Positions 1-52,101 of a stretch of DNA of 52,101 nt are shown piece by piece. Under the pieces are notes generated by a model that saw only the letters and a list, made by a program, of their open reading frames with translations, was not told where the DNA came from and searched no databases. This DNA is from SAR86 cluster bacterium (lineage in GTDB: Bacteria; Pseudomonadota; Gammaproteobacteria; Pseudomonadales; Pseudohongiellaceae): contig NVWI01000009.1 of the NCBI GenBank assembly GCA_002746215.1, positions 69,751-121,851 of the forward strand, written 5' to 3'. The stretch's first letter is position 1. Every line of letters starts with the position of its first letter. A program made the position numbers and the translations under genes.

Positions 1-2954
1 GCCCTGTGGTTGCAACTAATGACGTGAGGTTCTTAACTACCGAGGAATATGAGGCACATGAGGCTCGAGTGTGCATTAACGATAGGCGCACTCTGGATGA
101 CCCACGACGCCCTCGGCTTTATTCGGACGCTCAATATCTGCGCAGCAGTGAAGAGATGCAGACCTTATTTAGTGATATCCCTGAAGCGTTGCAAAACACT
201 GTTGAAATCGCTAAACGCTGTAACCTTGAATTATCACTGGGGACTCCCTGCCTGCCCGATTACCCTGTGCCTCAACAGGATTTGGATATTGATGCCTATC
301 TTCGGCGTTTAAGTGAAGAAGGTCTGAATGATCGCTTACTGGCATTGGATGGAACAGTTAGTGAAGAAAAGCGGCGTTCTTATCAGGAGCGTCTGGATTT
401 TGAGCTGGGTATTATTATTCAGATGGGCTTCCCAGGTTACTTTCTGATTGTAATGGAATTTATTCAATGGGCGAAAGATAACGGTATTCCTGTCGGTCCG
501 GGCAGGGGCTCAGGAGCCGGTTCATTAGTGGCTTATTCACTTAAAATTACTGATCTGGACCCTATCCATTATGACTTACTGTTTGAACGGTTTCTGAACC
601 CTGAGCGTGTATCCATGCCGGATTTCGATGTGGATTTTTGTATGGATGGACGTGATCGGGTTATTGAGCATGTGGCTGAACTTTATGGTCGAGATGCGGT
701 GTCTCAAATTATCACTTTTGGCACCATGGCGGCGAAAGGCGTGATAAGGGATGTTGCTAGAGTTCAAGGTAAGTCTTACTCCCTGGCTGACAAACTTTCA
801 AAACTGGTGCCTTTTGAGATAGGCATGACCTTAGAAAAAGCCATGAATGAGGAGCCTCAGCTCGCAGCATTTGTGGCGAATGATGAAGAAGCTGACGAGA
901 TTATGGAAATGGCCTTTCAGCTAGAGGGTGTCGTTCGTAATGTTGGCAAGCACGCCGGGGGTGTCGTCATTGCACCAGGCAAGCTGACAGACTTTACACC
1001 GCTTTACTGTGATGAAACCGGCTCAAACCTTGTTACTCAGTATGATATGAGCGATGTAGAAAAAGCCGGCCTGGTGAAGTTTGATTTTCTTGGTTTGCGT
1101 ACGCTAACCATCATTAATGGGGCGGTCAGGATGATTAATGCTGAGCAGGAAGCCTCTAAGGAGAAATCTAACCCACTGGATATTAGCCATATTCCACTGG
1201 ATGATTCTGCTGTTTACCAGTTACTTATCAAGGGTGAGACAACGGCAGTGTTCCAGTTGGAATCAAAAGGCATGAAGGAATTAATAAAGCGCCTTAGACC
1301 CAATATTTTTGAAGATATTGTTGCCTTGGTCGCCTTGTATCGTCCCGGCCCATTAGGTTCAGGCATGGTAGATGACTTCATTGATCGAAAACACGGTGCA
1401 GCGGTTGCTTACCTGCATCCTTTACTCGAACCTATCTTGAAAAATACTTATGGTGTCATTTTGTATCAGGAACAGGTTATGCAAATTGCTCAAGTATTGG
1501 CAGATTACAGCTTGGGCGGGGCAGATATGCTGCGTCGTGCCATGGGTAAGAAAAAACCTGAAGAGATGCAGAAGCAGAGTAAAATATTTCTAAAGGGTGC
1601 GGAAAAAAACAATATAGATTTGAAGCAAGCCGAGTCCATCTTTGATCTGATGGAAAAATTTGCGGGTTATGGCTTTAACAAGTCTCACTCAGCCGCTTAT
1701 GCCTTGGTTTCCTATCAAACTGCCTGGTTGAAAACACATTACCCCGCCCATTTTATGGCGTCGGTCTTATCGGCGGATATGCAGAATACTGACAAAATTG
1801 TAGTGCTTGCGGATGAATGTAGCCGGATGCAGATTCCGCTCAATACGCCAGATGTCAATATCGGTAGTTACGGCTTTGCTGTTGATTATAACGACGAGGG
1901 TGGTGCGTATGTTGTTTATGGGCTTGGCGCGATTAAAGGTCTTGGCGAAGGGCCCATAGAAAATATCGTCAAAACGCGTAAAGCAAGCGGAGCCTTCCGT
2001 AATCTGTTTGATTTTTGCCAACGTGTTGATTTAACGGTTATTAATAAACGCTCCTTAGAGGCACTGATTCGTTCTGGCGCTTTTGACTCTATCAGCAAGG
2101 GCGTAGATCGAGCCATCTTATTGGCGAGTATGAGTGAGGCAATTAAAACTGCGGCACAGGCTGCTCGTATTCAGGAAAGCGGTGTTGATGACCTTTTTGG
2201 TGAATTGGTACCGACTGAAGACACAACAATGGATGTCTATGAGAACTTTAGGCATATTCGACCCTGGAGTGAGCGACGACGCTTGCAGGAAGAAAAAGAA
2301 AGTCTTGGTCTGTACCTATCAGGTCATCCAATAAAAGAATATTTACCCGAGATTGCGAGAATTACTAAAAATCGCATTGTAAACCTGCGGCCAAATAATG
2401 CGCCACAGACAGTTATTGGTCTTGTGCATGATATGCGTGTGATTAGAAGTAAGCGTGGAGACAACATCGCGATTTTAACCTTGGATGATAAAAGTGGCCG
2501 AATTGAAGTGACATTATTCGGTGAAGTATATGAATCAGTAAGAGAATCGTTAAGTAAGGATGAGATTATTCTTGTCGAGGGTACTGTTGGTCAAAACGAA
2601 TATGCGGGCGATGGCAGTTTGCAGGTGAGGGCAAAAAGTATCATGAGTTTCCAGGAGGCGAGGGAAGTATACCTGCGTCATATCACCCTGAATTTGCAAC
2701 AGGATGAACTTTGCCTGGAAGCGTTACAGCAACTTGAACATATTCTGGAAGATTATATTGCTCCTTCGAAATCTGAAAGCTTGCATGAGAGTCCGCGTGA
2801 GAAAAAGGTGTGTTGCATTGTAGTTAACTATGCAAGAGAAGGTGTGCAGGGTAAAATCGCTTTTGGGAAAACATGGCGAGTTAAGCCTGATGATGAATTG
2901 CTGCATCGCTTAAAAGAGCAATATGGGGAGCAAGGTGTTAGCCTTGACTATTAA
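1..2954 (+). CDS. dnaE: DNA polymerase III subunit alpha (5' end outside window)
   Basis: Catalytic subunit of the replicative DNA polymerase III holoenzyme. The gene enters the window already in frame, and the first visible residues (PVVATNDVRF) match roughly residue 190 of the E. coli protein, so most of the N-terminal PHP domain is missing. The catalytic aspartates lie in MPDFDVDF (bases 615-638). The fingers region with YGFNKSHSAAYALVSYQ is near 1665-1715, and an OB-fold segment starts near visible residue 800 (VIGLVHDMRVIRSKRGDNIA). The C-terminal clamp/tau-binding tail is intact up to the stop codon. Family length is about 1160 residues, of which about 983 are visible. The next gene, accA, follows after 126 bases as in many gammaproteobacteria. 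Identification is certain from family knowledge. Confidence 0.98.
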   Translation, partial: PVVATNDVRFLTTEEYEAHEARVCINDRRTLDDPRRPRLYSDAQYLRSSEEMQTLFSDIPEALQNTVEIAKRCNLELSLGTPCLPDYPVPQQDLDIDAYLRRLSEEGLNDRLLALDGTVSEEKRRSYQERLDFELGIIIQMGFPGYFLIVMEFIQWAKDNGIPVGPGRGSGAGSLVAYSLKITDLDPIHYDLLFERFLNPERVSMPDFDVDFCMDGRDRVIEHVAELYGRDAVSQIITFGTMAAKGVIRDVARVQGKSYSLADKLSKLVPFEIGMTLEKAMNEEPQLAAFVANDEEADEIMEMAFQLEGVVRNVGKHAGGVVIAPGKLTDFTPLYCDETGSNLVTQYDMSDVEKAGLVKFDFLGLRTLTIINGAVRMINAEQEASKEKSNPLDISHIPLDDSAVYQLLIKGETTAVFQLESKGMKELIKRLRPNIFEDIVALVALYRPGPLGSGMVDDFIDRKHGAAVAYLHPLLEPILKNTYGVILYQEQVMQIAQVLADYSLGGADMLRRAMGKKKPEEMQKQSKIFLKGAEKNNIDLKQAESIFDLMEKFAGYGFNKSHSAAYALVSYQTAWLKTHYPAHFMASVLSADMQNTDKIVVLADECSRMQIPLNTPDVNIGSYGFAVDYNDEGGAYVVYGLGAIKGLGEGPIENIVKTRKASGAFRNLFDFCQRVDLTVINKRSLEALIRSGAFDSISKGVDRAILLASMSEAIKTAAQAARIQESGVDDLFGELVPTEDTTMDVYENFRHIRPWSERRRLQEEKESLGLYLSGHPIKEYLPEIARITKNRIVNLRPNNAPQTVIGLVHDMRVIRSKRGDNIAILTLDDKSGRIEVTLFGEVYESVRESLSKDEIILVEGTVGQNEYAGDGSLQVRAKSIMSFQEAREVYLRHITLNLQQDELCLEALQQLEHILEDYIAPSKSESLHESPREKKVCCIVVNYAREGVQGKIAFGKTWRVKPDDELLHRLKEQYGEQGVSLDY

Positions 2955-3032
2955 GTTATTGGTTAAGTTAATAGCCTGGTTCGCAACCTAATTTCTGGTG
3001 GTGTTATTGCCCTGATTTTCTACAAACATTAT

Positions 3033-3060
3033 TTGAAAAAAACATTCGCAAAAGTATATT
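3033..3060 (+). promoter_or_regulatory. Candidate sigma70 promoter for accA
   Basis: TTGAAA at 3033-3038 and TATATT at 3055-3060 are separated by 16 bases, and the start codon of accA lies 20 bases after the -10 hexamer. The surrounding dnaE-accA gap is AT-rich and holds no other gene. This is a pattern match only; transcription could also continue from dnaE. Confidence 0.35.
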
Positions 3061-3080
3061 AAATACAAAAGTAGTATCTT

Positions 3081-4034
3081 ATGAATCCTGATTACCTTGA
3101 TTTTGAACAGCCGATCGCCGAACTTGAAGTGAAAATTAATGAGTTACGTTTGGTTGGTGTCGACAATAAACTGAATATCACTGAAGAAATTGAAAAGCTT
3201 CAAGAAAAAAGCCATAAGCTTACCTCTAAAATATTCTCTTCGCTGAGCCCTTGGCAGGTTTCCATGCTGGCTCGGCATCCATTACGGCCACAGACAGAAG
3301 ACTATATTCGTTATATGTGTACTGATTTTGATGAATTACACGGTGATCGTCTGTTTGCCGATGATCAGGCAATTATGGGCGGTGTGGCGTACCTGGATGA
3401 TATGCCCGTCATGATTATTGGGCACCAGAAAGGACGTAATACAGAAGAAAAAGTGCGGCGTAATTTTGGTATGCCGAAACCCGAGGGTTATCGTAAGGCG
3501 CGTCGGCTTATGCTGCTCGCAGAACGTTACAAGATGCCGGTGCTGACCTTTATTGATACGCTTGGCGCTTACCCTGGTGTTGATTCTGAGGCGCGTGGAA
3601 TTAACGAGGCCATTGCTGAAAATATGGCCATCATGTCACGTTTAAAAACGCCCATTATTGCGACAGTGACGGGCGAGGGTAATTCTGGCGGTGCTATTGC
3701 TATTGGGGTTTGTGATTATTTAAATATGCTTGAATACTCAACTTACTATGTCATTTCGCCGGAGGGCTGTGCCACTATACTTTGGAAATCCGCAGACTAT
3801 AAAGCTGAGGCTGCTGCAGCGATGGGTGTTACGTCCAGTCGTCTTGAAGAGCTTGGCATCGTTGATCGTACTATTCAGGAGCCTCTTGGTGGCGCTCATC
3901 GAGACATGGAGTTGATCGCTAGTCGTTTAAAGGAAACCTTGCTAGAGCAAATCAGGCAACTGAAAGATATGGACACTGATGCATTACTGGATAGGCGTTA
4001 CAAACGCCTGATGAAGCATGGCGCCTCTAACTGA
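3081..4034 (+). CDS. accA: Acetyl-CoA carboxylase carboxyltransferase subunit alpha
   Basis: Alpha subunit of the carboxyltransferase half of acetyl-CoA carboxylase. With AccD it moves the carboxyl group from biotinyl-BCCP to acetyl-CoA, giving malonyl-CoA for fatty acid synthesis. The protein has 317 residues (E. coli 319) and begins with the family signature [11 protein letters not shown] followed by a short coiled-coil N-terminus. The crotonase-fold core contains [11 protein letters not shown] (CoA-binding region) and the glycine-rich [13 protein letters not shown] oxyanion segment, then [14 protein letters not shown]. The stop lies inside the start of tilS (17-base overlap), suggesting translational coupling. 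The ATG at 3081 fits the family N-terminus exactly, although no strong ribosome-binding site precedes it. Confidence 0.98.
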
Positions 4035-5412
4035 GCAGGATATTCTGCTCAGCCTGCCTGATTTATCTGCAACACAAGGTAGTACTTTTTGGGTGGCCTA
4101 TAGTGGCGGCCTGGATTCTCAGGTCTTACTCAGCCTCTTACAAAAAATCATTCCTACCACGCAACTTCGTGCTGTACATATCAATCATGGCTTGAGCCCG
4201 CAGGCAGATGACTGGCAAGCACATTGCCAGCAATACTGTCAGCGTTCAGGCATAAGTTTTGAATGTAAAACAGTCGTGATTGATAAATCAGCAAGTAGTC
4301 TTGAGTTGCAAGCACGGCAGGCTCGCTATGCTGTATTTGAATCTTTATTGCAAGCTGATGATTATCTGCTGATGGCGCACCATCAAGATGATCATATGGA
4401 AACAGTGCTTTACCGTTTATTGCGCGGTAGTGGTCCGAGGGGGCTGGCCGGCATTCCTGCTCAGCGCAAAATAGGTAAAGGCATCTTGTTAAGGCCGTTA
4501 CTGAAAGTTAGTAAAGAAGCGTTAACTGATTATGCAAAAACAACAGGGTTAAGTTGGGTAGAAGACAGCAGTAATAAAGATACAAATTTTGATAGAAACC
4601 TTTTGCGTCAGGACATTATCCCGACGCTAAAAATGCGCTGGCCGCAAGTGGGGAAAAGCATACAGCGTAGTGCGGAGCTGTGCTTTGAGTCAGAGCAGTT
4701 ATTGCAAGAACTTGCAAAAATCGATGCCGGACAGGTTTTAAACACGCCAGATAATATTCCAGAGTCTTCTTTAGCAATCGCTTCACTGACTGAACTGAAT
4801 AAACCCAGGCAGCGTAATGTGTTGCGTTACTGGTTTCAGGGTCTTGCTGAAGGCTATGGGATTCCTGTGCCGGGCTATGAAGAGTTACGCCGTATCGTGG
4901 ATGAGCTTATTCCTGCCGCTGAAGATGCCAGGCCTCTAGTTGCCTGGAAGAACGCTAAGGTTAACGTTCAGGTGCGTCGCTTTGCCGGAAAAATAGTTGT
5001 ATTAAAAGATTTTCCGGCAGTTTTTGATAAGCGTGTGCGTGCGATTAATCTAGAAGAGAAGCTTGAACTGGGGGGGAATCTCGGGGCTGTTATTTTAGAA
5101 AAGCTTACTGCCACATCGGACTTGGTTGCCACAGATGGGGTTTGTATTGAAGCGGGTGATGCACTTGAAATTCGTTTTCAATGTGATGAGCCTGAGGCAA
5201 AACCTATTGGCAGAAAGACGCGATCTCTTAAAAAAAATTATCAGGATTATTGCGTGCCACCTTGGTTGCGCGACCGCATACCTTTGCTTTTTATTAACGG
5301 TAAATTAGTTGCCGTAGCGGACTTGTTTGTGTGTCATGGTAAGGGGGCAAAGAAAGGGCAAAAAAATGTCAAAATTAATTGGCAAAAGCTTGATATTTAT
5401 TGTGGTTATTAG
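4018..5412 (+). CDS. tilS: tRNA(Ile)-lysidine synthase
   Basis: ATP-dependent enzyme that converts cytidine 34 of the AUA-reading tRNA(Ile) to lysidine, an essential modification. The N-terminal PP-loop ATP-binding motif SGGLDS is at residues 29-34. The nucleotide-binding core continues through [19 protein letters not shown] (about 121-139) and ends at [15 protein letters not shown]. The middle tRNA-binding domain and the C-terminal TilS domain ([21 protein letters not shown]) are present. Length is 464 residues against about 430 for E. coli, within the family range. It overlaps accA by 17 bases, the usual accA-tilS pairing in gammaproteobacteria. Confidence 0.96.
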
Positions 5413-5464
5413 GGTGTTCTGGTAGCCTGTAATTCCATCTATGTAGCATTAAGATGGGCCGTAA

Positions 5465-7093
<1,629 letters not shown>

Positions 7094-7107
7094 GCGGAGT
7101 GTTAGTT

Positions 7108-9311
<2,204 letters not shown>

Positions 9312-9342
9312 TGATAGTTGGTGATAGCTAAGGGGAGGCAGC

Positions 9343-9648
9343 TTGAAAATATTGATAGCTGTACTGATACTGATTTTTATCAGCTTGCAATATCGCTTAT
9401 GGATAGGTGAGGGCAGTTTTGCTGATATTGACAGGCTTGATCAACAAGTTAGTGTACAAGAGCTTGAAAATGTAGAGCTCGAAGAACGCAATGCTATCTT
9501 GGTGAACGAAGTTGAGGAATTGCAAACGGGTATGGATGCCATCGAAGAACATGCGCGTAATGAGCTAGGTTTAATAATGGAAGGGGAAACTTTTTTTCTT
9601 ATTATTGAAGAGGAATCCCCAGCCGAAACCAGTATTGGTTATCCATAA
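9343..9648 (+). CDS. ftsB: Cell division protein FtsB
   Basis: Small bitopic inner-membrane protein of the divisome. It forms the FtsQ-FtsB-FtsL complex that licenses septal peptidoglycan synthesis. The 101-residue protein has one transmembrane segment at about residues 3-19 and the motif LQYRLWIGEGS. A leucine/glutamate-rich coiled coil follows (about 30-65), then the conserved HARNELGLIMEGETFF near residues 71-86. The start codon is TTG at 9343, chosen because GGGGAGG at 9332-9338 is correctly spaced 4 bases upstream and the membrane segment begins right after. The eno-ftsB-ispD order is the usual one. Confidence 0.95.
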   Translation: MKILIAVLILIFISLQYRLWIGEGSFADIDRLDQQVSVQELENVELEERNAILVNEVEELQTGMDAIEEHARNELGLIMEGETFFLIIEEESPAETSIGYP

Positions 9649-9710
9649 CTGCTTAGCCAGAATAAGTAAAATTAACGGCCTTTTTATTTAAAAAAATTAC
9701 AGAGATTACA

Positions 9711-10592
9711 TTGCCAGACTCCCCGGTTCAATCAAATCAACAAAACAACAAGTATTGGGTGCTTGTGCCAGCAGCGGGTATTGGAAAACGTTTAGGCGCT
9801 AAAACACCTAAGCAATATTTAAAATTACATAACAGAGAAGTGCTTGCCTGGACATTGCAAATGTTAGGTGATTTAGACTTTCTAGAAAAAATTGTTCTCG
9901 TACTGCATCCAGATGATCATTATTTTTCTGCTAATCTGGCTGCAGAATTTCCCGATATTTTATTAGTGAATGGTGGGGAAGAAAGACAACATTCGGTTGC
10001 GAAAGGTCTCGAATTTTTGGATTCTCTTGCCAACGATAATGATTGGGTTTTGGTGCATGATGCTGCCAGGCCTTGCTTGATGCCTGAAGATGTCATCAAG
10101 CTTGTAAATAGCTTAGTGAATGATGAGGTAGGAGGGATTCTTGCTTCTCGGGTTAAAGACACCTTAAAACGTTCTGAAATTTCTTTACCCGCTGAAGACT
10201 CTTTCTCTTTATGCACTAACGCTGGGGCTGAAGGCTCTTTCTCTTTATTCGCTGACGCTGGGGCTGAAGGCTCCTTGCCCGCTGAAGGCTCCTTGCCCGC
10301 TGAAGGCTCTTTACAAGCTGAGAGCTCCTTAAAAGTTGCAACGACTTTGAACCGGAATGAACATTGGTTGGCAGCAACACCTCAACTTTTTCGTTTTAGA
10401 GTATTGCAGGATGCTTTAACGAAGGCGCAAAAAGAAAACTTTATCGTTACAGATGAAGCGGCAGCAGTTGAAGCGATGGGTTTGCCGGTTAAGATTGTTG
10501 AGGGGCGTAGCGATAATATAAAAATAACAACCTCTGAAGATTTAGCGCTAGCAGAGTTTTTATTAAAACAGTTGGGAAAAGTTAATGCTTAG
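9711..10592 (+). CDS. ispD: 2-C-methyl-D-erythritol 4-phosphate cytidylyltransferase with repeat insertion
   Basis: Third step of the MEP isoprenoid pathway: joins CMP to methylerythritol phosphate. Family landmarks are present: VPAAGIGKRLGAKTPKQYL (CTP binding), GGEERQHSV, VHDAARPC, SRVKDTLKRS, LAATPQLFR, TDEAAAVEAMG and VEGRSDNIKITTSEDLALAE. At 293 residues it is about 55 longer than E. coli IspD. The excess is a run of short repeats (about residues 161-208, bases 10191-10334) between the DTLKR strand and the TPQ motif, a loop region in known structures. All core residues on both sides are kept and the frame is open, so the enzyme is probably active. The start is TTG at 9711; no ATG precedes the first conserved strand. 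It overlaps ispF by 8 bases. Confidence 0.95.
   Translation: MPDSPVQSNQQNNKYWVLVPAAGIGKRLGAKTPKQYLKLHNREVLAWTLQMLGDLDFLEKIVLVLHPDDHYFSANLAAEFPDILLVNGGEERQHSVAKGLEFLDSLANDNDWVLVHDAARPCLMPEDVIKLVNSLVNDEVGGILASRVKDTLKRSEISLPAEDSFSLCTNAGAEGSFSLFADAGAEGSLPAEGSLPAEGSLQAESSLKVATTLNRNEHWLAATPQLFRFRVLQDALTKAQKENFIVTDEAAAVEAMGLPVKIVEGRSDNIKITTSEDLALAEFLLKQLGKVNA
10191..10334 (+). repeat. 18-bp minisatellite inside ispD
   Basis: 144 bases equal to eight 18-base periods: two 36-base units (10191-10226, 10227-10262), then four 18-base units (10263-10280, 10281-10298, 10299-10316, 10317-10334). The 18-base unit is GCTGAAGGCTCCTTGCCC, encoding AEGSLP. The longer units read AEDSFSLCTNAG and AEGSFSLFADAG. 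Every period is a multiple of three, so the ispD frame is preserved. Units 3 and 4 are identical, suggesting recent slippage or unequal crossing-over. Confidence 0.93.
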
Positions 10593-11088
10593 AATTGGTA
10601 GTGGTTTTGATGTGCATCGCTTTGCAGTTGAGCCGCAAGTTGAACGGCAAAAGGGTGCAAGTATTATTCTTGCAGGAATTAAAATTCCTCACACTCATAT
10701 GCTTGAAGCACACTCTGATGGTGATGTGCTTAGTCATGCGCTATGTGATGCTTTGCTAGGTGCTTTGGCTTTGGGAGATATCGGCCAGCATTTTCCAGAT
10801 ACAGACCCGCAGTTTGAAAATATCAGCAGCTTGCTGTTATTGCAGCACACGTATCAATTGTTAAAAAATCAGGGTTGGCACTTGGTTAATACGGATATCA
10901 CTATAATAGCGGAGCAGCCAATGATCTCACCTTATCAGTTGCAGATGCGACAATCTTTAGCAGATGTAATGGAGTTGTCGATTGATCAGTTTAGTATTAA
11001 GGCGACAACCAGTGAAGGCCTGGGTTTTACGGGGCGTGGCGAAGGTATTGCGGTACAGGCCGTTGCGTTAATAGAGCAGGACATTTAA
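10585..11088 (+). CDS. ispF: 2-C-methyl-D-erythritol 2,4-cyclodiphosphate synthase
   Basis: Cyclises CDP-methylerythritol 2-phosphate to MEcPP in the MEP isoprenoid pathway. The zinc-site motif FDVHRF is at residues 8-13. The characteristic AHSDGDVLSHALCDALLGA, PDTDPQFE and KATTSEGLGFTGRGEGI follow in order. The 167-residue length is slightly above the E. coli 159 because of a few extra residues after DVHRF (EPQVERQKGASI). The start overlaps the end of ispD by 8 bases, so the two successive pathway enzymes are probably translationally coupled. Confidence 0.97.
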   Translation: MLRIGSGFDVHRFAVEPQVERQKGASIILAGIKIPHTHMLEAHSDGDVLSHALCDALLGALALGDIGQHFPDTDPQFENISSLLLLQHTYQLLKNQGWHLVNTDITIIAEQPMISPYQLQMRQSLADVMELSIDQFSIKATTSEGLGFTGRGEGIAVQAVALIEQDI

Positions 11089-11090
11089 CC

Positions 11091-12155
11091 GTGTCAATGC
11101 GAGGGCTTGCTTATGCTTATTCTGAACCCTCAATCACGGCTAGTTATAAAGTAAACAATGAAGACTTTCAGGTGAGAGAAATATTAAATTTTGAACCGGA
11201 TGGAGAAGGTGATCATCTTTTTTTGTTGATTGAAAAAAATGGGCTTACTACACAAGATGTTCAAAAACAGCTTATGCAATTTTTTAAGTTACCAGATAGA
11301 GATGTTTCTTATTCCGGTATGAAAGATAAACAAGCGCTGACGCAACAATGGTTTAGCGTAAAACAGGAAAGCAGAGATAACCTAAATACGGATAATTTGA
11401 ATTCCGATAAGATGAGTGTGCAAGGCGTTTTCAGAAATAAACGCAAATTAAAACGGGGTAGTCATCGAAGCAATCAGTTCTCAATACGTTTGCGTGATTT
11501 AAGTGATAAAGCAGATGTTTTAATTGAAGCTTTGCAGGCTATAAGTTTAGAAGGCGTGCCTAACTATTTCGGTGAGCAGCGTTTTGGCAGGAATGGAGAC
11601 AATGTTTCCAAAGCCCGGCAGTTTTTTAGCGGAGCGCTTAAAATTAAAGATCGTTATCAACGTGGTATTTATATTTCTGCTGCTCGTGCTCATCTGTTTA
11701 ATCAGGTGTTGTCTCAGCGGGTTGAGTCCAAAACATGGAATGCTTATGTCTCAGGTGATCGCATGAGCCTTGATGGCAGTTCTGCCAGTTTTAAGCCAGA
11801 AAGTTGGGATGAGATTTTGGCAGAGAGGCTCAAGATAAAAGATATCCATCCCAGTGGGCCGATGTGGGGTGCTGGTGAATTGTTGTCGGATGACCTGTGT
11901 GCGTTGACAGAAAAGACAATAGTATCTGCTGAAAAAGAGTTGAAATCAGGTCTGGAACAAGCGGGTTTAGAACAACAGCGAAGACCGTTACGCAGCATGC
12001 CGAGAGACCTAAAATATACAGTAGAAAATGAAACAACCATTTTGATTGAGTTCACGTTATCTAAAGGCGCTTATGCAACTTCTTTTCTACGTGAGTTGGT
12101 GAAGTTAAGACCGTTGGAATTTAGTCAGGAAAGACAGGTGGAGCAGTTTACATGA
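11091..12155 (+). CDS. truD: tRNA pseudouridine(13) synthase
   Basis: Converts uridine 13 of tRNA(Glu) to pseudouridine. The catalytic aspartate is in SGMKDKQALTQQWFSV (about residues 78-93). The TruD insertion domain and the closing GAYATSFLRELVKL motif are present. Length is 354 residues (E. coli 349). The gene starts with GTG at 11091, two bases after the ispF stop; an ATG at 11097 in the same frame is an alternative. A small in-frame duplication (NLNTD-NLNSD) lies just after the catalytic motif. The end overlaps the start of pcm by 4 bases (ATGA). Confidence 0.95.
   Translation: MSMRGLAYAYSEPSITASYKVNNEDFQVREILNFEPDGEGDHLFLLIEKNGLTTQDVQKQLMQFFKLPDRDVSYSGMKDKQALTQQWFSVKQESRDNLNTDNLNSDKMSVQGVFRNKRKLKRGSHRSNQFSIRLRDLSDKADVLIEALQAISLEGVPNYFGEQRFGRNGDNVSKARQFFSGALKIKDRYQRGIYISAARAHLFNQVLSQRVESKTWNAYVSGDRMSLDGSSASFKPESWDEILAERLKIKDIHPSGPMWGAGELLSDDLCALTEKTIVSAEKELKSGLEQAGLEQQRRPLRSMPRDLKYTVENETTILIEFTLSKGAYATSFLRELVKLRPLEFSQERQVEQFT
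11379..11408 (+). repeat. 15-bp imperfect tandem duplication in truD
   Basis: Two adjacent 15-base units (11379-11393 and 11394-11408) encode NLNTD and NLNSD. The unit is a multiple of three, so the frame is kept. It lies in a variable stretch between the catalytic motif and the GVFRNKRKLKRG strand of TruD. Confidence 0.6.
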
Positions 12156-12838
12156 ACAGCAGTATTCGGCAAGAAGGTATTGGTATGACCTCTCTACGCA
12201 CCAGAGAGCGTTTAGTACAACGCCTTATAGATCAAGGCATACAACAAATAGCCGTGCTTGAAGCAATACGTACGACACCTCGACACCTCTTTATTGAGGA
12301 AGCATTAGCTCACCGTGCTTATGAAGATGTCTCACTGCCGATTGGTTTTGATCAAACAATTTCTCAACCTTATATTGTCGCCCGAATGACAGAAATAGTG
12401 CTCAGTGCATTAACTAAAGCCAAGAAAGAAGATAAAGCACATGTGCTTGAACTTGGCACAGGCTGTGGCTATCAAACAACCATTCTGGCGCAGCTGGTTA
12501 AACGTGTATATAGCATTGAACGTATCAGCCCCTTGTTACAAAAAACTAAAGAGCGACTTTCGCAACTGGCCATTAATAACATTCAGTTGAAATGTGCCGA
12601 TGGTCGTTATGGCTGGCCGCAACATGCCCCGTTTGATGCAATTATCACGACGGCTGCAGCGGCTGAAATTCCAAAGGCGTTAATTGAACAACTAGCTGAA
12701 GGAGGTGTGATTGTTATTCCTGTGGGTGACTCGCGAAAACAAGAGTTACAAATATGTAGAAAGCTTAATGGTGAAATGGAAGTAGAGAGTGTTGAGCCTG
12801 TGGTTTTTGTTCCGTTGCTGGAAGGGGTAGAGCGTTAA
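12152..12838 (+). CDS. pcm: Protein-L-isoaspartate O-methyltransferase
   Basis: SAM-dependent repair enzyme that methylates abnormal isoaspartyl residues in aged proteins. Landmarks: LPIGFDQTISQPYIVARMTE (substrate loop), the SAM motif LELGTGCGYQTTILAQL, then PFDAIITTAAAAEIPKALIEQL and GGVIVIPVG. Length is 228 residues from the ATG at 12152 (overlapping truD by 4 bases). An internal ATG at 12185 would give about 217 residues, nearer the E. coli 208; the choice is open. In most relatives surE lies directly upstream and is often coupled to pcm; here truD is immediately upstream instead. Confidence 0.96.
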   Translation: MNSSIRQEGIGMTSLRTRERLVQRLIDQGIQQIAVLEAIRTTPRHLFIEEALAHRAYEDVSLPIGFDQTISQPYIVARMTEIVLSALTKAKKEDKAHVLELGTGCGYQTTILAQLVKRVYSIERISPLLQKTKERLSQLAINNIQLKCADGRYGWPQHAPFDAIITTAAAAEIPKALIEQLAEGGVIVIPVGDSRKQELQICRKLNGEMEVESVEPVVFVPLLEGVER

Positions 12839-12839
12839 C

Positions 12840-13733
12840 ATGGGAAAGGGTAATAAGCTCTTAAACAAAAAGCTCTTAAACAAAAAACGTCTGATGCTGT
12901 TTTTTAAAGGCATGGCAATGGGCGCTGCTGACACTGTGCCTGGTGTATCTGGCGGGACAATAGCATTTATTACTAACATTTATGAAGAACTTATATTTTC
13001 TATTCAAGCTTGTAATTTAAAGGCCTTACAGATTTTATATAAAGAAGGGCTTAGTGCTGCGTGGAAACAGATCAATGGCACTTTTTTATTGATTCTTTTC
13101 TTGGGGATAATAAGCAGTGCGATACTTCTCGCCAATATTGTCGGATTTTTACTGGATAATTATGAAGCTTACGTCATGTCATTTTTTATTGGTTTAATTC
13201 TGGCATCAGGCTTATACATCAGAAAACAAATTACAGACTGGAGCTATCAAAAATATTTTCTTTTACTTGCTGGCATTTTTTTAGCGGTGAGTTTGAATTT
13301 CATCCCCCAAAGCGACAACCAAATGAATCTTCTGTTTGTATTTTTTAGTGGGGCAATTGCTATTTGCGCTATGATCTTGCCCGGGATTTCAGGCGCTTTT
13401 ATTTTGTTATTACTGGGTGCATATGAAGGTGTTTTAGAGGCTGTCAGAAATATTGATTTGATTATTTTATTGCCTTTCATGGCTGGATGTATTGTGGGGC
13501 TGATTAGCTTTTCTAATTTTCTGGCTTATTTGTTGGGCCACTGGAGAGCTCAAACACTTACTTTTTTGTTAGGTGTGCTTATTGGCTCGCTTTATTCAAT
13601 GTGGCCAAGTCAGCTAAGTATTGAAGAGTTTTCATTTTCATTTTTCAGTCTGTTTGTCATACTGGTTTTGAGTGGATTTTTTTTGGTATATTTTCTTGAT
13701 AAAAAAGTGCAGCCGACTGAGTCAGCTGAATAG
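12840..13733 (+). CDS. popT: DUF368 family membrane protein, polyprenyl-phosphate transporter type
   Basis: Integral inner-membrane protein of the DUF368 family, recently linked in other bacteria to the return flip of undecaprenyl phosphate across the membrane. The family signatures are GAADTVPGVSGGTIAFITNI (about residues 27-46) and the second half-repeat MILPGISGAFILLLLGAYE (about 178-196), the inverted PG-x-SG pair of the family. At least eight hydrophobic segments can be seen. Length is 297 residues. It sits one base after pcm and just before nlpD, an unusual place. Und-P recycling would serve both the peptidoglycan and the Wzy-type polysaccharide made from this window, but that link is inference. 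Confidence 0.85.
   Translation: MGKGNKLLNKKLLNKKRLMLFFKGMAMGAADTVPGVSGGTIAFITNIYEELIFSIQACNLKALQILYKEGLSAAWKQINGTFLLILFLGIISSAILLANIVGFLLDNYEAYVMSFFIGLILASGLYIRKQITDWSYQKYFLLLAGIFLAVSLNFIPQSDNQMNLLFVFFSGAIAICAMILPGISGAFILLLLGAYEGVLEAVRNIDLIILLPFMAGCIVGLISFSNFLAYLLGHWRAQTLTFLLGVLIGSLYSMWPSQLSIEEFSFSFFSLFVILVLSGFFLVYFLDKKVQPTESAE
12855..12884 (+). repeat. 15-bp tandem duplication at the start of popT
   Basis: AAGCTCTTAAACAAA occurs twice in direct succession (12855-12869 and 12870-12884) and encodes KLLNK twice in the charged N-terminal tail before the first membrane segment. The copies are identical and in frame. Confidence 0.85.
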
Positions 13734-13773
13734 TTACAGGTATAATTTTTTTTATTCAAATAAGTGCTGCTAT

Positions 13774-14568
13774 ATGAGTGCGATGAGAAGTTCAAAAAAA
13801 TTTAAAATCTATTTTAACAGTCTCTGTGTTTTACTTTTAAGTGCCTGTTCAAGTGGAACCTACCGTGCTCCAGTAGTTGATGTGGGACAGGAAGCTTCTA
13901 CTTCACAGCGTACTACCGTTGTCCTTGGAAGTGGGCCACAGCATCGTGTTAATGAAGGCGAAAGTTTGTATGCCATCGCCTGGGTGTACGATTTGGATTA
14001 TAACGCCCTTGCTTTAGCCAATAATATTCAAGCACCTTATGTTATTTTTCCGGGTCAGGAATTGAATCTTGATATCACAAATGTACCGCTTAACAACACG
14101 TCAATAAGCTCTGGTAATCAAACTCAAGCACCTAGTGTTGTTACTAGGAATACGAGTGGCAATGCGCAAACTAGATCGACAGGCACGACTAACAACCTGT
14201 TACGTTGGGTTTGGCCGGCTCAAGGCAATATCGTTGCTACTTTCTCAATTAGTGATAATGAAAATAAAGGGATTGATATTGCAGGCACTAATGGAGATCC
14301 GGTTATGGCGGCAGAGTCTGGTGAGGTGGTTTATGCTGGCAATGGTTTGTTGCGTTATGGCGAATTAATCATCATTAAACATAATGATCAATTTTTAAGT
14401 GCTTATGCGCATAATAGTTCAATTAATGTGAGTGAAGGTGACCATGTTAGCAGGGGGCAGCAGATTGCAAATTTGGGCTCTACAGGAATAGATAGAAACA
14501 TGCTGCACTTTGAAATACGACTGGCTGGGCAGCCAGTCGATCCGGAAAATTATTTACCGCCACGATAG
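13774..14568 (+). CDS. nlpD: Lipoprotein with LysM and degenerate LytM (M23) domains, NlpD type
   Basis: Outer-membrane lipoprotein that activates the septal amidase AmiC in relatives. From the ATG at 13774 the protein has 264 residues: a signal peptide ending in the lipobox LLLSAC (Cys about 25), a LysM peptidoglycan-binding domain (HRVNEGESLYAIAWVYDLDY to FPGQELNL), a Thr/Asn/Ser linker, and an M23-like domain. The first zinc ligand motif is replaced (NKGIDIAG instead of HxGxD), typical of the non-catalytic NlpD/EnvC group. The C-terminal HFEIRLAGQPVDPENYLPPR matches NlpD. An upstream in-frame start would put extra residues before the signal peptide and overlap popT, so I rejected it. In relatives the main rpoS promoter lies within nlpD. 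Confidence 0.92.
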   Translation: MSAMRSSKKFKIYFNSLCVLLLSACSSGTYRAPVVDVGQEASTSQRTTVVLGSGPQHRVNEGESLYAIAWVYDLDYNALALANNIQAPYVIFPGQELNLDITNVPLNNTSISSGNQTQAPSVVTRNTSGNAQTRSTGTTNNLLRWVWPAQGNIVATFSISDNENKGIDIAGTNGDPVMAAESGEVVYAGNGLLRYGELIIIKHNDQFLSAYAHNSSINVSEGDHVSRGQQIANLGSTGIDRNMLHFEIRLAGQPVDPENYLPPR

Positions 14569-14734
14569 GTTTTAATAAACTTATTCGAAGTCTTGTGAAA
14601 AAGTTCGCGAGGTCTAAAAGTTATACTATACTCAGGTGTAGTATGTACAAGTTATGTTTTGGGTGAAAGTTGAGAATAATAGAAAATTAAAATAATAAAT
14701 CAAAGATTGAGTGAAAAGGAAAAGGAGTCTAGGA

Positions 14735-15745
14735 ATGGACAAAACGGAAGATACTCCATCGTCCCCGCCAAGGAATAAAGAAACCCCTTTCTTTGTTTCT
14801 GAGAATAAACCTTTAAAAGAGCCAGAAATTTTAGTTAAGACGAAAGAAAATAAACTCAGTAATAAATCCAGAAAAAAATCTAGTTATAACAAAAAAAAGC
14901 GTCAACCCAGTCTTGATCCAACCACAATGTATCTCAATGAAATAGGGCATACCCCCTTACTTTCAGCCAATGAAGAAGTAAGGCTGGCCAGAGAGATCGC
15001 CTTAGGCAATGACAGTTCAAGAAAGCAGATGATTGAGTCTAATTTGCGCTTGGTCGTGACGCTAGCCAAACGTTCAGTAAATCGTGGTCTTTCATTTTTG
15101 GACCTTATTGAAGAGGGTAATTTGGGTTTGATGCGAGCGGTTGAAAAATTTGACCCTGAGCTGGGCTTTCGTTTTTCAACCTATGCCACCTGGTGGATTA
15201 AACAGAGTATTGATCGAGCCATTATGAATAATGGGCAAACTATTCGTATGCCAATTCATGTGATTAAGGACATTAATGCTTGTACCAGGGCTCTTCGGCA
15301 GCTGACTGAAGAGTTAGGCAGAAAACCAAGTGATGATGAGTTAGCAGAACGCATGCAATTATCGATTGAGAAAATTACTAAATTAAGAAAAAAAGAAGTA
15401 AAAGTCTGTTCAGCAGATATCCCGTTATCTAATGATGCTGAAAGCAGTTTGTTGGATGTTTTTCCGGACGATGTAAATGGGAGCCCTGAAAAAATTCTAG
15501 AAAAAGAGGACTTACGACAAAAACTTGAAAAGTGGGTTGAACGGCTTTCGGCAAGAGAATCGGAAATAGTCGCTCGTCGATTTGGCTTGTATGGCTATGA
15601 ATCCAGTACGCTTGATGAAGTAGGTGAAGAAATCGGCTTGACTCGAGAAAGAGTCAGGCAAATTCAAATTGAAGCCTTGTCGCGTTTGCGTCGCTACCTG
15701 GAAAGAGAAGGCTTAAGTATCGATTATCTGTTTGCTGATGGATAA
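14735..15745 (+). CDS. rpoS: RNA polymerase sigma factor RpoS
   Basis: Stationary-phase and general stress sigma factor. Region 1.2 begins with PTMYLNEIGHTPLLSANEEV. Region 2 holds NLRLVVTLAKRS and RFSTYATWWIKQSIDRAIM (-10 recognition and melting). Region 3 follows (IRMPIHVIKDINACTRALRQ), and region 4 has the helix-turn-helix GEEIGLTRERVRQIQIEAL. From the ATG at 14735 it has 336 residues (E. coli 330). AAGGAG at 14722-14727 with a 7-base gap supports this start over the GTG at 14711. The N-terminal tail (about residues 1-60) is rich in Lys, Ser and Asn and poorly conserved, as is usual. nlpD-rpoS synteny is classic. Confidence 0.97.
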   Translation: MDKTEDTPSSPPRNKETPFFVSENKPLKEPEILVKTKENKLSNKSRKKSSYNKKKRQPSLDPTTMYLNEIGHTPLLSANEEVRLAREIALGNDSSRKQMIESNLRLVVTLAKRSVNRGLSFLDLIEEGNLGLMRAVEKFDPELGFRFSTYATWWIKQSIDRAIMNNGQTIRMPIHVIKDINACTRALRQLTEELGRKPSDDELAERMQLSIEKITKLRKKEVKVCSADIPLSNDAESSLLDVFPDDVNGSPEKILEKEDLRQKLEKWVERLSARESEIVARRFGLYGYESSTLDEVGEEIGLTRERVRQIQIEALSRLRRYLEREGLSIDYLFADG

Positions 15746-15750
15746 CGCCC

Positions 15751-15794
15751 AAAGCAGCTAATGGCGGAGCCATCAGACTGCTTTGTTTGTTATG
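15751..15794. terminator. Rho-independent terminator between rpoS and csp
   Basis: AAAGCAG (15751-15757) pairs with CTGCTTT (15778-15784), enclosing a second hairpin ATGGC-GGA-GCCAT (15761-15773). The right arm runs into a T-rich stretch (TTTGTTTGTT). It lies 6 bases after the rpoS stop and faces the convergent cold-shock gene; its A-rich left side could make it work in both directions. Confidence 0.7.
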
Positions 15795-15810
15795 TGTTGG
15801 TGCCTACCTA

Positions 15811-16017
15811 CTAAATAGGAACAACTTTGTTTGCACAAGGGCCTTTTTGGCCTTGGCCAACTTCGAATTCAACGGCCTGACCATCATTCAATGTTGCATA
15901 TCCACCACCGGCTTGAATTTCTGAATGATGAACAAATAGATCTTTACTGCCATCCTCAGGGGTGATGAAACCGAAACCTTTATCAGCATTGAACCATTTA
16001 ACTGTACCTTTACTCAT
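15811..16017 (-). CDS. Cold-shock domain protein (CspA family)
   Basis: Small single-strand nucleic-acid-binding protein, 68 residues, consisting only of the five-stranded cold-shock OB fold. It begins [20 protein letters not shown], with the RNP1 motif KGFGFI, and has RNP2 as LFVHHS. Members act as RNA chaperones or antiterminators; which paralogue this is (CspA, C, D or E type) cannot be decided here. It is convergent with rpoS and lies downstream of fdxA on the same strand, 137 bases away, enough for its own promoter and leader. Confidence 0.95.
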
Positions 16018-16154
16018 TTTATTTACTCATTTTGTTGGTGAAATATAAAAAATATATCCGAATTCACCGGTTCGAATATAAAATAAAAACATTTAATAGA
16101 GAGGTATAACAGATAAATAGGTGAAAAGACAAATAGAAAGTTAATAAGGTTGAA

Positions 16155-16478
16155 TTAACGTTCCAGGTATTGCTTTTTGTCAGTCTTATCAGTCCATTCT
16201 TCGGCGTCAGGCAAAGCCTCCTTCATTTCAGTGATATTTGGCCACTGCTCACTGAGTTCGGTATTGATTTCGAGGAATTCCGCCTGATCTTCAGGCAATT
16301 CATCTTCAGCGTAAATTGCATCAACTGGGCATTCAGGTTCACATAAAGCACAATCGATACACTCATCTGGATTGATGACTAACATATTAGGGCCTTCATA
16401 GAAGCAGTCTACAGGGCATACCTCTACACAGTCAGTATGTTTGCAGCGAATACAGTTTTCACCAACTATAAAGGTCAT
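16155..16478 (-). CDS. fdxA: Ferredoxin FdxA, 7Fe/8Fe type
   Basis: Low-potential electron carrier, 107 residues. The N-terminal part carries two cysteine clusters, [18 protein letters not shown] and [16 protein letters not shown], arranged as in the Azotobacter/Pseudomonas FdI type with one 3Fe-4S and one 4Fe-4S cluster. An acidic C-terminal tail follows. AAGGAG upstream of the ATG supports the start. It lies 59 bases downstream of mutS on the same strand. The fdxA-mutS pairing next to rpoS is also seen in Pseudomonas. Confidence 0.95.
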
Positions 16479-16537
16479 CCTAAATCTCCTTAATACATTT
16501 CAAGCATTGCGTTTCAAGTATCATATTTTAGCAAGAA

Positions 16538-19111
16538 TTACTTATCTCGTACTAGTTTATTCAACTGATATAGAAAGTCCTGAGCTTGTTTAGGTGTCAT
16601 ATCATCAGGGTCGATTTCTAAGAGTTTATTAATAACGGGGTGTGGTTCAGTTACCGAGAATAAATCGGACTGAGTAGAAGAAGGAGGCTGGTGTTTGTAT
16701 TCTTCACTTTCCAATTGTTTTAACTTTGACTTCGCTTGTTGAACCACTGATTTTGGAATGCCGGCTAACTGAGCTACCTGTAGACCATAGCTTTGGTTAG
16801 CGGGCCCATCTTCGACGCTGTGTAAAAAAACAATGCCGTTATCATGTTCTGTGGCATTTAAATGCACATTTTTAACGGCAGGAAATTGCTCTGCTAAACC
16901 GGTTAACTCGAAATAATGTGTTGCGAACAAAGTGGGGGCTTTGATATCTGAAGCGATGTTTACAGCGCAGGCCCAGGCCAGCGACAAACCATCAAAAGTG
17001 CTTGTGCCACGGCCTATTTCATCCATTAAGACCAGGCTTGAAGCGGTTGCATTATTGAGGATATTTGCTGTTTCGGTCATTTCCACCATGAAGGTTGAAC
17101 GTCCTCCAGCTAAATCATCAGAGGAACCTATACGGGTAAAAATGCGATCAACCGGGCCAATAATTGCCTGCTCAGCTGGAACAAAACAGCCCGTATAGGC
17201 AAGTAAAACAATAATGGCAGTTTGGCGCATATAGGTTGATTTACCGCCCATATTGGGGCCGGTAATGATCAGCATGTTTTCGTCTGACGTCAGGCTGAGG
17301 TCATTGGCAACAAAGGCTCCATCCATGACCTGTTCGACGACAGGGTGTCGGCCTTGTTTAATCTGAATGCCTGGCTGGGAACTCAATTCAGGGCAGCTTA
17401 AATTTAAGGTTTTTGCGCGTTCAGAAAAATTTGTCAACACGTCAAGTTCAGCCAGACTATAGGCATTTTCCTGTAATGTTTGCAGTTGTTGAGCCAGCGT
17501 ATCCAATAGCGCTGCATACAGTTGTTTTTCTCGTGCCAGAGATTTACTTTTGGCGCTGAGCACTTTGTCTTCGAATTCTTTTAATTGGGGGGTGATAAAA
17601 CGCTCGGCATTTTTAAGGGTTTGGCGCCGGATATAGTCAGCAGGCGCTTGCTCTGATTGTAGTCTGCTTATTTCAATGTAATAACCATGCACACGGTTAT
17701 AGCCAACTTTTAGCGTGCTGATGCCTGTACGCGTTTTTTCATCTTGTTCCAGCTTGGTAAGGAAGTCGCCTGCCGTACTGCTTAGACTTCTTAATTCATC
17801 TAGCTCGGCATCGTATCCCGTGGCGATCACGCCGCCTTCACGGATAACAACCGGCGGGTTTTCCTTAACTGCGGATATAAGTGTGTTGTGTAATTCAGGG
17901 TGTTCGCCAATGCCTAAGGCTAATGTGTCTAGTTGCGGAGACTCAATGTCTTTTAAGATGAGTTGTAAGTCAGGTAATAAGGCCAGTGCATCACGTAGTT
18001 TTACTAGATCACGGGGTCGAGCAGAGCGCAGTCCTATACGGGCAACAATACGTTCAAGGTCGCCGATTTGCTCTAATAAGGTTTGGATATTTTCATATTG
18101 ATAATTGTTAATCAGACTGCTGACAGCTTGTTGGCGTAACTGGACTTGCTGAATGTCACGGACAGGGCGGTGTAACCAGCGTTTTAATAAGCGCGAGCCC
18201 ATAGCGGTGGAGCAGTGGTCAAATACAGCGCTTAGCGTATTTTCCTTGCCGCCATTAAGATTGCTGTCAATTTCCAGGTTGCGGCGGCTTATGCTATCCA
18301 GGATAAGGCTGTCTTCATTTTGTTCTACCCGCAAGCTTTGGCAATGTGGCAATTCGGAAAACTGGGTTTCTTTGGCATAATTTAGCAAGCAGCCTGCTGC
18401 TCGAATAGCGGCATTTAGATTTTGGCAACCGAAACCATCAAGACTGTCGGTTTGCAGCTGTTGCTTCAATAAGCGTAAAGCCGTGTCTTGATCAAAGTCC
18501 CAGTCAGGTCGTTTGCGTATGCCTGCCCGGGTTGAAATAGTCTGAGACCAAAGACTACTGCTACTTTCGCTGATAAGCAGCTCGGCTGGGTTTATACGTT
18601 CCATTTCAGTCAGTAAGGCATCTTCACTGTCGACTTCTAACACAGTAAAACGACCCGCACTTAGATCCAGAGAAGCCAGGCCATACTTGTCGCCATCAAA
18701 ATATAAAGCTGACAGGAGTCTATCCTGGCCTTCTTCCATAAGAGCTTCATCACTTAAAGTGCCGGGCGTGATGAGTTTGACGACTTTACGTTCAACGGGT
18801 CCTTTACTGGTAGCGGGGTCACCTATTTGTTCACATATTGCAACAGAGATTCCTTGCTCGACTAATTTAGCTAGATAACGATCAGCAGCATGATAGGGAA
18901 TTCCACACATGGGGATAGGAGAGCCGCTAGACTTACCACGAGCAGTCAGCGTTATGCCGAGTAGTTTTGCCGCTTTTTCTGCATCACTGTAAAACATCTC
19001 ATAAAAGTCACCCATACGATAGAAAAGCAGCTCACCAGGATGCTCTGCCTTTATTTTCAGGAATTGCTGCATCATGGGAGTATGGTCTGAAGCTGGATTG
19101 TTCAATTTCAC
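16538..19111 (-). CDS. mutS: DNA mismatch repair protein MutS
   Basis: Mismatch-recognition ATPase, 857 residues (E. coli 853). The mismatch-reading motif is in [19 protein letters not shown] near residue 33-51, the MutS I domain. Later landmarks are the clamp region [11 protein letters not shown], the Walker [16 protein letters not shown] (about residue 615), the Walker B region [22 protein letters not shown] and FATHYFELT. The C-terminal tail ends [16 protein letters not shown], matching the tetramerisation tail. It is divergent from recA across a 281-base gap. No cinA-like gene lies between mutS and recA. Confidence 0.98.
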
Positions 19112-19392
19112 CTACTGAAAGCTGCCTGCTGAGTTTTGTGATGCTGAAAAAAGTTAGAATTTGAGGGCGAAGATTCTACGTGATTCGTTGCGATCATACA
19201 AAAAATCTCTTTTGAATAAGCGGTGTTTATCTGCTTTAATTATTGTTGGTTTGTAATGCAATTTTTTTTCGAAAACTAGCAGCTATTTTCAGTAAAGTAG
19301 ATAAGATACAGACCCTAGTCTCAATAGATAAATTATAGTTAGATAGACTAAAGCAGTTAGATAAATCAACGCTTAATAAATAAGGTAAATCA
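19112..19392. promoter_or_regulatory. mutS-recA divergent intergenic region with TAGATA repeats
   Basis: 281 bases without a gene. A promoter-like pair TTGAAT (19212-19217) and TTTAAT (19235-19240) has a 17-base spacer and points toward recA. TAGATA occurs four times between 19298 and 19363 (19298, 19325, 19340, 19358), and two copies extend to AGTTAGATA exactly 18 bases apart. I looked for the E. coli LexA box (CTGT-N8-ACAG) and found none, nor a clear GAAC-N4-GTTC. Whether the repeats bind a regulator is unknown. Confidence 0.35.
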
Positions 19393-20454
19393 ATGGCAGA
19401 GCAAGGTTCAAACAGAGAAAAAGCACTTGGCGCAGCGTTAGCGCAAATTGAAAAACAGTTCGGTAAAGGCTCAATGATGCGCATGGGTGATACCGAACGT
19501 GTTGCGATCCCTGCCATATCAACGGGTTCTTTGGGCTTGGATATAGCCTTGGGCATTGGTGGCTTACCAAGGGGGCGTGTTGTTGAAATCTATGGGCCTG
19601 AATCTTCCGGTAAAACGACGCTCACATTACAAGTCATTGCTGAAGCTCAAAAAACCGGTGGCACCTGTGCTTTTATCGATGCTGAACATGCGCTGGATCT
19701 TATATATGCGGAAAATTTGGGTGTGAAAGTTGATGATTTACTGGTAAGTCAGCCAGATACTGGAGAACAAGCGCTGGAAATTTGCGACATGATCGTGCGC
19801 TCTGGCGCGGTTGATGTGGTGGTTATTGACTCGGTAGCTGCGCTGACACCGCGTGCTGAAATTGAAGGTGATATGGGTGACACCCACATGGGCCTCCAGG
19901 CTCGCCTGATGTCTCAAGCCTTGCGTAAAATGGCAGGCAATATCAAAAATTCTAATACGCTGGTTATTTTCATTAATCAGATTCGTATGAAAATCGGCGT
20001 TATGTTTGGTTCTCCTGAAACCACCACTGGCGGTAATGCGCTTAAATTTTATGCCTCGGTACGTTTAGATATCCGTCGCATCGGCGCGATCAAAGACGGC
20101 GATGAAGTGGTGGGTAATGAGACGCGCGTTAAAGTGGTGAAAAATAAAGTGGCACCGCCTTTCAAACAGGTTGAATTTCAAATTTATTACGGCAAAGGTA
20201 TTTCCCGCTTAGGTGAAATTATTGATCTAGGTGTGAAACATGATTTAGTAGAAAAAGCCGGGGCCTGGTATGCCTATAAAGGTGAGAAAATCGGGCAGGG
20301 TAAAAAGAACTCTATTCAATACTTGGAAGAACACCCTGAGATAGCCCAGGAAATTGAAACAACTCTGCGCGAACAGCTTCTCGCCAAGCCGGATAAACCG
20401 GCTAATAGCGATGAGGCTGATGTAACTGAAGAAGCTGTTGCTGCGGGAGAATAA
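19393..20454 (+). CDS. recA: Recombinase RecA
   Basis: Strand-exchange protein and SOS co-protease, 353 residues. The N-terminal polymerisation motif is followed by Walker [14 protein letters not shown] (about residues 67-79), Walker [11 protein letters not shown], the DNA-binding loops [20 protein letters not shown] and [17 protein letters not shown], and [12 protein letters not shown]. The acidic C-terminal tail ([13 protein letters not shown]) is typical. recX follows after 11 bases, forming the usual pair. Confidence 0.99.
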
Positions 20455-20465
20455 GCTCACAGCGT

Positions 20466-20990
20466 GTGAGTATGGGAAACTTAAATAAAAAAGAAAGTAC
20501 TGAAAAGCTTGAAATCACGATTCGTCGTGCTGCAATGGATTTGCTGGCACGGCGAGAACATTCCTTTAAAGAACTAACCCAGAAGTTATCTCGTAGCATC
20601 AGGTGTCAGAGTCATGACTCTGACACCTTTGTCCCTAGGTTTGACGAAGCTGATATCCAGCTTGCGCTGGAAAAACTCCGAGATGAAAATCTGCAATCTG
20701 ACCAGCGCTTTCTTGACGCTTATATTCGTTTTCGCCGCAATAAAGGCTTCGGGCCGTTAAAAATTGAAGCAGAACTTTACCCCAAAGGGCTGGATTCAGA
20801 GCAAATAAGAGCATGCCTTTATGATGAGGAGAATGATTGGGCAGGGCTATGCCGACAGGCTCTGGAAAAACGTTTTCCCGCTTTTAATAAGGAAGACCTT
20901 AAGGAAAAGGCGAAATGTGAGCGTTTTCTGACGCAACGAGGGTTTTCGCATGAGCTTATCAGGAATGCTTTAAGCCAAATTCGTGAATGA
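20466..20990 (+). CDS. recX: Regulatory protein RecX with a palindrome-encoded insertion
   Basis: Negative modulator of RecA filaments. Family features: the N-terminal repeat MDLLARREHSFKELTQKL, then ALEKLRDENLQSDQRFLDAYIRFRRNKGFGPLKIEAELYPKGL (second repeat region; the conserved R-x-x-KGxGPxxI motif is inside), then a third repeat (CERFLTQRGFSHELIRNAL). Length is 174 residues. Between KLSR and RFDEADIQ, where relatives usually have only a few residues, it carries SIRCQSHDSDTFVP. These extra residues are encoded by a copy of a 26-bp palindrome found four more times nearby (see repeats). The insertion keeps the frame. The start is GTG at 20466; the ATG at 20472 is an alternative. Confidence 0.9.
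   Translation: MSMGNLNKKESTEKLEITIRRAAMDLLARREHSFKELTQKLSRSIRCQSHDSDTFVPRFDEADIQLALEKLRDENLQSDQRFLDAYIRFRRNKGFGPLKIEAELYPKGLDSEQIRACLYDEENDWAGLCRQALEKRFPAFNKEDLKEKAKCERFLTQRGFSHELIRNALSQIRE
20602..20627. repeat. 26-bp palindromic element, copy A, inside recX
   Basis: A perfect palindrome: GGTGTCAGAGTCA (20602-20614) followed directly by its reverse complement (20615-20627), with one further A/T pair outside. The flanks ATCA on the left and TTTGTCC on the right are shared with copies C and, in part, D and E, so the mobile or duplicated unit is about 37 bases or more. It lies within the recX coding sequence and is translated. Confidence 0.95.
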
Positions 20991-21008
20991 ATGTTTTAGT
21001 TAATGAAT

Positions 21009-21045
21009 GGGCTGTCCTGCCCCAAGGGGTGAATTTAGCCTTTTG
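21009..21045 (+). terminator. Weak terminator-like hairpin after recX
   Basis: GGCT (21010-21013) can pair with AGCC (21037-21040) around an inner CCCC-AA-GGGG dyad, followed by TTTTGT. The outer stem is short and the inner loop tight, so this is a weak candidate for recX termination. Confidence 0.25.
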
Positions 21046-21096
21046 TATAGGTGTAAAATAATTTGATAAGTGTGTATCTGTGCGTAATAGTGCCTC

Positions 21097-21286
21097 ATGA
21101 AAAGCAAGGATGTTATTTCAAGGTTAAAAAAAGAAGGCTGGCGTAAGGTGGGTGGCAAAGGCGACCATGAGAAGTTTAAACACTTCTCATAGAAAGGGTC
21201 ATGTAATTGTGCCACACCCTAGAAAAGGTATAGCTATCGGAACCTTACGTAACATATATAAACGCAGGTTGGGAGTGGTAAAATGA
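21097..21286 (+). pseudogene. hicA: hicA toxin remnant (frameshifted)
   Basis: HicA-type mRNA interferase toxin with a double-stranded-RNA-binding-like fold. The first frame reads MKSKDVISRLKKEGWRKVGG then KGDHEKFKHFS and stops at TAG 21190-21192. One base out of frame, the rest of the family continues: HRKGHVIVPHPRKGIAIGTL and RNIYKRRLGVVK, ending at TGA 21284-21286. The catalytic-histidine region KGDHEKFKH and the VPHPRKGIAIGTL core are both present but in different frames, so one extra base (or loss of two) near 21183-21189 breaks the gene. The end overlaps the hicB start by ATGA, the normal hicAB coupling. Confidence 0.85.
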
Positions 21287-21676
21287 TCTATCCGGCATAC
21301 GTACATATTAGGTGATAAAAAGTATGCGCATGGAGTGACGCTGCCCGATTTCGATGGATGTTTCTCTGCCGCAGATGATTACGCCGATTTACCCGCGTGT
21401 GTACAAGAAGCCGTTGAATTGCACTTTGAGGGTGAGGCGTTTGAAATGCCCAATCCTTCGGATATAAATGAGCTAGAAAAAACGGGGGAATATGAAGGCG
21501 GCGTCTGGATGTTGGTTAACGTTGATTTAAGTAAATTAGATACTAAGCCCATGCGACTGAATGTGTCTCTTCCAGGACATATAGTAAAACAGATGGATGA
21601 CTTCGCTGCAGAAAATCATCTGACCAGAAGTGCATTAATTGTAAAAGCGACAGAAAACTATCTGAATTCTCATTAA
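21283..21676 (+). pseudogene. hicB: hicB antitoxin remnant (frameshifted near its start)
   Basis: HicB-type antitoxin. The ATG at 21283 overlaps the hicA stop and gives MIYPAYVHIR before TGA at 21313-21315. The family sequence resumes one base off at 21314 with DKKYAHGVTLPDFDGCFSAA and runs open to 21676. It contains the degenerate RNase-H-like HicB fold and a C-terminal ribbon-helix-helix (MRLNVSLPGHIVKQMDDFAA). A GTG at 21335 could still restart translation and give 113 residues lacking the first strand. Both genes of the pair are thus broken independently, so the module looks dead, unless these are sequencing errors. Confidence 0.8.
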
Positions 21677-21692
21677 CAACCTCAGTAGTATC

Positions 21693-21718
21693 GGTGTCAG
21701 AGTCATGACTCTGACACC
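21693..21718. repeat. 26-bp palindromic element, copy B
   Basis: Same perfect 26-base palindrome as in recX, 17 bases after hicB. Here the left flank is GTATC rather than ATCA, and GTATCGG (21688-21694) has an inverted partner CCGATAC at 21741-21747. The position between convergent hicB and the AbrB-type gene would suit a bidirectional terminator, followed by CCTTTCACCTTTTTTC. Confidence 0.95.
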
Positions 21719-21766
21719 TTTCACCTTTTTTCTCAGCTTGCCGATACGTCTACCACATCAAAGGCT

Positions 21767-21985
21767 TTATAGCTCACGATAAGCCTCATCATCAGCTTTT
21801 GAATGCCACTCATGTAAAGTATCGTTCAATGCTGCGGAGAATTCCAACTCAATAGGGGATGCTTTGCGTAATTGGACAACGCTATTTTCAATATCAAAAA
21901 TAACAGAATCACCAGCCTGTAGGTCCAGAATTTTGCGCACCCTTGAGGGGATAGTCGCCTGGTATTTTGCCGTTAACCTGCTCAT
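21767..21985 (-). CDS. AbrB/MazE-type antitoxin, orphan
   Basis: A 72-residue protein with a swapped-hairpin AbrB DNA-binding domain: MSRLTAKYQATIPSRVRKIL, then LDLQAGDSVIFDIENSVVQL. The C-terminal tail is acidic (FSAALNDTLHEWHSKADDEA), like antitoxins that neutralise a partner by the tail. No toxin follows on the minus strand: the space to the left holds only palindrome B and hicB. The gene itself is intact. It may be the survivor of a broken toxin-antitoxin pair or act alone as a repressor. Confidence 0.75.
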   Translation of the reverse strand: MSRLTAKYQATIPSRVRKILDLQAGDSVIFDIENSVVQLRKASPIELEFSAALNDTLHEWHSKADDEAYREL

Positions 21986-22020
21986 GACCTTGCCCTTTCA
22001 ATATAACTTAGAACTCAAGA
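21983..22020. repeat. Imperfect 38-bp repeat, copy 1 (upstream of the AbrB-type gene)
   Basis: This 38-base stretch matches 22699-22736 at 30 of 38 positions by hand alignment, with CTTTCAATATA as the longest shared run. Copy 1 contains the start codon and ribosome-binding region of the AbrB-type gene on the minus strand. Confidence 0.65.
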
Positions 22021-22045
22021 CCCCTTTGCTCAAAGATGACTAATA

Positions 22046-22363
22046 TCAGATGCTAGTGCGGCCCTGCCAATATCCAGGTTTTCGGGAGTGGTGAGCAAAT
22101 GCAATGATTAGTATTCCATCTTCTCGATTTAAAGCAATAATGTCATAAGGGAAGCGTTTTAAAATCAATCGCTTGGTCTCTTTTAATGCATTAGTTTTTT
22201 GAGCCAGAGGGAGGAGTGGGAGCATGCCTTCTTCAATTAAATCTAATCCTGCTTCAAGTGCCTCAGAAAATTCAGCCCCAAGTCCAGCTCTTTCCTTTTC
22301 GTATCATGCAGCTGCTGCGGTGGCTTCCATAACCGCTTCTTCGAGTATACGAACAGTTGGCAT
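22046..22363 (-). pseudogene. ParE/RelE-type toxin inactivated by a stop codon
   Basis: Read on the minus strand from ATG at 22363, the frame gives MPTVRILEEAVMEATAAAA, then TGA at codon 20 (22306-22304), then YEKERAGLGAEFSEALEAGL and on to FAHHSRKPGYWQGR near the end, stopping at 22046. The length (105 codons), the IIALN-x-ILIIAFAHHSRKPGYW ending and the position behind an addiction-module antitoxin fit the RelE/ParE superfamily. Relatives commonly have Trp before the YEKER-like motif, so TGG to TGA is the likely change. The rest of the frame shows no other damage, suggesting recent loss. The start overlaps the antitoxin stop (TAATG). Confidence 0.85.
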
Positions 22364-22599
22364 TATTGTGTGCCGATACTCGCATGCATACGTTGCTTAA
22401 ACTCTGCACGATCAAGCAGTTTTGCCTGTCCAGAATCAATTTGCTTAACTCTGCGTAATAACTCTAGCTCCCAGGCTTCTTCTACGCCTTCATCAGCAGG
22501 GGCATCCAAACTCTGTAAAAGGTCATGGGCCAACTCGGCACGATCTTGCTCTGACAAAGTTAACACCTGAGAGCGTAGTTGTTCTAATGGTCTAGGCAT
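22363..22599 (-). CDS. Addiction-module antitoxin
   Basis: A 78-residue helical protein of the putative addiction-module component family: MPRPLEQLRSQVLTLSEQDR followed by AELAHDLLQSLD and an acidic middle (ADEGVEEAWELELLRRVKQI). It ends RAEFKQRMHASIGTQ. This family pairs with RelE/ParE toxins encoded directly downstream, as here. The partner carries a nonsense codon, so the antitoxin now stands without an active toxin. Confidence 0.85.
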   Translation of the reverse strand: MPRPLEQLRSQVLTLSEQDRAELAHDLLQSLDAPADEGVEEAWELELLRRVKQIDSGQAKLLDRAEFKQRMHASIGTQ

Positions 22600-22698
22600 A
22601 TTTTTTCCCTCTTAGCCTTTGTTATTATTTTATTGTAATCGTTAACTATAGCCCTAACAAGGCGCAAATACGGCGCTTAGGGTGCCGGAAGTCTTACC

Positions 22699-22736
22699 CA
22701 CGGCCTTCTCCTTTCAATATAGTTTAGAATCCAAGA
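22699..22736. repeat. Imperfect 38-bp repeat, copy 2
   Basis: Matches 21983-22020 at 30 of 38 positions by hand alignment. Here it is not followed by a gene on the minus strand, so it may mark the deleted start of another antitoxin gene. Confidence 0.6.
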
Positions 22737-22749
22737 AAGACAAGTATCA

Positions 22750-22775
22750 GGTGTCAGAGTCATGGCTCTGACACC
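22750..22775. repeat. 26-bp palindromic element, copy C
   Basis: Same element with one substitution at the centre (ATGG instead of ATGA), so the palindrome is imperfect by one pair. The flanks ATCA and TTTGTCC equal those of copy A in recX. Confidence 0.95.
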
Positions 22776-22832
22776 TTTGTCCTGCTAGACTTTCTCTGAC
22801 AAGAAAAGAGCCGAGTGCTATTATTGGCATCA

Positions 22833-22858
22833 GGTGTCAGAGTCATGACTCTGACACC
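22833..22858. repeat. 26-bp palindromic element, copy D
   Basis: Perfect copy, 53 bases upstream of the rfaH-like start codon, with the left flank GCATCA and right flank TTTGT. With copy C it forms a closely spaced pair, as REP-like elements often do. Confidence 0.95.
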
Positions 22859-22910
22859 TTTGTTGACACCTCTGCCGCATTTAGACCTGAGCTGGAGCAA
22901 AAAGGAAGCT

Positions 22911-23417
22911 ATGCAAAACTGGCACCTGTTATTAAGCAAGCCAAGAGAAGAGCTTAGGGCTGAAGAGCAGCTTCGTAATCAGGGCTTTAAGGTCTTTCAC
23001 CCTTTGTTAAAGCACTATAAGTTAAAACAGGGTAAGCAAAAATCTATTATCGAATCGTTATTTCCGCGTTATCTGTTTATTCAACTGGATGATGAGCTTA
23101 ATGACTGGAGCACTATCCGCTCAACACGAGGCGTTGCAGAACTGGTTCGATTTACTGACTATCCAGCGGTTGTGCCAGAGTCAGTGGTCAATGATTTATT
23201 AAAGCAAGTTAATGAAGAAGGGCTTATTGATCAAACCCAACAAGAAACTCGCCTGTTTAAACCCGGAGACAGAGTGGAAATCAGAGAAGGAAGTTTTAAA
23301 GGCTGGCAAGGTGTTGTTAAAGAGCAGGATAGCGATATGCGCGTTGTTTTATTATTAAAAATGCTGGGCAGGGAGCAGTCATTACAAATCCCTTTAGCTG
23401 AAATTAAAGCAATTTGA
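22911..23417 (+). CDS. rfaH: RfaH-type transcription antitermination protein
   Basis: NusG paralogue that loads on RNA polymerase paused at ops sites and suppresses pausing and termination in long polysaccharide operons. The 168-residue protein begins MQNWHLLLSKPREELRAEEQ. It has the NGN domain motif ESLFPRYLFIQLDDELNDW and TRGVAELVRF as in RfaH. The C-terminal part is a KOW-type segment (KPGDRVEIREGSFKGWQGVV). I chose the ATG at 22911 because the RfaH N-terminus starts there and AAGGA precedes it. An upstream in-frame extension to 22815 would run through palindrome D and lacks family similarity. The gene sits 172 bases before a perfect ops element that starts the polysaccharide locus. Confidence 0.93.
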   Translation: MQNWHLLLSKPREELRAEEQLRNQGFKVFHPLLKHYKLKQGKQKSIIESLFPRYLFIQLDDELNDWSTIRSTRGVAELVRFTDYPAVVPESVVNDLLKQVNEEGLIDQTQQETRLFKPGDRVEIREGSFKGWQGVVKEQDSDMRVVLLLKMLGREQSLQIPLAEIKAI

Positions 23418-23459
23418 CGTAAAGTAATTCAATTCTTTTCATTCCAAAATATAGCATCA

Positions 23460-23485
23460 GGTGTCAGAGTCATGACTCTGACACC
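23460..23485. repeat. 26-bp palindromic element, copy E
   Basis: Perfect copy between rfaH and the polysaccharide promoter. The left flank TAGCATCA equals that of copy A; the right flank is ATTACC. It could insulate the two transcription units, but there is no T-run after it. Confidence 0.95.
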
Positions 23486-23513
23486 ATTACCCTTCTGTTG
23501 CTCATTTAATCTT

Positions 23514-23542
23514 TTGCAAAATCAGGCTTACTTCTCTAGAAT
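23514..23542 (+). promoter_or_regulatory. Candidate sigma70 promoter of the polysaccharide operon
   Basis: TTGCAA at 23514-23519 and TAGAAT at 23537-23542 are separated by 17 bases. Transcription would start near 23549, about 40 bases before the ops element, in line with known RfaH-controlled leaders. An inverted repeat GGCGTTC (23543-23549) / GAACGCC (23557-23563) overlaps the predicted start site and could be an operator or an initial-transcript hairpin. Confidence 0.5.
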
Positions 23543-23563
23543 GGCGTTCAAGCGATGAACGCC
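23543..23563. promoter_or_regulatory. Inverted repeat at the predicted polysaccharide transcription start
   Basis: Seven-base perfect arms GGCGTTC and GAACGCC flank a 7-base centre. The position directly after the -10 hexamer suits an operator, perhaps for the MarR-type regulator encoded just downstream, but this is inference. Confidence 0.4.
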
Positions 23564-23588
23564 GTGTCTTATGCTGGATGCCCAGTAG

Positions 23589-23599
23589 GGCGGTAGCGT
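23589..23599 (+). promoter_or_regulatory. ops element (RfaH recruitment site)
   Basis: GGCGGTAGCGT at 23589-23599 equals the core of the E. coli ops/JUMPstart consensus, in the non-template strand orientation expected for the plus-strand polysaccharide genes. It lies downstream of the candidate promoter and upstream of the first gene of the locus. Confidence 0.88.
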
Positions 23600-23638
23600 C
23601 TTTGAATTTCTAAATACACTTTCTTATTGAAAAATAAA

Positions 23639-23971
23639 ATGTCGATATTGAGCGATGAAAGTCGCTATCAACTATTAAAACTACTTGAAGAAAAGCCGGA
23701 CTTGAGCCAGCGTGAAATGGCGTCTGCTCTAGGTATTAGCCTGGGTAAAGTAAATTTTTGTTTAAAGGCCCTGATAAGCATCGGCTGGATTAAGGCCGGA
23801 AATTTCAGCCGGAACCCTGATAAAAAGGCTTATGTTTACCTATTAACACTTAAAGGTATTGAAGAAAAAGGCAAAGTGACTCTTCGCTTTCTAGCCAGAA
23901 AACAGGAAGAATATGAGTTGCTGAAAAAAGAAATATCTGAGTTGAAAAATGAAGTAAAATCATGCCGTTAG
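23639..23971 (+). CDS. MarR-type EPS-associated transcriptional regulator
   Basis: A 110-residue winged-helix protein: the recognition region is MASALGISLGKVNFCLKALI, the wing follows (AGNFSRNPDKKAYVYLLTLKG), and the C-terminus is a Lys/Glu-rich coiled coil (RKQEEYELLKKEISELKNEV). This matches the small MarR-like family found at the head of exopolysaccharide clusters. It is the first gene after the ops element. The ATG at 23639 is preferred over a TTG four codons upstream; neither has a good ribosome-binding site. DNA target and effector are unknown. Confidence 0.82.
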   Translation: MSILSDESRYQLLKLLEEKPDLSQREMASALGISLGKVNFCLKALISIGWIKAGNFSRNPDKKAYVYLLTLKGIEEKGKVTLRFLARKQEEYELLKKEISELKNEVKSCR

Positions 23972-24035
23972 GTATCCCTATGAAGTTTATTATCTGCAAC
24001 ATAAACAGTGGCTGAAATTATTGCACTGATGTATC

Positions 24036-24080
24036 ATTCGGGCTTTTCCCGTTTTAGTAAAATTAAGCACTTAGTGCTTT
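24036..24080 (+). other. Two small hairpins before the exporter gene
   Basis: CGGG-CTTTT-CCCG followed by TTTTAG (about 24038-24055), and AAGCAC-TTA-GTGCTT (24065-24079) followed by TCTC, lie in the 158-base gap before the exporter gene. They could act as weak attenuators in the RfaH-controlled leader, but both stems are short. Confidence 0.25.
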
Positions 24081-24129
24081 CTCAGGTATAAAGTAAGAAC
24101 TAGTGTTATTGAAAACGAGCTAAATATTT

Positions 24130-26919
24130 ATGAATAACAGCGCAATAGAAAATCATTCCATTTTTTCTAATCTAAAAAAGATTACGGCTATTTTTCCCGT
24201 TCTGATTATCAGTTTTTTTATGCATTCTTATGCTAATGCCCAAGCAGATATTCTTAGTGGGTTAAGTCCTGATCAATTAGCTCAATTTAATCAACTTCCA
24301 CCAGCGCAGCGCCAAGCGTTGCTAAGCCAATTACAAGTTGGTGAAACGGCGGGTTTTGAGCTGCCTGTTTCGCAACCCCAGACAGTTAACCCACGGCTTC
24401 GTGGCAGTATTGATAATGGTGTAAATGACAATGCATCTACTGTTTCATCAGTTGCAGAGACAGATATAGAAGAAAGAGATGAACTCAGAGTTAGACAGGA
24501 AAGAGTAGAAACTCCGACACAGAGGATTTTACGTAAGGCGCAAGAGCTGTTTAATTTAGGTATAGATGTGGTCGCTCTCGATACTTACGGTGAATTGGCT
24601 CAAATGGGCATAATACAAGCTATCCAGGGTGGCGGAGAATCAAGCGCTGATGATGGCGAAGAAACTGGTGACTTTACTGAAGGTAGGTTAAATACTGTTT
24701 CAAGAAATCGAAATGGGCCGCTCGAGCCCTTTGGCTATGACCTTTTTGCGGGCATACCATCGACTTTCGCTCCGGCCACAGACATTCCCATACCTACTAA
24801 TTATATTGTCGGTCCAGGTGATACAGTTGTACTCCAGCTTTATGGGCAATTAAATGTCCGTTACGAATTAGCGGTGTCTCGTGAAGGGCTTATTCAATTT
24901 CCTGAAGTGGGTCCGCTAAATGTTTCAGGCCTCAGTTTTGAAGACATGAGTGTGTTGATACAAACTACAGTAGATAACACGCTGATTGGCCAGCAAGTTA
25001 GTATCACAATGGGGCAATTAAGATCCGTTCAGATTTTCATGCTGGGTGAAGCTTATCAACCTGGGATTTATACAGTAAGTTCGCTCGCAACCATGACTAA
25101 TGCGCTGTTTTCAAGTGGCGGGGTTTCAGACTTAGGCACCTTACGCGATATTCGACTTATTAGAGATGGCGAGCTTCTTGCTACTTTAGATCTCTACGAT
25201 TTATTGTTGACCGGTGATACAAGCTCTGACGAGCGGCTACAACCGAATGATGTGATTTTTATCCCAACAATGGGGCGCACAGTAGGCATTTCAGGTGAAG
25301 TCTTGCGGCCTGCTATATTTGAATTGTCGGCAGAGGAAACACTTCAAGATGTATTGAATCTTGCTGGAAGATTGCTTCCGACGGCTTACCCTGCATTGGC
25401 GCATATTGAGCGGGTAAACCCATTTGGGCAACGTACAATTATCGACCTGGACTTATCTAATGAAGGTGATTTGGCGAGCGCTGTAATAGATGGAGATTTG
25501 ATTCAAGTGGATATGATTTTGGATCAAATAGAGTTTGGCGTGAGTATAGAGGGGCATGTTTTTCGCCCTGACACGTTTGCATGGGAAGACGGTAAGCGTA
25601 TAAGCGATATTCTGAATATTAACGATTTACGCCCTCTAGCAGATTTTAACTATGCGCTTTTGGTAAGGGAAATTCAGCCTAGTAGAAGAATTCAAGTCCA
25701 CCAGGTAAATCTGGCAGAGGTGTTTGCCTCGCAGGGTTCTGGTGAAGACATGTTGCTTGAAGCAAGAGACCGTTTGCTGGTTTTTGGTGAGGATTCTTTA
25801 GAAAACCGATTGGATCGACGCTTATTGATTCACCCTCTTATACAGACTTTGTCGTACCAATCAGAGCAGGGGAGTTTTAGAGCTGTTACTTCAGTTGCTG
25901 GTTCAGTGGCGGCTCCAGGAGATTATCCGCTGGTCGCGAATATGGCAATTGCCGATTTACTAATGGCAGCTGGAGGCCCGCTGGAAAGCGCAGATTTATC
26001 TCAGGCTGAGTTAACAAAAAATATAAATACGCTGGAACGAGGCATGGTCTCAGAAAGCATGGTTGTTAATTTAACAGATAGCCTAACGTTAAGTTCTGCT
26101 CTGAATTCTTTAGATCTACTAACAGTCAGACAAATTCCAAACTGGGGGGCTGTGGAGACAGTCTTTATTGGTGGTGAAGTTCGGTCTCCGGGTACTTATG
26201 TTATTGGCAGAGATGACAGACTCAGTGATTTGATTCAACGAGCGGGAGGCCTAACTGATTATGCCGATCCGAAGGCCGGTATTTTCTTGAGAGAAGAACT
26301 GCGACAGAATGAACAGCGATTACTGGATGATTTTAATCAGCGTTTGACAAGGGATATTCTTAGTCAGAGCCTTACCAGGACCACAGGGCAGCTACAAACG
26401 TCACAAGTAAATGTTGAAGTGATGGCTCAATTGTTAGAGCAAATAGAATCGGTAGTGCCAACAGGAAGGTTAGTGATCGACCTGCCGGCTCTTTTAAGTG
26501 GAATAAACCCTGAAGAGGACGTTATTTTACGTGATCAAGATGAGCTGTTAATTCCTAGAACTCGACAGGAAATTAGTGTCATTGGAGAGGTTCAGTTACC
26601 GACCTCCCATTTGTATAACGGCAGTGACACAATTTTTAATTACATAGATAGAAGTGGTGGTTACACTAGAAATGCAGATGAAGGAAATATTTTTGTTATT
26701 AAATCTAGTGGTGAAGTGATTCCTTACTCTAGAAACAGAAGAAGTTTATTTTCTTTTTCAGATTCTGATAATTTCAGTTTAGAGTCGGGTGACAGTATTG
26801 TTGTTCCATATTTTGCTCGACTAGAAAGCCCCTTAGTTACCTGGATGAATGTTTCAACGGTGTTGTTTAACCTTTCCACAACTGTTCTGGCTTTGCAAAG
26901 TATAGGAAGGTTGGATTAA
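24130..26919 (+). CDS. Large SLBB-domain polysaccharide export protein (OPX, Wza-like)
   Basis: Outer-membrane polysaccharide export protein. At 929 residues it is far longer than Wza (about 380). A signal peptide (residues 1 to about 37, ending SYANA) has no lipobox cysteine. The Poly_export domain starts near residue 217 (IPTNYIVGPGDTVVLQLYGQ). Six SLBB-like repeats follow near 298, 380, 468, 582, 675 and 813, recognisable by V/I-x-GEV-x-x-PGxY then L-x-x-AGG. A hydrophobic C-terminal segment (about 900-925, TWMNVSTVLFNLSTTVLALQ) could anchor it. The Ala/Gln-rich region after the signal peptide (LSPDQLAQFNQLPPAQRQAL) resembles a flexible linker. The stop overlaps the wzz-like start by one base. 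Confidence 0.88.
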   Translation: MNNSAIENHSIFSNLKKITAIFPVLIISFFMHSYANAQADILSGLSPDQLAQFNQLPPAQRQALLSQLQVGETAGFELPVSQPQTVNPRLRGSIDNGVNDNASTVSSVAETDIEERDELRVRQERVETPTQRILRKAQELFNLGIDVVALDTYGELAQMGIIQAIQGGGESSADDGEETGDFTEGRLNTVSRNRNGPLEPFGYDLFAGIPSTFAPATDIPIPTNYIVGPGDTVVLQLYGQLNVRYELAVSREGLIQFPEVGPLNVSGLSFEDMSVLIQTTVDNTLIGQQVSITMGQLRSVQIFMLGEAYQPGIYTVSSLATMTNALFSSGGVSDLGTLRDIRLIRDGELLATLDLYDLLLTGDTSSDERLQPNDVIFIPTMGRTVGISGEVLRPAIFELSAEETLQDVLNLAGRLLPTAYPALAHIERVNPFGQRTIIDLDLSNEGDLASAVIDGDLIQVDMILDQIEFGVSIEGHVFRPDTFAWEDGKRISDILNINDLRPLADFNYALLVREIQPSRRIQVHQVNLAEVFASQGSGEDMLLEARDRLLVFGEDSLENRLDRRLLIHPLIQTLSYQSEQGSFRAVTSVAGSVAAPGDYPLVANMAIADLLMAAGGPLESADLSQAELTKNINTLERGMVSESMVVNLTDSLTLSSALNSLDLLTVRQIPNWGAVETVFIGGEVRSPGTYVIGRDDRLSDLIQRAGGLTDYADPKAGIFLREELRQNEQRLLDDFNQRLTRDILSQSLTRTTGQLQTSQVNVEVMAQLLEQIESVVPTGRLVIDLPALLSGINPEEDVILRDQDELLIPRTRQEISVIGEVQLPTSHLYNGSDTIFNYIDRSGGYTRNADEGNIFVIKSSGEVIPYSRNRRSLFSFSDSDNFSLESGDSIVVPYFARLESPLVTWMNVSTVLFNLSTTVLALQSIGRLD

Positions 26920-27875
26920 TGGAAACTAATCAAGTCCAACAAGGTCAGATTATGGATGATGAAATTGATCTGCTGGAGTTATGGAATATTCTCTGGAAGG
27001 GTAAGTGGGTAATTGTATTGATTACCGCCGTTTTTGCTGTGGGCTCAGTCGCTTATGCCCTATGGCTACCGGATATCTATCGAACTGAAGTATTGCTTTC
27101 TCCCACTGATGAAGAGGGTTCATCCGGTGGAGGCCTTGCTGCGGGGCTAGGTCAACTTGGCGGCTTAGCGAGTCTAGCAGGAGTTAATCTAGGAGGCTCC
27201 TCTGGTGTTTCACAAAAAGATCGTGCGCTTGCAATCATGCAGTCTCGCTTTTTTATTAAAGATTTTTTTGATAAATATGATTTAGTCGTCCCTTTTATGG
27301 GGGTAAAGCCAGGCGAGGCGTCAGGGGCGGTAGTAATTGATCCAGAATTATATGATGCGACTAATCAGCAGTGGGTGAGAGAGGTTTCGCCGCCTAGACA
27401 AGCAGCACCTTCGGATGAAGAAGTGTATGAGGCGTTTTCTGAACTTATGAGCGTCGAAGAGGATGAGACAACCGGATTAATAACGATCGCTATTGAATGG
27501 TATGACCCCAACCAAATAAGAAACTGGGCAGGCTGGTTAATAGATGATCTCAATAATTATATGCGAGGGGATGCGTTGTTGGAATCGCAAGATGCCATTG
27601 AGTATTTAACTGAGCAGCTTGCGAAAACATCATTAGTTGAAATGAGGAGTGTTTTTTTCAATCTAATTGAAGAGCAAACTCAAAGGGTGATGTTGGCTGA
27701 TGTACGTGAAGAGTATGCGTTCGAGATATTGGATCCGGCGGTTATTCCGGAAATAAAATCAGCACCTGGACGTGCGCTGATATGTATTCTTGGTACATTA
27801 CTAGGCGGGATGTTGGCGGTGCTTTTTGTCTTGCTAAGTCATTATGTCTCTAAGGGAAAAGAAGAGTCAGCGTAA
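26919..27875 (+). CDS. Wzz-type chain-length determinant (polysaccharide co-polymerase)
   Basis: Inner-membrane protein that sets polymer length and contacts the OPX channel. The 318-residue protein has a cytoplasmic start with DEIDLLELWNILWKGKWV, the family Wzz signature, and transmembrane segment 1 at about 28-48. A periplasmic part with a Gly-rich loop (about 68-95, GGLAAGLGQLGGLASLAGVN) follows. The C-terminal transmembrane segment is at about 288-310, preceded by the proline-containing PAVIPEIKSAPGRA. There is no fused Wzc tyrosine kinase domain and no kinase gene nearby, so it is a PCP-1-like protein despite its Wzx/Wzy-type setting. Confidence 0.88.
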   Translation: METNQVQQGQIMDDEIDLLELWNILWKGKWVIVLITAVFAVGSVAYALWLPDIYRTEVLLSPTDEEGSSGGGLAAGLGQLGGLASLAGVNLGGSSGVSQKDRALAIMQSRFFIKDFFDKYDLVVPFMGVKPGEASGAVVIDPELYDATNQQWVREVSPPRQAAPSDEEVYEAFSELMSVEEDETTGLITIAIEWYDPNQIRNWAGWLIDDLNNYMRGDALLESQDAIEYLTEQLAKTSLVEMRSVFFNLIEEQTQRVMLADVREEYAFEILDPAVIPEIKSAPGRALICILGTLLGGMLAVLFVLLSHYVSKGKEESA

Positions 27876-27922
27876 GACAGTCGGAATATAATTGCCATAA
27901 TTTTTAAAAATAACAACGAACA

Positions 27923-27949
27923 AGCCTCCTATTTATTAGGGGCTCTTTT
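27923..27949 (+). terminator. Terminator-like hairpin between wzz and manC
   Basis: AGCCTCCTA (27923-27931) pairs with TAGGGGCT (27937-27944) with one bulged T and a TTTAT loop, followed by CTTTTG and, a little later, TATTTTTT. The 274-base gap to manC is AT-rich and also holds a 16-base dyad GATAAG-AGCC-CTTATC (28020-28035). Polymerase modified by RfaH could pass this site, while unmodified polymerase would stop here. Confidence 0.5.
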
Positions 27950-28149
27950 GAGTCTGTATTTTTTAACTGAGTAGTTTTAATCCTTTTATTCTTTTTAACA
28001 TTATTTTGTTCTGATCGTTGATAAGAGCCCTTATCGAAAGTTAAAAAAGAGTTTTCGCAGTTTTTACAACCTACAAAAATGAATCTCACTGTATAAAGAT
28101 TAGTTTACTTTATTGGCAAATCTATTAACAAAATGGAAAGGAAAATAGT

Positions 28150-29547
28150 TTGAGTATATGTGCAGTGATTATGGCAGGAGGGTCCGGCACTCGCTTGTGG
28201 CCATTATCAAGAGCCTCCCACCCTAAGCAGTTTTTATCACTTCATGGCGACGACACGATGCTTCAGTCCACAGTAAAGCGACTGGCAGGGTTAGATGTTC
28301 AGTCATCTGTGACGATCTGTAACGAAGAGCATCGATTCTTTGTTGCAGAGCAGCTCCGTGAAATTGATAAGCTTGGATCCATTATTTTAGAACCCGTAGG
28401 TCGTAATACGGCCCCCGCCATTGCTCTTGCAGCTTTTTCTGTCAAAGATGATCCATTGTTATTGGTGCTTGCTGCTGATCATGTTATTCAAGACGAAGTC
28501 GCTTTCACTAAGGCTGTGCAGGCCGCTATACCGTTGGCAGAGTCAGGAAAACTTGTCACCTTCGGAATAGTGCCAAATGAGCCCCATACAGGTTATGGAT
28601 ACATTAAAAGAGGTGAAGGGCAGGATCTTGGATTTTCTGTCGATAAGTTTGTCGAGAAGCCGTCTATTGAATTGGCTCAAGACTTTATCAGCTCGGGTGA
28701 TTATTACTGGAACAGCGGTATGTTTTTATTCAAAGCGAGTAAGTACTTGGACGAACTCAGAAAATATCGCCCGGATATTTATAAAGCCTGTGAATCAGCG
28801 ATAGCGAATAGTAATAAAGATTTGGATTTCATAAGGGTTGATAAAGCAAATTTCGAATCATGTCGTAGTGAGTCTGTTGACTACGCCGTTATGGAAAAAA
28901 CCAAAGATGCTGTGGTGGTTTCATTAGATGCAGGGTGGAGTGATATAGGGTCATGGTCCTCCTTGTGGGACATTAGCGAAAAAGATAGCGATGGCAATAG
29001 CAAACACGGAGACGTCATCATTCAAGACACAACGGAATCTTATGTCAGGACAGATGGTCAGTTAGTGACAGTCATTGGAGCAAGTAATTTAGTCATTATT
29101 GCGACAAAAGATGCTGTGATGGTTGCGGATAAAGATAGTGTCCAAGATGTGAATCTTATGGCTAAGCATTTAAAAAACAATTCACGCCCTGAGTGGGAGC
29201 TGCATCGTGAAGTTCACCGCCCTTGGGGTAAGTACGACTCTATCGACCAAGGTGATCGTTACCAGGTTAAACGTATTACCGTTAATCCTGGTGGCAAGTT
29301 AAGCGTTCAAATGCATAAGCATCGGGCGGAACACTGGGTTGTTGTATCAGGGGTAGCTAAAGTGAGAAATGGAGAAAAGACATTTCTATTGTCTGAAAAT
29401 GAATCGACTTTCATTCCTGTTGGTGTCATTCATTGTCTTGAAAACATAGAAGATTATGATTTGGAACTCATAGAGGTTCAATCAGGCAGTTATTTGGGCG
29501 AGGACGACATAGTAAGGTTTGGGGATGTTTATGGTCGCAGCCAATAA
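28150..29547 (+). CDS. manC: Mannose-1-phosphate guanylyltransferase / mannose-6-phosphate isomerase
   Basis: Makes GDP-mannose from mannose-1-phosphate, with a C-terminal cupin that isomerises fructose-6-phosphate and mannose-6-phosphate. The 465-residue protein begins with the nucleotidyltransferase signature [14 protein letters not shown]. It has [13 protein letters not shown] and the cupin metal motif [15 protein letters not shown] near residue 383. The start is TTG at 28150, supported by AAGGA with a 7-base gap. A phosphomannomutase (ManB/AlgC) is needed for the pathway and is not in the window. Confidence 0.95.
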
Positions 29548-29596
29548 CATTTCCAATGTTTATGAATATCTTGATCAAGATGCGGAGTTTTAAGAA

Positions 29597-30676
29597 ATGA
29601 AAAAAGCTTTAATTACAGGAATCACAGGTCAAGACGGCTCGTACCTAGCTGAACTTTTACTTGAAAAAGGGTATGAGGTCCATGGGATAAAGCGGAGATC
29701 ATCATCATTTAATACGGCCAGAATTGATCATCTTTACACTGATCCTCATGTGGTGGGGACTAAGTTGTTTCTACATTATGGGGATATGACTGATTCTACG
29801 AGCCTAATTAGGATACTGAAAGATGTTCAGCCTGACGAGATTTATAATCTTGCTGCGCAGTCCCATGTGGCAGTATCTTTTGAGGAGCCTGAGTATACGG
29901 CTAATTCTGATGCCATCGGTGCTTTACGTTTACTAGAAGCTATTCGTATTTTAGGTTTAGAATCTAAAACCAAGTTTTATCAGGCTTCAACTTCAGAATT
30001 ATATGGGGAGGTTCGAGAAACGCCCCAGACTGAAAAAACACCTTTTTATCCTAGATCACCATATGCTGCAGCAAAAATTTACGCGTATTGGATTACCGTT
30101 AATTATCGAGAGGCTTATGGAATTTACGCTTGTAATGGTATTTTATTTAATCATGAATCTCCCAGAAGGGGTGAAACTTTCGTAACTAGAAAAATTACGC
30201 GTGCTTTGGCCAGAATTAAACTGGGATTACAAGAGTGTTTGTATCTTGGGAATATGAACGCTTTAAGAGATTGGGGGCATGCTAAAGATTATGTCTATAT
30301 GCAGTGGCTTATGCTACAGCAAGAGAGCCCGGACGATTTTGTGATAGCCACAGGAAAACAGTATTCAGTTAGAGATTTCGTAAATGCTGCGTCAAAAGAA
30401 TTAAAAATGGAGTTGACATGGGATGGAGAAGGGCTGGAGGAAAAAGGATATTTAAATGGTAATTGTGTTGTTCAAGTTGATCCAAAATATTTCAGACCAA
30501 CCGAAGTTGAAACTTTGATGGGAAGCTCTGAAAAAGCTAAGAACAAGTTAGGTTGGAGTCCAAAAGTATCATTTGAAGAGTTAGTCTCTGAAATGGCTCA
30601 AGCAGACTTGGAATTAGCGCAAAAAGATATCCTTTTGAAAGATAATGGTTACTACTCAGCAAATTATAATGAGTAG
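29597..30676 (+). CDS. gmd: GDP-mannose 4,6-dehydratase
   Basis: Extended SDR enzyme that converts GDP-mannose to GDP-4-keto-6-deoxymannose, the branch point to GDP-fucose, rhamnose and perosamine. The 359-residue protein starts with the Rossmann motif [20 protein letters not shown]. It has the triad Thr in [12 protein letters not shown] and Tyr/Lys in [12 protein letters not shown], plus [20 protein letters not shown] and the C-terminal [20 protein letters not shown]. All key residues are in place. Its end overlaps the start of a second, diverged Gmd-like gene by 8 bases. Confidence 0.97.
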
Positions 30677-31637
30677 TAAGAGAGCGATTATATTTGGAAT
30701 TAGTGGCCAAGACGGTTCTCTTTTAGCTGAATTTCTATTAGGTAAGGGATATCGAGTCATAGGTCAAACTAGATCTTTGAAAAATTCAAATTTTATTAAT
30801 TTGAAAACATTAAACATCTTAGACTTTGTTGAAATGGTTGAAATAACTGAATTTGATGTTGCTAAATTAGCGCAGTTTCTGGAAAGAATAGAGCCTACTG
30901 AAATCTACAATTTATCTGGGCAAAGCTCGGTCAGTCTCTCTTTTAAGTTGCCAAATGAGACTTTAATTAGTCAGTTAAATTTTGTTAATTTACTGCTAGA
31001 GGCTATGCATAAGATTGATTGCAATGCTAAATTATTTAATGCTGGGTCAGGTGAATGTTTCGGGGATACTTCTGGTCGTATAGCAACCGAGACTAGTCGA
31101 TTTAGCCCTATGAATCCTTATGCAGTTGCAAAATGTGGTGCGTTCTGGACTGTATCCAATTATCGTAATTACTATGGTGTGAATGCTTCAACGGGCATTC
31201 TTTTTAACCATGAATCGTCCTTGCGTCCTTTAAGTTTTGTAACCAGAAAAATAATAAAGGCCGCGATCCATATTTCTCAAGGATCTAGAGAGAAGCTCTA
31301 TCTCGGAAATCTTTCAGTTAAAAGAGATTGGGGCCTTGCTAGTGAATACATAGTGGCTATGTGGGAAATGTTACAACAGGATAAGCCCGATGATTATATT
31401 ATCTCGACGGGCGTTGCTCGAAGTTTAGAAGAATTTGTGGAGATTGCATTCAGAGTTTTAAATTTGGATTGGTGCGAACATGTTATAACAGACTCAAGTC
31501 TGTGTAGGCCTTCAGATTCGCCGATGAATCATGGTGATCCCTCAAAAGCTAAAGTAAAATTTGATTGGTCAAGTACTAATGCGCTAGAAGATGTCGTTAC
31601 ACATTTGGTAACGGCAGAGCTTAATCCGACGTTATAA
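30669..31637 (+). CDS. Second Gmd-like SDR, diverged paralogue
   Basis: A 322-residue extended SDR, closely related to Gmd but diverged. It has the Rossmann motif [20 protein letters not shown], Tyr/Lys as [32 protein letters not shown] and [20 protein letters not shown]. In the catalytic loop the TSE of Gmd is replaced by SGE ([11 protein letters not shown]). No separate reductase for GDP-4-keto-6-deoxymannose lies in the window, so this gene is a candidate for that or a related modifying step (for example to GDP-rhamnose), but this is inference. I chose the ATG at 30669, overlapping gmd by 8 bases, because the Rossmann strand starts right after it. Confidence 0.85.
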
Positions 31638-31697
31638 ATAGGACTGTAAGTGCTTAACTCTTCAATAAAACAATATTTTTCTAAAATAGGATGAGTT

Positions 31698-32870
31698 GTG
31701 AAATATAAGATAACTGTAGTTGGGGCGGGATATGTTGGGATGTCAGTCGCTGTATTACTAGCTCAGCATAATGAAGTCGTTTTGTTGGATGTTGATAAAG
31801 AAAGAATAGGTCTTGTCAATTCGAATAAATCTACTGTCAGAGATGTAGATATTGAAAGGTTTTTAGATGATAAAAATCTTCACATATCAGCAACTGATGA
31901 CGCAGTATTTGCATATAAAAATGCCTCTTTCGTTATTGTAGCGACTCCAACTAATTATGACCCTGAGACAACTAAATTTGATACCAGTTTAGTTGATAGC
32001 GTTTGTAAAGATGCTATTAGTAATAATGCTGAAGCACTGATTATTATTAAATCAACATTGCCTATTGGCCATACGGCATATTTACAAGAACTGCTAGGTA
32101 CAAAAAGAGTAATATTTTCACCAGAGTTCTTGAGGGAAGGTAAATCTCTCCATGACAATTTATATCCATCTAGAATCATCATTGGTGGGCATTGCGATTT
32201 AGCGGTTACTTTTTCTGGACTATTGAGTCAAGGTTCTGAATTAGATAACCCTGCTATTTTGTTTATGGACCCTACTGAAGCTGAGGCAGTTAAATTGTTT
32301 GCAAATACATACCTGGCCATGAGAGTCGCATTTTTTAACGAGCTGGATAGTTTTACGCTTTCTAATGGGTTGGATGCCGAATCTATAATAAAGGGCGTCA
32401 GTTTAGATCCTAGGATTGGACCTGGTTATAATAACCCCTCTTTTGGCTATGGCGGATATTGTTTGCCCAAAGATACAAAGCAACTAGTCGCAAGTTTTAG
32501 CTCAATACCTCAGCATCTAATTAGCGCAATAGTAGCTTCTAATGACACGCGAATTACTTTTATAGCTGATGAAATTCTAAAAGACAAGCCCAAATGTGTC
32601 GGAATTTATCGACTTGTAATGAAAGCTGGTTCTGATAATTTTAGATCCTCAGCAGTCGAATTCGTTATTCAGCGACTTTTGAGTTCAAATGTTAAGGTTA
32701 TTGTTTATGAGCCTGATCTTAACAACAAAGAGTTTTTGGCTTGTAAAGTTATTAATAATTTCGAGGATTTTGAGAGTCAAGCTGATGTTATTGTTGCAAA
32801 TCGAAAAACATCAGAAATAGAAAAATTGGGGAATAAAGTATTTTCGAGAGACATATTTGGGAATAACTAG
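31698..32870 (+). CDS. ugd: UDP-glucose 6-dehydrogenase
   Basis: Oxidises UDP-glucose to UDP-glucuronate with two NAD+. The 390-residue protein has the Rossmann motif ITVVGAGYVGMSVAVLLAQH, the ATPTNYD loop, SPEFLREG, EAVKLFANTYLAMRVAFFNE and the catalytic cysteine in FGYGGYCLPKDTKQL. The start is GTG at 31698 preceded by AGGATGAG. The next gene decarboxylates its product, which together gives UDP-xylose. Confidence 0.96.
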   Translation: MKYKITVVGAGYVGMSVAVLLAQHNEVVLLDVDKERIGLVNSNKSTVRDVDIERFLDDKNLHISATDDAVFAYKNASFVIVATPTNYDPETTKFDTSLVDSVCKDAISNNAEALIIIKSTLPIGHTAYLQELLGTKRVIFSPEFLREGKSLHDNLYPSRIIIGGHCDLAVTFSGLLSQGSELDNPAILFMDPTEAEAVKLFANTYLAMRVAFFNELDSFTLSNGLDAESIIKGVSLDPRIGPGYNNPSFGYGGYCLPKDTKQLVASFSSIPQHLISAIVASNDTRITFIADEILKDKPKCVGIYRLVMKAGSDNFRSSAVEFVIQRLLSSNVKVIVYEPDLNNKEFLACKVINNFEDFESQADVIVANRKTSEIEKLGNKVFSRDIFGNN

Positions 32871-32932
32871 TGTAAGCCTGGTGTCGGTATGCTCCAGGAT
32901 TCAATTATAATTTTTGTACTAAAGGTTTTCCA

Positions 32933-33913
32933 ATGAGAGTTTATGGCGTACAGAAGAAAGTTTTGGTCACGGGCGGCTGCGGTTTCCTTGGCTCACATTT
33001 GGTCGATAAACTGATTGAAAGAGGTGATTATGTTATAGCCGTAGATAATTTGTATACTGGAAGTCGGCAAAATACATTACAACATGAATCAAATCCTAAT
33101 TTTGAGTTTTTGAGGCATGATATTGAGGTAGACTTAACTTTAGAAGTTGACGAAATTTATAATTTAGCTTGTCCTGCGTCACCTGTGCATTATCAGCATG
33201 ATCCAATCAAAACTGTTAAAACTTGTATATTGGGTGCAATTAACATGCTCAATCTTGCCAAACGTTTGGAAGCAAAAATATTTCAAGCCTCAACCTCTGA
33301 AGTTTATGGTGATCCAGCTGTACACCCCCAATCAGAAAGCTATTTTGGGAATGTAAACCCTATTGGCATACGGAGTTGCTACGATGAAGGGAAGAGAGTT
33401 TCTGAAACTCTGTTTTTTGACTACCATCGCAAAGAAAATATTGATATTCGAGTAGCACGTATTTTTAATACCTATGGGCCTAGAATGCATCCGAATGACG
33501 GACGTGTTGTTAGTAACTTTATTGTCCAAGCTCTTCAAGGTAAAGACTTAACAATTTATGGTGATGGTGGACAAACACGCAGTTTTTGTTATGTCGATGA
33601 CCTCATAGATGGTTTCCTTAAATTTATGGATCTGACTCCTAACGGAGATGGTGAATCAGTTTATCCAGGCCCGCTTAATCTAGGGAATCCTCAAGAGTTT
33701 ACAATTTTAGAATTAGCTCATCTAGTAATTTCTATGACTGGGTCTTCCTCAAAAATCATCTCATTGCCCTTACCATCTGATGATCCTATGCAGCGTAGGC
33801 CCGATATCACATTAGCTCAAGATTGTCTTGACGATTGGCATCCAGGCATCCCTCTAGAAGATGGCCTTAGAAAAACTATTGAGTACTTCGATCACCTTTT
33901 GGTTAATATTTAA
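32933..33913 (+). CDS. UDP-glucuronate decarboxylase (UDP-xylose synthase)
   Basis: Extended SDR that turns UDP-glucuronate into UDP-xylose. The hallmarks of the family are present: [46 protein letters not shown], the YDEGKR version of the YxxxK motif ([11 protein letters not shown]) and [20 protein letters not shown]. Length is 326 residues. It directly follows ugd in the same orientation, matching the pathway order. Lack of an N-terminal membrane anchor makes it the soluble form. Confidence 0.95.
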
Positions 33914-33923
33914 AGGTAAAGTT

Positions 33924-34919
33924 ATGTTTGGAAGAATTTTGGTAACAGGAGGTGCTGGCTTTATAGGAAGTCATGTTGTGACGGCCCTGATTCAAGAGGG
34001 ATATAAGGTAGGCATAATTGACGATCTCCGGAATTCTAAATTAGATGCTGTTCATCGACTTATGGAAATTACTGAATCAGAAATAGATTTTTTCAAAGTT
34101 GATATTCTTGTAACGAAAGACGTCCTCAAAGTTTTTGAGGATTTTCAGCCTGTTTCAGTTATTCATTTAGCTGCTGATAAATCCCCTTCAGAATCTATCA
34201 GAGAACCAGTAAAGTATTACAGAAATAATATGATGGGTCTGTGCAATGTTTTAGATTCTATGAAACTCGTAGAGTGCGATAAAATTGTTTTTTCATCATC
34301 AGCAACTGTTTATGGTGCCCCACCTTCTCTCCCAATTACCGAGGAGATGTTAACAGCTCCTACTAATGCATATGGCCGCTCTAAGCTTTTTGGTGAAGCC
34401 TTGATCCAAGACTGGTGCGACTGCAGCCCAGCTCGAGGAGCAGTTTCATTGAGGTATTTTAATCCTGCTGGTGCGCATCAAAGTGGATTAATTGGTGAGA
34501 ATCCAGAACAGGCAGAAAATATCTTCCCTAAAATATTTAAATCTATTAATAATGCCGTTCCCTTGAAAATATATGGAGATGACTACGACACAAGGGATGG
34601 AACGGGGGAGAGAGACTTTATCCATGTTATGGATCTAGCAGATGTTCATACCAGCGTTGTTACTGGATTGCTAAAGCGAGAGGGGTATGAGTTTTTTAAT
34701 GTTGGTACTGGCGTCGGAACGACTGTTCTTGAGTTAGTTAGTATGATGTCTAAAGTATCAGGTGTCGATATCCCTACTGAAATAGTTTCGCGACGGCCAG
34801 GTGATGTTGGGAGTGCATTTGCGGATGCGACACGAATTGAGAAAATATACGGTTGGAGTGCAAAATATAATTTAGAGTCGATGTGTCGAGATTCTTGGAA
34901 TTGGATTAATTCTCAGTGA
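33924..34919 (+). CDS. galE: UDP-glucose 4-epimerase
   Basis: Interconverts UDP-glucose and UDP-galactose. The 331-residue protein starts with ILVTGGAGFIGSHVVTALIQ and has HLAADKSPSESIREPVKYYR, FSSSATVYGAPPS (Ser of the triad), YGRSK (Tyr/Lys) and RYFNPAGAHQSG, all as in GalE. The ATG at 33924 follows AAAGG; an upstream in-frame start overlaps the previous gene and has no family similarity. A second, broken galE lies at the right end of the locus. Confidence 0.93.
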   Translation: MFGRILVTGGAGFIGSHVVTALIQEGYKVGIIDDLRNSKLDAVHRLMEITESEIDFFKVDILVTKDVLKVFEDFQPVSVIHLAADKSPSESIREPVKYYRNNMMGLCNVLDSMKLVECDKIVFSSSATVYGAPPSLPITEEMLTAPTNAYGRSKLFGEALIQDWCDCSPARGAVSLRYFNPAGAHQSGLIGENPEQAENIFPKIFKSINNAVPLKIYGDDYDTRDGTGERDFIHVMDLADVHTSVVTGLLKREGYEFFNVGTGVGTTVLELVSMMSKVSGVDIPTEIVSRRPGDVGSAFADATRIEKIYGWSAKYNLESMCRDSWNWINSQ

Positions 34920-34966
34920 TTTTTACATGCAATTCCCAGAGCAGTTACTAGGTTAAGTTTGGAATT

Positions 34967-36148
34967 ATGGCGCTGAGACATCTCCTTAATTTATTTTCGG
35001 CAGAAACTTTTGTCGTAGCGATGGGCCTAGTATTTGGGATTTTTGTTGCCCGTGGATTTGGTGTGGAGGCTAAAGGATTGCTAGCTGCTATAGCCGCACT
35101 AGTTGGGCTGGGCTCTGTATTAAGCTCTTTGGGAGTAAGCTATTCCGCGGTGAAACTTGGGGGGGGCAATACTAATCGGATATTGATAACTTTTTCACTT
35201 TTTGGCTCTTTGATCTCATTGCTATTTATAGTTATTTATGAACTTTATAGACCGACTCAACGTGATATCTTTAACCATATTTTAGAGCTCTACATTGTTC
35301 TATTTTTTACGATTTATAACTTACAAGGCCTAGCATTCATCCTCTCTCGGCCGTCACGAAAATACTATCCGTTAGCTATTATTACTGGGCAGCTGTTTGC
35401 GTTATTCGCCTTGCTGTTGATGTACCTCAATCAGCAATTCGATGCGATTTGGGTCTTACTCGCCACTGCTGGCGGCCAGTTTTTAGTCAGTTTTTATTAT
35501 TTAAAAAGAATCCATGTGCCTGAATCAAAAGCGAGTATTGTCTCAATGATTCAATATATAAAGGCAAGTTTAAACCAAGCTCCGATAACCTATATAACGG
35601 CAATTAGTATACACATTCCCGTTTTAGTTATTTCGTCAGTGTCTCTTTCTGAGGCTGGAATCTACTCTGTAGCGGCGGCCTCTGTTATGTTGATGGGGAA
35701 GATCCCTAGATTATTGCATGGGATGACGATTGGAGGCGTGATGTTCAACAGTAGCAGCGCCAGATCTGATTTTTTCAAATTGCAAGGCGTTATGATAATT
35801 ATGATTGTTTCATTTCACTTAGTGGTGCCTTTTTTAATACAGTCGCTTTATGGGGAGCAATTTTTCCCTGCTGTACTAGTTTCAATAATATTAGTTTATT
35901 CAATGGTGCCGTTATTGTTTATAGCTCTCGGAGAGGCAAGACTGATTGTCTTCGAAAAATATAATACCCTTATTGCATATAAATTTATTGCGTGTTCCCT
36001 ATTTGTTACAGCAATCTATATGTTACCTTTTTTTGGTTTTGATATTTCTTCTTCATCGATTGCATGGTGCATTTTTGGTTACCGTTATCTGTCGGCTTTA
36101 CTATTGCTTTTTACTGCAAGATATCAATCAGTCAAGGTTTTTGGATGA
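34967..36148 (+). CDS. Wzx-type polysaccharide flippase
   Basis: Polytopic membrane protein, 393 residues, with about 10-12 hydrophobic helices, fitting the Wzx/MATE-like flippases that move Und-PP-linked repeat units to the periplasm. The N-terminal FVVAMGLVFGIFVARGFGVE and ASVMLMGKIPRLLHGM are of the polysaccharide biosynthesis protein type. It is shorter than some Wzx proteins (about 420-480). It sits in the middle of the operon and its stop overlaps the next start by ATGA. Confidence 0.8.
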   Translation: MALRHLLNLFSAETFVVAMGLVFGIFVARGFGVEAKGLLAAIAALVGLGSVLSSLGVSYSAVKLGGGNTNRILITFSLFGSLISLLFIVIYELYRPTQRDIFNHILELYIVLFFTIYNLQGLAFILSRPSRKYYPLAIITGQLFALFALLLMYLNQQFDAIWVLLATAGGQFLVSFYYLKRIHVPESKASIVSMIQYIKASLNQAPITYITAISIHIPVLVISSVSLSEAGIYSVAAASVMLMGKIPRLLHGMTIGGVMFNSSSARSDFFKLQGVMIIMIVSFHLVVPFLIQSLYGEQFFPAVLVSIILVYSMVPLLFIALGEARLIVFEKYNTLIAYKFIACSLFVTAIYMLPFFGFDISSSSIAWCIFGYRYLSALLLLFTARYQSVKVFG

Positions 36149-37857
36149 ATTTATTTTTTCTTAGATATGTAAAAAGAGTTTCTCGAATCCTACTCAATGC
36201 TTTACCTTTGCCCGTGTCCTATCTATTAAGCGTATGCTTCAGGTTAGAGATGCCATTAAGTGTTCAGCTTTATAAATTGAGTAAGGGGCAGCCTCGACCT
36301 GGTCACGCAGAAATCTCTGCTTCTAACAAATTAAAGCCCAAAATTTTAATAGCCCCGATATTTGGATTCTCCCAGGCCACCTTAGCCGCTGAATCAACTT
36401 TCGCACGTGCACTTTTGGCAGTGGGAGCTTCTGTGGAGTTCTTATCTTGCGGACGTGGATTAAATCATTGCATGTGGGATTCATTGGGTCACTTATCAAC
36501 AACTAAACCTAATTTATCAGAGAAGTTGGCGCGTAAAGTTAGGTGTCTGGAATGCACTACTAGTGTTGATGCTATTTCTAAAGCGGCCGTCAACAAAAAG
36601 GCATTAGTTCTAGATCGAAGTACCATTACACCAATAAAATTAATTAATAAAAATTCAGACCTTATCGCTAAGGCTTCAGATGAGCATGCAACTTCTTCCT
36701 CTTTGAGGAAGTTATTAGTGGGTGAGCTTACAGATTCTCCTAAAGATCAAGTGGTCTACAGAAATTTTCATAGAGCGCATGAAGAATATAAAGATATGCT
36801 TGCAAGTTTATTTGATAACGAATTACCAGATAGAGTAATCATGACTCACGGCATTTATCTGGAACACGGGCCTTTGATAGATATATGTCATGAGAGATCT
36901 ATACCGGTGTACGTTTATGGTTTTTCCTATCGGGAAAAGACTATCTCAATCGTTAAAGGTGATACCTACCATCGTGCATTATTAAATATTTCCAGGGATC
37001 GATGGGATTATCCATTGTCGTCAGTTCAGAAGGCACAATTATTAGAATATATTGGCTCAAAGGTTTCCGGTGGTCGAGATATGGTAAATTATCACCCAAA
37101 TCCAAAAACTAGCAAGGCAGGGATTGTTGATGAGTTAGCTCTGGATCTGGAAAAACCTGTGATTTCTTTTTTTACCAATGTCACATGGGACGCAAATATT
37201 TTTTATAGTTCTAATATCTATGAAGGTATGCTTGAAGCAATCTTTCATACCATAGACTATTTCCTAATAGATTCTTCGAAGCAACTAATTGTCCGAGTCC
37301 ATCCTGCTGAAACAAAAGGTGGTTTCTCTACTAAAGTTAGATTAAAAGATATGATCGAGGAGCGGTATCCTAGTTTACCTGGTCATATAAAGCTAATTGG
37401 TTCCGAGAGTGATATTGGGAGTTACTCACTAGCAGATTTAAGTGATCTTAATGTTATTTATGCTTCAAACATTGGAACAGAACTATGTGCACTTGGTCAC
37501 AAGGTTATGGTTCTCGGTGAAGCATATTGTAGAAACAGGGGGTTCACTATAGATCCAGTTTCACAGGATGATGTTTGGCAAGAATTGTCTAAGGTATTAA
37601 AGGGAGAAAAAGCCTCTCAAGCTGATCATGAATTGGGCGAAAAGTTTGCCTACTTTTGGTTTTTTAAAGCGATGATCGATTTTGATTTCTTTGATTATTC
37701 TATTTCAAATAATTCTCTAGCGTATTTTAGTGAAGATATAATTAGTTTGACGAATGATTCCGGAGAAATTGAAAATGCTAATCTTTCAGAGATAGTATCG
37801 GCAATAGTTAATGGGCGTGACTTTGATTATCAAAAATTTAATAGTGAGTTAAACTAA
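36145..37857 (+). CDS. Capsule-synthesis-like protein, candidate nonulosonic acid transferase
   Basis: A 570-residue protein without a certain family match by eye. The C-terminal half resembles capsule-synthesis proteins of the KpsC/KpsS kind: FFTNVTWDANIFY, then LIVRVHPAETKGG, then YASNIGTELCALGHKVMVLG followed by EAYCRNRGFT. These correspond to the His-Pro, the Ser/Asn-x-G-x-E and the LG-x-x-Y-x-x-x-G-T/F steps of that fold, which binds CMP-sugars in relatives. The N-terminal half has a Gly-rich strand near residue 75 (ILIAPIFGFSQATLAAE). It overlaps wzx by 4 bases and neuA by one, so a role in using CMP-nonulosonic acid is plausible but unproven. The ATG at 36145 is chosen for the ATGA overlap. 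Confidence 0.6.
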   Translation: MNLFFLRYVKRVSRILLNALPLPVSYLLSVCFRLEMPLSVQLYKLSKGQPRPGHAEISASNKLKPKILIAPIFGFSQATLAAESTFARALLAVGASVEFLSCGRGLNHCMWDSLGHLSTTKPNLSEKLARKVRCLECTTSVDAISKAAVNKKALVLDRSTITPIKLINKNSDLIAKASDEHATSSSLRKLLVGELTDSPKDQVVYRNFHRAHEEYKDMLASLFDNELPDRVIMTHGIYLEHGPLIDICHERSIPVYVYGFSYREKTISIVKGDTYHRALLNISRDRWDYPLSSVQKAQLLEYIGSKVSGGRDMVNYHPNPKTSKAGIVDELALDLEKPVISFFTNVTWDANIFYSSNIYEGMLEAIFHTIDYFLIDSSKQLIVRVHPAETKGGFSTKVRLKDMIEERYPSLPGHIKLIGSESDIGSYSLADLSDLNVIYASNIGTELCALGHKVMVLGEAYCRNRGFTIDPVSQDDVWQELSKVLKGEKASQADHELGEKFAYFWFFKAMIDFDFFDYSISNNSLAYFSEDIISLTNDSGEIENANLSEIVSAIVNGRDFDYQKFNSELN

Positions 37858-38540
37858 TGAAGGTTCTTTTCTTCATCCCAGCTAGAGGTGGGTCTAAAGG
37901 CATTGTTGATAAAAACTTACAGTTAATCGGAGGCGAGTCTCTAACTGAGAGAGCTGTAAAATTCATGTGTGATGCAGGTTTTAAAGAGTCTACGGTTCTT
38001 TCAAGCGATAGCGACAAAATACTTCAGATTGGCCAGGCCAAAGGTGTTCTTTCTGACAAAAGATCTAGGGCGTTATCTGCAGACACCACCACCACTGCGG
38101 CAACAGTAAAAGAGTTTCTTGAAAGTGGAAGAGGGAGCTATTCCTTGGGCCAGGATGATTGGGTTATTATCGTCGAACCAACTAGCCCTTTTAGACGATT
38201 GGAGACATTATCTGCCGTACTCATGTCAATAGAATCTGCTGAGTTTGATAGTGTTTTTACGGTCTATAAATCCTCATCAGTTGAGTGGGTTGCAGGGAAA
38301 ACATCTTGGAGCCGAAAAGACCATGTTGATGGTCGATTATCTCGCCGACAAACTAGGCCTGCTAAATATTATGAATGTGGCGTTTTTTATGCGACAAAAG
38401 TAAAAAATATTACTTCTGAGGCGATTATGGGCAAAAAATGCAATTGTATTACAGTGGATAACACTGAGGCTCTTGATATAAATTCTCCTCTGGATCTTGA
38501 GGTTTGCCGAACAGTATTTAATCAATCAAATGAGACTTAA
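37857..38540 (+). CDS. neuA: CMP-nonulosonic acid (acylneuraminate) cytidylyltransferase
   Basis: Activates a nonulosonic acid (sialic-acid-like sugar) with CTP. The 227-residue protein starts with the family motif FFIPARGGSKGIVDKNLQLI. It has EPTSPFRRLETL (about residue 107-118) and RQTRPAKYYECGVFYAT, equal to the QxRQ-P-x-x-Y-x-x-NG region with Glu-Cys instead of Asn-Gly. The start overlaps the preceding gene by one base. With NeuB- and NeuC-like genes next door the substrate is probably Neu5Ac or a close relative. Confidence 0.9.
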   Translation: MKVLFFIPARGGSKGIVDKNLQLIGGESLTERAVKFMCDAGFKESTVLSSDSDKILQIGQAKGVLSDKRSRALSADTTTTAATVKEFLESGRGSYSLGQDDWVIIVEPTSPFRRLETLSAVLMSIESAEFDSVFTVYKSSSVEWVAGKTSWSRKDHVDGRLSRRQTRPAKYYECGVFYATKVKNITSEAIMGKKCNCITVDNTEALDINSPLDLEVCRTVFNQSNET

Positions 38541-38543
38541 ACT

Positions 38544-39563
38544 ATGAATTTTTTTGAAGCCTTAGTGGATAATGTTTATGGAGGGGTTTATGTAATCGCC
38601 GAGGGTTGCGATAATCATATGGGTAGTACCATAGTTGCCAAAGCTTTAGTAGATGCGGCAGTAGCATCAGGTGCGGATGCTATTAAATTTCAACATCATC
38701 TTGTTGAGGAGGAAATGCTGGTTAATGATTTATCCTCTGATAATTTTGATGAACCGCTACATGAATTTTTGAAAGTAAACGCTTTAAACTTAAATCAGCA
38801 TCATGAATTAAAATCTTACTGCGACACTAAGAGTATCACCTACCTTTGTACGCCTTTCTCTTATAAAGCAGCTATTGAAATTGAACATTTAGTGCCGTTT
38901 TTTAAGATTGGATCAGGTGAATTTCAAGATTACTGGTATATTGATAAGCTCGCTGAACTGAAAAAGCCGATCATATTCTCTACTGGGATGTGCGATGAAG
39001 TTGAGATCAAGAGTTGGCTTAAAAGATATAGTGATATTATTGAGGATTTCGCCCTTTTAAACTGTATTAGTGAGTATCCTCCTAAGTATGAAGATTTAAA
39101 TATACGATTTTTGGATAAGCTCGATAAGATGAGCTCTTGTGTTATAGGACATTCCGACCATAGCCCAACAATTGGGTCAAGCGTTTCAGCGGTTAGTTTT
39201 GGTGCCCGTATTATTGAGAAGCATATTACGTTGTCTCACTTCATCGCTGGACCGGATGCTTCTGTATCTCTTGACCCTGGTGAGTTTAAAGCAATGGTTG
39301 ATGCTGTCAAATTGGTTAGGACTACCCTTGGAAATTCTAAAACTATCCAAGACAAGGAAAGACCTATTAGAGGCTGGGCATATCGGTCATTAATCACTAC
39401 CCGCCCGATAAAAGCTGGACAGGTTATCACCCTAGATGATATTTGCACTAAGCGGCCCGGAGACGGAATATTGAGTGCCGACTATGAAAGTGTCTTGGGT
39501 AAAGTAGCAGTAAAAAATATCAGAAAAAACATTCCCTTTTCATTGGAGGATTTAAGTGAGTAA
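38544..39563 (+). CDS. neuB: N-acetylneuraminate synthase-like protein (NeuB family)
   Basis: Condenses an N-acylated hexosamine with phosphoenolpyruvate to a nonulosonic acid. The 339-residue protein has the NeuB barrel (YVIAEGCDNHMGS; GADAIKFQHH; FFKIGSGEF; PIIFSTGMCD; GHSDHSPTIG; IIEKHITL) and a C-terminal SAF domain (TTRPIKAGQVITLDDI). The usual EIG-x-NHxG is EGCDNHMG here, keeping the Asn-His. Usual length is about 340-350. NeuB, LegI and PseI are hard to tell apart by eye; the NeuC neighbour favours the Neu5Ac or Leg type. Confidence 0.9.
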   Translation: MNFFEALVDNVYGGVYVIAEGCDNHMGSTIVAKALVDAAVASGADAIKFQHHLVEEEMLVNDLSSDNFDEPLHEFLKVNALNLNQHHELKSYCDTKSITYLCTPFSYKAAIEIEHLVPFFKIGSGEFQDYWYIDKLAELKKPIIFSTGMCDEVEIKSWLKRYSDIIEDFALLNCISEYPPKYEDLNIRFLDKLDKMSSCVIGHSDHSPTIGSSVSAVSFGARIIEKHITLSHFIAGPDASVSLDPGEFKAMVDAVKLVRTTLGNSKTIQDKERPIRGWAYRSLITTRPIKAGQVITLDDICTKRPGDGILSADYESVLGKVAVKNIRKNIPFSLEDLSE

Positions 39564-40692
39564 ACGGATACTTGTGTTCACAGGATCGAGAGGGGAGTGG
39601 GGGTATTTAAGGCCAATTCTTGAAAAGCTCAAGAACTCTGACCATATTGTTGGCCTGGTGGTGACTAATATGCATGTTGACCCTGCATTTGGTGCAACTG
39701 AAAAGGAGATAATTGCTGATGGGTTTAACCCTGATTATAGAATTTACATGAATATAACCGGAAATACGCAAACTTCCTGGTCTCGATCGCTAGGTTTATT
39801 GGGTGTTCAATTACCAACTGTTTTTGACGAGTTTTCTCCTGATTTAATTTTGTTGGCTGGTGACAGAGCTGAGACATTTGTTGCCGCTACCTCTGCATTC
39901 TACAGCGATATAATCATCGCACATATACAAGCCGGTGAACTATCTGGGCATAAAGATGGAATGGCAAGGCATGCTTTAGGGAAACTAGCGCACGTACATT
40001 TCGCTAGTAATGAAGATGCAGCCGATCGCTTAATTCGTCTAGGAGAGGAAGAGTTTAGAATCCATATTACAGGCGCACCTCAGTTAGATAACTTATTGGA
40101 TAGCAATCAGGTTTCAGATATTGAAGATGTGTGCACGCAGCTTCGGTTGAATGAGTCTGAACCTTTCTGTGTATGTATAGTACATCCGAGCAGCGATGAG
40201 AAAGTTGCTCCTCAGTTGTTTATTCAAAAGATTTTCAAAACTTTAGAAGAGAGGGGCTTAAACCAGATTTGGATATTGCCAAATAATGATTCTGGGAGTG
40301 GGGATATCGTTCATGAAATAACTCATTTACCGAAGAAGTCTGTAAGAGTTACCAGAAATCTGGCTCGAAATGATTATGCTGCACTCCTTTCTAATTGTGA
40401 GTTCTTGATTGGGAATAGTAGTTCTGGAATTTTAGAGGCTCCGAGTATGGGAGTAGTATCTATAAATATAGGCTCCCGACAAACGGGTCGATTACGGTCG
40501 AAAACAATTATTGACGTCCCAGATGCATCGTTTCATTCAATTGGAGAGGCAATTGATAGTGTTACTAAGATTCGTAATTTTGGTATAGATTTCCAATATG
40601 GTGAAGGTGACAGCAGCTCAAAAATAATAAATGTTTTAGATAGCTTGATCATAGATGCTAAATTGGCAAACAAATTTTTGGTGGAGAAATAA
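39556..40692 (+). CDS. neuC: UDP-N-acetylglucosamine 2-epimerase, hydrolysing (NeuC family)
   Basis: Converts UDP-GlcNAc (or a related UDP-sugar) to free ManNAc-type sugar and UDP, the first committed step of sialic-acid synthesis in bacteria. The 378-residue protein has TGSRGEWGYLRPILEKLK at the start, DLILLAGDRAETFVAATSAF and HIQAGELSGHKDGMARHALG, then VTRNLARNDYAALLSNCEFL and GNSSSGILEAPSMGV (UDP-binding). The start is GTG at 39556, overlapping neuB by 8 bases with GGAGG (39545-39549) in front. No 4,6-dehydratase or aminotransferase for legionaminic acid is seen nearby. Confidence 0.92.
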   Translation: MSKRILVFTGSRGEWGYLRPILEKLKNSDHIVGLVVTNMHVDPAFGATEKEIIADGFNPDYRIYMNITGNTQTSWSRSLGLLGVQLPTVFDEFSPDLILLAGDRAETFVAATSAFYSDIIIAHIQAGELSGHKDGMARHALGKLAHVHFASNEDAADRLIRLGEEEFRIHITGAPQLDNLLDSNQVSDIEDVCTQLRLNESEPFCVCIVHPSSDEKVAPQLFIQKIFKTLEERGLNQIWILPNNDSGSGDIVHEITHLPKKSVRVTRNLARNDYAALLSNCEFLIGNSSSGILEAPSMGVVSINIGSRQTGRLRSKTIIDVPDASFHSIGEAIDSVTKIRNFGIDFQYGEGDSSSKIINVLDSLIIDAKLANKFLVEK

Positions 40693-40693
40693 T

Positions 40694-41008
40694 ATGGCCA
40701 TTATTCTGAACGAAGATGTTAAATTATCTGATGCCTTGGATGAAATGATTCATCAAAAATCCCGATTAATTTTTGTGATTGATTACGATAGTAAGTTGTC
40801 TGGAGTAGTATCTCAAGGTGACCTTTTGAAGAACTACAGAAGTTCGGGTTCTATAAAGTTATTTATGGAAATGAATCCCGTTTATTTGTTAGAAAAAGAT
40901 AGGAGTCGTGCTTTGGAATTACTAAAAAAGTTTCATTTTTTAGAGCTTCCTATTTTAAGTGATGATTTCAAAATAATAGATGTGGTTTCTATTTGGGATT
41001 TGGTTTAA
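40694..41008 (+). CDS. Free-standing CBS-pair protein
   Basis: A 104-residue protein that is just a CBS-domain pair: MAIILNEDVKLSDALDEMIH to VVSQGDLLKNYR, then MNPVYLLEKDRSRALELL to ILSDDFKIIDVVSIWDLV. CBS pairs bind adenine nucleotides and regulate enzymes. In Campylobacter legionaminic acid synthesis a CBS pair is fused to a nucleotidyltransferase (PtmE); here no catalytic domain is attached. It follows neuC by 1 base with GTGGAG in front, so it is probably co-translated with the nonulosonic acid genes and may tune one of them. Confidence 0.8.
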   Translation: MAIILNEDVKLSDALDEMIHQKSRLIFVIDYDSKLSGVVSQGDLLKNYRSSGSIKLFMEMNPVYLLEKDRSRALELLKKFHFLELPILSDDFKIIDVVSIWDLV

Positions 41009-41011
41009 CTA

Positions 41012-41719
41012 TTGAAAGATTTTAGAGCGATATACAAAAACTTCTTCGAAAAAAGGAAATTTAAAACTTGGTGTACTGAGCTCATGGGTTTCTATTCAAC
41101 TGAAATTAATAACCCTTATATAGTTGATGTTGGTTGTGGTTCAAATAAGATTGGAAACTCAAAAAGTGTTGTCGGATGCGATATGTTCCCATCGTCAGAT
41201 GACATTATTCAGGCTGCTGCTGATGATTTGCCATTTGAGTCTGGAAGTGTCGATATATTGTTCTCAGCGCATTGTCTCGAACATATGGCTAATCCGATAA
41301 AAACTCTTCAAGAATGGTGTCGCGTTGTAGGTGATGATGGCGTGATTTGGTTGGTTTTGCCTCATCGTAATAGAACATTCGATAGTTTGCGCGATTTGAC
41401 GGCAGTTGAGCATTTGTTCGACGATTTGGCTGAAAATACTCCTGAAGAGGATATGACGCACTGGGAGGAGTTTCGGGCTAAAGTAATACTCTCAGGACAT
41501 AGGTTAGTTCCTTCAGAATATATCATGCCAGCACAAGAAAATAAGTTCACATACTTCAATAGTAAGCGATTAATCCATCACCATGTATGGACTTTAGGGA
41601 CGTTTATAGACTTAGTAAAAGCTTTAGGGCTAGAGGTGACATATGGTATAGAGCAGGTTCCTGGGCGCGAAGACTCATTCTCAATAATTTTTAAGGGCGT
41701 GATGCATGATTCAATATGA
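41012..41719 (+). CDS. SAM-dependent methyltransferase (class I)
   Basis: A 235-residue protein with a Rossmann SAM-binding motif YIVDVGCGSNKIGNSK (about residues 36-51), the acidic ribose-binding end GCDMF, and LPFESGSVDILFSAHCLEHM, the usual post-II motif of the Methyltransf_11 family. It probably methylates a sugar or a sugar precursor of the polysaccharide. The start is TTG at 41012, 3 bases after the CBS gene; an ATG at 41084 would cut the N-terminal helix. The next gene is a second methyltransferase overlapping by 14 bases. Confidence 0.82.
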   Translation: MKDFRAIYKNFFEKRKFKTWCTELMGFYSTEINNPYIVDVGCGSNKIGNSKSVVGCDMFPSSDDIIQAAADDLPFESGSVDILFSAHCLEHMANPIKTLQEWCRVVGDDGVIWLVLPHRNRTFDSLRDLTAVEHLFDDLAENTPEEDMTHWEEFRAKVILSGHRLVPSEYIMPAQENKFTYFNSKRLIHHHVWTLGTFIDLVKALGLEVTYGIEQVPGREDSFSIIFKGVMHDSI

Positions 41720-42581
41720 TTGTCATTTTGATAATCTCAAGAGCTTTTATTTAGCTAAAGGTCTATCTGCAAAAGATTCAATATTTTATGCATCAGAAAA
41801 AATAAAAAAATTAGAATTTTCTAACGATCCATTTAGCTATAAATCTTGGGTAAATAAATTAATTCCATATCTTGAGGTGGAGATTCAAACGGTCTCTGAC
41901 GAGCTTTTGGTTTTAGATTTTGGATGTGGATCAGGGGAAATGGTTTTACTAATGAGATCTTTAGGGATTAAAGCTTATGGATACGATATCTACACTGAGG
42001 AAATTGAAATAGCAAAGAAGTTAGCGTTAGATAATGGTTATCAGGAGCCTATATTTTTCTCTAGCGAGGAAGATATATTTGATCATATTGGTCATCAAAA
42101 GATCAATGTACTGGCCTCATTTAGCGTGCTAGAACATTTGTCAGACCAGTATTTTCTTGAAATGCTAGATGATTTTTATGAGCATATTGATGGATGTATA
42201 TTTGCTGTTGTCCCCAGTAAATACAAGATTACAGACGATCATACTGGCCTAAAGTTCTTGGGTTTACTTCCCAGATCAGTCTCACAAATGATCGTCTCGT
42301 TTGTTAGGTCCCAGTATAAGCTTAGCGAGAGTGGTGACTGGGATGTTTGGTATCGTAGCCTCTCGGACTTCAAAAATCTCAGTGCTACACGAAATATGAA
42401 ATTGAAATTAGTAGACGATTCGGTTATGTACCCGTCCCTATTGGAGGTTTCCAAGATCGGTGAATCGGGGCGAACTTCGTTCGGAGCGCTGATCGAAAGA
42501 TGGTATGCTTTATTCGTAAAACTGATCACCCGGAATAAAGAAAATCTTTACCCCTACCTCAACTTTATAATTAAAAAATGA
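41706..42581 (+). CDS. SAM-dependent methyltransferase (class I)
   Basis: A 291-residue protein with SAM motif I LVLDFGCGSGEMVLLMRSLG (about residues 68-87), YDIYTEEIEIAKKLA and NVLASFSVLEHLSDQYF. It has a C-terminal extension with conserved aromatic residues but no clear second domain. It shares little with the methyltransferase before it beyond the fold, so the two likely act on different positions. Start ATG at 41706 overlaps the previous gene; its stop overlaps the next start (ATGA). Confidence 0.82.
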   Translation: MIQYDCHFDNLKSFYLAKGLSAKDSIFYASEKIKKLEFSNDPFSYKSWVNKLIPYLEVEIQTVSDELLVLDFGCGSGEMVLLMRSLGIKAYGYDIYTEEIEIAKKLALDNGYQEPIFFSSEEDIFDHIGHQKINVLASFSVLEHLSDQYFLEMLDDFYEHIDGCIFAVVPSKYKITDDHTGLKFLGLLPRSVSQMIVSFVRSQYKLSESGDWDVWYRSLSDFKNLSATRNMKLKLVDDSVMYPSLLEVSKIGESGRTSFGALIERWYALFVKLITRNKENLYPYLNFIIKK

Positions 42582-43672
42582 TAATGAAATACCTGTTTGT
42601 CTTACCAGGCTCACCTGCCCCAATCGGCGGATTTAAGCTTTTGTATGAGCATGGTCGCATTCTGGTTAATGCTGGATATCAAGTTAGGTTTTTGCATTTA
42701 AATGGAGGACTATTGTCTGAGATAGATAAAACTTCAATGATGCTTCGGCTAGTAAGACGTTTGAGATTCTTTTGGTTAAATAGTTTCGGTAAGTGGAGAA
42801 ACTATGCAAGTCGAGAATTTGGGCTGAATTCAGAATGGCAACAGGAACTATGTCCGGACGATATAAAGAATACTGAAATAATTATTATCGCCTCATGGCA
42901 ACTTTTGACTGAACTTTATGATAAATTTGATCTTACTCAAGTTAAGGTTATTCATCCAGTTATGGATTATCCTGGTTATATGGGGCCTGCTGAAAAAATC
43001 AAAAGTTCGTGGGAAAAACCAATATCATATTTTTGTATATCAGACTATTTATACGCGTCTGTACGCTCTCACTCTAACGGTAAACAAATCAAAAATATAG
43101 GCTGCATACTTCCGGGTGATGATGTTGGATCTATGTATTCGGAGAGGGATATATTAGGAGTCTCTCGACAAGGGATTCTTCTTTCTTTTGCCACAGGAAA
43201 ATATAAGAATCCTGATGGTACTTGTGAGCTAATTTCAGCATTAAGGGGTAAGTTTCCTAAAGAAAAGATAACAGTTTTTGGTCGACCCAACCGTCCAAAA
43301 AGTTTACCATCAGACGTTATATATCTTCAAAATATTAGTGATAAGGAGGTTGTTAAATTATATCATTCGTCAAAAGTATTTGTGTTCTACTCAAATTTTG
43401 AAGGATTTGGCCTTATGCCCTTGGAGGCAATGCGACTTGGTTGTGTTGTCGTCTGTACTGATTGTTTTGGAAATCGCGATTATATAAAGGATGAAATAAA
43501 CGCTTTGATTGTGTCGCCTGGTGATCTCGGGAAAACCTTATTTAGCGTAAGTAAGGTCTTAGATAGCGAGCATTTACAAATGAATCTTGTTAAGGGTGGC
43601 TTAGAGCAGTCAAAGAAATTTTCACCAAGTAATTTTGAAGAAGTGATAGTTGAGGCATATGCCAATGTATGA
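42578..43672 (+). CDS. Glycosyltransferase, GT-B fold (GT4-like)
   Basis: A 364-residue glycosyltransferase of the GT4 type. The N-terminal half begins PGSPAPIGGFKLLYEHGRIL, with the Gly-rich acceptor loop. The C-terminal half contains YSNFEGFGLMPLEAMRLGCV (the E-x7-E nucleotide-sugar motif) and NRDYIKDEINALIVSPGD. Cytoplasmic, no membrane segment. The sugar donor cannot be read off. Two starts (ATG 42578 and 42584) are possible; overlap with the methyltransferase is 4 bases for the first. Confidence 0.88.
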   Translation: MIMKYLFVLPGSPAPIGGFKLLYEHGRILVNAGYQVRFLHLNGGLLSEIDKTSMMLRLVRRLRFFWLNSFGKWRNYASREFGLNSEWQQELCPDDIKNTEIIIIASWQLLTELYDKFDLTQVKVIHPVMDYPGYMGPAEKIKSSWEKPISYFCISDYLYASVRSHSNGKQIKNIGCILPGDDVGSMYSERDILGVSRQGILLSFATGKYKNPDGTCELISALRGKFPKEKITVFGRPNRPKSLPSDVIYLQNISDKEVVKLYHSSKVFVFYSNFEGFGLMPLEAMRLGCVVVCTDCFGNRDYIKDEINALIVSPGDLGKTLFSVSKVLDSEHLQMNLVKGGLEQSKKFSPSNFEEVIVEAYANV

Positions 43673-44465
43673 TTTGCTAATTGGGCTACGTGTATATCCC
43701 GGAATTTCAAAAAAACCTATTCTCAAAGGGAGTAAGGTAGATACATTTGGAAAAGTCTATTTTTCAATATTAAATAGTACTCAGTCACTTAACGCTAAGA
43801 TTGTTATTTTCTCCGACGGTTGTGGTATTGAGTTCCATGAAATGATAGAAAATATGACTCCCGAAAGATATGATCTTGAAATAATAAGAGTAGATTGTTT
43901 TAGCGGACCGAAAAGCTTTAAGAAGCAATACGATTATCTTTCAGCCTCTGATGCCAAGTTGGTAGCGCTACTCGAAGACGATTATTTATTGGATGTTGGT
44001 GCGTTGGACTCTGTATTTAAATATGCAGCATCTCAGGGTTTTAAAAATTACTATACATTTTTTAATTCCTCTGATTATTACACACATGATTTACATGACT
44101 ATAAAAGTAAAATAATTTACTTTGATGGCGATTATTGGCGCACAGTGGCTTCGACAACATTTACTTTTCTGTGCTCTCCGGCAACCTTGAAGAAAAATTA
44201 CGTTTTTTTTAGAACCTATTCTATCGGTAATTTTGACCATAATATCTGGGCCTTACAGACTAAACTAGGTTGGTGGTGTCTTCTGGTGTCAATATTTAAA
44301 AAACCTAGTGTTAATAATTTTAAGCGGTTGCTAAAATTTTTTTTGACGTTGCTATTACTGTCTCCACTTGTTTTTTCACGACGTGAAAATCTTTGGGTTT
44401 GCATACCCGGTAAGGGTACTCACCTAGAGACTTTGGGGTGCTCTTTTGAATATCGCCCTGAATGA
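43665..44465 (+). CDS. Putative glycosyltransferase, GT-A-like
   Basis: A 266-residue protein with a pattern of GT-A glycosyltransferases: a first strand YDLLIGLRVYP, the region NSTQSLNAKIVIFSDGCG, and an acidic motif LVALLEDDYLLDVGALDS that could be the metal-binding DxD equivalent. A hydrophobic run near residues 228-245 (LLKFFLTLLLLSPLVFS) might anchor it to the membrane. No closer family is recognisable by eye. The ATG at 43665 is preferred (GAGG 43652-43655); the gene overlaps the previous one by 8 bases. Confidence 0.6.
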   Translation: MYDLLIGLRVYPGISKKPILKGSKVDTFGKVYFSILNSTQSLNAKIVIFSDGCGIEFHEMIENMTPERYDLEIIRVDCFSGPKSFKKQYDYLSASDAKLVALLEDDYLLDVGALDSVFKYAASQGFKNYYTFFNSSDYYTHDLHDYKSKIIYFDGDYWRTVASTTFTFLCSPATLKKNYVFFRTYSIGNFDHNIWALQTKLGWWCLLVSIFKKPSVNNFKRLLKFFLTLLLLSPLVFSRRENLWVCIPGKGTHLETLGCSFEYRPE

Positions 44466-45705
44466 GCTAATTCTAACATCTTACAATTGGCGTTACAGAG
44501 TAGCAGGTTTTTTCCTGGCGTTAAGTATTCTGTTGGCTGGCAGTCATATTTATGCGTCAGAGATATGTTTCCTTCTATTTTTCTTACTCTGTTTCTTTAA
44601 ATTAAAATTCAACCTTATGCTTGCTGTCATTGGGCTGAGTTGTTTGTTTCTCTTCACATTCTTTAGTATCGGTTCAGATCGCGCCTTGAATGAAATGGTC
44701 TTTATTATTTTACTTTTAGGTTTGCCGTGCTTGGGCTTTTCTAAAAATCATGTATGTATTGATAGCTTAGTGAAGGGAATAGCCTTAGGGCTTTCATTTT
44801 CAGCTATATATGCCATTTTATTATTAATATTCCAAATAATTTCTCCTAGCTTGGGGGGGGTATTTGAGTTGTGTTTATATGGATCGGAAAGGTCCACAAA
44901 CTCATGTGGAATCCCTCCATATACAATAGGTGGTTTCTCTTTACATAGGTTATATGGGCTTGCGAGCGAGCCTAGTACCTATGGGATGTCCCATGTTGTG
45001 TTGTTGTCTTTGGTAATATCTAATTCTAGAGTAAAATTACCATCGTCCTTCTTTATCATACAAATAATGAGCATTCTCGCTACTATTTCTATTACTGCAA
45101 TAACTCTATTGATTATGATGTTCGGGATAATACGGCTTAAGCGTACGAAAATCGGGATGGTAAACCAGAACATACCAGTCCGAAAAAACCTAAAAATATT
45201 TCTTATTATAGCTGCGTTATTAGTTATTTTAGTTGTGTCAGTTGATGGAGTTTTTGAAGCATTATTAGGTCGTACATATGGAAGAATAGTGGATCTTTTT
45301 CTAGGCGAAGATACCTCGGCTTTTATGAGATCTACAGCGACGTGGTCTCCAGTATTATCTTTTTTTATTAATGCACCAAATTCTCAAATACTATTTGGGA
45401 TGGGGGTGAATGAATACTTACTTTTTCTTGAGAATTTCTCTACCTTTACTATAGTCGATGGAACACTTGTTGAGTTTGCAGGACAGAGGGGTAGTATTCT
45501 GAGTACTCTATTGGTTAGTTATGGGCTGGTTACTGTCGTTACGATTGTAACGATGCTGTTTAAATTAGATCAATATAGGTTAAGTGTTGTTGCTTGTACT
45601 ACTTTTGGTTTTTTGTTTTTCCATACTTCAGCATTATCGTTTTCAACGTTAGCTTTGATTTATGTGGTTGGCATTAACAGAGCAAGGGTTCGAAATGTCA
45701 AATAA
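44446..45705 (+). CDS. Wzy-type polysaccharide polymerase
   Basis: A 419-residue membrane protein with about 10-12 hydrophobic segments and a large hydrophilic loop in the second half (roughly residues 277-330, with GRTYGRIVDLFLGEDTS), the usual layout of Wzy polymerases that join repeat units in the periplasm. The run SLHRLYGLASEPSTYGMSHV in the middle resembles the O-antigen ligase/polymerase family's F-x-E/S-x-x-x-YG pattern. The start is TTG at 44446, overlapping the previous gene by 20 bases, with GGGGTG just upstream. Assignment rests on topology and context. Confidence 0.75.
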   Translation: MNIALNELILTSYNWRYRVAGFFLALSILLAGSHIYASEICFLLFFLLCFFKLKFNLMLAVIGLSCLFLFTFFSIGSDRALNEMVFIILLLGLPCLGFSKNHVCIDSLVKGIALGLSFSAIYAILLLIFQIISPSLGGVFELCLYGSERSTNSCGIPPYTIGGFSLHRLYGLASEPSTYGMSHVVLLSLVISNSRVKLPSSFFIIQIMSILATISITAITLLIMMFGIIRLKRTKIGMVNQNIPVRKNLKIFLIIAALLVILVVSVDGVFEALLGRTYGRIVDLFLGEDTSAFMRSTATWSPVLSFFINAPNSQILFGMGVNEYLLFLENFSTFTIVDGTLVEFAGQRGSILSTLLVSYGLVTVVTIVTMLFKLDQYRLSVVACTTFGFLFFHTSALSFSTLALIYVVGINRARVRNVK

Positions 45706-46669
45706 AGTCACATTGAGTTTAATAGTTGTAACATATAACTCTCAAGATACAATTAAAGAGTGTTTGGGAGCTTTAATTAGGCAATGCACGTCAGCAGATG
45801 AGATTTTGGTATATGACAATGGCTCGGTAGATAATACGGCAAAAATTTTAGAAGATTATGCGTCAAAAGTATCATTGTATCTAGCGCCTAACAATTCTGG
45901 TTTTTCTTATGCGTGCAATTGGTGTACAAAAAAAGTTTCTCAAACTAGCCATTTGGCTTTTATAAATCCAGATGTGGTAGTTGGTATAGATTTGGTTCAT
46001 AGGGCAAGAGGAGCGTTCGACGATAGGTCTGTGAGTTTAGTAGGTTTTTTCTGTAAAGGAAAAAATGGTTTACAGGATAAGAACTTCAGACGATATCCAA
46101 GTATTTTATCTGGTCTACTAACCATAATTGATAATGTTATCCTTCGATTTAATATCAAATGTAACTCAAGTTTTAACTTAAAAAAACATTACTTAGATGG
46201 AAGCTGTATGTTCGTAGATCGAAGTATGTTTGTTCGTGCTAATTACTTCCAAGATTTCTTCTTATACGGAGAAGATGTAATTTTATGCGATTTTTTGAAA
46301 CAAAAAGGCATTAAAGCTATTTACTATAGTGATGTGTCTTATCTGCATTTAAGAGGCGCATCATCAAGCTCTATTCCAGGAGAAAGAAGTTGGTCCATGT
46401 TGCCCAATATGACTTACAGTGAACTTTTCTATTTATGTCGCAGGAGTTTATTATCTCGAGGGGCTTATTTGATACTTAAGTTTATCGAGTTGCTTAGTTT
46501 AGTAATGGTTTCTACACTTTTTTGGCGTAAAAACAAGATCAAAAGGGAATTTTATAGGAAAAGATTATTACTCTTTATCCAGTATTCCTTAGCCTTTTTA
46601 ATTCAAGGAAAAGGTTTCACTAAACCAGAGTTTCATGTGGGGCCTGAGAAATTAAATGGAGAAATTTAA
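45695..46669 (+). CDS. Glycosyltransferase family 2
   Basis: A 324-residue GT2 glycosyltransferase of the rhamnosyltransferase (WbbL-like) group. It begins LSLIVVTYNSQDTIKECLGA, then YDNGSVDNTAKILEDY, NNSGFSYACNWC and LAFINPDVVVG (the N-P-D equivalent of the DxD), and later FLYGEDVILCDFLKQKG. A C-terminal hydrophobic helix (about 265-285) suggests membrane association. The ATG at 45695 is where the family starts; an upstream in-frame start lies in the wzy gene. Confidence 0.88.
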   Translation: MSNKVTLSLIVVTYNSQDTIKECLGALIRQCTSADEILVYDNGSVDNTAKILEDYASKVSLYLAPNNSGFSYACNWCTKKVSQTSHLAFINPDVVVGIDLVHRARGAFDDRSVSLVGFFCKGKNGLQDKNFRRYPSILSGLLTIIDNVILRFNIKCNSSFNLKKHYLDGSCMFVDRSMFVRANYFQDFFLYGEDVILCDFLKQKGIKAIYYSDVSYLHLRGASSSSIPGERSWSMLPNMTYSELFYLCRRSLLSRGAYLILKFIELLSLVMVSTLFWRKNKIKREFYRKRLLLFIQYSLAFLIQGKGFTKPEFHVGPEKLNGEI

Positions 46670-46701
46670 TCTATGTACTCTTCTAAGGGCATGCTGTAAT
46701 T

Positions 46702-47814
46702 ATGAAACGTCGTACTATACTCATTGATTTCGCTGGAGCAACTACCCATTTTACCAGGCAGCTAGAAGCCGCTTTAAAGGATGCTAATCTCACAAAGACA
46801 AGATCGATTAGCATTAGACCAGGGGTTGGCAACACAAAGTCACTTGTCCTTACTCTTTGGAACAGCTTTATTAGGCTGGCTTCAATACCTATAAATTATA
46901 TCGTTCTACTCATTGATATTGTTACTTGCTTGCCTAATCAAATATTTATTTTTAACATTCCGCTGATTCCATCGGTAGAGACATTTTTTCTTTGGATAAT
47001 CCGCGTGAATGGTGCTGTTTCCGTAGGTATTTTACATAATCATATACCCTCTCATGGTGAAAAAAAACCTATTCGAAATTATAGATATTTTGAATTTTAT
47101 AACTATTGCGATATTGTCGTTTTCCATGATTCATCAATATCAGAAATTTTCCAATCTATATTTCCTAATGCTGTTCCATTGTATACAAGCCTCCCAAGCT
47201 ACTCAGTACCGAACGCTTCAGACAACAAGACTCAAAAGATTATGGACTCAGAAATTATAAAGCTGGGTTTTATGGGAACTATAAGGCCATATAAAAATCT
47301 AGAAATTATTTCTTCAGAGTTTAAGTTGCTAAATAAGAGCCAACTTTCGTTTTTGTCTCTGAAGATTACGGGAAAGGCATTTTACGATATCGACAATATG
47401 GTTAGAATTTTTGAAAATATAGGTTTCTATGAATTTGTCTATAATGGAGAATTGATAAGCGATGAGAAGTTTTTTAAAGAAATGTCCGAGTACGATTTTC
47501 TACTACTCCCTCACGCGAACTCCTCTGGAAGTGCACTGCTTTCTGTCGCAGCTTCGCTTGGGGTACCTGTTATTGCGAGTAATCTGACTGTATTTACTGA
47601 TTTTGTTCACCGTTTTGGGAATGGTGTTATTTTTGATCACCTAATTACTGGCGATTTACATCGTGTTGTTTCTAAATTGATAGAAGATAAAATTCTACGA
47701 GAAAAATTGAAAGTGAATGCACTACGTGCTGTGAGCTCAGTACCAACATGGAGTAATTACGTTAATGATATTTTCGAATGTTGCAACGAGTTAGTGACTC
47801 GAAGAGTACAATGA
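46702..47814 (+). CDS. Glycosyltransferase, GT-B fold
   Basis: A 370-residue GT-B protein. The C-terminal half has IKLGFMGTIRPYKNLEIIS, matching the GT4 strand G-x-x-R-x-x-KN, and EYDFLLLPHANSSGSALLSV, the E/D-x7 position with Ser-Ala instead of the usual Glu motif. It has no clear second E-x7-E, so the family fit is looser than for the GT4 gene before. A hydrophobic stretch near residues 55-75 may bind membrane. The end overlaps the next gene (ATGA). Confidence 0.75.
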   Translation: MKRRTILIDFAGATTHFTRQLEAALKDANLTKTRSISIRPGVGNTKSLVLTLWNSFIRLASIPINYIVLLIDIVTCLPNQIFIFNIPLIPSVETFFLWIIRVNGAVSVGILHNHIPSHGEKKPIRNYRYFEFYNYCDIVVFHDSSISEIFQSIFPNAVPLYTSLPSYSVPNASDNKTQKIMDSEIIKLGFMGTIRPYKNLEIISSEFKLLNKSQLSFLSLKITGKAFYDIDNMVRIFENIGFYEFVYNGELISDEKFFKEMSEYDFLLLPHANSSGSALLSVAASLGVPVIASNLTVFTDFVHRFGNGVIFDHLITGDLHRVVSKLIEDKILREKLKVNALRAVSSVPTWSNYVNDIFECCNELVTRRVQ

Positions 47815-48611
47815 GCCCTAAAACGACAAAAGTTTCTCCTATAGTTTCTGTAATAATGCCAAATTATAATTCTGTAGACTTTATCCAGACAGCTATTGAA
47901 AGCGTCCTTAGTCAAACGCATAAAAATTTAGAACTAATAATAATAGATGATTGCTCGAGTGATGATTCGCGATCTGTTATAGCTAAATTCTCGGCTCAGG
48001 ATTCGCGGATCATACCTATATATAAAGAGAGTAACGAGGGCGCTGCAATGAGCAGGAATGTTGCTCTTGATTTAGCGCAAGGTGATTACATTGCTTTTCT
48101 GGATTCTGACGATGTTTGGAGTTCTAATAAGCTTGAAACGCAGATAAGCTACATGTTGAAGCATAATTGTCGTTTTGTTTTTTCTTATTATGATGTGATT
48201 TCTAGTGCTGGACAGTATTGCTATACCCTCAAGGCACCTAAAATTGCCACGAGAAACAAACTTTTGTTCACGTGCTTTATTGGTTGTTCTTCGGTCGTTA
48301 TTGCCAGCTCTTTGGTAGGGAAAACACGACAAAGAGACATCGCTTGTAGAAACGACTATATGTTTTGGTTGGATATTCTTAAAGATGGCGAAGTGGGATA
48401 TTGTTGTCCGGGCGTATTCTCTTCTTATCGAAGAGGTTCAGGAATTTCATCAAATAAGTTGCGTAATTTTAAATTTTATTGTTATGTGATCATGAGTACT
48501 GCCCCGTATGGCGTACTCTTGCTCGGCATTACAACGCCGGTTTTTTTAGCTATTAATTTAGTTAAAAAAAGATTCCCGGATTTGTATAACAAAGTTATTA
48601 CTCAACTATAG
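47811..48611 (+). CDS. Glycosyltransferase family 2
   Basis: A 266-residue GT2 enzyme with the standard start VSVIMPNYNSVDFIQTAIES, LELIIIDDCSSDDSRSVIA and the DxD in YIAFLDSDDVWSSNKLETQI (about residues 87-106). A hydrophobic C-terminal stretch (YGVLLLGITTPVFLAINLV) is present. The ATG at 47811 overlaps the previous stop. A 90-base gap follows, the first noticeable gap since 46670-46701. Confidence 0.88.
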   Translation: MSPKTTKVSPIVSVIMPNYNSVDFIQTAIESVLSQTHKNLELIIIDDCSSDDSRSVIAKFSAQDSRIIPIYKESNEGAAMSRNVALDLAQGDYIAFLDSDDVWSSNKLETQISYMLKHNCRFVFSYYDVISSAGQYCYTLKAPKIATRNKLLFTCFIGCSSVVIASSLVGKTRQRDIACRNDYMFWLDILKDGEVGYCCPGVFSSYRRGSGISSNKLRNFKFYCYVIMSTAPYGVLLLGITTPVFLAINLVKKRFPDLYNKVITQL

Positions 48612-48701
48612 TACAGGTAAGCATAGGGCTTTCTAGTCGTGTGATGGAATATCCTTGCATAATGTAGGCTAATGTTTGACAGTAAAATAAAAGGTTTCTA
48701 A

Positions 48702-49391
48702 ATGGATCAGACCAGCAAACATGTATTGGTTATTTGTAGTTCAAATAGCGTCGGGAATGCCCTTGTTACAAGATTTCACTCTGAAGGCTGGACAGTTTCT
48801 CATTCTTCGCGAGCTGCGATAAGCGATGAAACCCATCATTTTTTAGACCTTGCATCCGACGAGAGTATCCTGGATTTTTGCGCCTCAATTAAAGCTGGTC
48901 TTCGGTTAGATGCTTTGGTGTTTCTATGCGGTATCTTAGGAAGCAAGTCGTTGGAGGAAAAAAGTTATTCAGATATTCTTGTAGATTTCAGTATTAACAC
49001 GATTTCTCAAATTAAAATTGTAAAAAGTCTCTTAAGTCATTTTAGTGATGATGGAAGAGTTATTTTTTTGAATTCAATTTCAGCATTTAATGGAAGTTAC
49101 GACTCTACATACGCGGCAAGTAAAGCGGCGGTTATTGGGTTCATTAAGTCTATGGCAAAGCATGGGCCAAAGACGGTTAGATTCAACGCTATCGCTTCCG
49201 GATTGATTGAAGATTCAAGCATGGCTAGACAGTTTACTGCGGAAGATTTTGATAGGCATAAATCTGAAACGCCTACTGGTCTGCATAATGATAGCTCAGA
49301 GATTGCTGATGTTATATTCGACATTTGTGGACCAAGTTGGAGAAATATGAACGGCCAAGTAATACATATTAATGGGGGGCGGTATGTCTAG
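48702..49391 (+). CDS. Short-chain dehydrogenase/reductase
   Basis: A 229-residue classical SDR. The Rossmann start is atypical (VLVICSSNSVGNALVTRFHS, lacking the third glycine of TGxxxGxG). It has the ALVFLCGILG strand (NNAG equivalent changed to CG), the catalytic Ser in FLNSISAFNG and YAASK, and the C-terminal NGQVIHINGG typical of FabG-like proteins. It lies near the end of the polysaccharide locus and may reduce a keto-sugar, but the substrate is unknown. Confidence 0.83.
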   Translation: MDQTSKHVLVICSSNSVGNALVTRFHSEGWTVSHSSRAAISDETHHFLDLASDESILDFCASIKAGLRLDALVFLCGILGSKSLEEKSYSDILVDFSINTISQIKIVKSLLSHFSDDGRVIFLNSISAFNGSYDSTYAASKAAVIGFIKSMAKHGPKTVRFNAIASGLIEDSSMARQFTAEDFDRHKSETPTGLHNDSSEIADVIFDICGPSWRNMNGQVIHINGGRYV

Positions 49392-49477
49392 AGAAAAGGT
49401 CCCGCATTGTTATTAGTTTTACACATATCAATTCTTATTATTATTGGTAGTGGTGTTGTTCCTCTTTAAACCTTGGG

Positions 49478-50608
49478 ATGAAAATATTAATTAATATGAA
49501 TGAAAAAGATCGAAACATACATGTAGCGGTTATTGGTGGAGGTATTTTTGGCTGTCTTATATCGACGGAGTTGGCCCGCAGAGGGTGCTCAGTTAATTTA
49601 TATGAAAGAAATTCTGAGATTATGATTGGAGCGTCCCTAAATAACCAGAACCGCTTGCATCTTGGGTACCACTATCCTCGAGATGATAATACTGCTCGGC
49701 AATGTATTAAAGGTTTCGATAGGTTTAAATCAGCGTTCTCGAATTGTATTTTGAGCGATTTCCACAATAACTATTATATCTCGGCAAGAGATTCAAAAGT
49801 TTCCATGCGCGAATATGAAACGTTTTGTCGTAGGGTAGGATTGCCGGTGTCTCCAGTTTCGGATACTTCCCCCGTAGAGGTGCGGAATGTAGTGGGTGGG
49901 TTATCTACAAATGAGGCGGTGTACGATAGCCGACTGTTGGCAAAAGAAATTAAACGCTTATTCTCTCAATCAAATGTCAACGTTTTTTGCAACCATGATA
50001 TAGCAGGTGTAAATAAGAGTGATTCAGGTAAGTTTATACTCAATTCAGGTGATGTTGACGTTGGCGCGTTTGATAAAGTAATTAATTGCACCTATGTAAA
50101 CTACAACAAATTCAATAAAGACTTAGGTCTCGAAGACCAATTACTACAATATGAATATACACTGGTTCCGATAATCAAATGGCTTGATTCGCCTATTGGA
50201 ATAACAATCATGGATGGAGATTTTATGACTGTGCTCCCATATGGTTTGTCAGATAACTCCTTGTTATATCATGTTAAACATACTGTAATTGAATCTGAAA
50301 TATCCCATAATTTAAATGAAGCCTGGCTTTCCAAATCTAGTTCTCCTGCGAATTACATTGATAAGAACCTTCATTTTAAAAAAATGTTAGAAGCTTGTGT
50401 CGAGTTTGTTCCCGAGCTTTCAACTGCAGAATTAGTAGGTTTTTTGGAGGGGCCAAGAGTTGTGTTTTCGGGCAATGACTCGACCGACGAGAGACCTTCG
50501 GTAATTAATACGCTTGACAAAGATGGGTTTTTCTCAGTCTTTTCTGGAAAAATTGATCATTCTATTTGGGTTGCTGATCAAGTTGCTGATTTAGTCATCG
50601 ATGACTAA
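49478..50608 (+). CDS. FAD-dependent oxidoreductase (DAO-like)
   Basis: A 376-residue flavoprotein with the N-terminal dinucleotide-binding motif VAVIGGGIFGCLISTELARR (about residues 15-34) and a second FAD-contact region SLNNQNRLHLGYHYPRDDN. The fold is that of the D-amino acid oxidase/GlpD superfamily. Its substrate is not recognisable. The start could be ATG 49478 or 49496. It ends just before a galE remnant. Such genes occur at polysaccharide loci, where they may oxidise a sugar or side group, but this is inference. Confidence 0.75.
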   Translation: MKILINMNEKDRNIHVAVIGGGIFGCLISTELARRGCSVNLYERNSEIMIGASLNNQNRLHLGYHYPRDDNTARQCIKGFDRFKSAFSNCILSDFHNNYYISARDSKVSMREYETFCRRVGLPVSPVSDTSPVEVRNVVGGLSTNEAVYDSRLLAKEIKRLFSQSNVNVFCNHDIAGVNKSDSGKFILNSGDVDVGAFDKVINCTYVNYNKFNKDLGLEDQLLQYEYTLVPIIKWLDSPIGITIMDGDFMTVLPYGLSDNSLLYHVKHTVIESEISHNLNEAWLSKSSSPANYIDKNLHFKKMLEACVEFVPELSTAELVGFLEGPRVVFSGNDSTDERPSVINTLDKDGFFSVFSGKIDHSIWVADQVADLVIDD

Positions 50609-50610
50609 AT

Positions 50611-50812
50611 TATTACGAAGTTAATGTTAGTGGTACTGTAAATTCATGTTGAAAAATAATGTTTATAACTTGATTTTTTCATCATCAGCTAATGTTTATA
50701 GTGCCGACAATGCATCGCCGATGAAAAAAGTCTATCCGGTTGGTGGCACTGTAAATCCTTATGGCACGACTAAGCATATTATTGAACGATTCTTGAAGGA
50801 ACTATGTGTTTC
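50611..50812 (+). pseudogene. galE: galE remnant, truncated on both sides
   Basis: A fragment of a UDP-glucose 4-epimerase-like SDR. From 50611 one frame reads YYEVNVSGTVN; then, in another frame from about 50646, MLKNNVYNLIFSSSANVYSA and VGGTVNPYGTTKHIIERFLK follow. These correspond to the middle of GalE (around E. coli residues 100-165), with the active-site Ser in SSSANVY and Tyr/Lys in YGTTK. The N-terminal half is missing and a frameshift lies near 50644. The right end is cut by the insertion sequence. It is not a copy of the intact galE at 33924, since the residues differ widely. Confidence 0.8.
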
Positions 50813-50884
50813 TGTAGACACCCCCGTTAGTGAGACAGGTTTAAATTGAAGTTTTCTAAGTTATTATTTACTTAGGAGACGAGT

Positions 50885-51151
50885 ATGAAGAAGACACGAT
50901 TTACGGAAACACAGATAGTTGGTGTATTAAAAGAAGTTGAGTCAGGCCTAAAGGTCGATGAGATTTGCCGTAAACACGGCATCAGTCCAGGCACTTACTA
51001 CAACTGGAAAAGTAAGTATGGCGGCATGGAAGCATCGGATGTTAAGAAGCTAAAAGAAGTGCAAGAAGAGAATGCAAAGCTCAAGCGCATGTTTGCTGAT
51101 TTGAGTTTAGAGAACTATGCGATAAAGGACTTGCTTGAAAAAAAGCTCTAA
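50885..51151 (+). CDS. IS3-family transposase OrfA
   Basis: An 88-residue DNA-binding subunit of the IS3 transposase: a helix-turn-helix (FTETQIVGVLKEVESGLKVD then EICRKHGISPGTYYNWKSKY) and a C-terminal leucine-zipper-like helix (VKKLKEVQEENAKLKRMFAD). It is of the IS407/IS51 kind. TTAGGAGA sits in front of the ATG. It ends a few bases after the slippery site, so most translation gives OrfA alone. Confidence 0.92.
   Translation: MKKTRFTETQIVGVLKEVESGLKVDEICRKHGISPGTYYNWKSKYGGMEASDVKKLKEVQEENAKLKRMFADLSLENYAIKDLLEKKL
51139..51145 (+). other. -1 programmed frameshift slippery site of the IS
   Basis: A AAA AAG (51139-51145) is the classic slippery heptamer, placed in the OrfA frame so that a shift by -1 leads into the OrfB frame. 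That frame is open from 51139 (KKALTTAERREAVG) after a stop at 51136-51138. It would yield the OrfAB fusion transposase. Confidence 0.8.
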
Positions 51152-51183
51152 CGACAGCTGAACGGCGCGAGGCTGTCGGACAC

Positions 51184-51999
51184 TTGCGAGACTTGGGACT
51201 GAGTATTGTCAGAGCATGTCGTGTTCTAAAGCTTCCCCGCGCCACTTTTTATCGTCAGCCTAAGGACTGGCGTAAAGCAGATTCTGAGGTGATTGATGGA
51301 CTCAATGAGATGCTACGTAAATCTCCTCAATCTGGTTTTTGGAAGTGTTATACCCGACTACGATTCAAAGGGGTTAAGTGGAATCATAAGCGAGTTTATC
51401 GTGTGTATTGCCTGATGGGGCTGAATTTAAAGCGCAGGGCTAAGAGAGTATTACCGAAGAGATATCCAAAGCCACTAGAAGTGATAAATTATCCAAACAA
51501 GCAATGGGCCTTGGATTTTATGTACGACACGCTTTATTGTGGAAAATCATTTAGAACATTGAACGTTATTGATGAAGGAACCAGGGAGTGTCTGGCGATA
51601 GAGGTTGATACCTCTCTTCCAGCACAGCGTGTAGTAAGAGTGCTTGAGCAGCTTAGAGAAGAACGTGGGCTTCCACACCAGATTCGAGTAGACAATGGCC
51701 CAGAACTTATTTCTGCAACACTGACAGATTGGTGCGAAGAGCATAATATTGAGCTGGCTTACATTAATCCTGGCAAACCGCAGCAAAATGGTTTTGTTGA
51801 GCGCTTTAATGGTTCGTTCAGGCGAGAGTTTTTAGATGTGTACCTGTTTGAAAACCTAAGACAGGTGCGAGATATGTCTTGGGTATGGCGTCTTGATTAC
51901 AATGATGAGAGGCCGCATGAAAGTCTGGGTGATCTGCCACCCAGTGTTTATCGGCAGAAACTATTAATGGAAAACTCTAATTTGGGGTTGTCTCATTAA
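51184..51999 (+). CDS. IS3-family transposase OrfB (integrase core)
   Basis: Catalytic part of the IS3 transposase, made as an OrfAB fusion by frameshifting or from the TTG at 51184 (271 residues). It has the HTH_21 region ATFYRQPKDWRKAD to RLRFKGVKWNHKRVYRVYC. The rve integrase core follows, with the three catalytic acids in ALDFMYDTL (Asp), IRVDNGPELIS (Asp) and VERFNGSFRREFLDVY (Glu). The terminal NDERPHESLGDLPPSVY is typical. The frame is intact, so the element may be active. Confidence 0.93.
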   Translation: MRDLGLSIVRACRVLKLPRATFYRQPKDWRKADSEVIDGLNEMLRKSPQSGFWKCYTRLRFKGVKWNHKRVYRVYCLMGLNLKRRAKRVLPKRYPKPLEVINYPNKQWALDFMYDTLYCGKSFRTLNVIDEGTRECLAIEVDTSLPAQRVVRVLEQLREERGLPHQIRVDNGPELISATLTDWCEEHNIELAYINPGKPQQNGFVERFNGSFRREFLDVYLFENLRQVRDMSWVWRLDYNDERPHESLGDLPPSVYRQKLLMENSNLGLSH

Positions 52000-52013
52000 T
52001 AGGGGGTTGCACA

Positions 52014-52101
52014 ACTGGACATAAAACATTATTGCCTTATTGCTGGGTAGTTGAGGTTCCATTGAATGAGAATGGCGAAGATAATCCCCATGTTCATATG
52101 A
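52014..52101 (+). other. Open frame at the right edge, gene cut by the window
   Basis: From 52014 the frame starting ACT-GGA-CAT is open to the end of the window and reads TGHKTLLPYCWVVEVPLNEN then GEDNPHVHM. The composition looks coding, and the His-Val-His near the end resembles a HUH-type motif, but 29 residues cannot establish a family. The frame also continues into the insertion sequence, so the true start is unknown. Confidence 0.3.

Follow-up and report, generated by a model that had tools for sequence, protein, structure and literature searches.

An in-frame palindromic repeat in recX of a SAR86 cluster bacterium, absent from its relatives and probably derived from a RAYT-linked repeat family

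A small palindromic repeat has entered the recX gene of this SAR86 cluster bacterium in frame, and it is missing from the recX genes of relatives. The window, that is, the whole 52,101-nucleotide stretch that was analysed, lies on contig C14 of a 3.13-Mb assembly of 22 contigs. The recX segment is quite probably the collapsed short form of a nonautonomous inverted-repeat family linked to a REP-associated tyrosine transposase (RAYT) gene; recX would have received a copy of a unit of about 41 nt and kept it in a variable loop.

The open reading frame at 20466 to 20990 encodes RecX. Its product matched the Pfam domains RecX_HTH1, HTH2, and HTH3, all above cut-off, and 14 RecX models of NCBIfam, all under their own curated cut-offs (best E value, 1.8e-35). 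The frame that directly precedes it (19393 to 20454) looks by eye like recA. The original prediction placed a perfect 26-bp palindrome at 20602 to 20627; the palindrome is real, but it is 28 bp long and perfect over positions 20601 to 20628. About 14 residues were predicted to be added between KLSR and RFDEADIQ, and the alignment with relatives confirmed an in-frame insertion of 42 nt that adds the 14 residues SIRCQSHDSDTFVP between KLSR and RFDEAD. The features at the site are as follows.

20466 to 20990, forward strand: recX open reading frame, 174 amino acids, open throughout and bearing the insertion (Pfam and NCBIfam profile matches)
20594 to 20638, forward strand: 42-nt in-frame insertion encoding SIRCQSHDSDTFVP (alignment of relatives and six-frame reading of the unit)
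20601 to 20628, no strand assigned: palindrome copy P1, perfect over 28 bp, within recX (palindrome search)

Since a TAG stands at both ends, the limits of the insertion are ambiguous, from 20594-20635 to 20597-20638. Three of the six possible reading frames of the 42-nt unit are free of stops, and the open recX frame therefore requires no special design. In RNA, P1 forms a hairpin with a stem of 12 bp (-19.3 kcal/mol; z, -5.2). When the mononucleotides of the window were shuffled 30 times, perfect palindromes reached 20 bp at most, compared to the 28 bp observed. With up to 3 mismatches, the palindrome was found at 10 places in the bacterium's own genome, and the reversed-pattern control was found at none. 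The shuffles and this control exclude a chance origin of the palindrome.

The RecX search matched 33 of the 37 genomes, the bacterium's own included, and 29 relatives were fetched, with G010, G013, and G029 left out. The insertion site is covered by 28 of these relatives (L038 does not cover it and was excluded), and the inserted residues were absent from all 28. In three of the four genus-mates (G002, G003, and G004), RecX is exactly 14 residues shorter than that of the window. The loop has 20 residues in these genus-mates and 34 in the window, so the insertion amounts to 42 nt. The RecX search gave no match in the fourth genus-mate, G001. A gammaproteobacterial metagenome-assembled genome (MAG), G671, bears the palindrome elsewhere and has a recX gene without the insert. 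These alignments are the check that the original prediction had proposed; relatives carrying the same residues, or a family alignment without an insertion, would have spoken against it, and neither was encountered.

By sequence comparison to the solved structures 3dfg and 3c1d, the insert maps to the first repeat of RecX, at a position that we take to lie between the second and third helices. The loop at this position has between 20 and 47 residues in the 28 relatives, and phmmer alignments show more residues there in the solved RecX 3c1d than in 3dfg. A more distant RecX (L033, from G034) has 47 residues in this loop, compared to 20 in the genus-mates, owing to a long, unrelated expansion enriched in Q, S, and F. 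The pN/pS ratio of recX was 0.16 against G003 and 0.19 against G004, values that span the whole divergence and not just the time since the insertion. Relative-rate counts (14 versus 9 and 10 versus 4) were higher in the window lineage but not significantly so (chi2 of 1.1 and 2.6). An AlphaFold model built from the RecX sequence alone was of low quality (mean pLDDT of 53, with values below 50 at residues 41 to 58, which include the insert, and at 1 to 10, 106 to 123, and 125 to 128) and was given no weight. Tolerance of the 14-residue insert, favoured by its loop position and by purifying selection, is the likeliest outcome, and RecX presumably still works despite it.

Altered SOS and recombination control was the other outcome raised in the original prediction. 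We consider it unlikely that the insertion alters RecX, with the mRNA hairpin or the 14 residues reducing its amount or activity and so loosening the control of RecA. The strength of the RNA hairpin, which makes an effect on expression conceivable, and the nonsignificant tilt of the relative-rate counts toward more change in the window lineage point in this direction, and Di Nocera et al. (PMC3733652) speculate that REPs inserted into repair genes could play a part in the origin of mutator organisms. However, the insert sits in a loop of variable length, the remainder of recX is conserved, and the scan did not call the hairpin terminator-like. A broader proposal, that RAYT-linked palindromes enter repair and recombination genes above chance and that the recX insert tunes RecA control in a selected or reversible manner via its mRNA hairpin or the lengthened loop, seems to us very improbable. 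If true, it would tie a single-strand nuclease system to host recombination control.

The palindrome in recX is one of five copies within 2.9 kb (20594 to 23499), all in the same orientation and with common nonpalindromic flanks. The match between the recX flanks and nearby copies was part of the original prediction, and it holds for the four further copies of the window, which are listed below.

21693 to 21718, no strand assigned: palindrome copy P2, perfect over 26 bp, just 3' of a HicB-like open reading frame
22749 to 22776, no strand assigned: palindrome copy P3, one mismatch, intergenic
22832 to 22859, no strand assigned: palindrome copy P4, perfect over 28 bp, upstream of rfaH in the 5' extension of the rfaH frame
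23460 to 23485, no strand assigned: palindrome copy P5, perfect over 26 bp, downstream of rfaH

The RfaH match starts downstream of P4. In the five copies, the flanked unit reads roughly TAGyATCAG-palindrome-CTTTGTCC and is about 41 nt long; this extended unit was found in the recX cluster only. The interval between recX and rfaH (20990 to 22610) contains parts of toxin-antitoxin modules, namely, a HicA split over two frames, the HicB-like frame, a MazE-like antitoxin, and an Unstab_antitox frame, and palindromes lie near the borders of these modules. In G003 and G004, an rfaH/nusG-like gene follows closely after recX, as read by eye. Another perfect palindrome, of 22 bp (ATTTAGTCATCGATGACTAAAT), is present at 50589 to 50610 of the window.

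The half-site of the palindrome, GGTGTCAGAGTMA (13 nt, exact), occurs 86 times in the bacterium's own genome, compared to a chance expectation of about 0.2 for 3.1 Mb (by arithmetic). In the genus scans, which took in five genomes, it was found 20 times in G002, once in G001, and not at all in G003 and G004, and the reversed-pattern control gave 0 matches in all five. Of the 73 half-sites located in the fetched stretches, 44 are members of pairs that form inverted-repeat elements of 94 to 98 nt, and the own genome has 23 distinct elements of this kind. Across these 23, the commonest base has a mean share of 0.96 to 0.97 over the 15 nt at the ends and of 0.60 in the middle part. The element ends, GGTGTCAGAGTAAA and TTTACTCTGACACC, are not palindromic alone and, as judged by eye, have no GTAG foot; the hairpin sequence of the repeat is GGTGTCAGAGT.

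The distribution of the repeat is narrow. With up to 3 mismatches, the palindrome was found seven times in G002 and was absent from G001, G003, and G004. With up to 2 mismatches, it was missing from the other 292 genomes sampled from the order (293 with the own genome), and exact half-sites with a spacer of 2 to 24 were absent from 368 other sampled genomes of the class (369 with the own genome). The exact 26-mer was found at three loci in genome_contigs, a scan from which records of the own genome were possibly omitted. Two of these loci are in MAG UBA5109 and have flanks equal to those of G002 loci, and the third (L064:5195-5220) lies 10 nt past a groEL-like open reading frame in another gammaproteobacterial MAG, whose recX lacks the insert and which gave no match to the RAYT described below. 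Two of the 10 places of the palindrome in the own genome, on contigs C4 and C17, sit in what is seemingly one duplicated stretch. Between C4:153302-170240 and C17:594869-611807, the repeat positions and the sequences read correspond in inverted order, and this correspondence is either a real duplication or strain redundancy of the assembly.

The own genome has three Y1 transposase genes, and a half-site lies near only one of them, L040. Its 232-amino-acid product matches the RAYT model NCBIfam NF047646 with 80.9 bits against a cut-off of 80 and also matches Pfam Y1_Tnp. One 94- to 98-nt element lies just upstream of L040, and another overlaps its 3' end; the gene is bordered by AGGTGTCAGAGTAAA / TTTACTCTGACACC pairs, the second of which makes this overlap. 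Both flanks hold an inverted pair, and as whole units they are direct repeats (84% over 43 nt). No half-site with up to 2 mismatches was found near L039, which is 45% identical to L040, or near L041. The only Y1 transposase of G002, where the palindromes are present, was distant (29% identity) and had near it just one half-site, with two mismatches, and in G671, which has the exact palindrome, there was no match to the L040 RAYT at an E value of 0.001. The palindrome family is tied to the RAYT gene through shared sequence, and this RAYT may have mobilised it. Because a RAYT gene of the same genome is bordered by the same half-sites, the repeat is closer to RAYT/REP-type elements than to Rickettsia palindromic elements. 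We describe it as a narrowly distributed RAYT-linked repeat family without the usual GTAG foot.

Other coding genes were searched for the palindrome, as the original prediction had suggested. Among the sites read in the own genome and in G002, no recognisable gene other than recX carries an interior insertion, and the other repeats lie at or near gene ends. In the own genome, 73 of the 86 half-sites were read against open reading frames of at least 120 amino acids with both ends inside the stretches of about 2.5 to 5.8 kb, so that genes running off a stretch could escape; the remaining 13 (the window cluster, L042, L048, and L049) were read separately. The reading that covered the 73 comprised 74 half-sites in all, one of them from G001. 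For G002, 10 of the 12 palindromic copies were covered, as were 15 of the 20 half-sites. No stop-free frame of more than 100 codons contains any of the 26 long pairs, which are the 23 distinct elements and three longer nested readings. Ten stop-free frames of 91 to 620 codons span or overlap copies in L050, L060, L064, L068, L069, L070, L090, L100, and L106. Only the 620-codon frame has a Pfam match, an AI-2E transporter domain (274 to 592) that starts past the copy at codon 222. An element in L128 reaches into the first codons of an open reading frame, for which a later start is likely. A candidate second interior insertion in L110, a PBP-superfamily protein, was rejected as a chance match in PGVRVTVG. 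Six distinct genes of the own genome (at L111, L115, L116, L122, and L138) and two of G002 (L086 and L096) end in -VSE-stop because the half-site of the repeat supplies the TAA.

The sequence of events that we propose starts from a long element that would have collapsed to a short palindrome, leaving two inverted half-sites without a long spacer. The RAYT, by family an HUH single-strand DNA nuclease, would have moved the unit, and a copy of the locally multiplied 41-nt form would have inserted into recX. The insertion could be retained because it is a multiple of three bases, is free of stops in the frame used, and falls within a loop of variable length. Because the extended unit is limited to the recX cluster, simple local duplication explains the last step equally well: the unit would have arisen once near rfaH and been copied to nearby places when replication slipped or switched templates between hairpins, without a transposase. 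The crowding of five copies into 2.9 kb in one orientation, with flanks unseen in the other copies of the genome, agrees with this course. We nevertheless regard it as possible but somewhat doubtful, as adjacent copies lie about 0.6 to 1.1 kb apart in three cases out of four, the parent family is dispersed genome-wide, and strand-biased single-strand transposition would likewise yield one orientation. Local duplication affects the last step alone and is compatible with the family assignment.

It is also conceivable that the 14 residues are an ancestral part of RecX or arose in it by chance expansion, the palindrome being a coincidence or the binding site of a regulator. The length of the loop does vary in distant RecX proteins, as in L033, but a perfect 28-bp palindrome whose flanks resemble those of four copies outside recX, at a site that is empty in three genus-mates, makes an explanation of this kind almost certainly wrong. 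An operator or terminator as the main reading was rejected, as the flanks are common to the copies beyond the symmetry and no terminator-like call was made at the palindromes. A viral origin (0 exact matches in viral_contigs) and a CRISPR array (irregular spacing of the copies) were rejected as well. A collapsed member of the RAYT-linked family, carried into recX, is the explanation that we prefer.

Palindromic repeats within coding genes have precedents. The original prediction regarded an in-frame palindrome as rare in gammaproteobacteria, which the published cases contradict: the text of Di Nocera et al. (2013, PMC3733652) describes REPs of the GTAG and CGTC superfamilies inside open reading frames of several species, many of which act in replication or repair; recB of Xanthomonas campestris and X. 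oryzae and uvrA of Thioalkalivibrio are examples from two gammaproteobacterial genera. As in the cases that this text describes, the palindrome here is short and lies wholly within an open reading frame; such frames are often replication or repair genes and at times the only tagged gene of a species. Repeats that give stop codons to neighbouring genes are likewise described there, GTAG REPs often providing TAG stops. In contrast to these REPs, the stem here has no GTAG or CGTC directly before it. A typical GTAG REP has GTAG or GTGG directly at the foot of a hairpin of about 20 to 40 bp. The length is matched here by the 28-bp palindrome and its 12-bp RNA stem, whereas such a foot is lacking: by eye, P1 and P2 have GTAG 4 bases off the stem, P3 to P5 have AAG, TGG, and ATAG there, and the other copies inspected have no GTAG at the hairpin foot.

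The family also resembles REPINs and REPtrons with RAYT/TnpAREP, as described in PMC2817692, PMC3116915, and PMC6006769 (2018), in that a transposase gene is bordered by repeats that are also dispersed as inverted pairs. REPINs keep their length while the middle varies (Bertels and Rainey 2011, PMC3116915), and the 23 elements described here are likewise inverted pairs of nearly fixed total length with a variable middle. In a REPIN, both ends are REPs in their own right, whereas the ends here are nonpalindromic and without GTAG. In the wide sense of a REPtron, a RAYT-associated family is one whose RAYT gene is flanked by the same repeats, as is L040. However, the half-site is not a GTAG-footed hairpin, and the units beside L040 are direct, one of them overlapping its 3' end. 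The two flanking REPs described by Nunvar (2010, PMC2817692) are inverted. At L040, each flank is itself an inverted pair, and the flanks taken whole are direct. In the same REPIN and REPtron papers, symmetrical palindromes are expected from central deletion between inverted repeats, and in-frame REP insertions in tnpAREP genes are on record.

The likeness to Rickettsia palindromic elements (RPEs) that the original prediction drew is apt, as both are palindromic DNA within protein-coding genes and the recX case is an in-frame insertion in an otherwise conserved protein with an empty site in relatives. RPEs occur in many different genes, whereas recX is the sole interior case among the sites read in the own genome and G002. 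According to Di Nocera et al. (PMC3733652), RPE-4 and RPE-6 are the elements that the intragenic repeats of R. conorii match, and RPE-1 has a greater length. The 42-nt, single-gene, RAYT-linked insertion is set apart from RPEs by this description and not by sequence comparison. The repeat sequence and the recX site were not found in the literature searched, and recX is not among the genes named for intragenic REPs in the consulted passages of PMC3733652. The recX insertion leaves current understanding unaltered. It is a further instance of the published in-frame REP and RPE insertions, well bounded and with a clear empty site in genus-mates, which adds to the palindromes in DNA repair and recombination genes, and it comes with a RAYT-linked family that, without a GTAG foot, gives stop codons to several genes.
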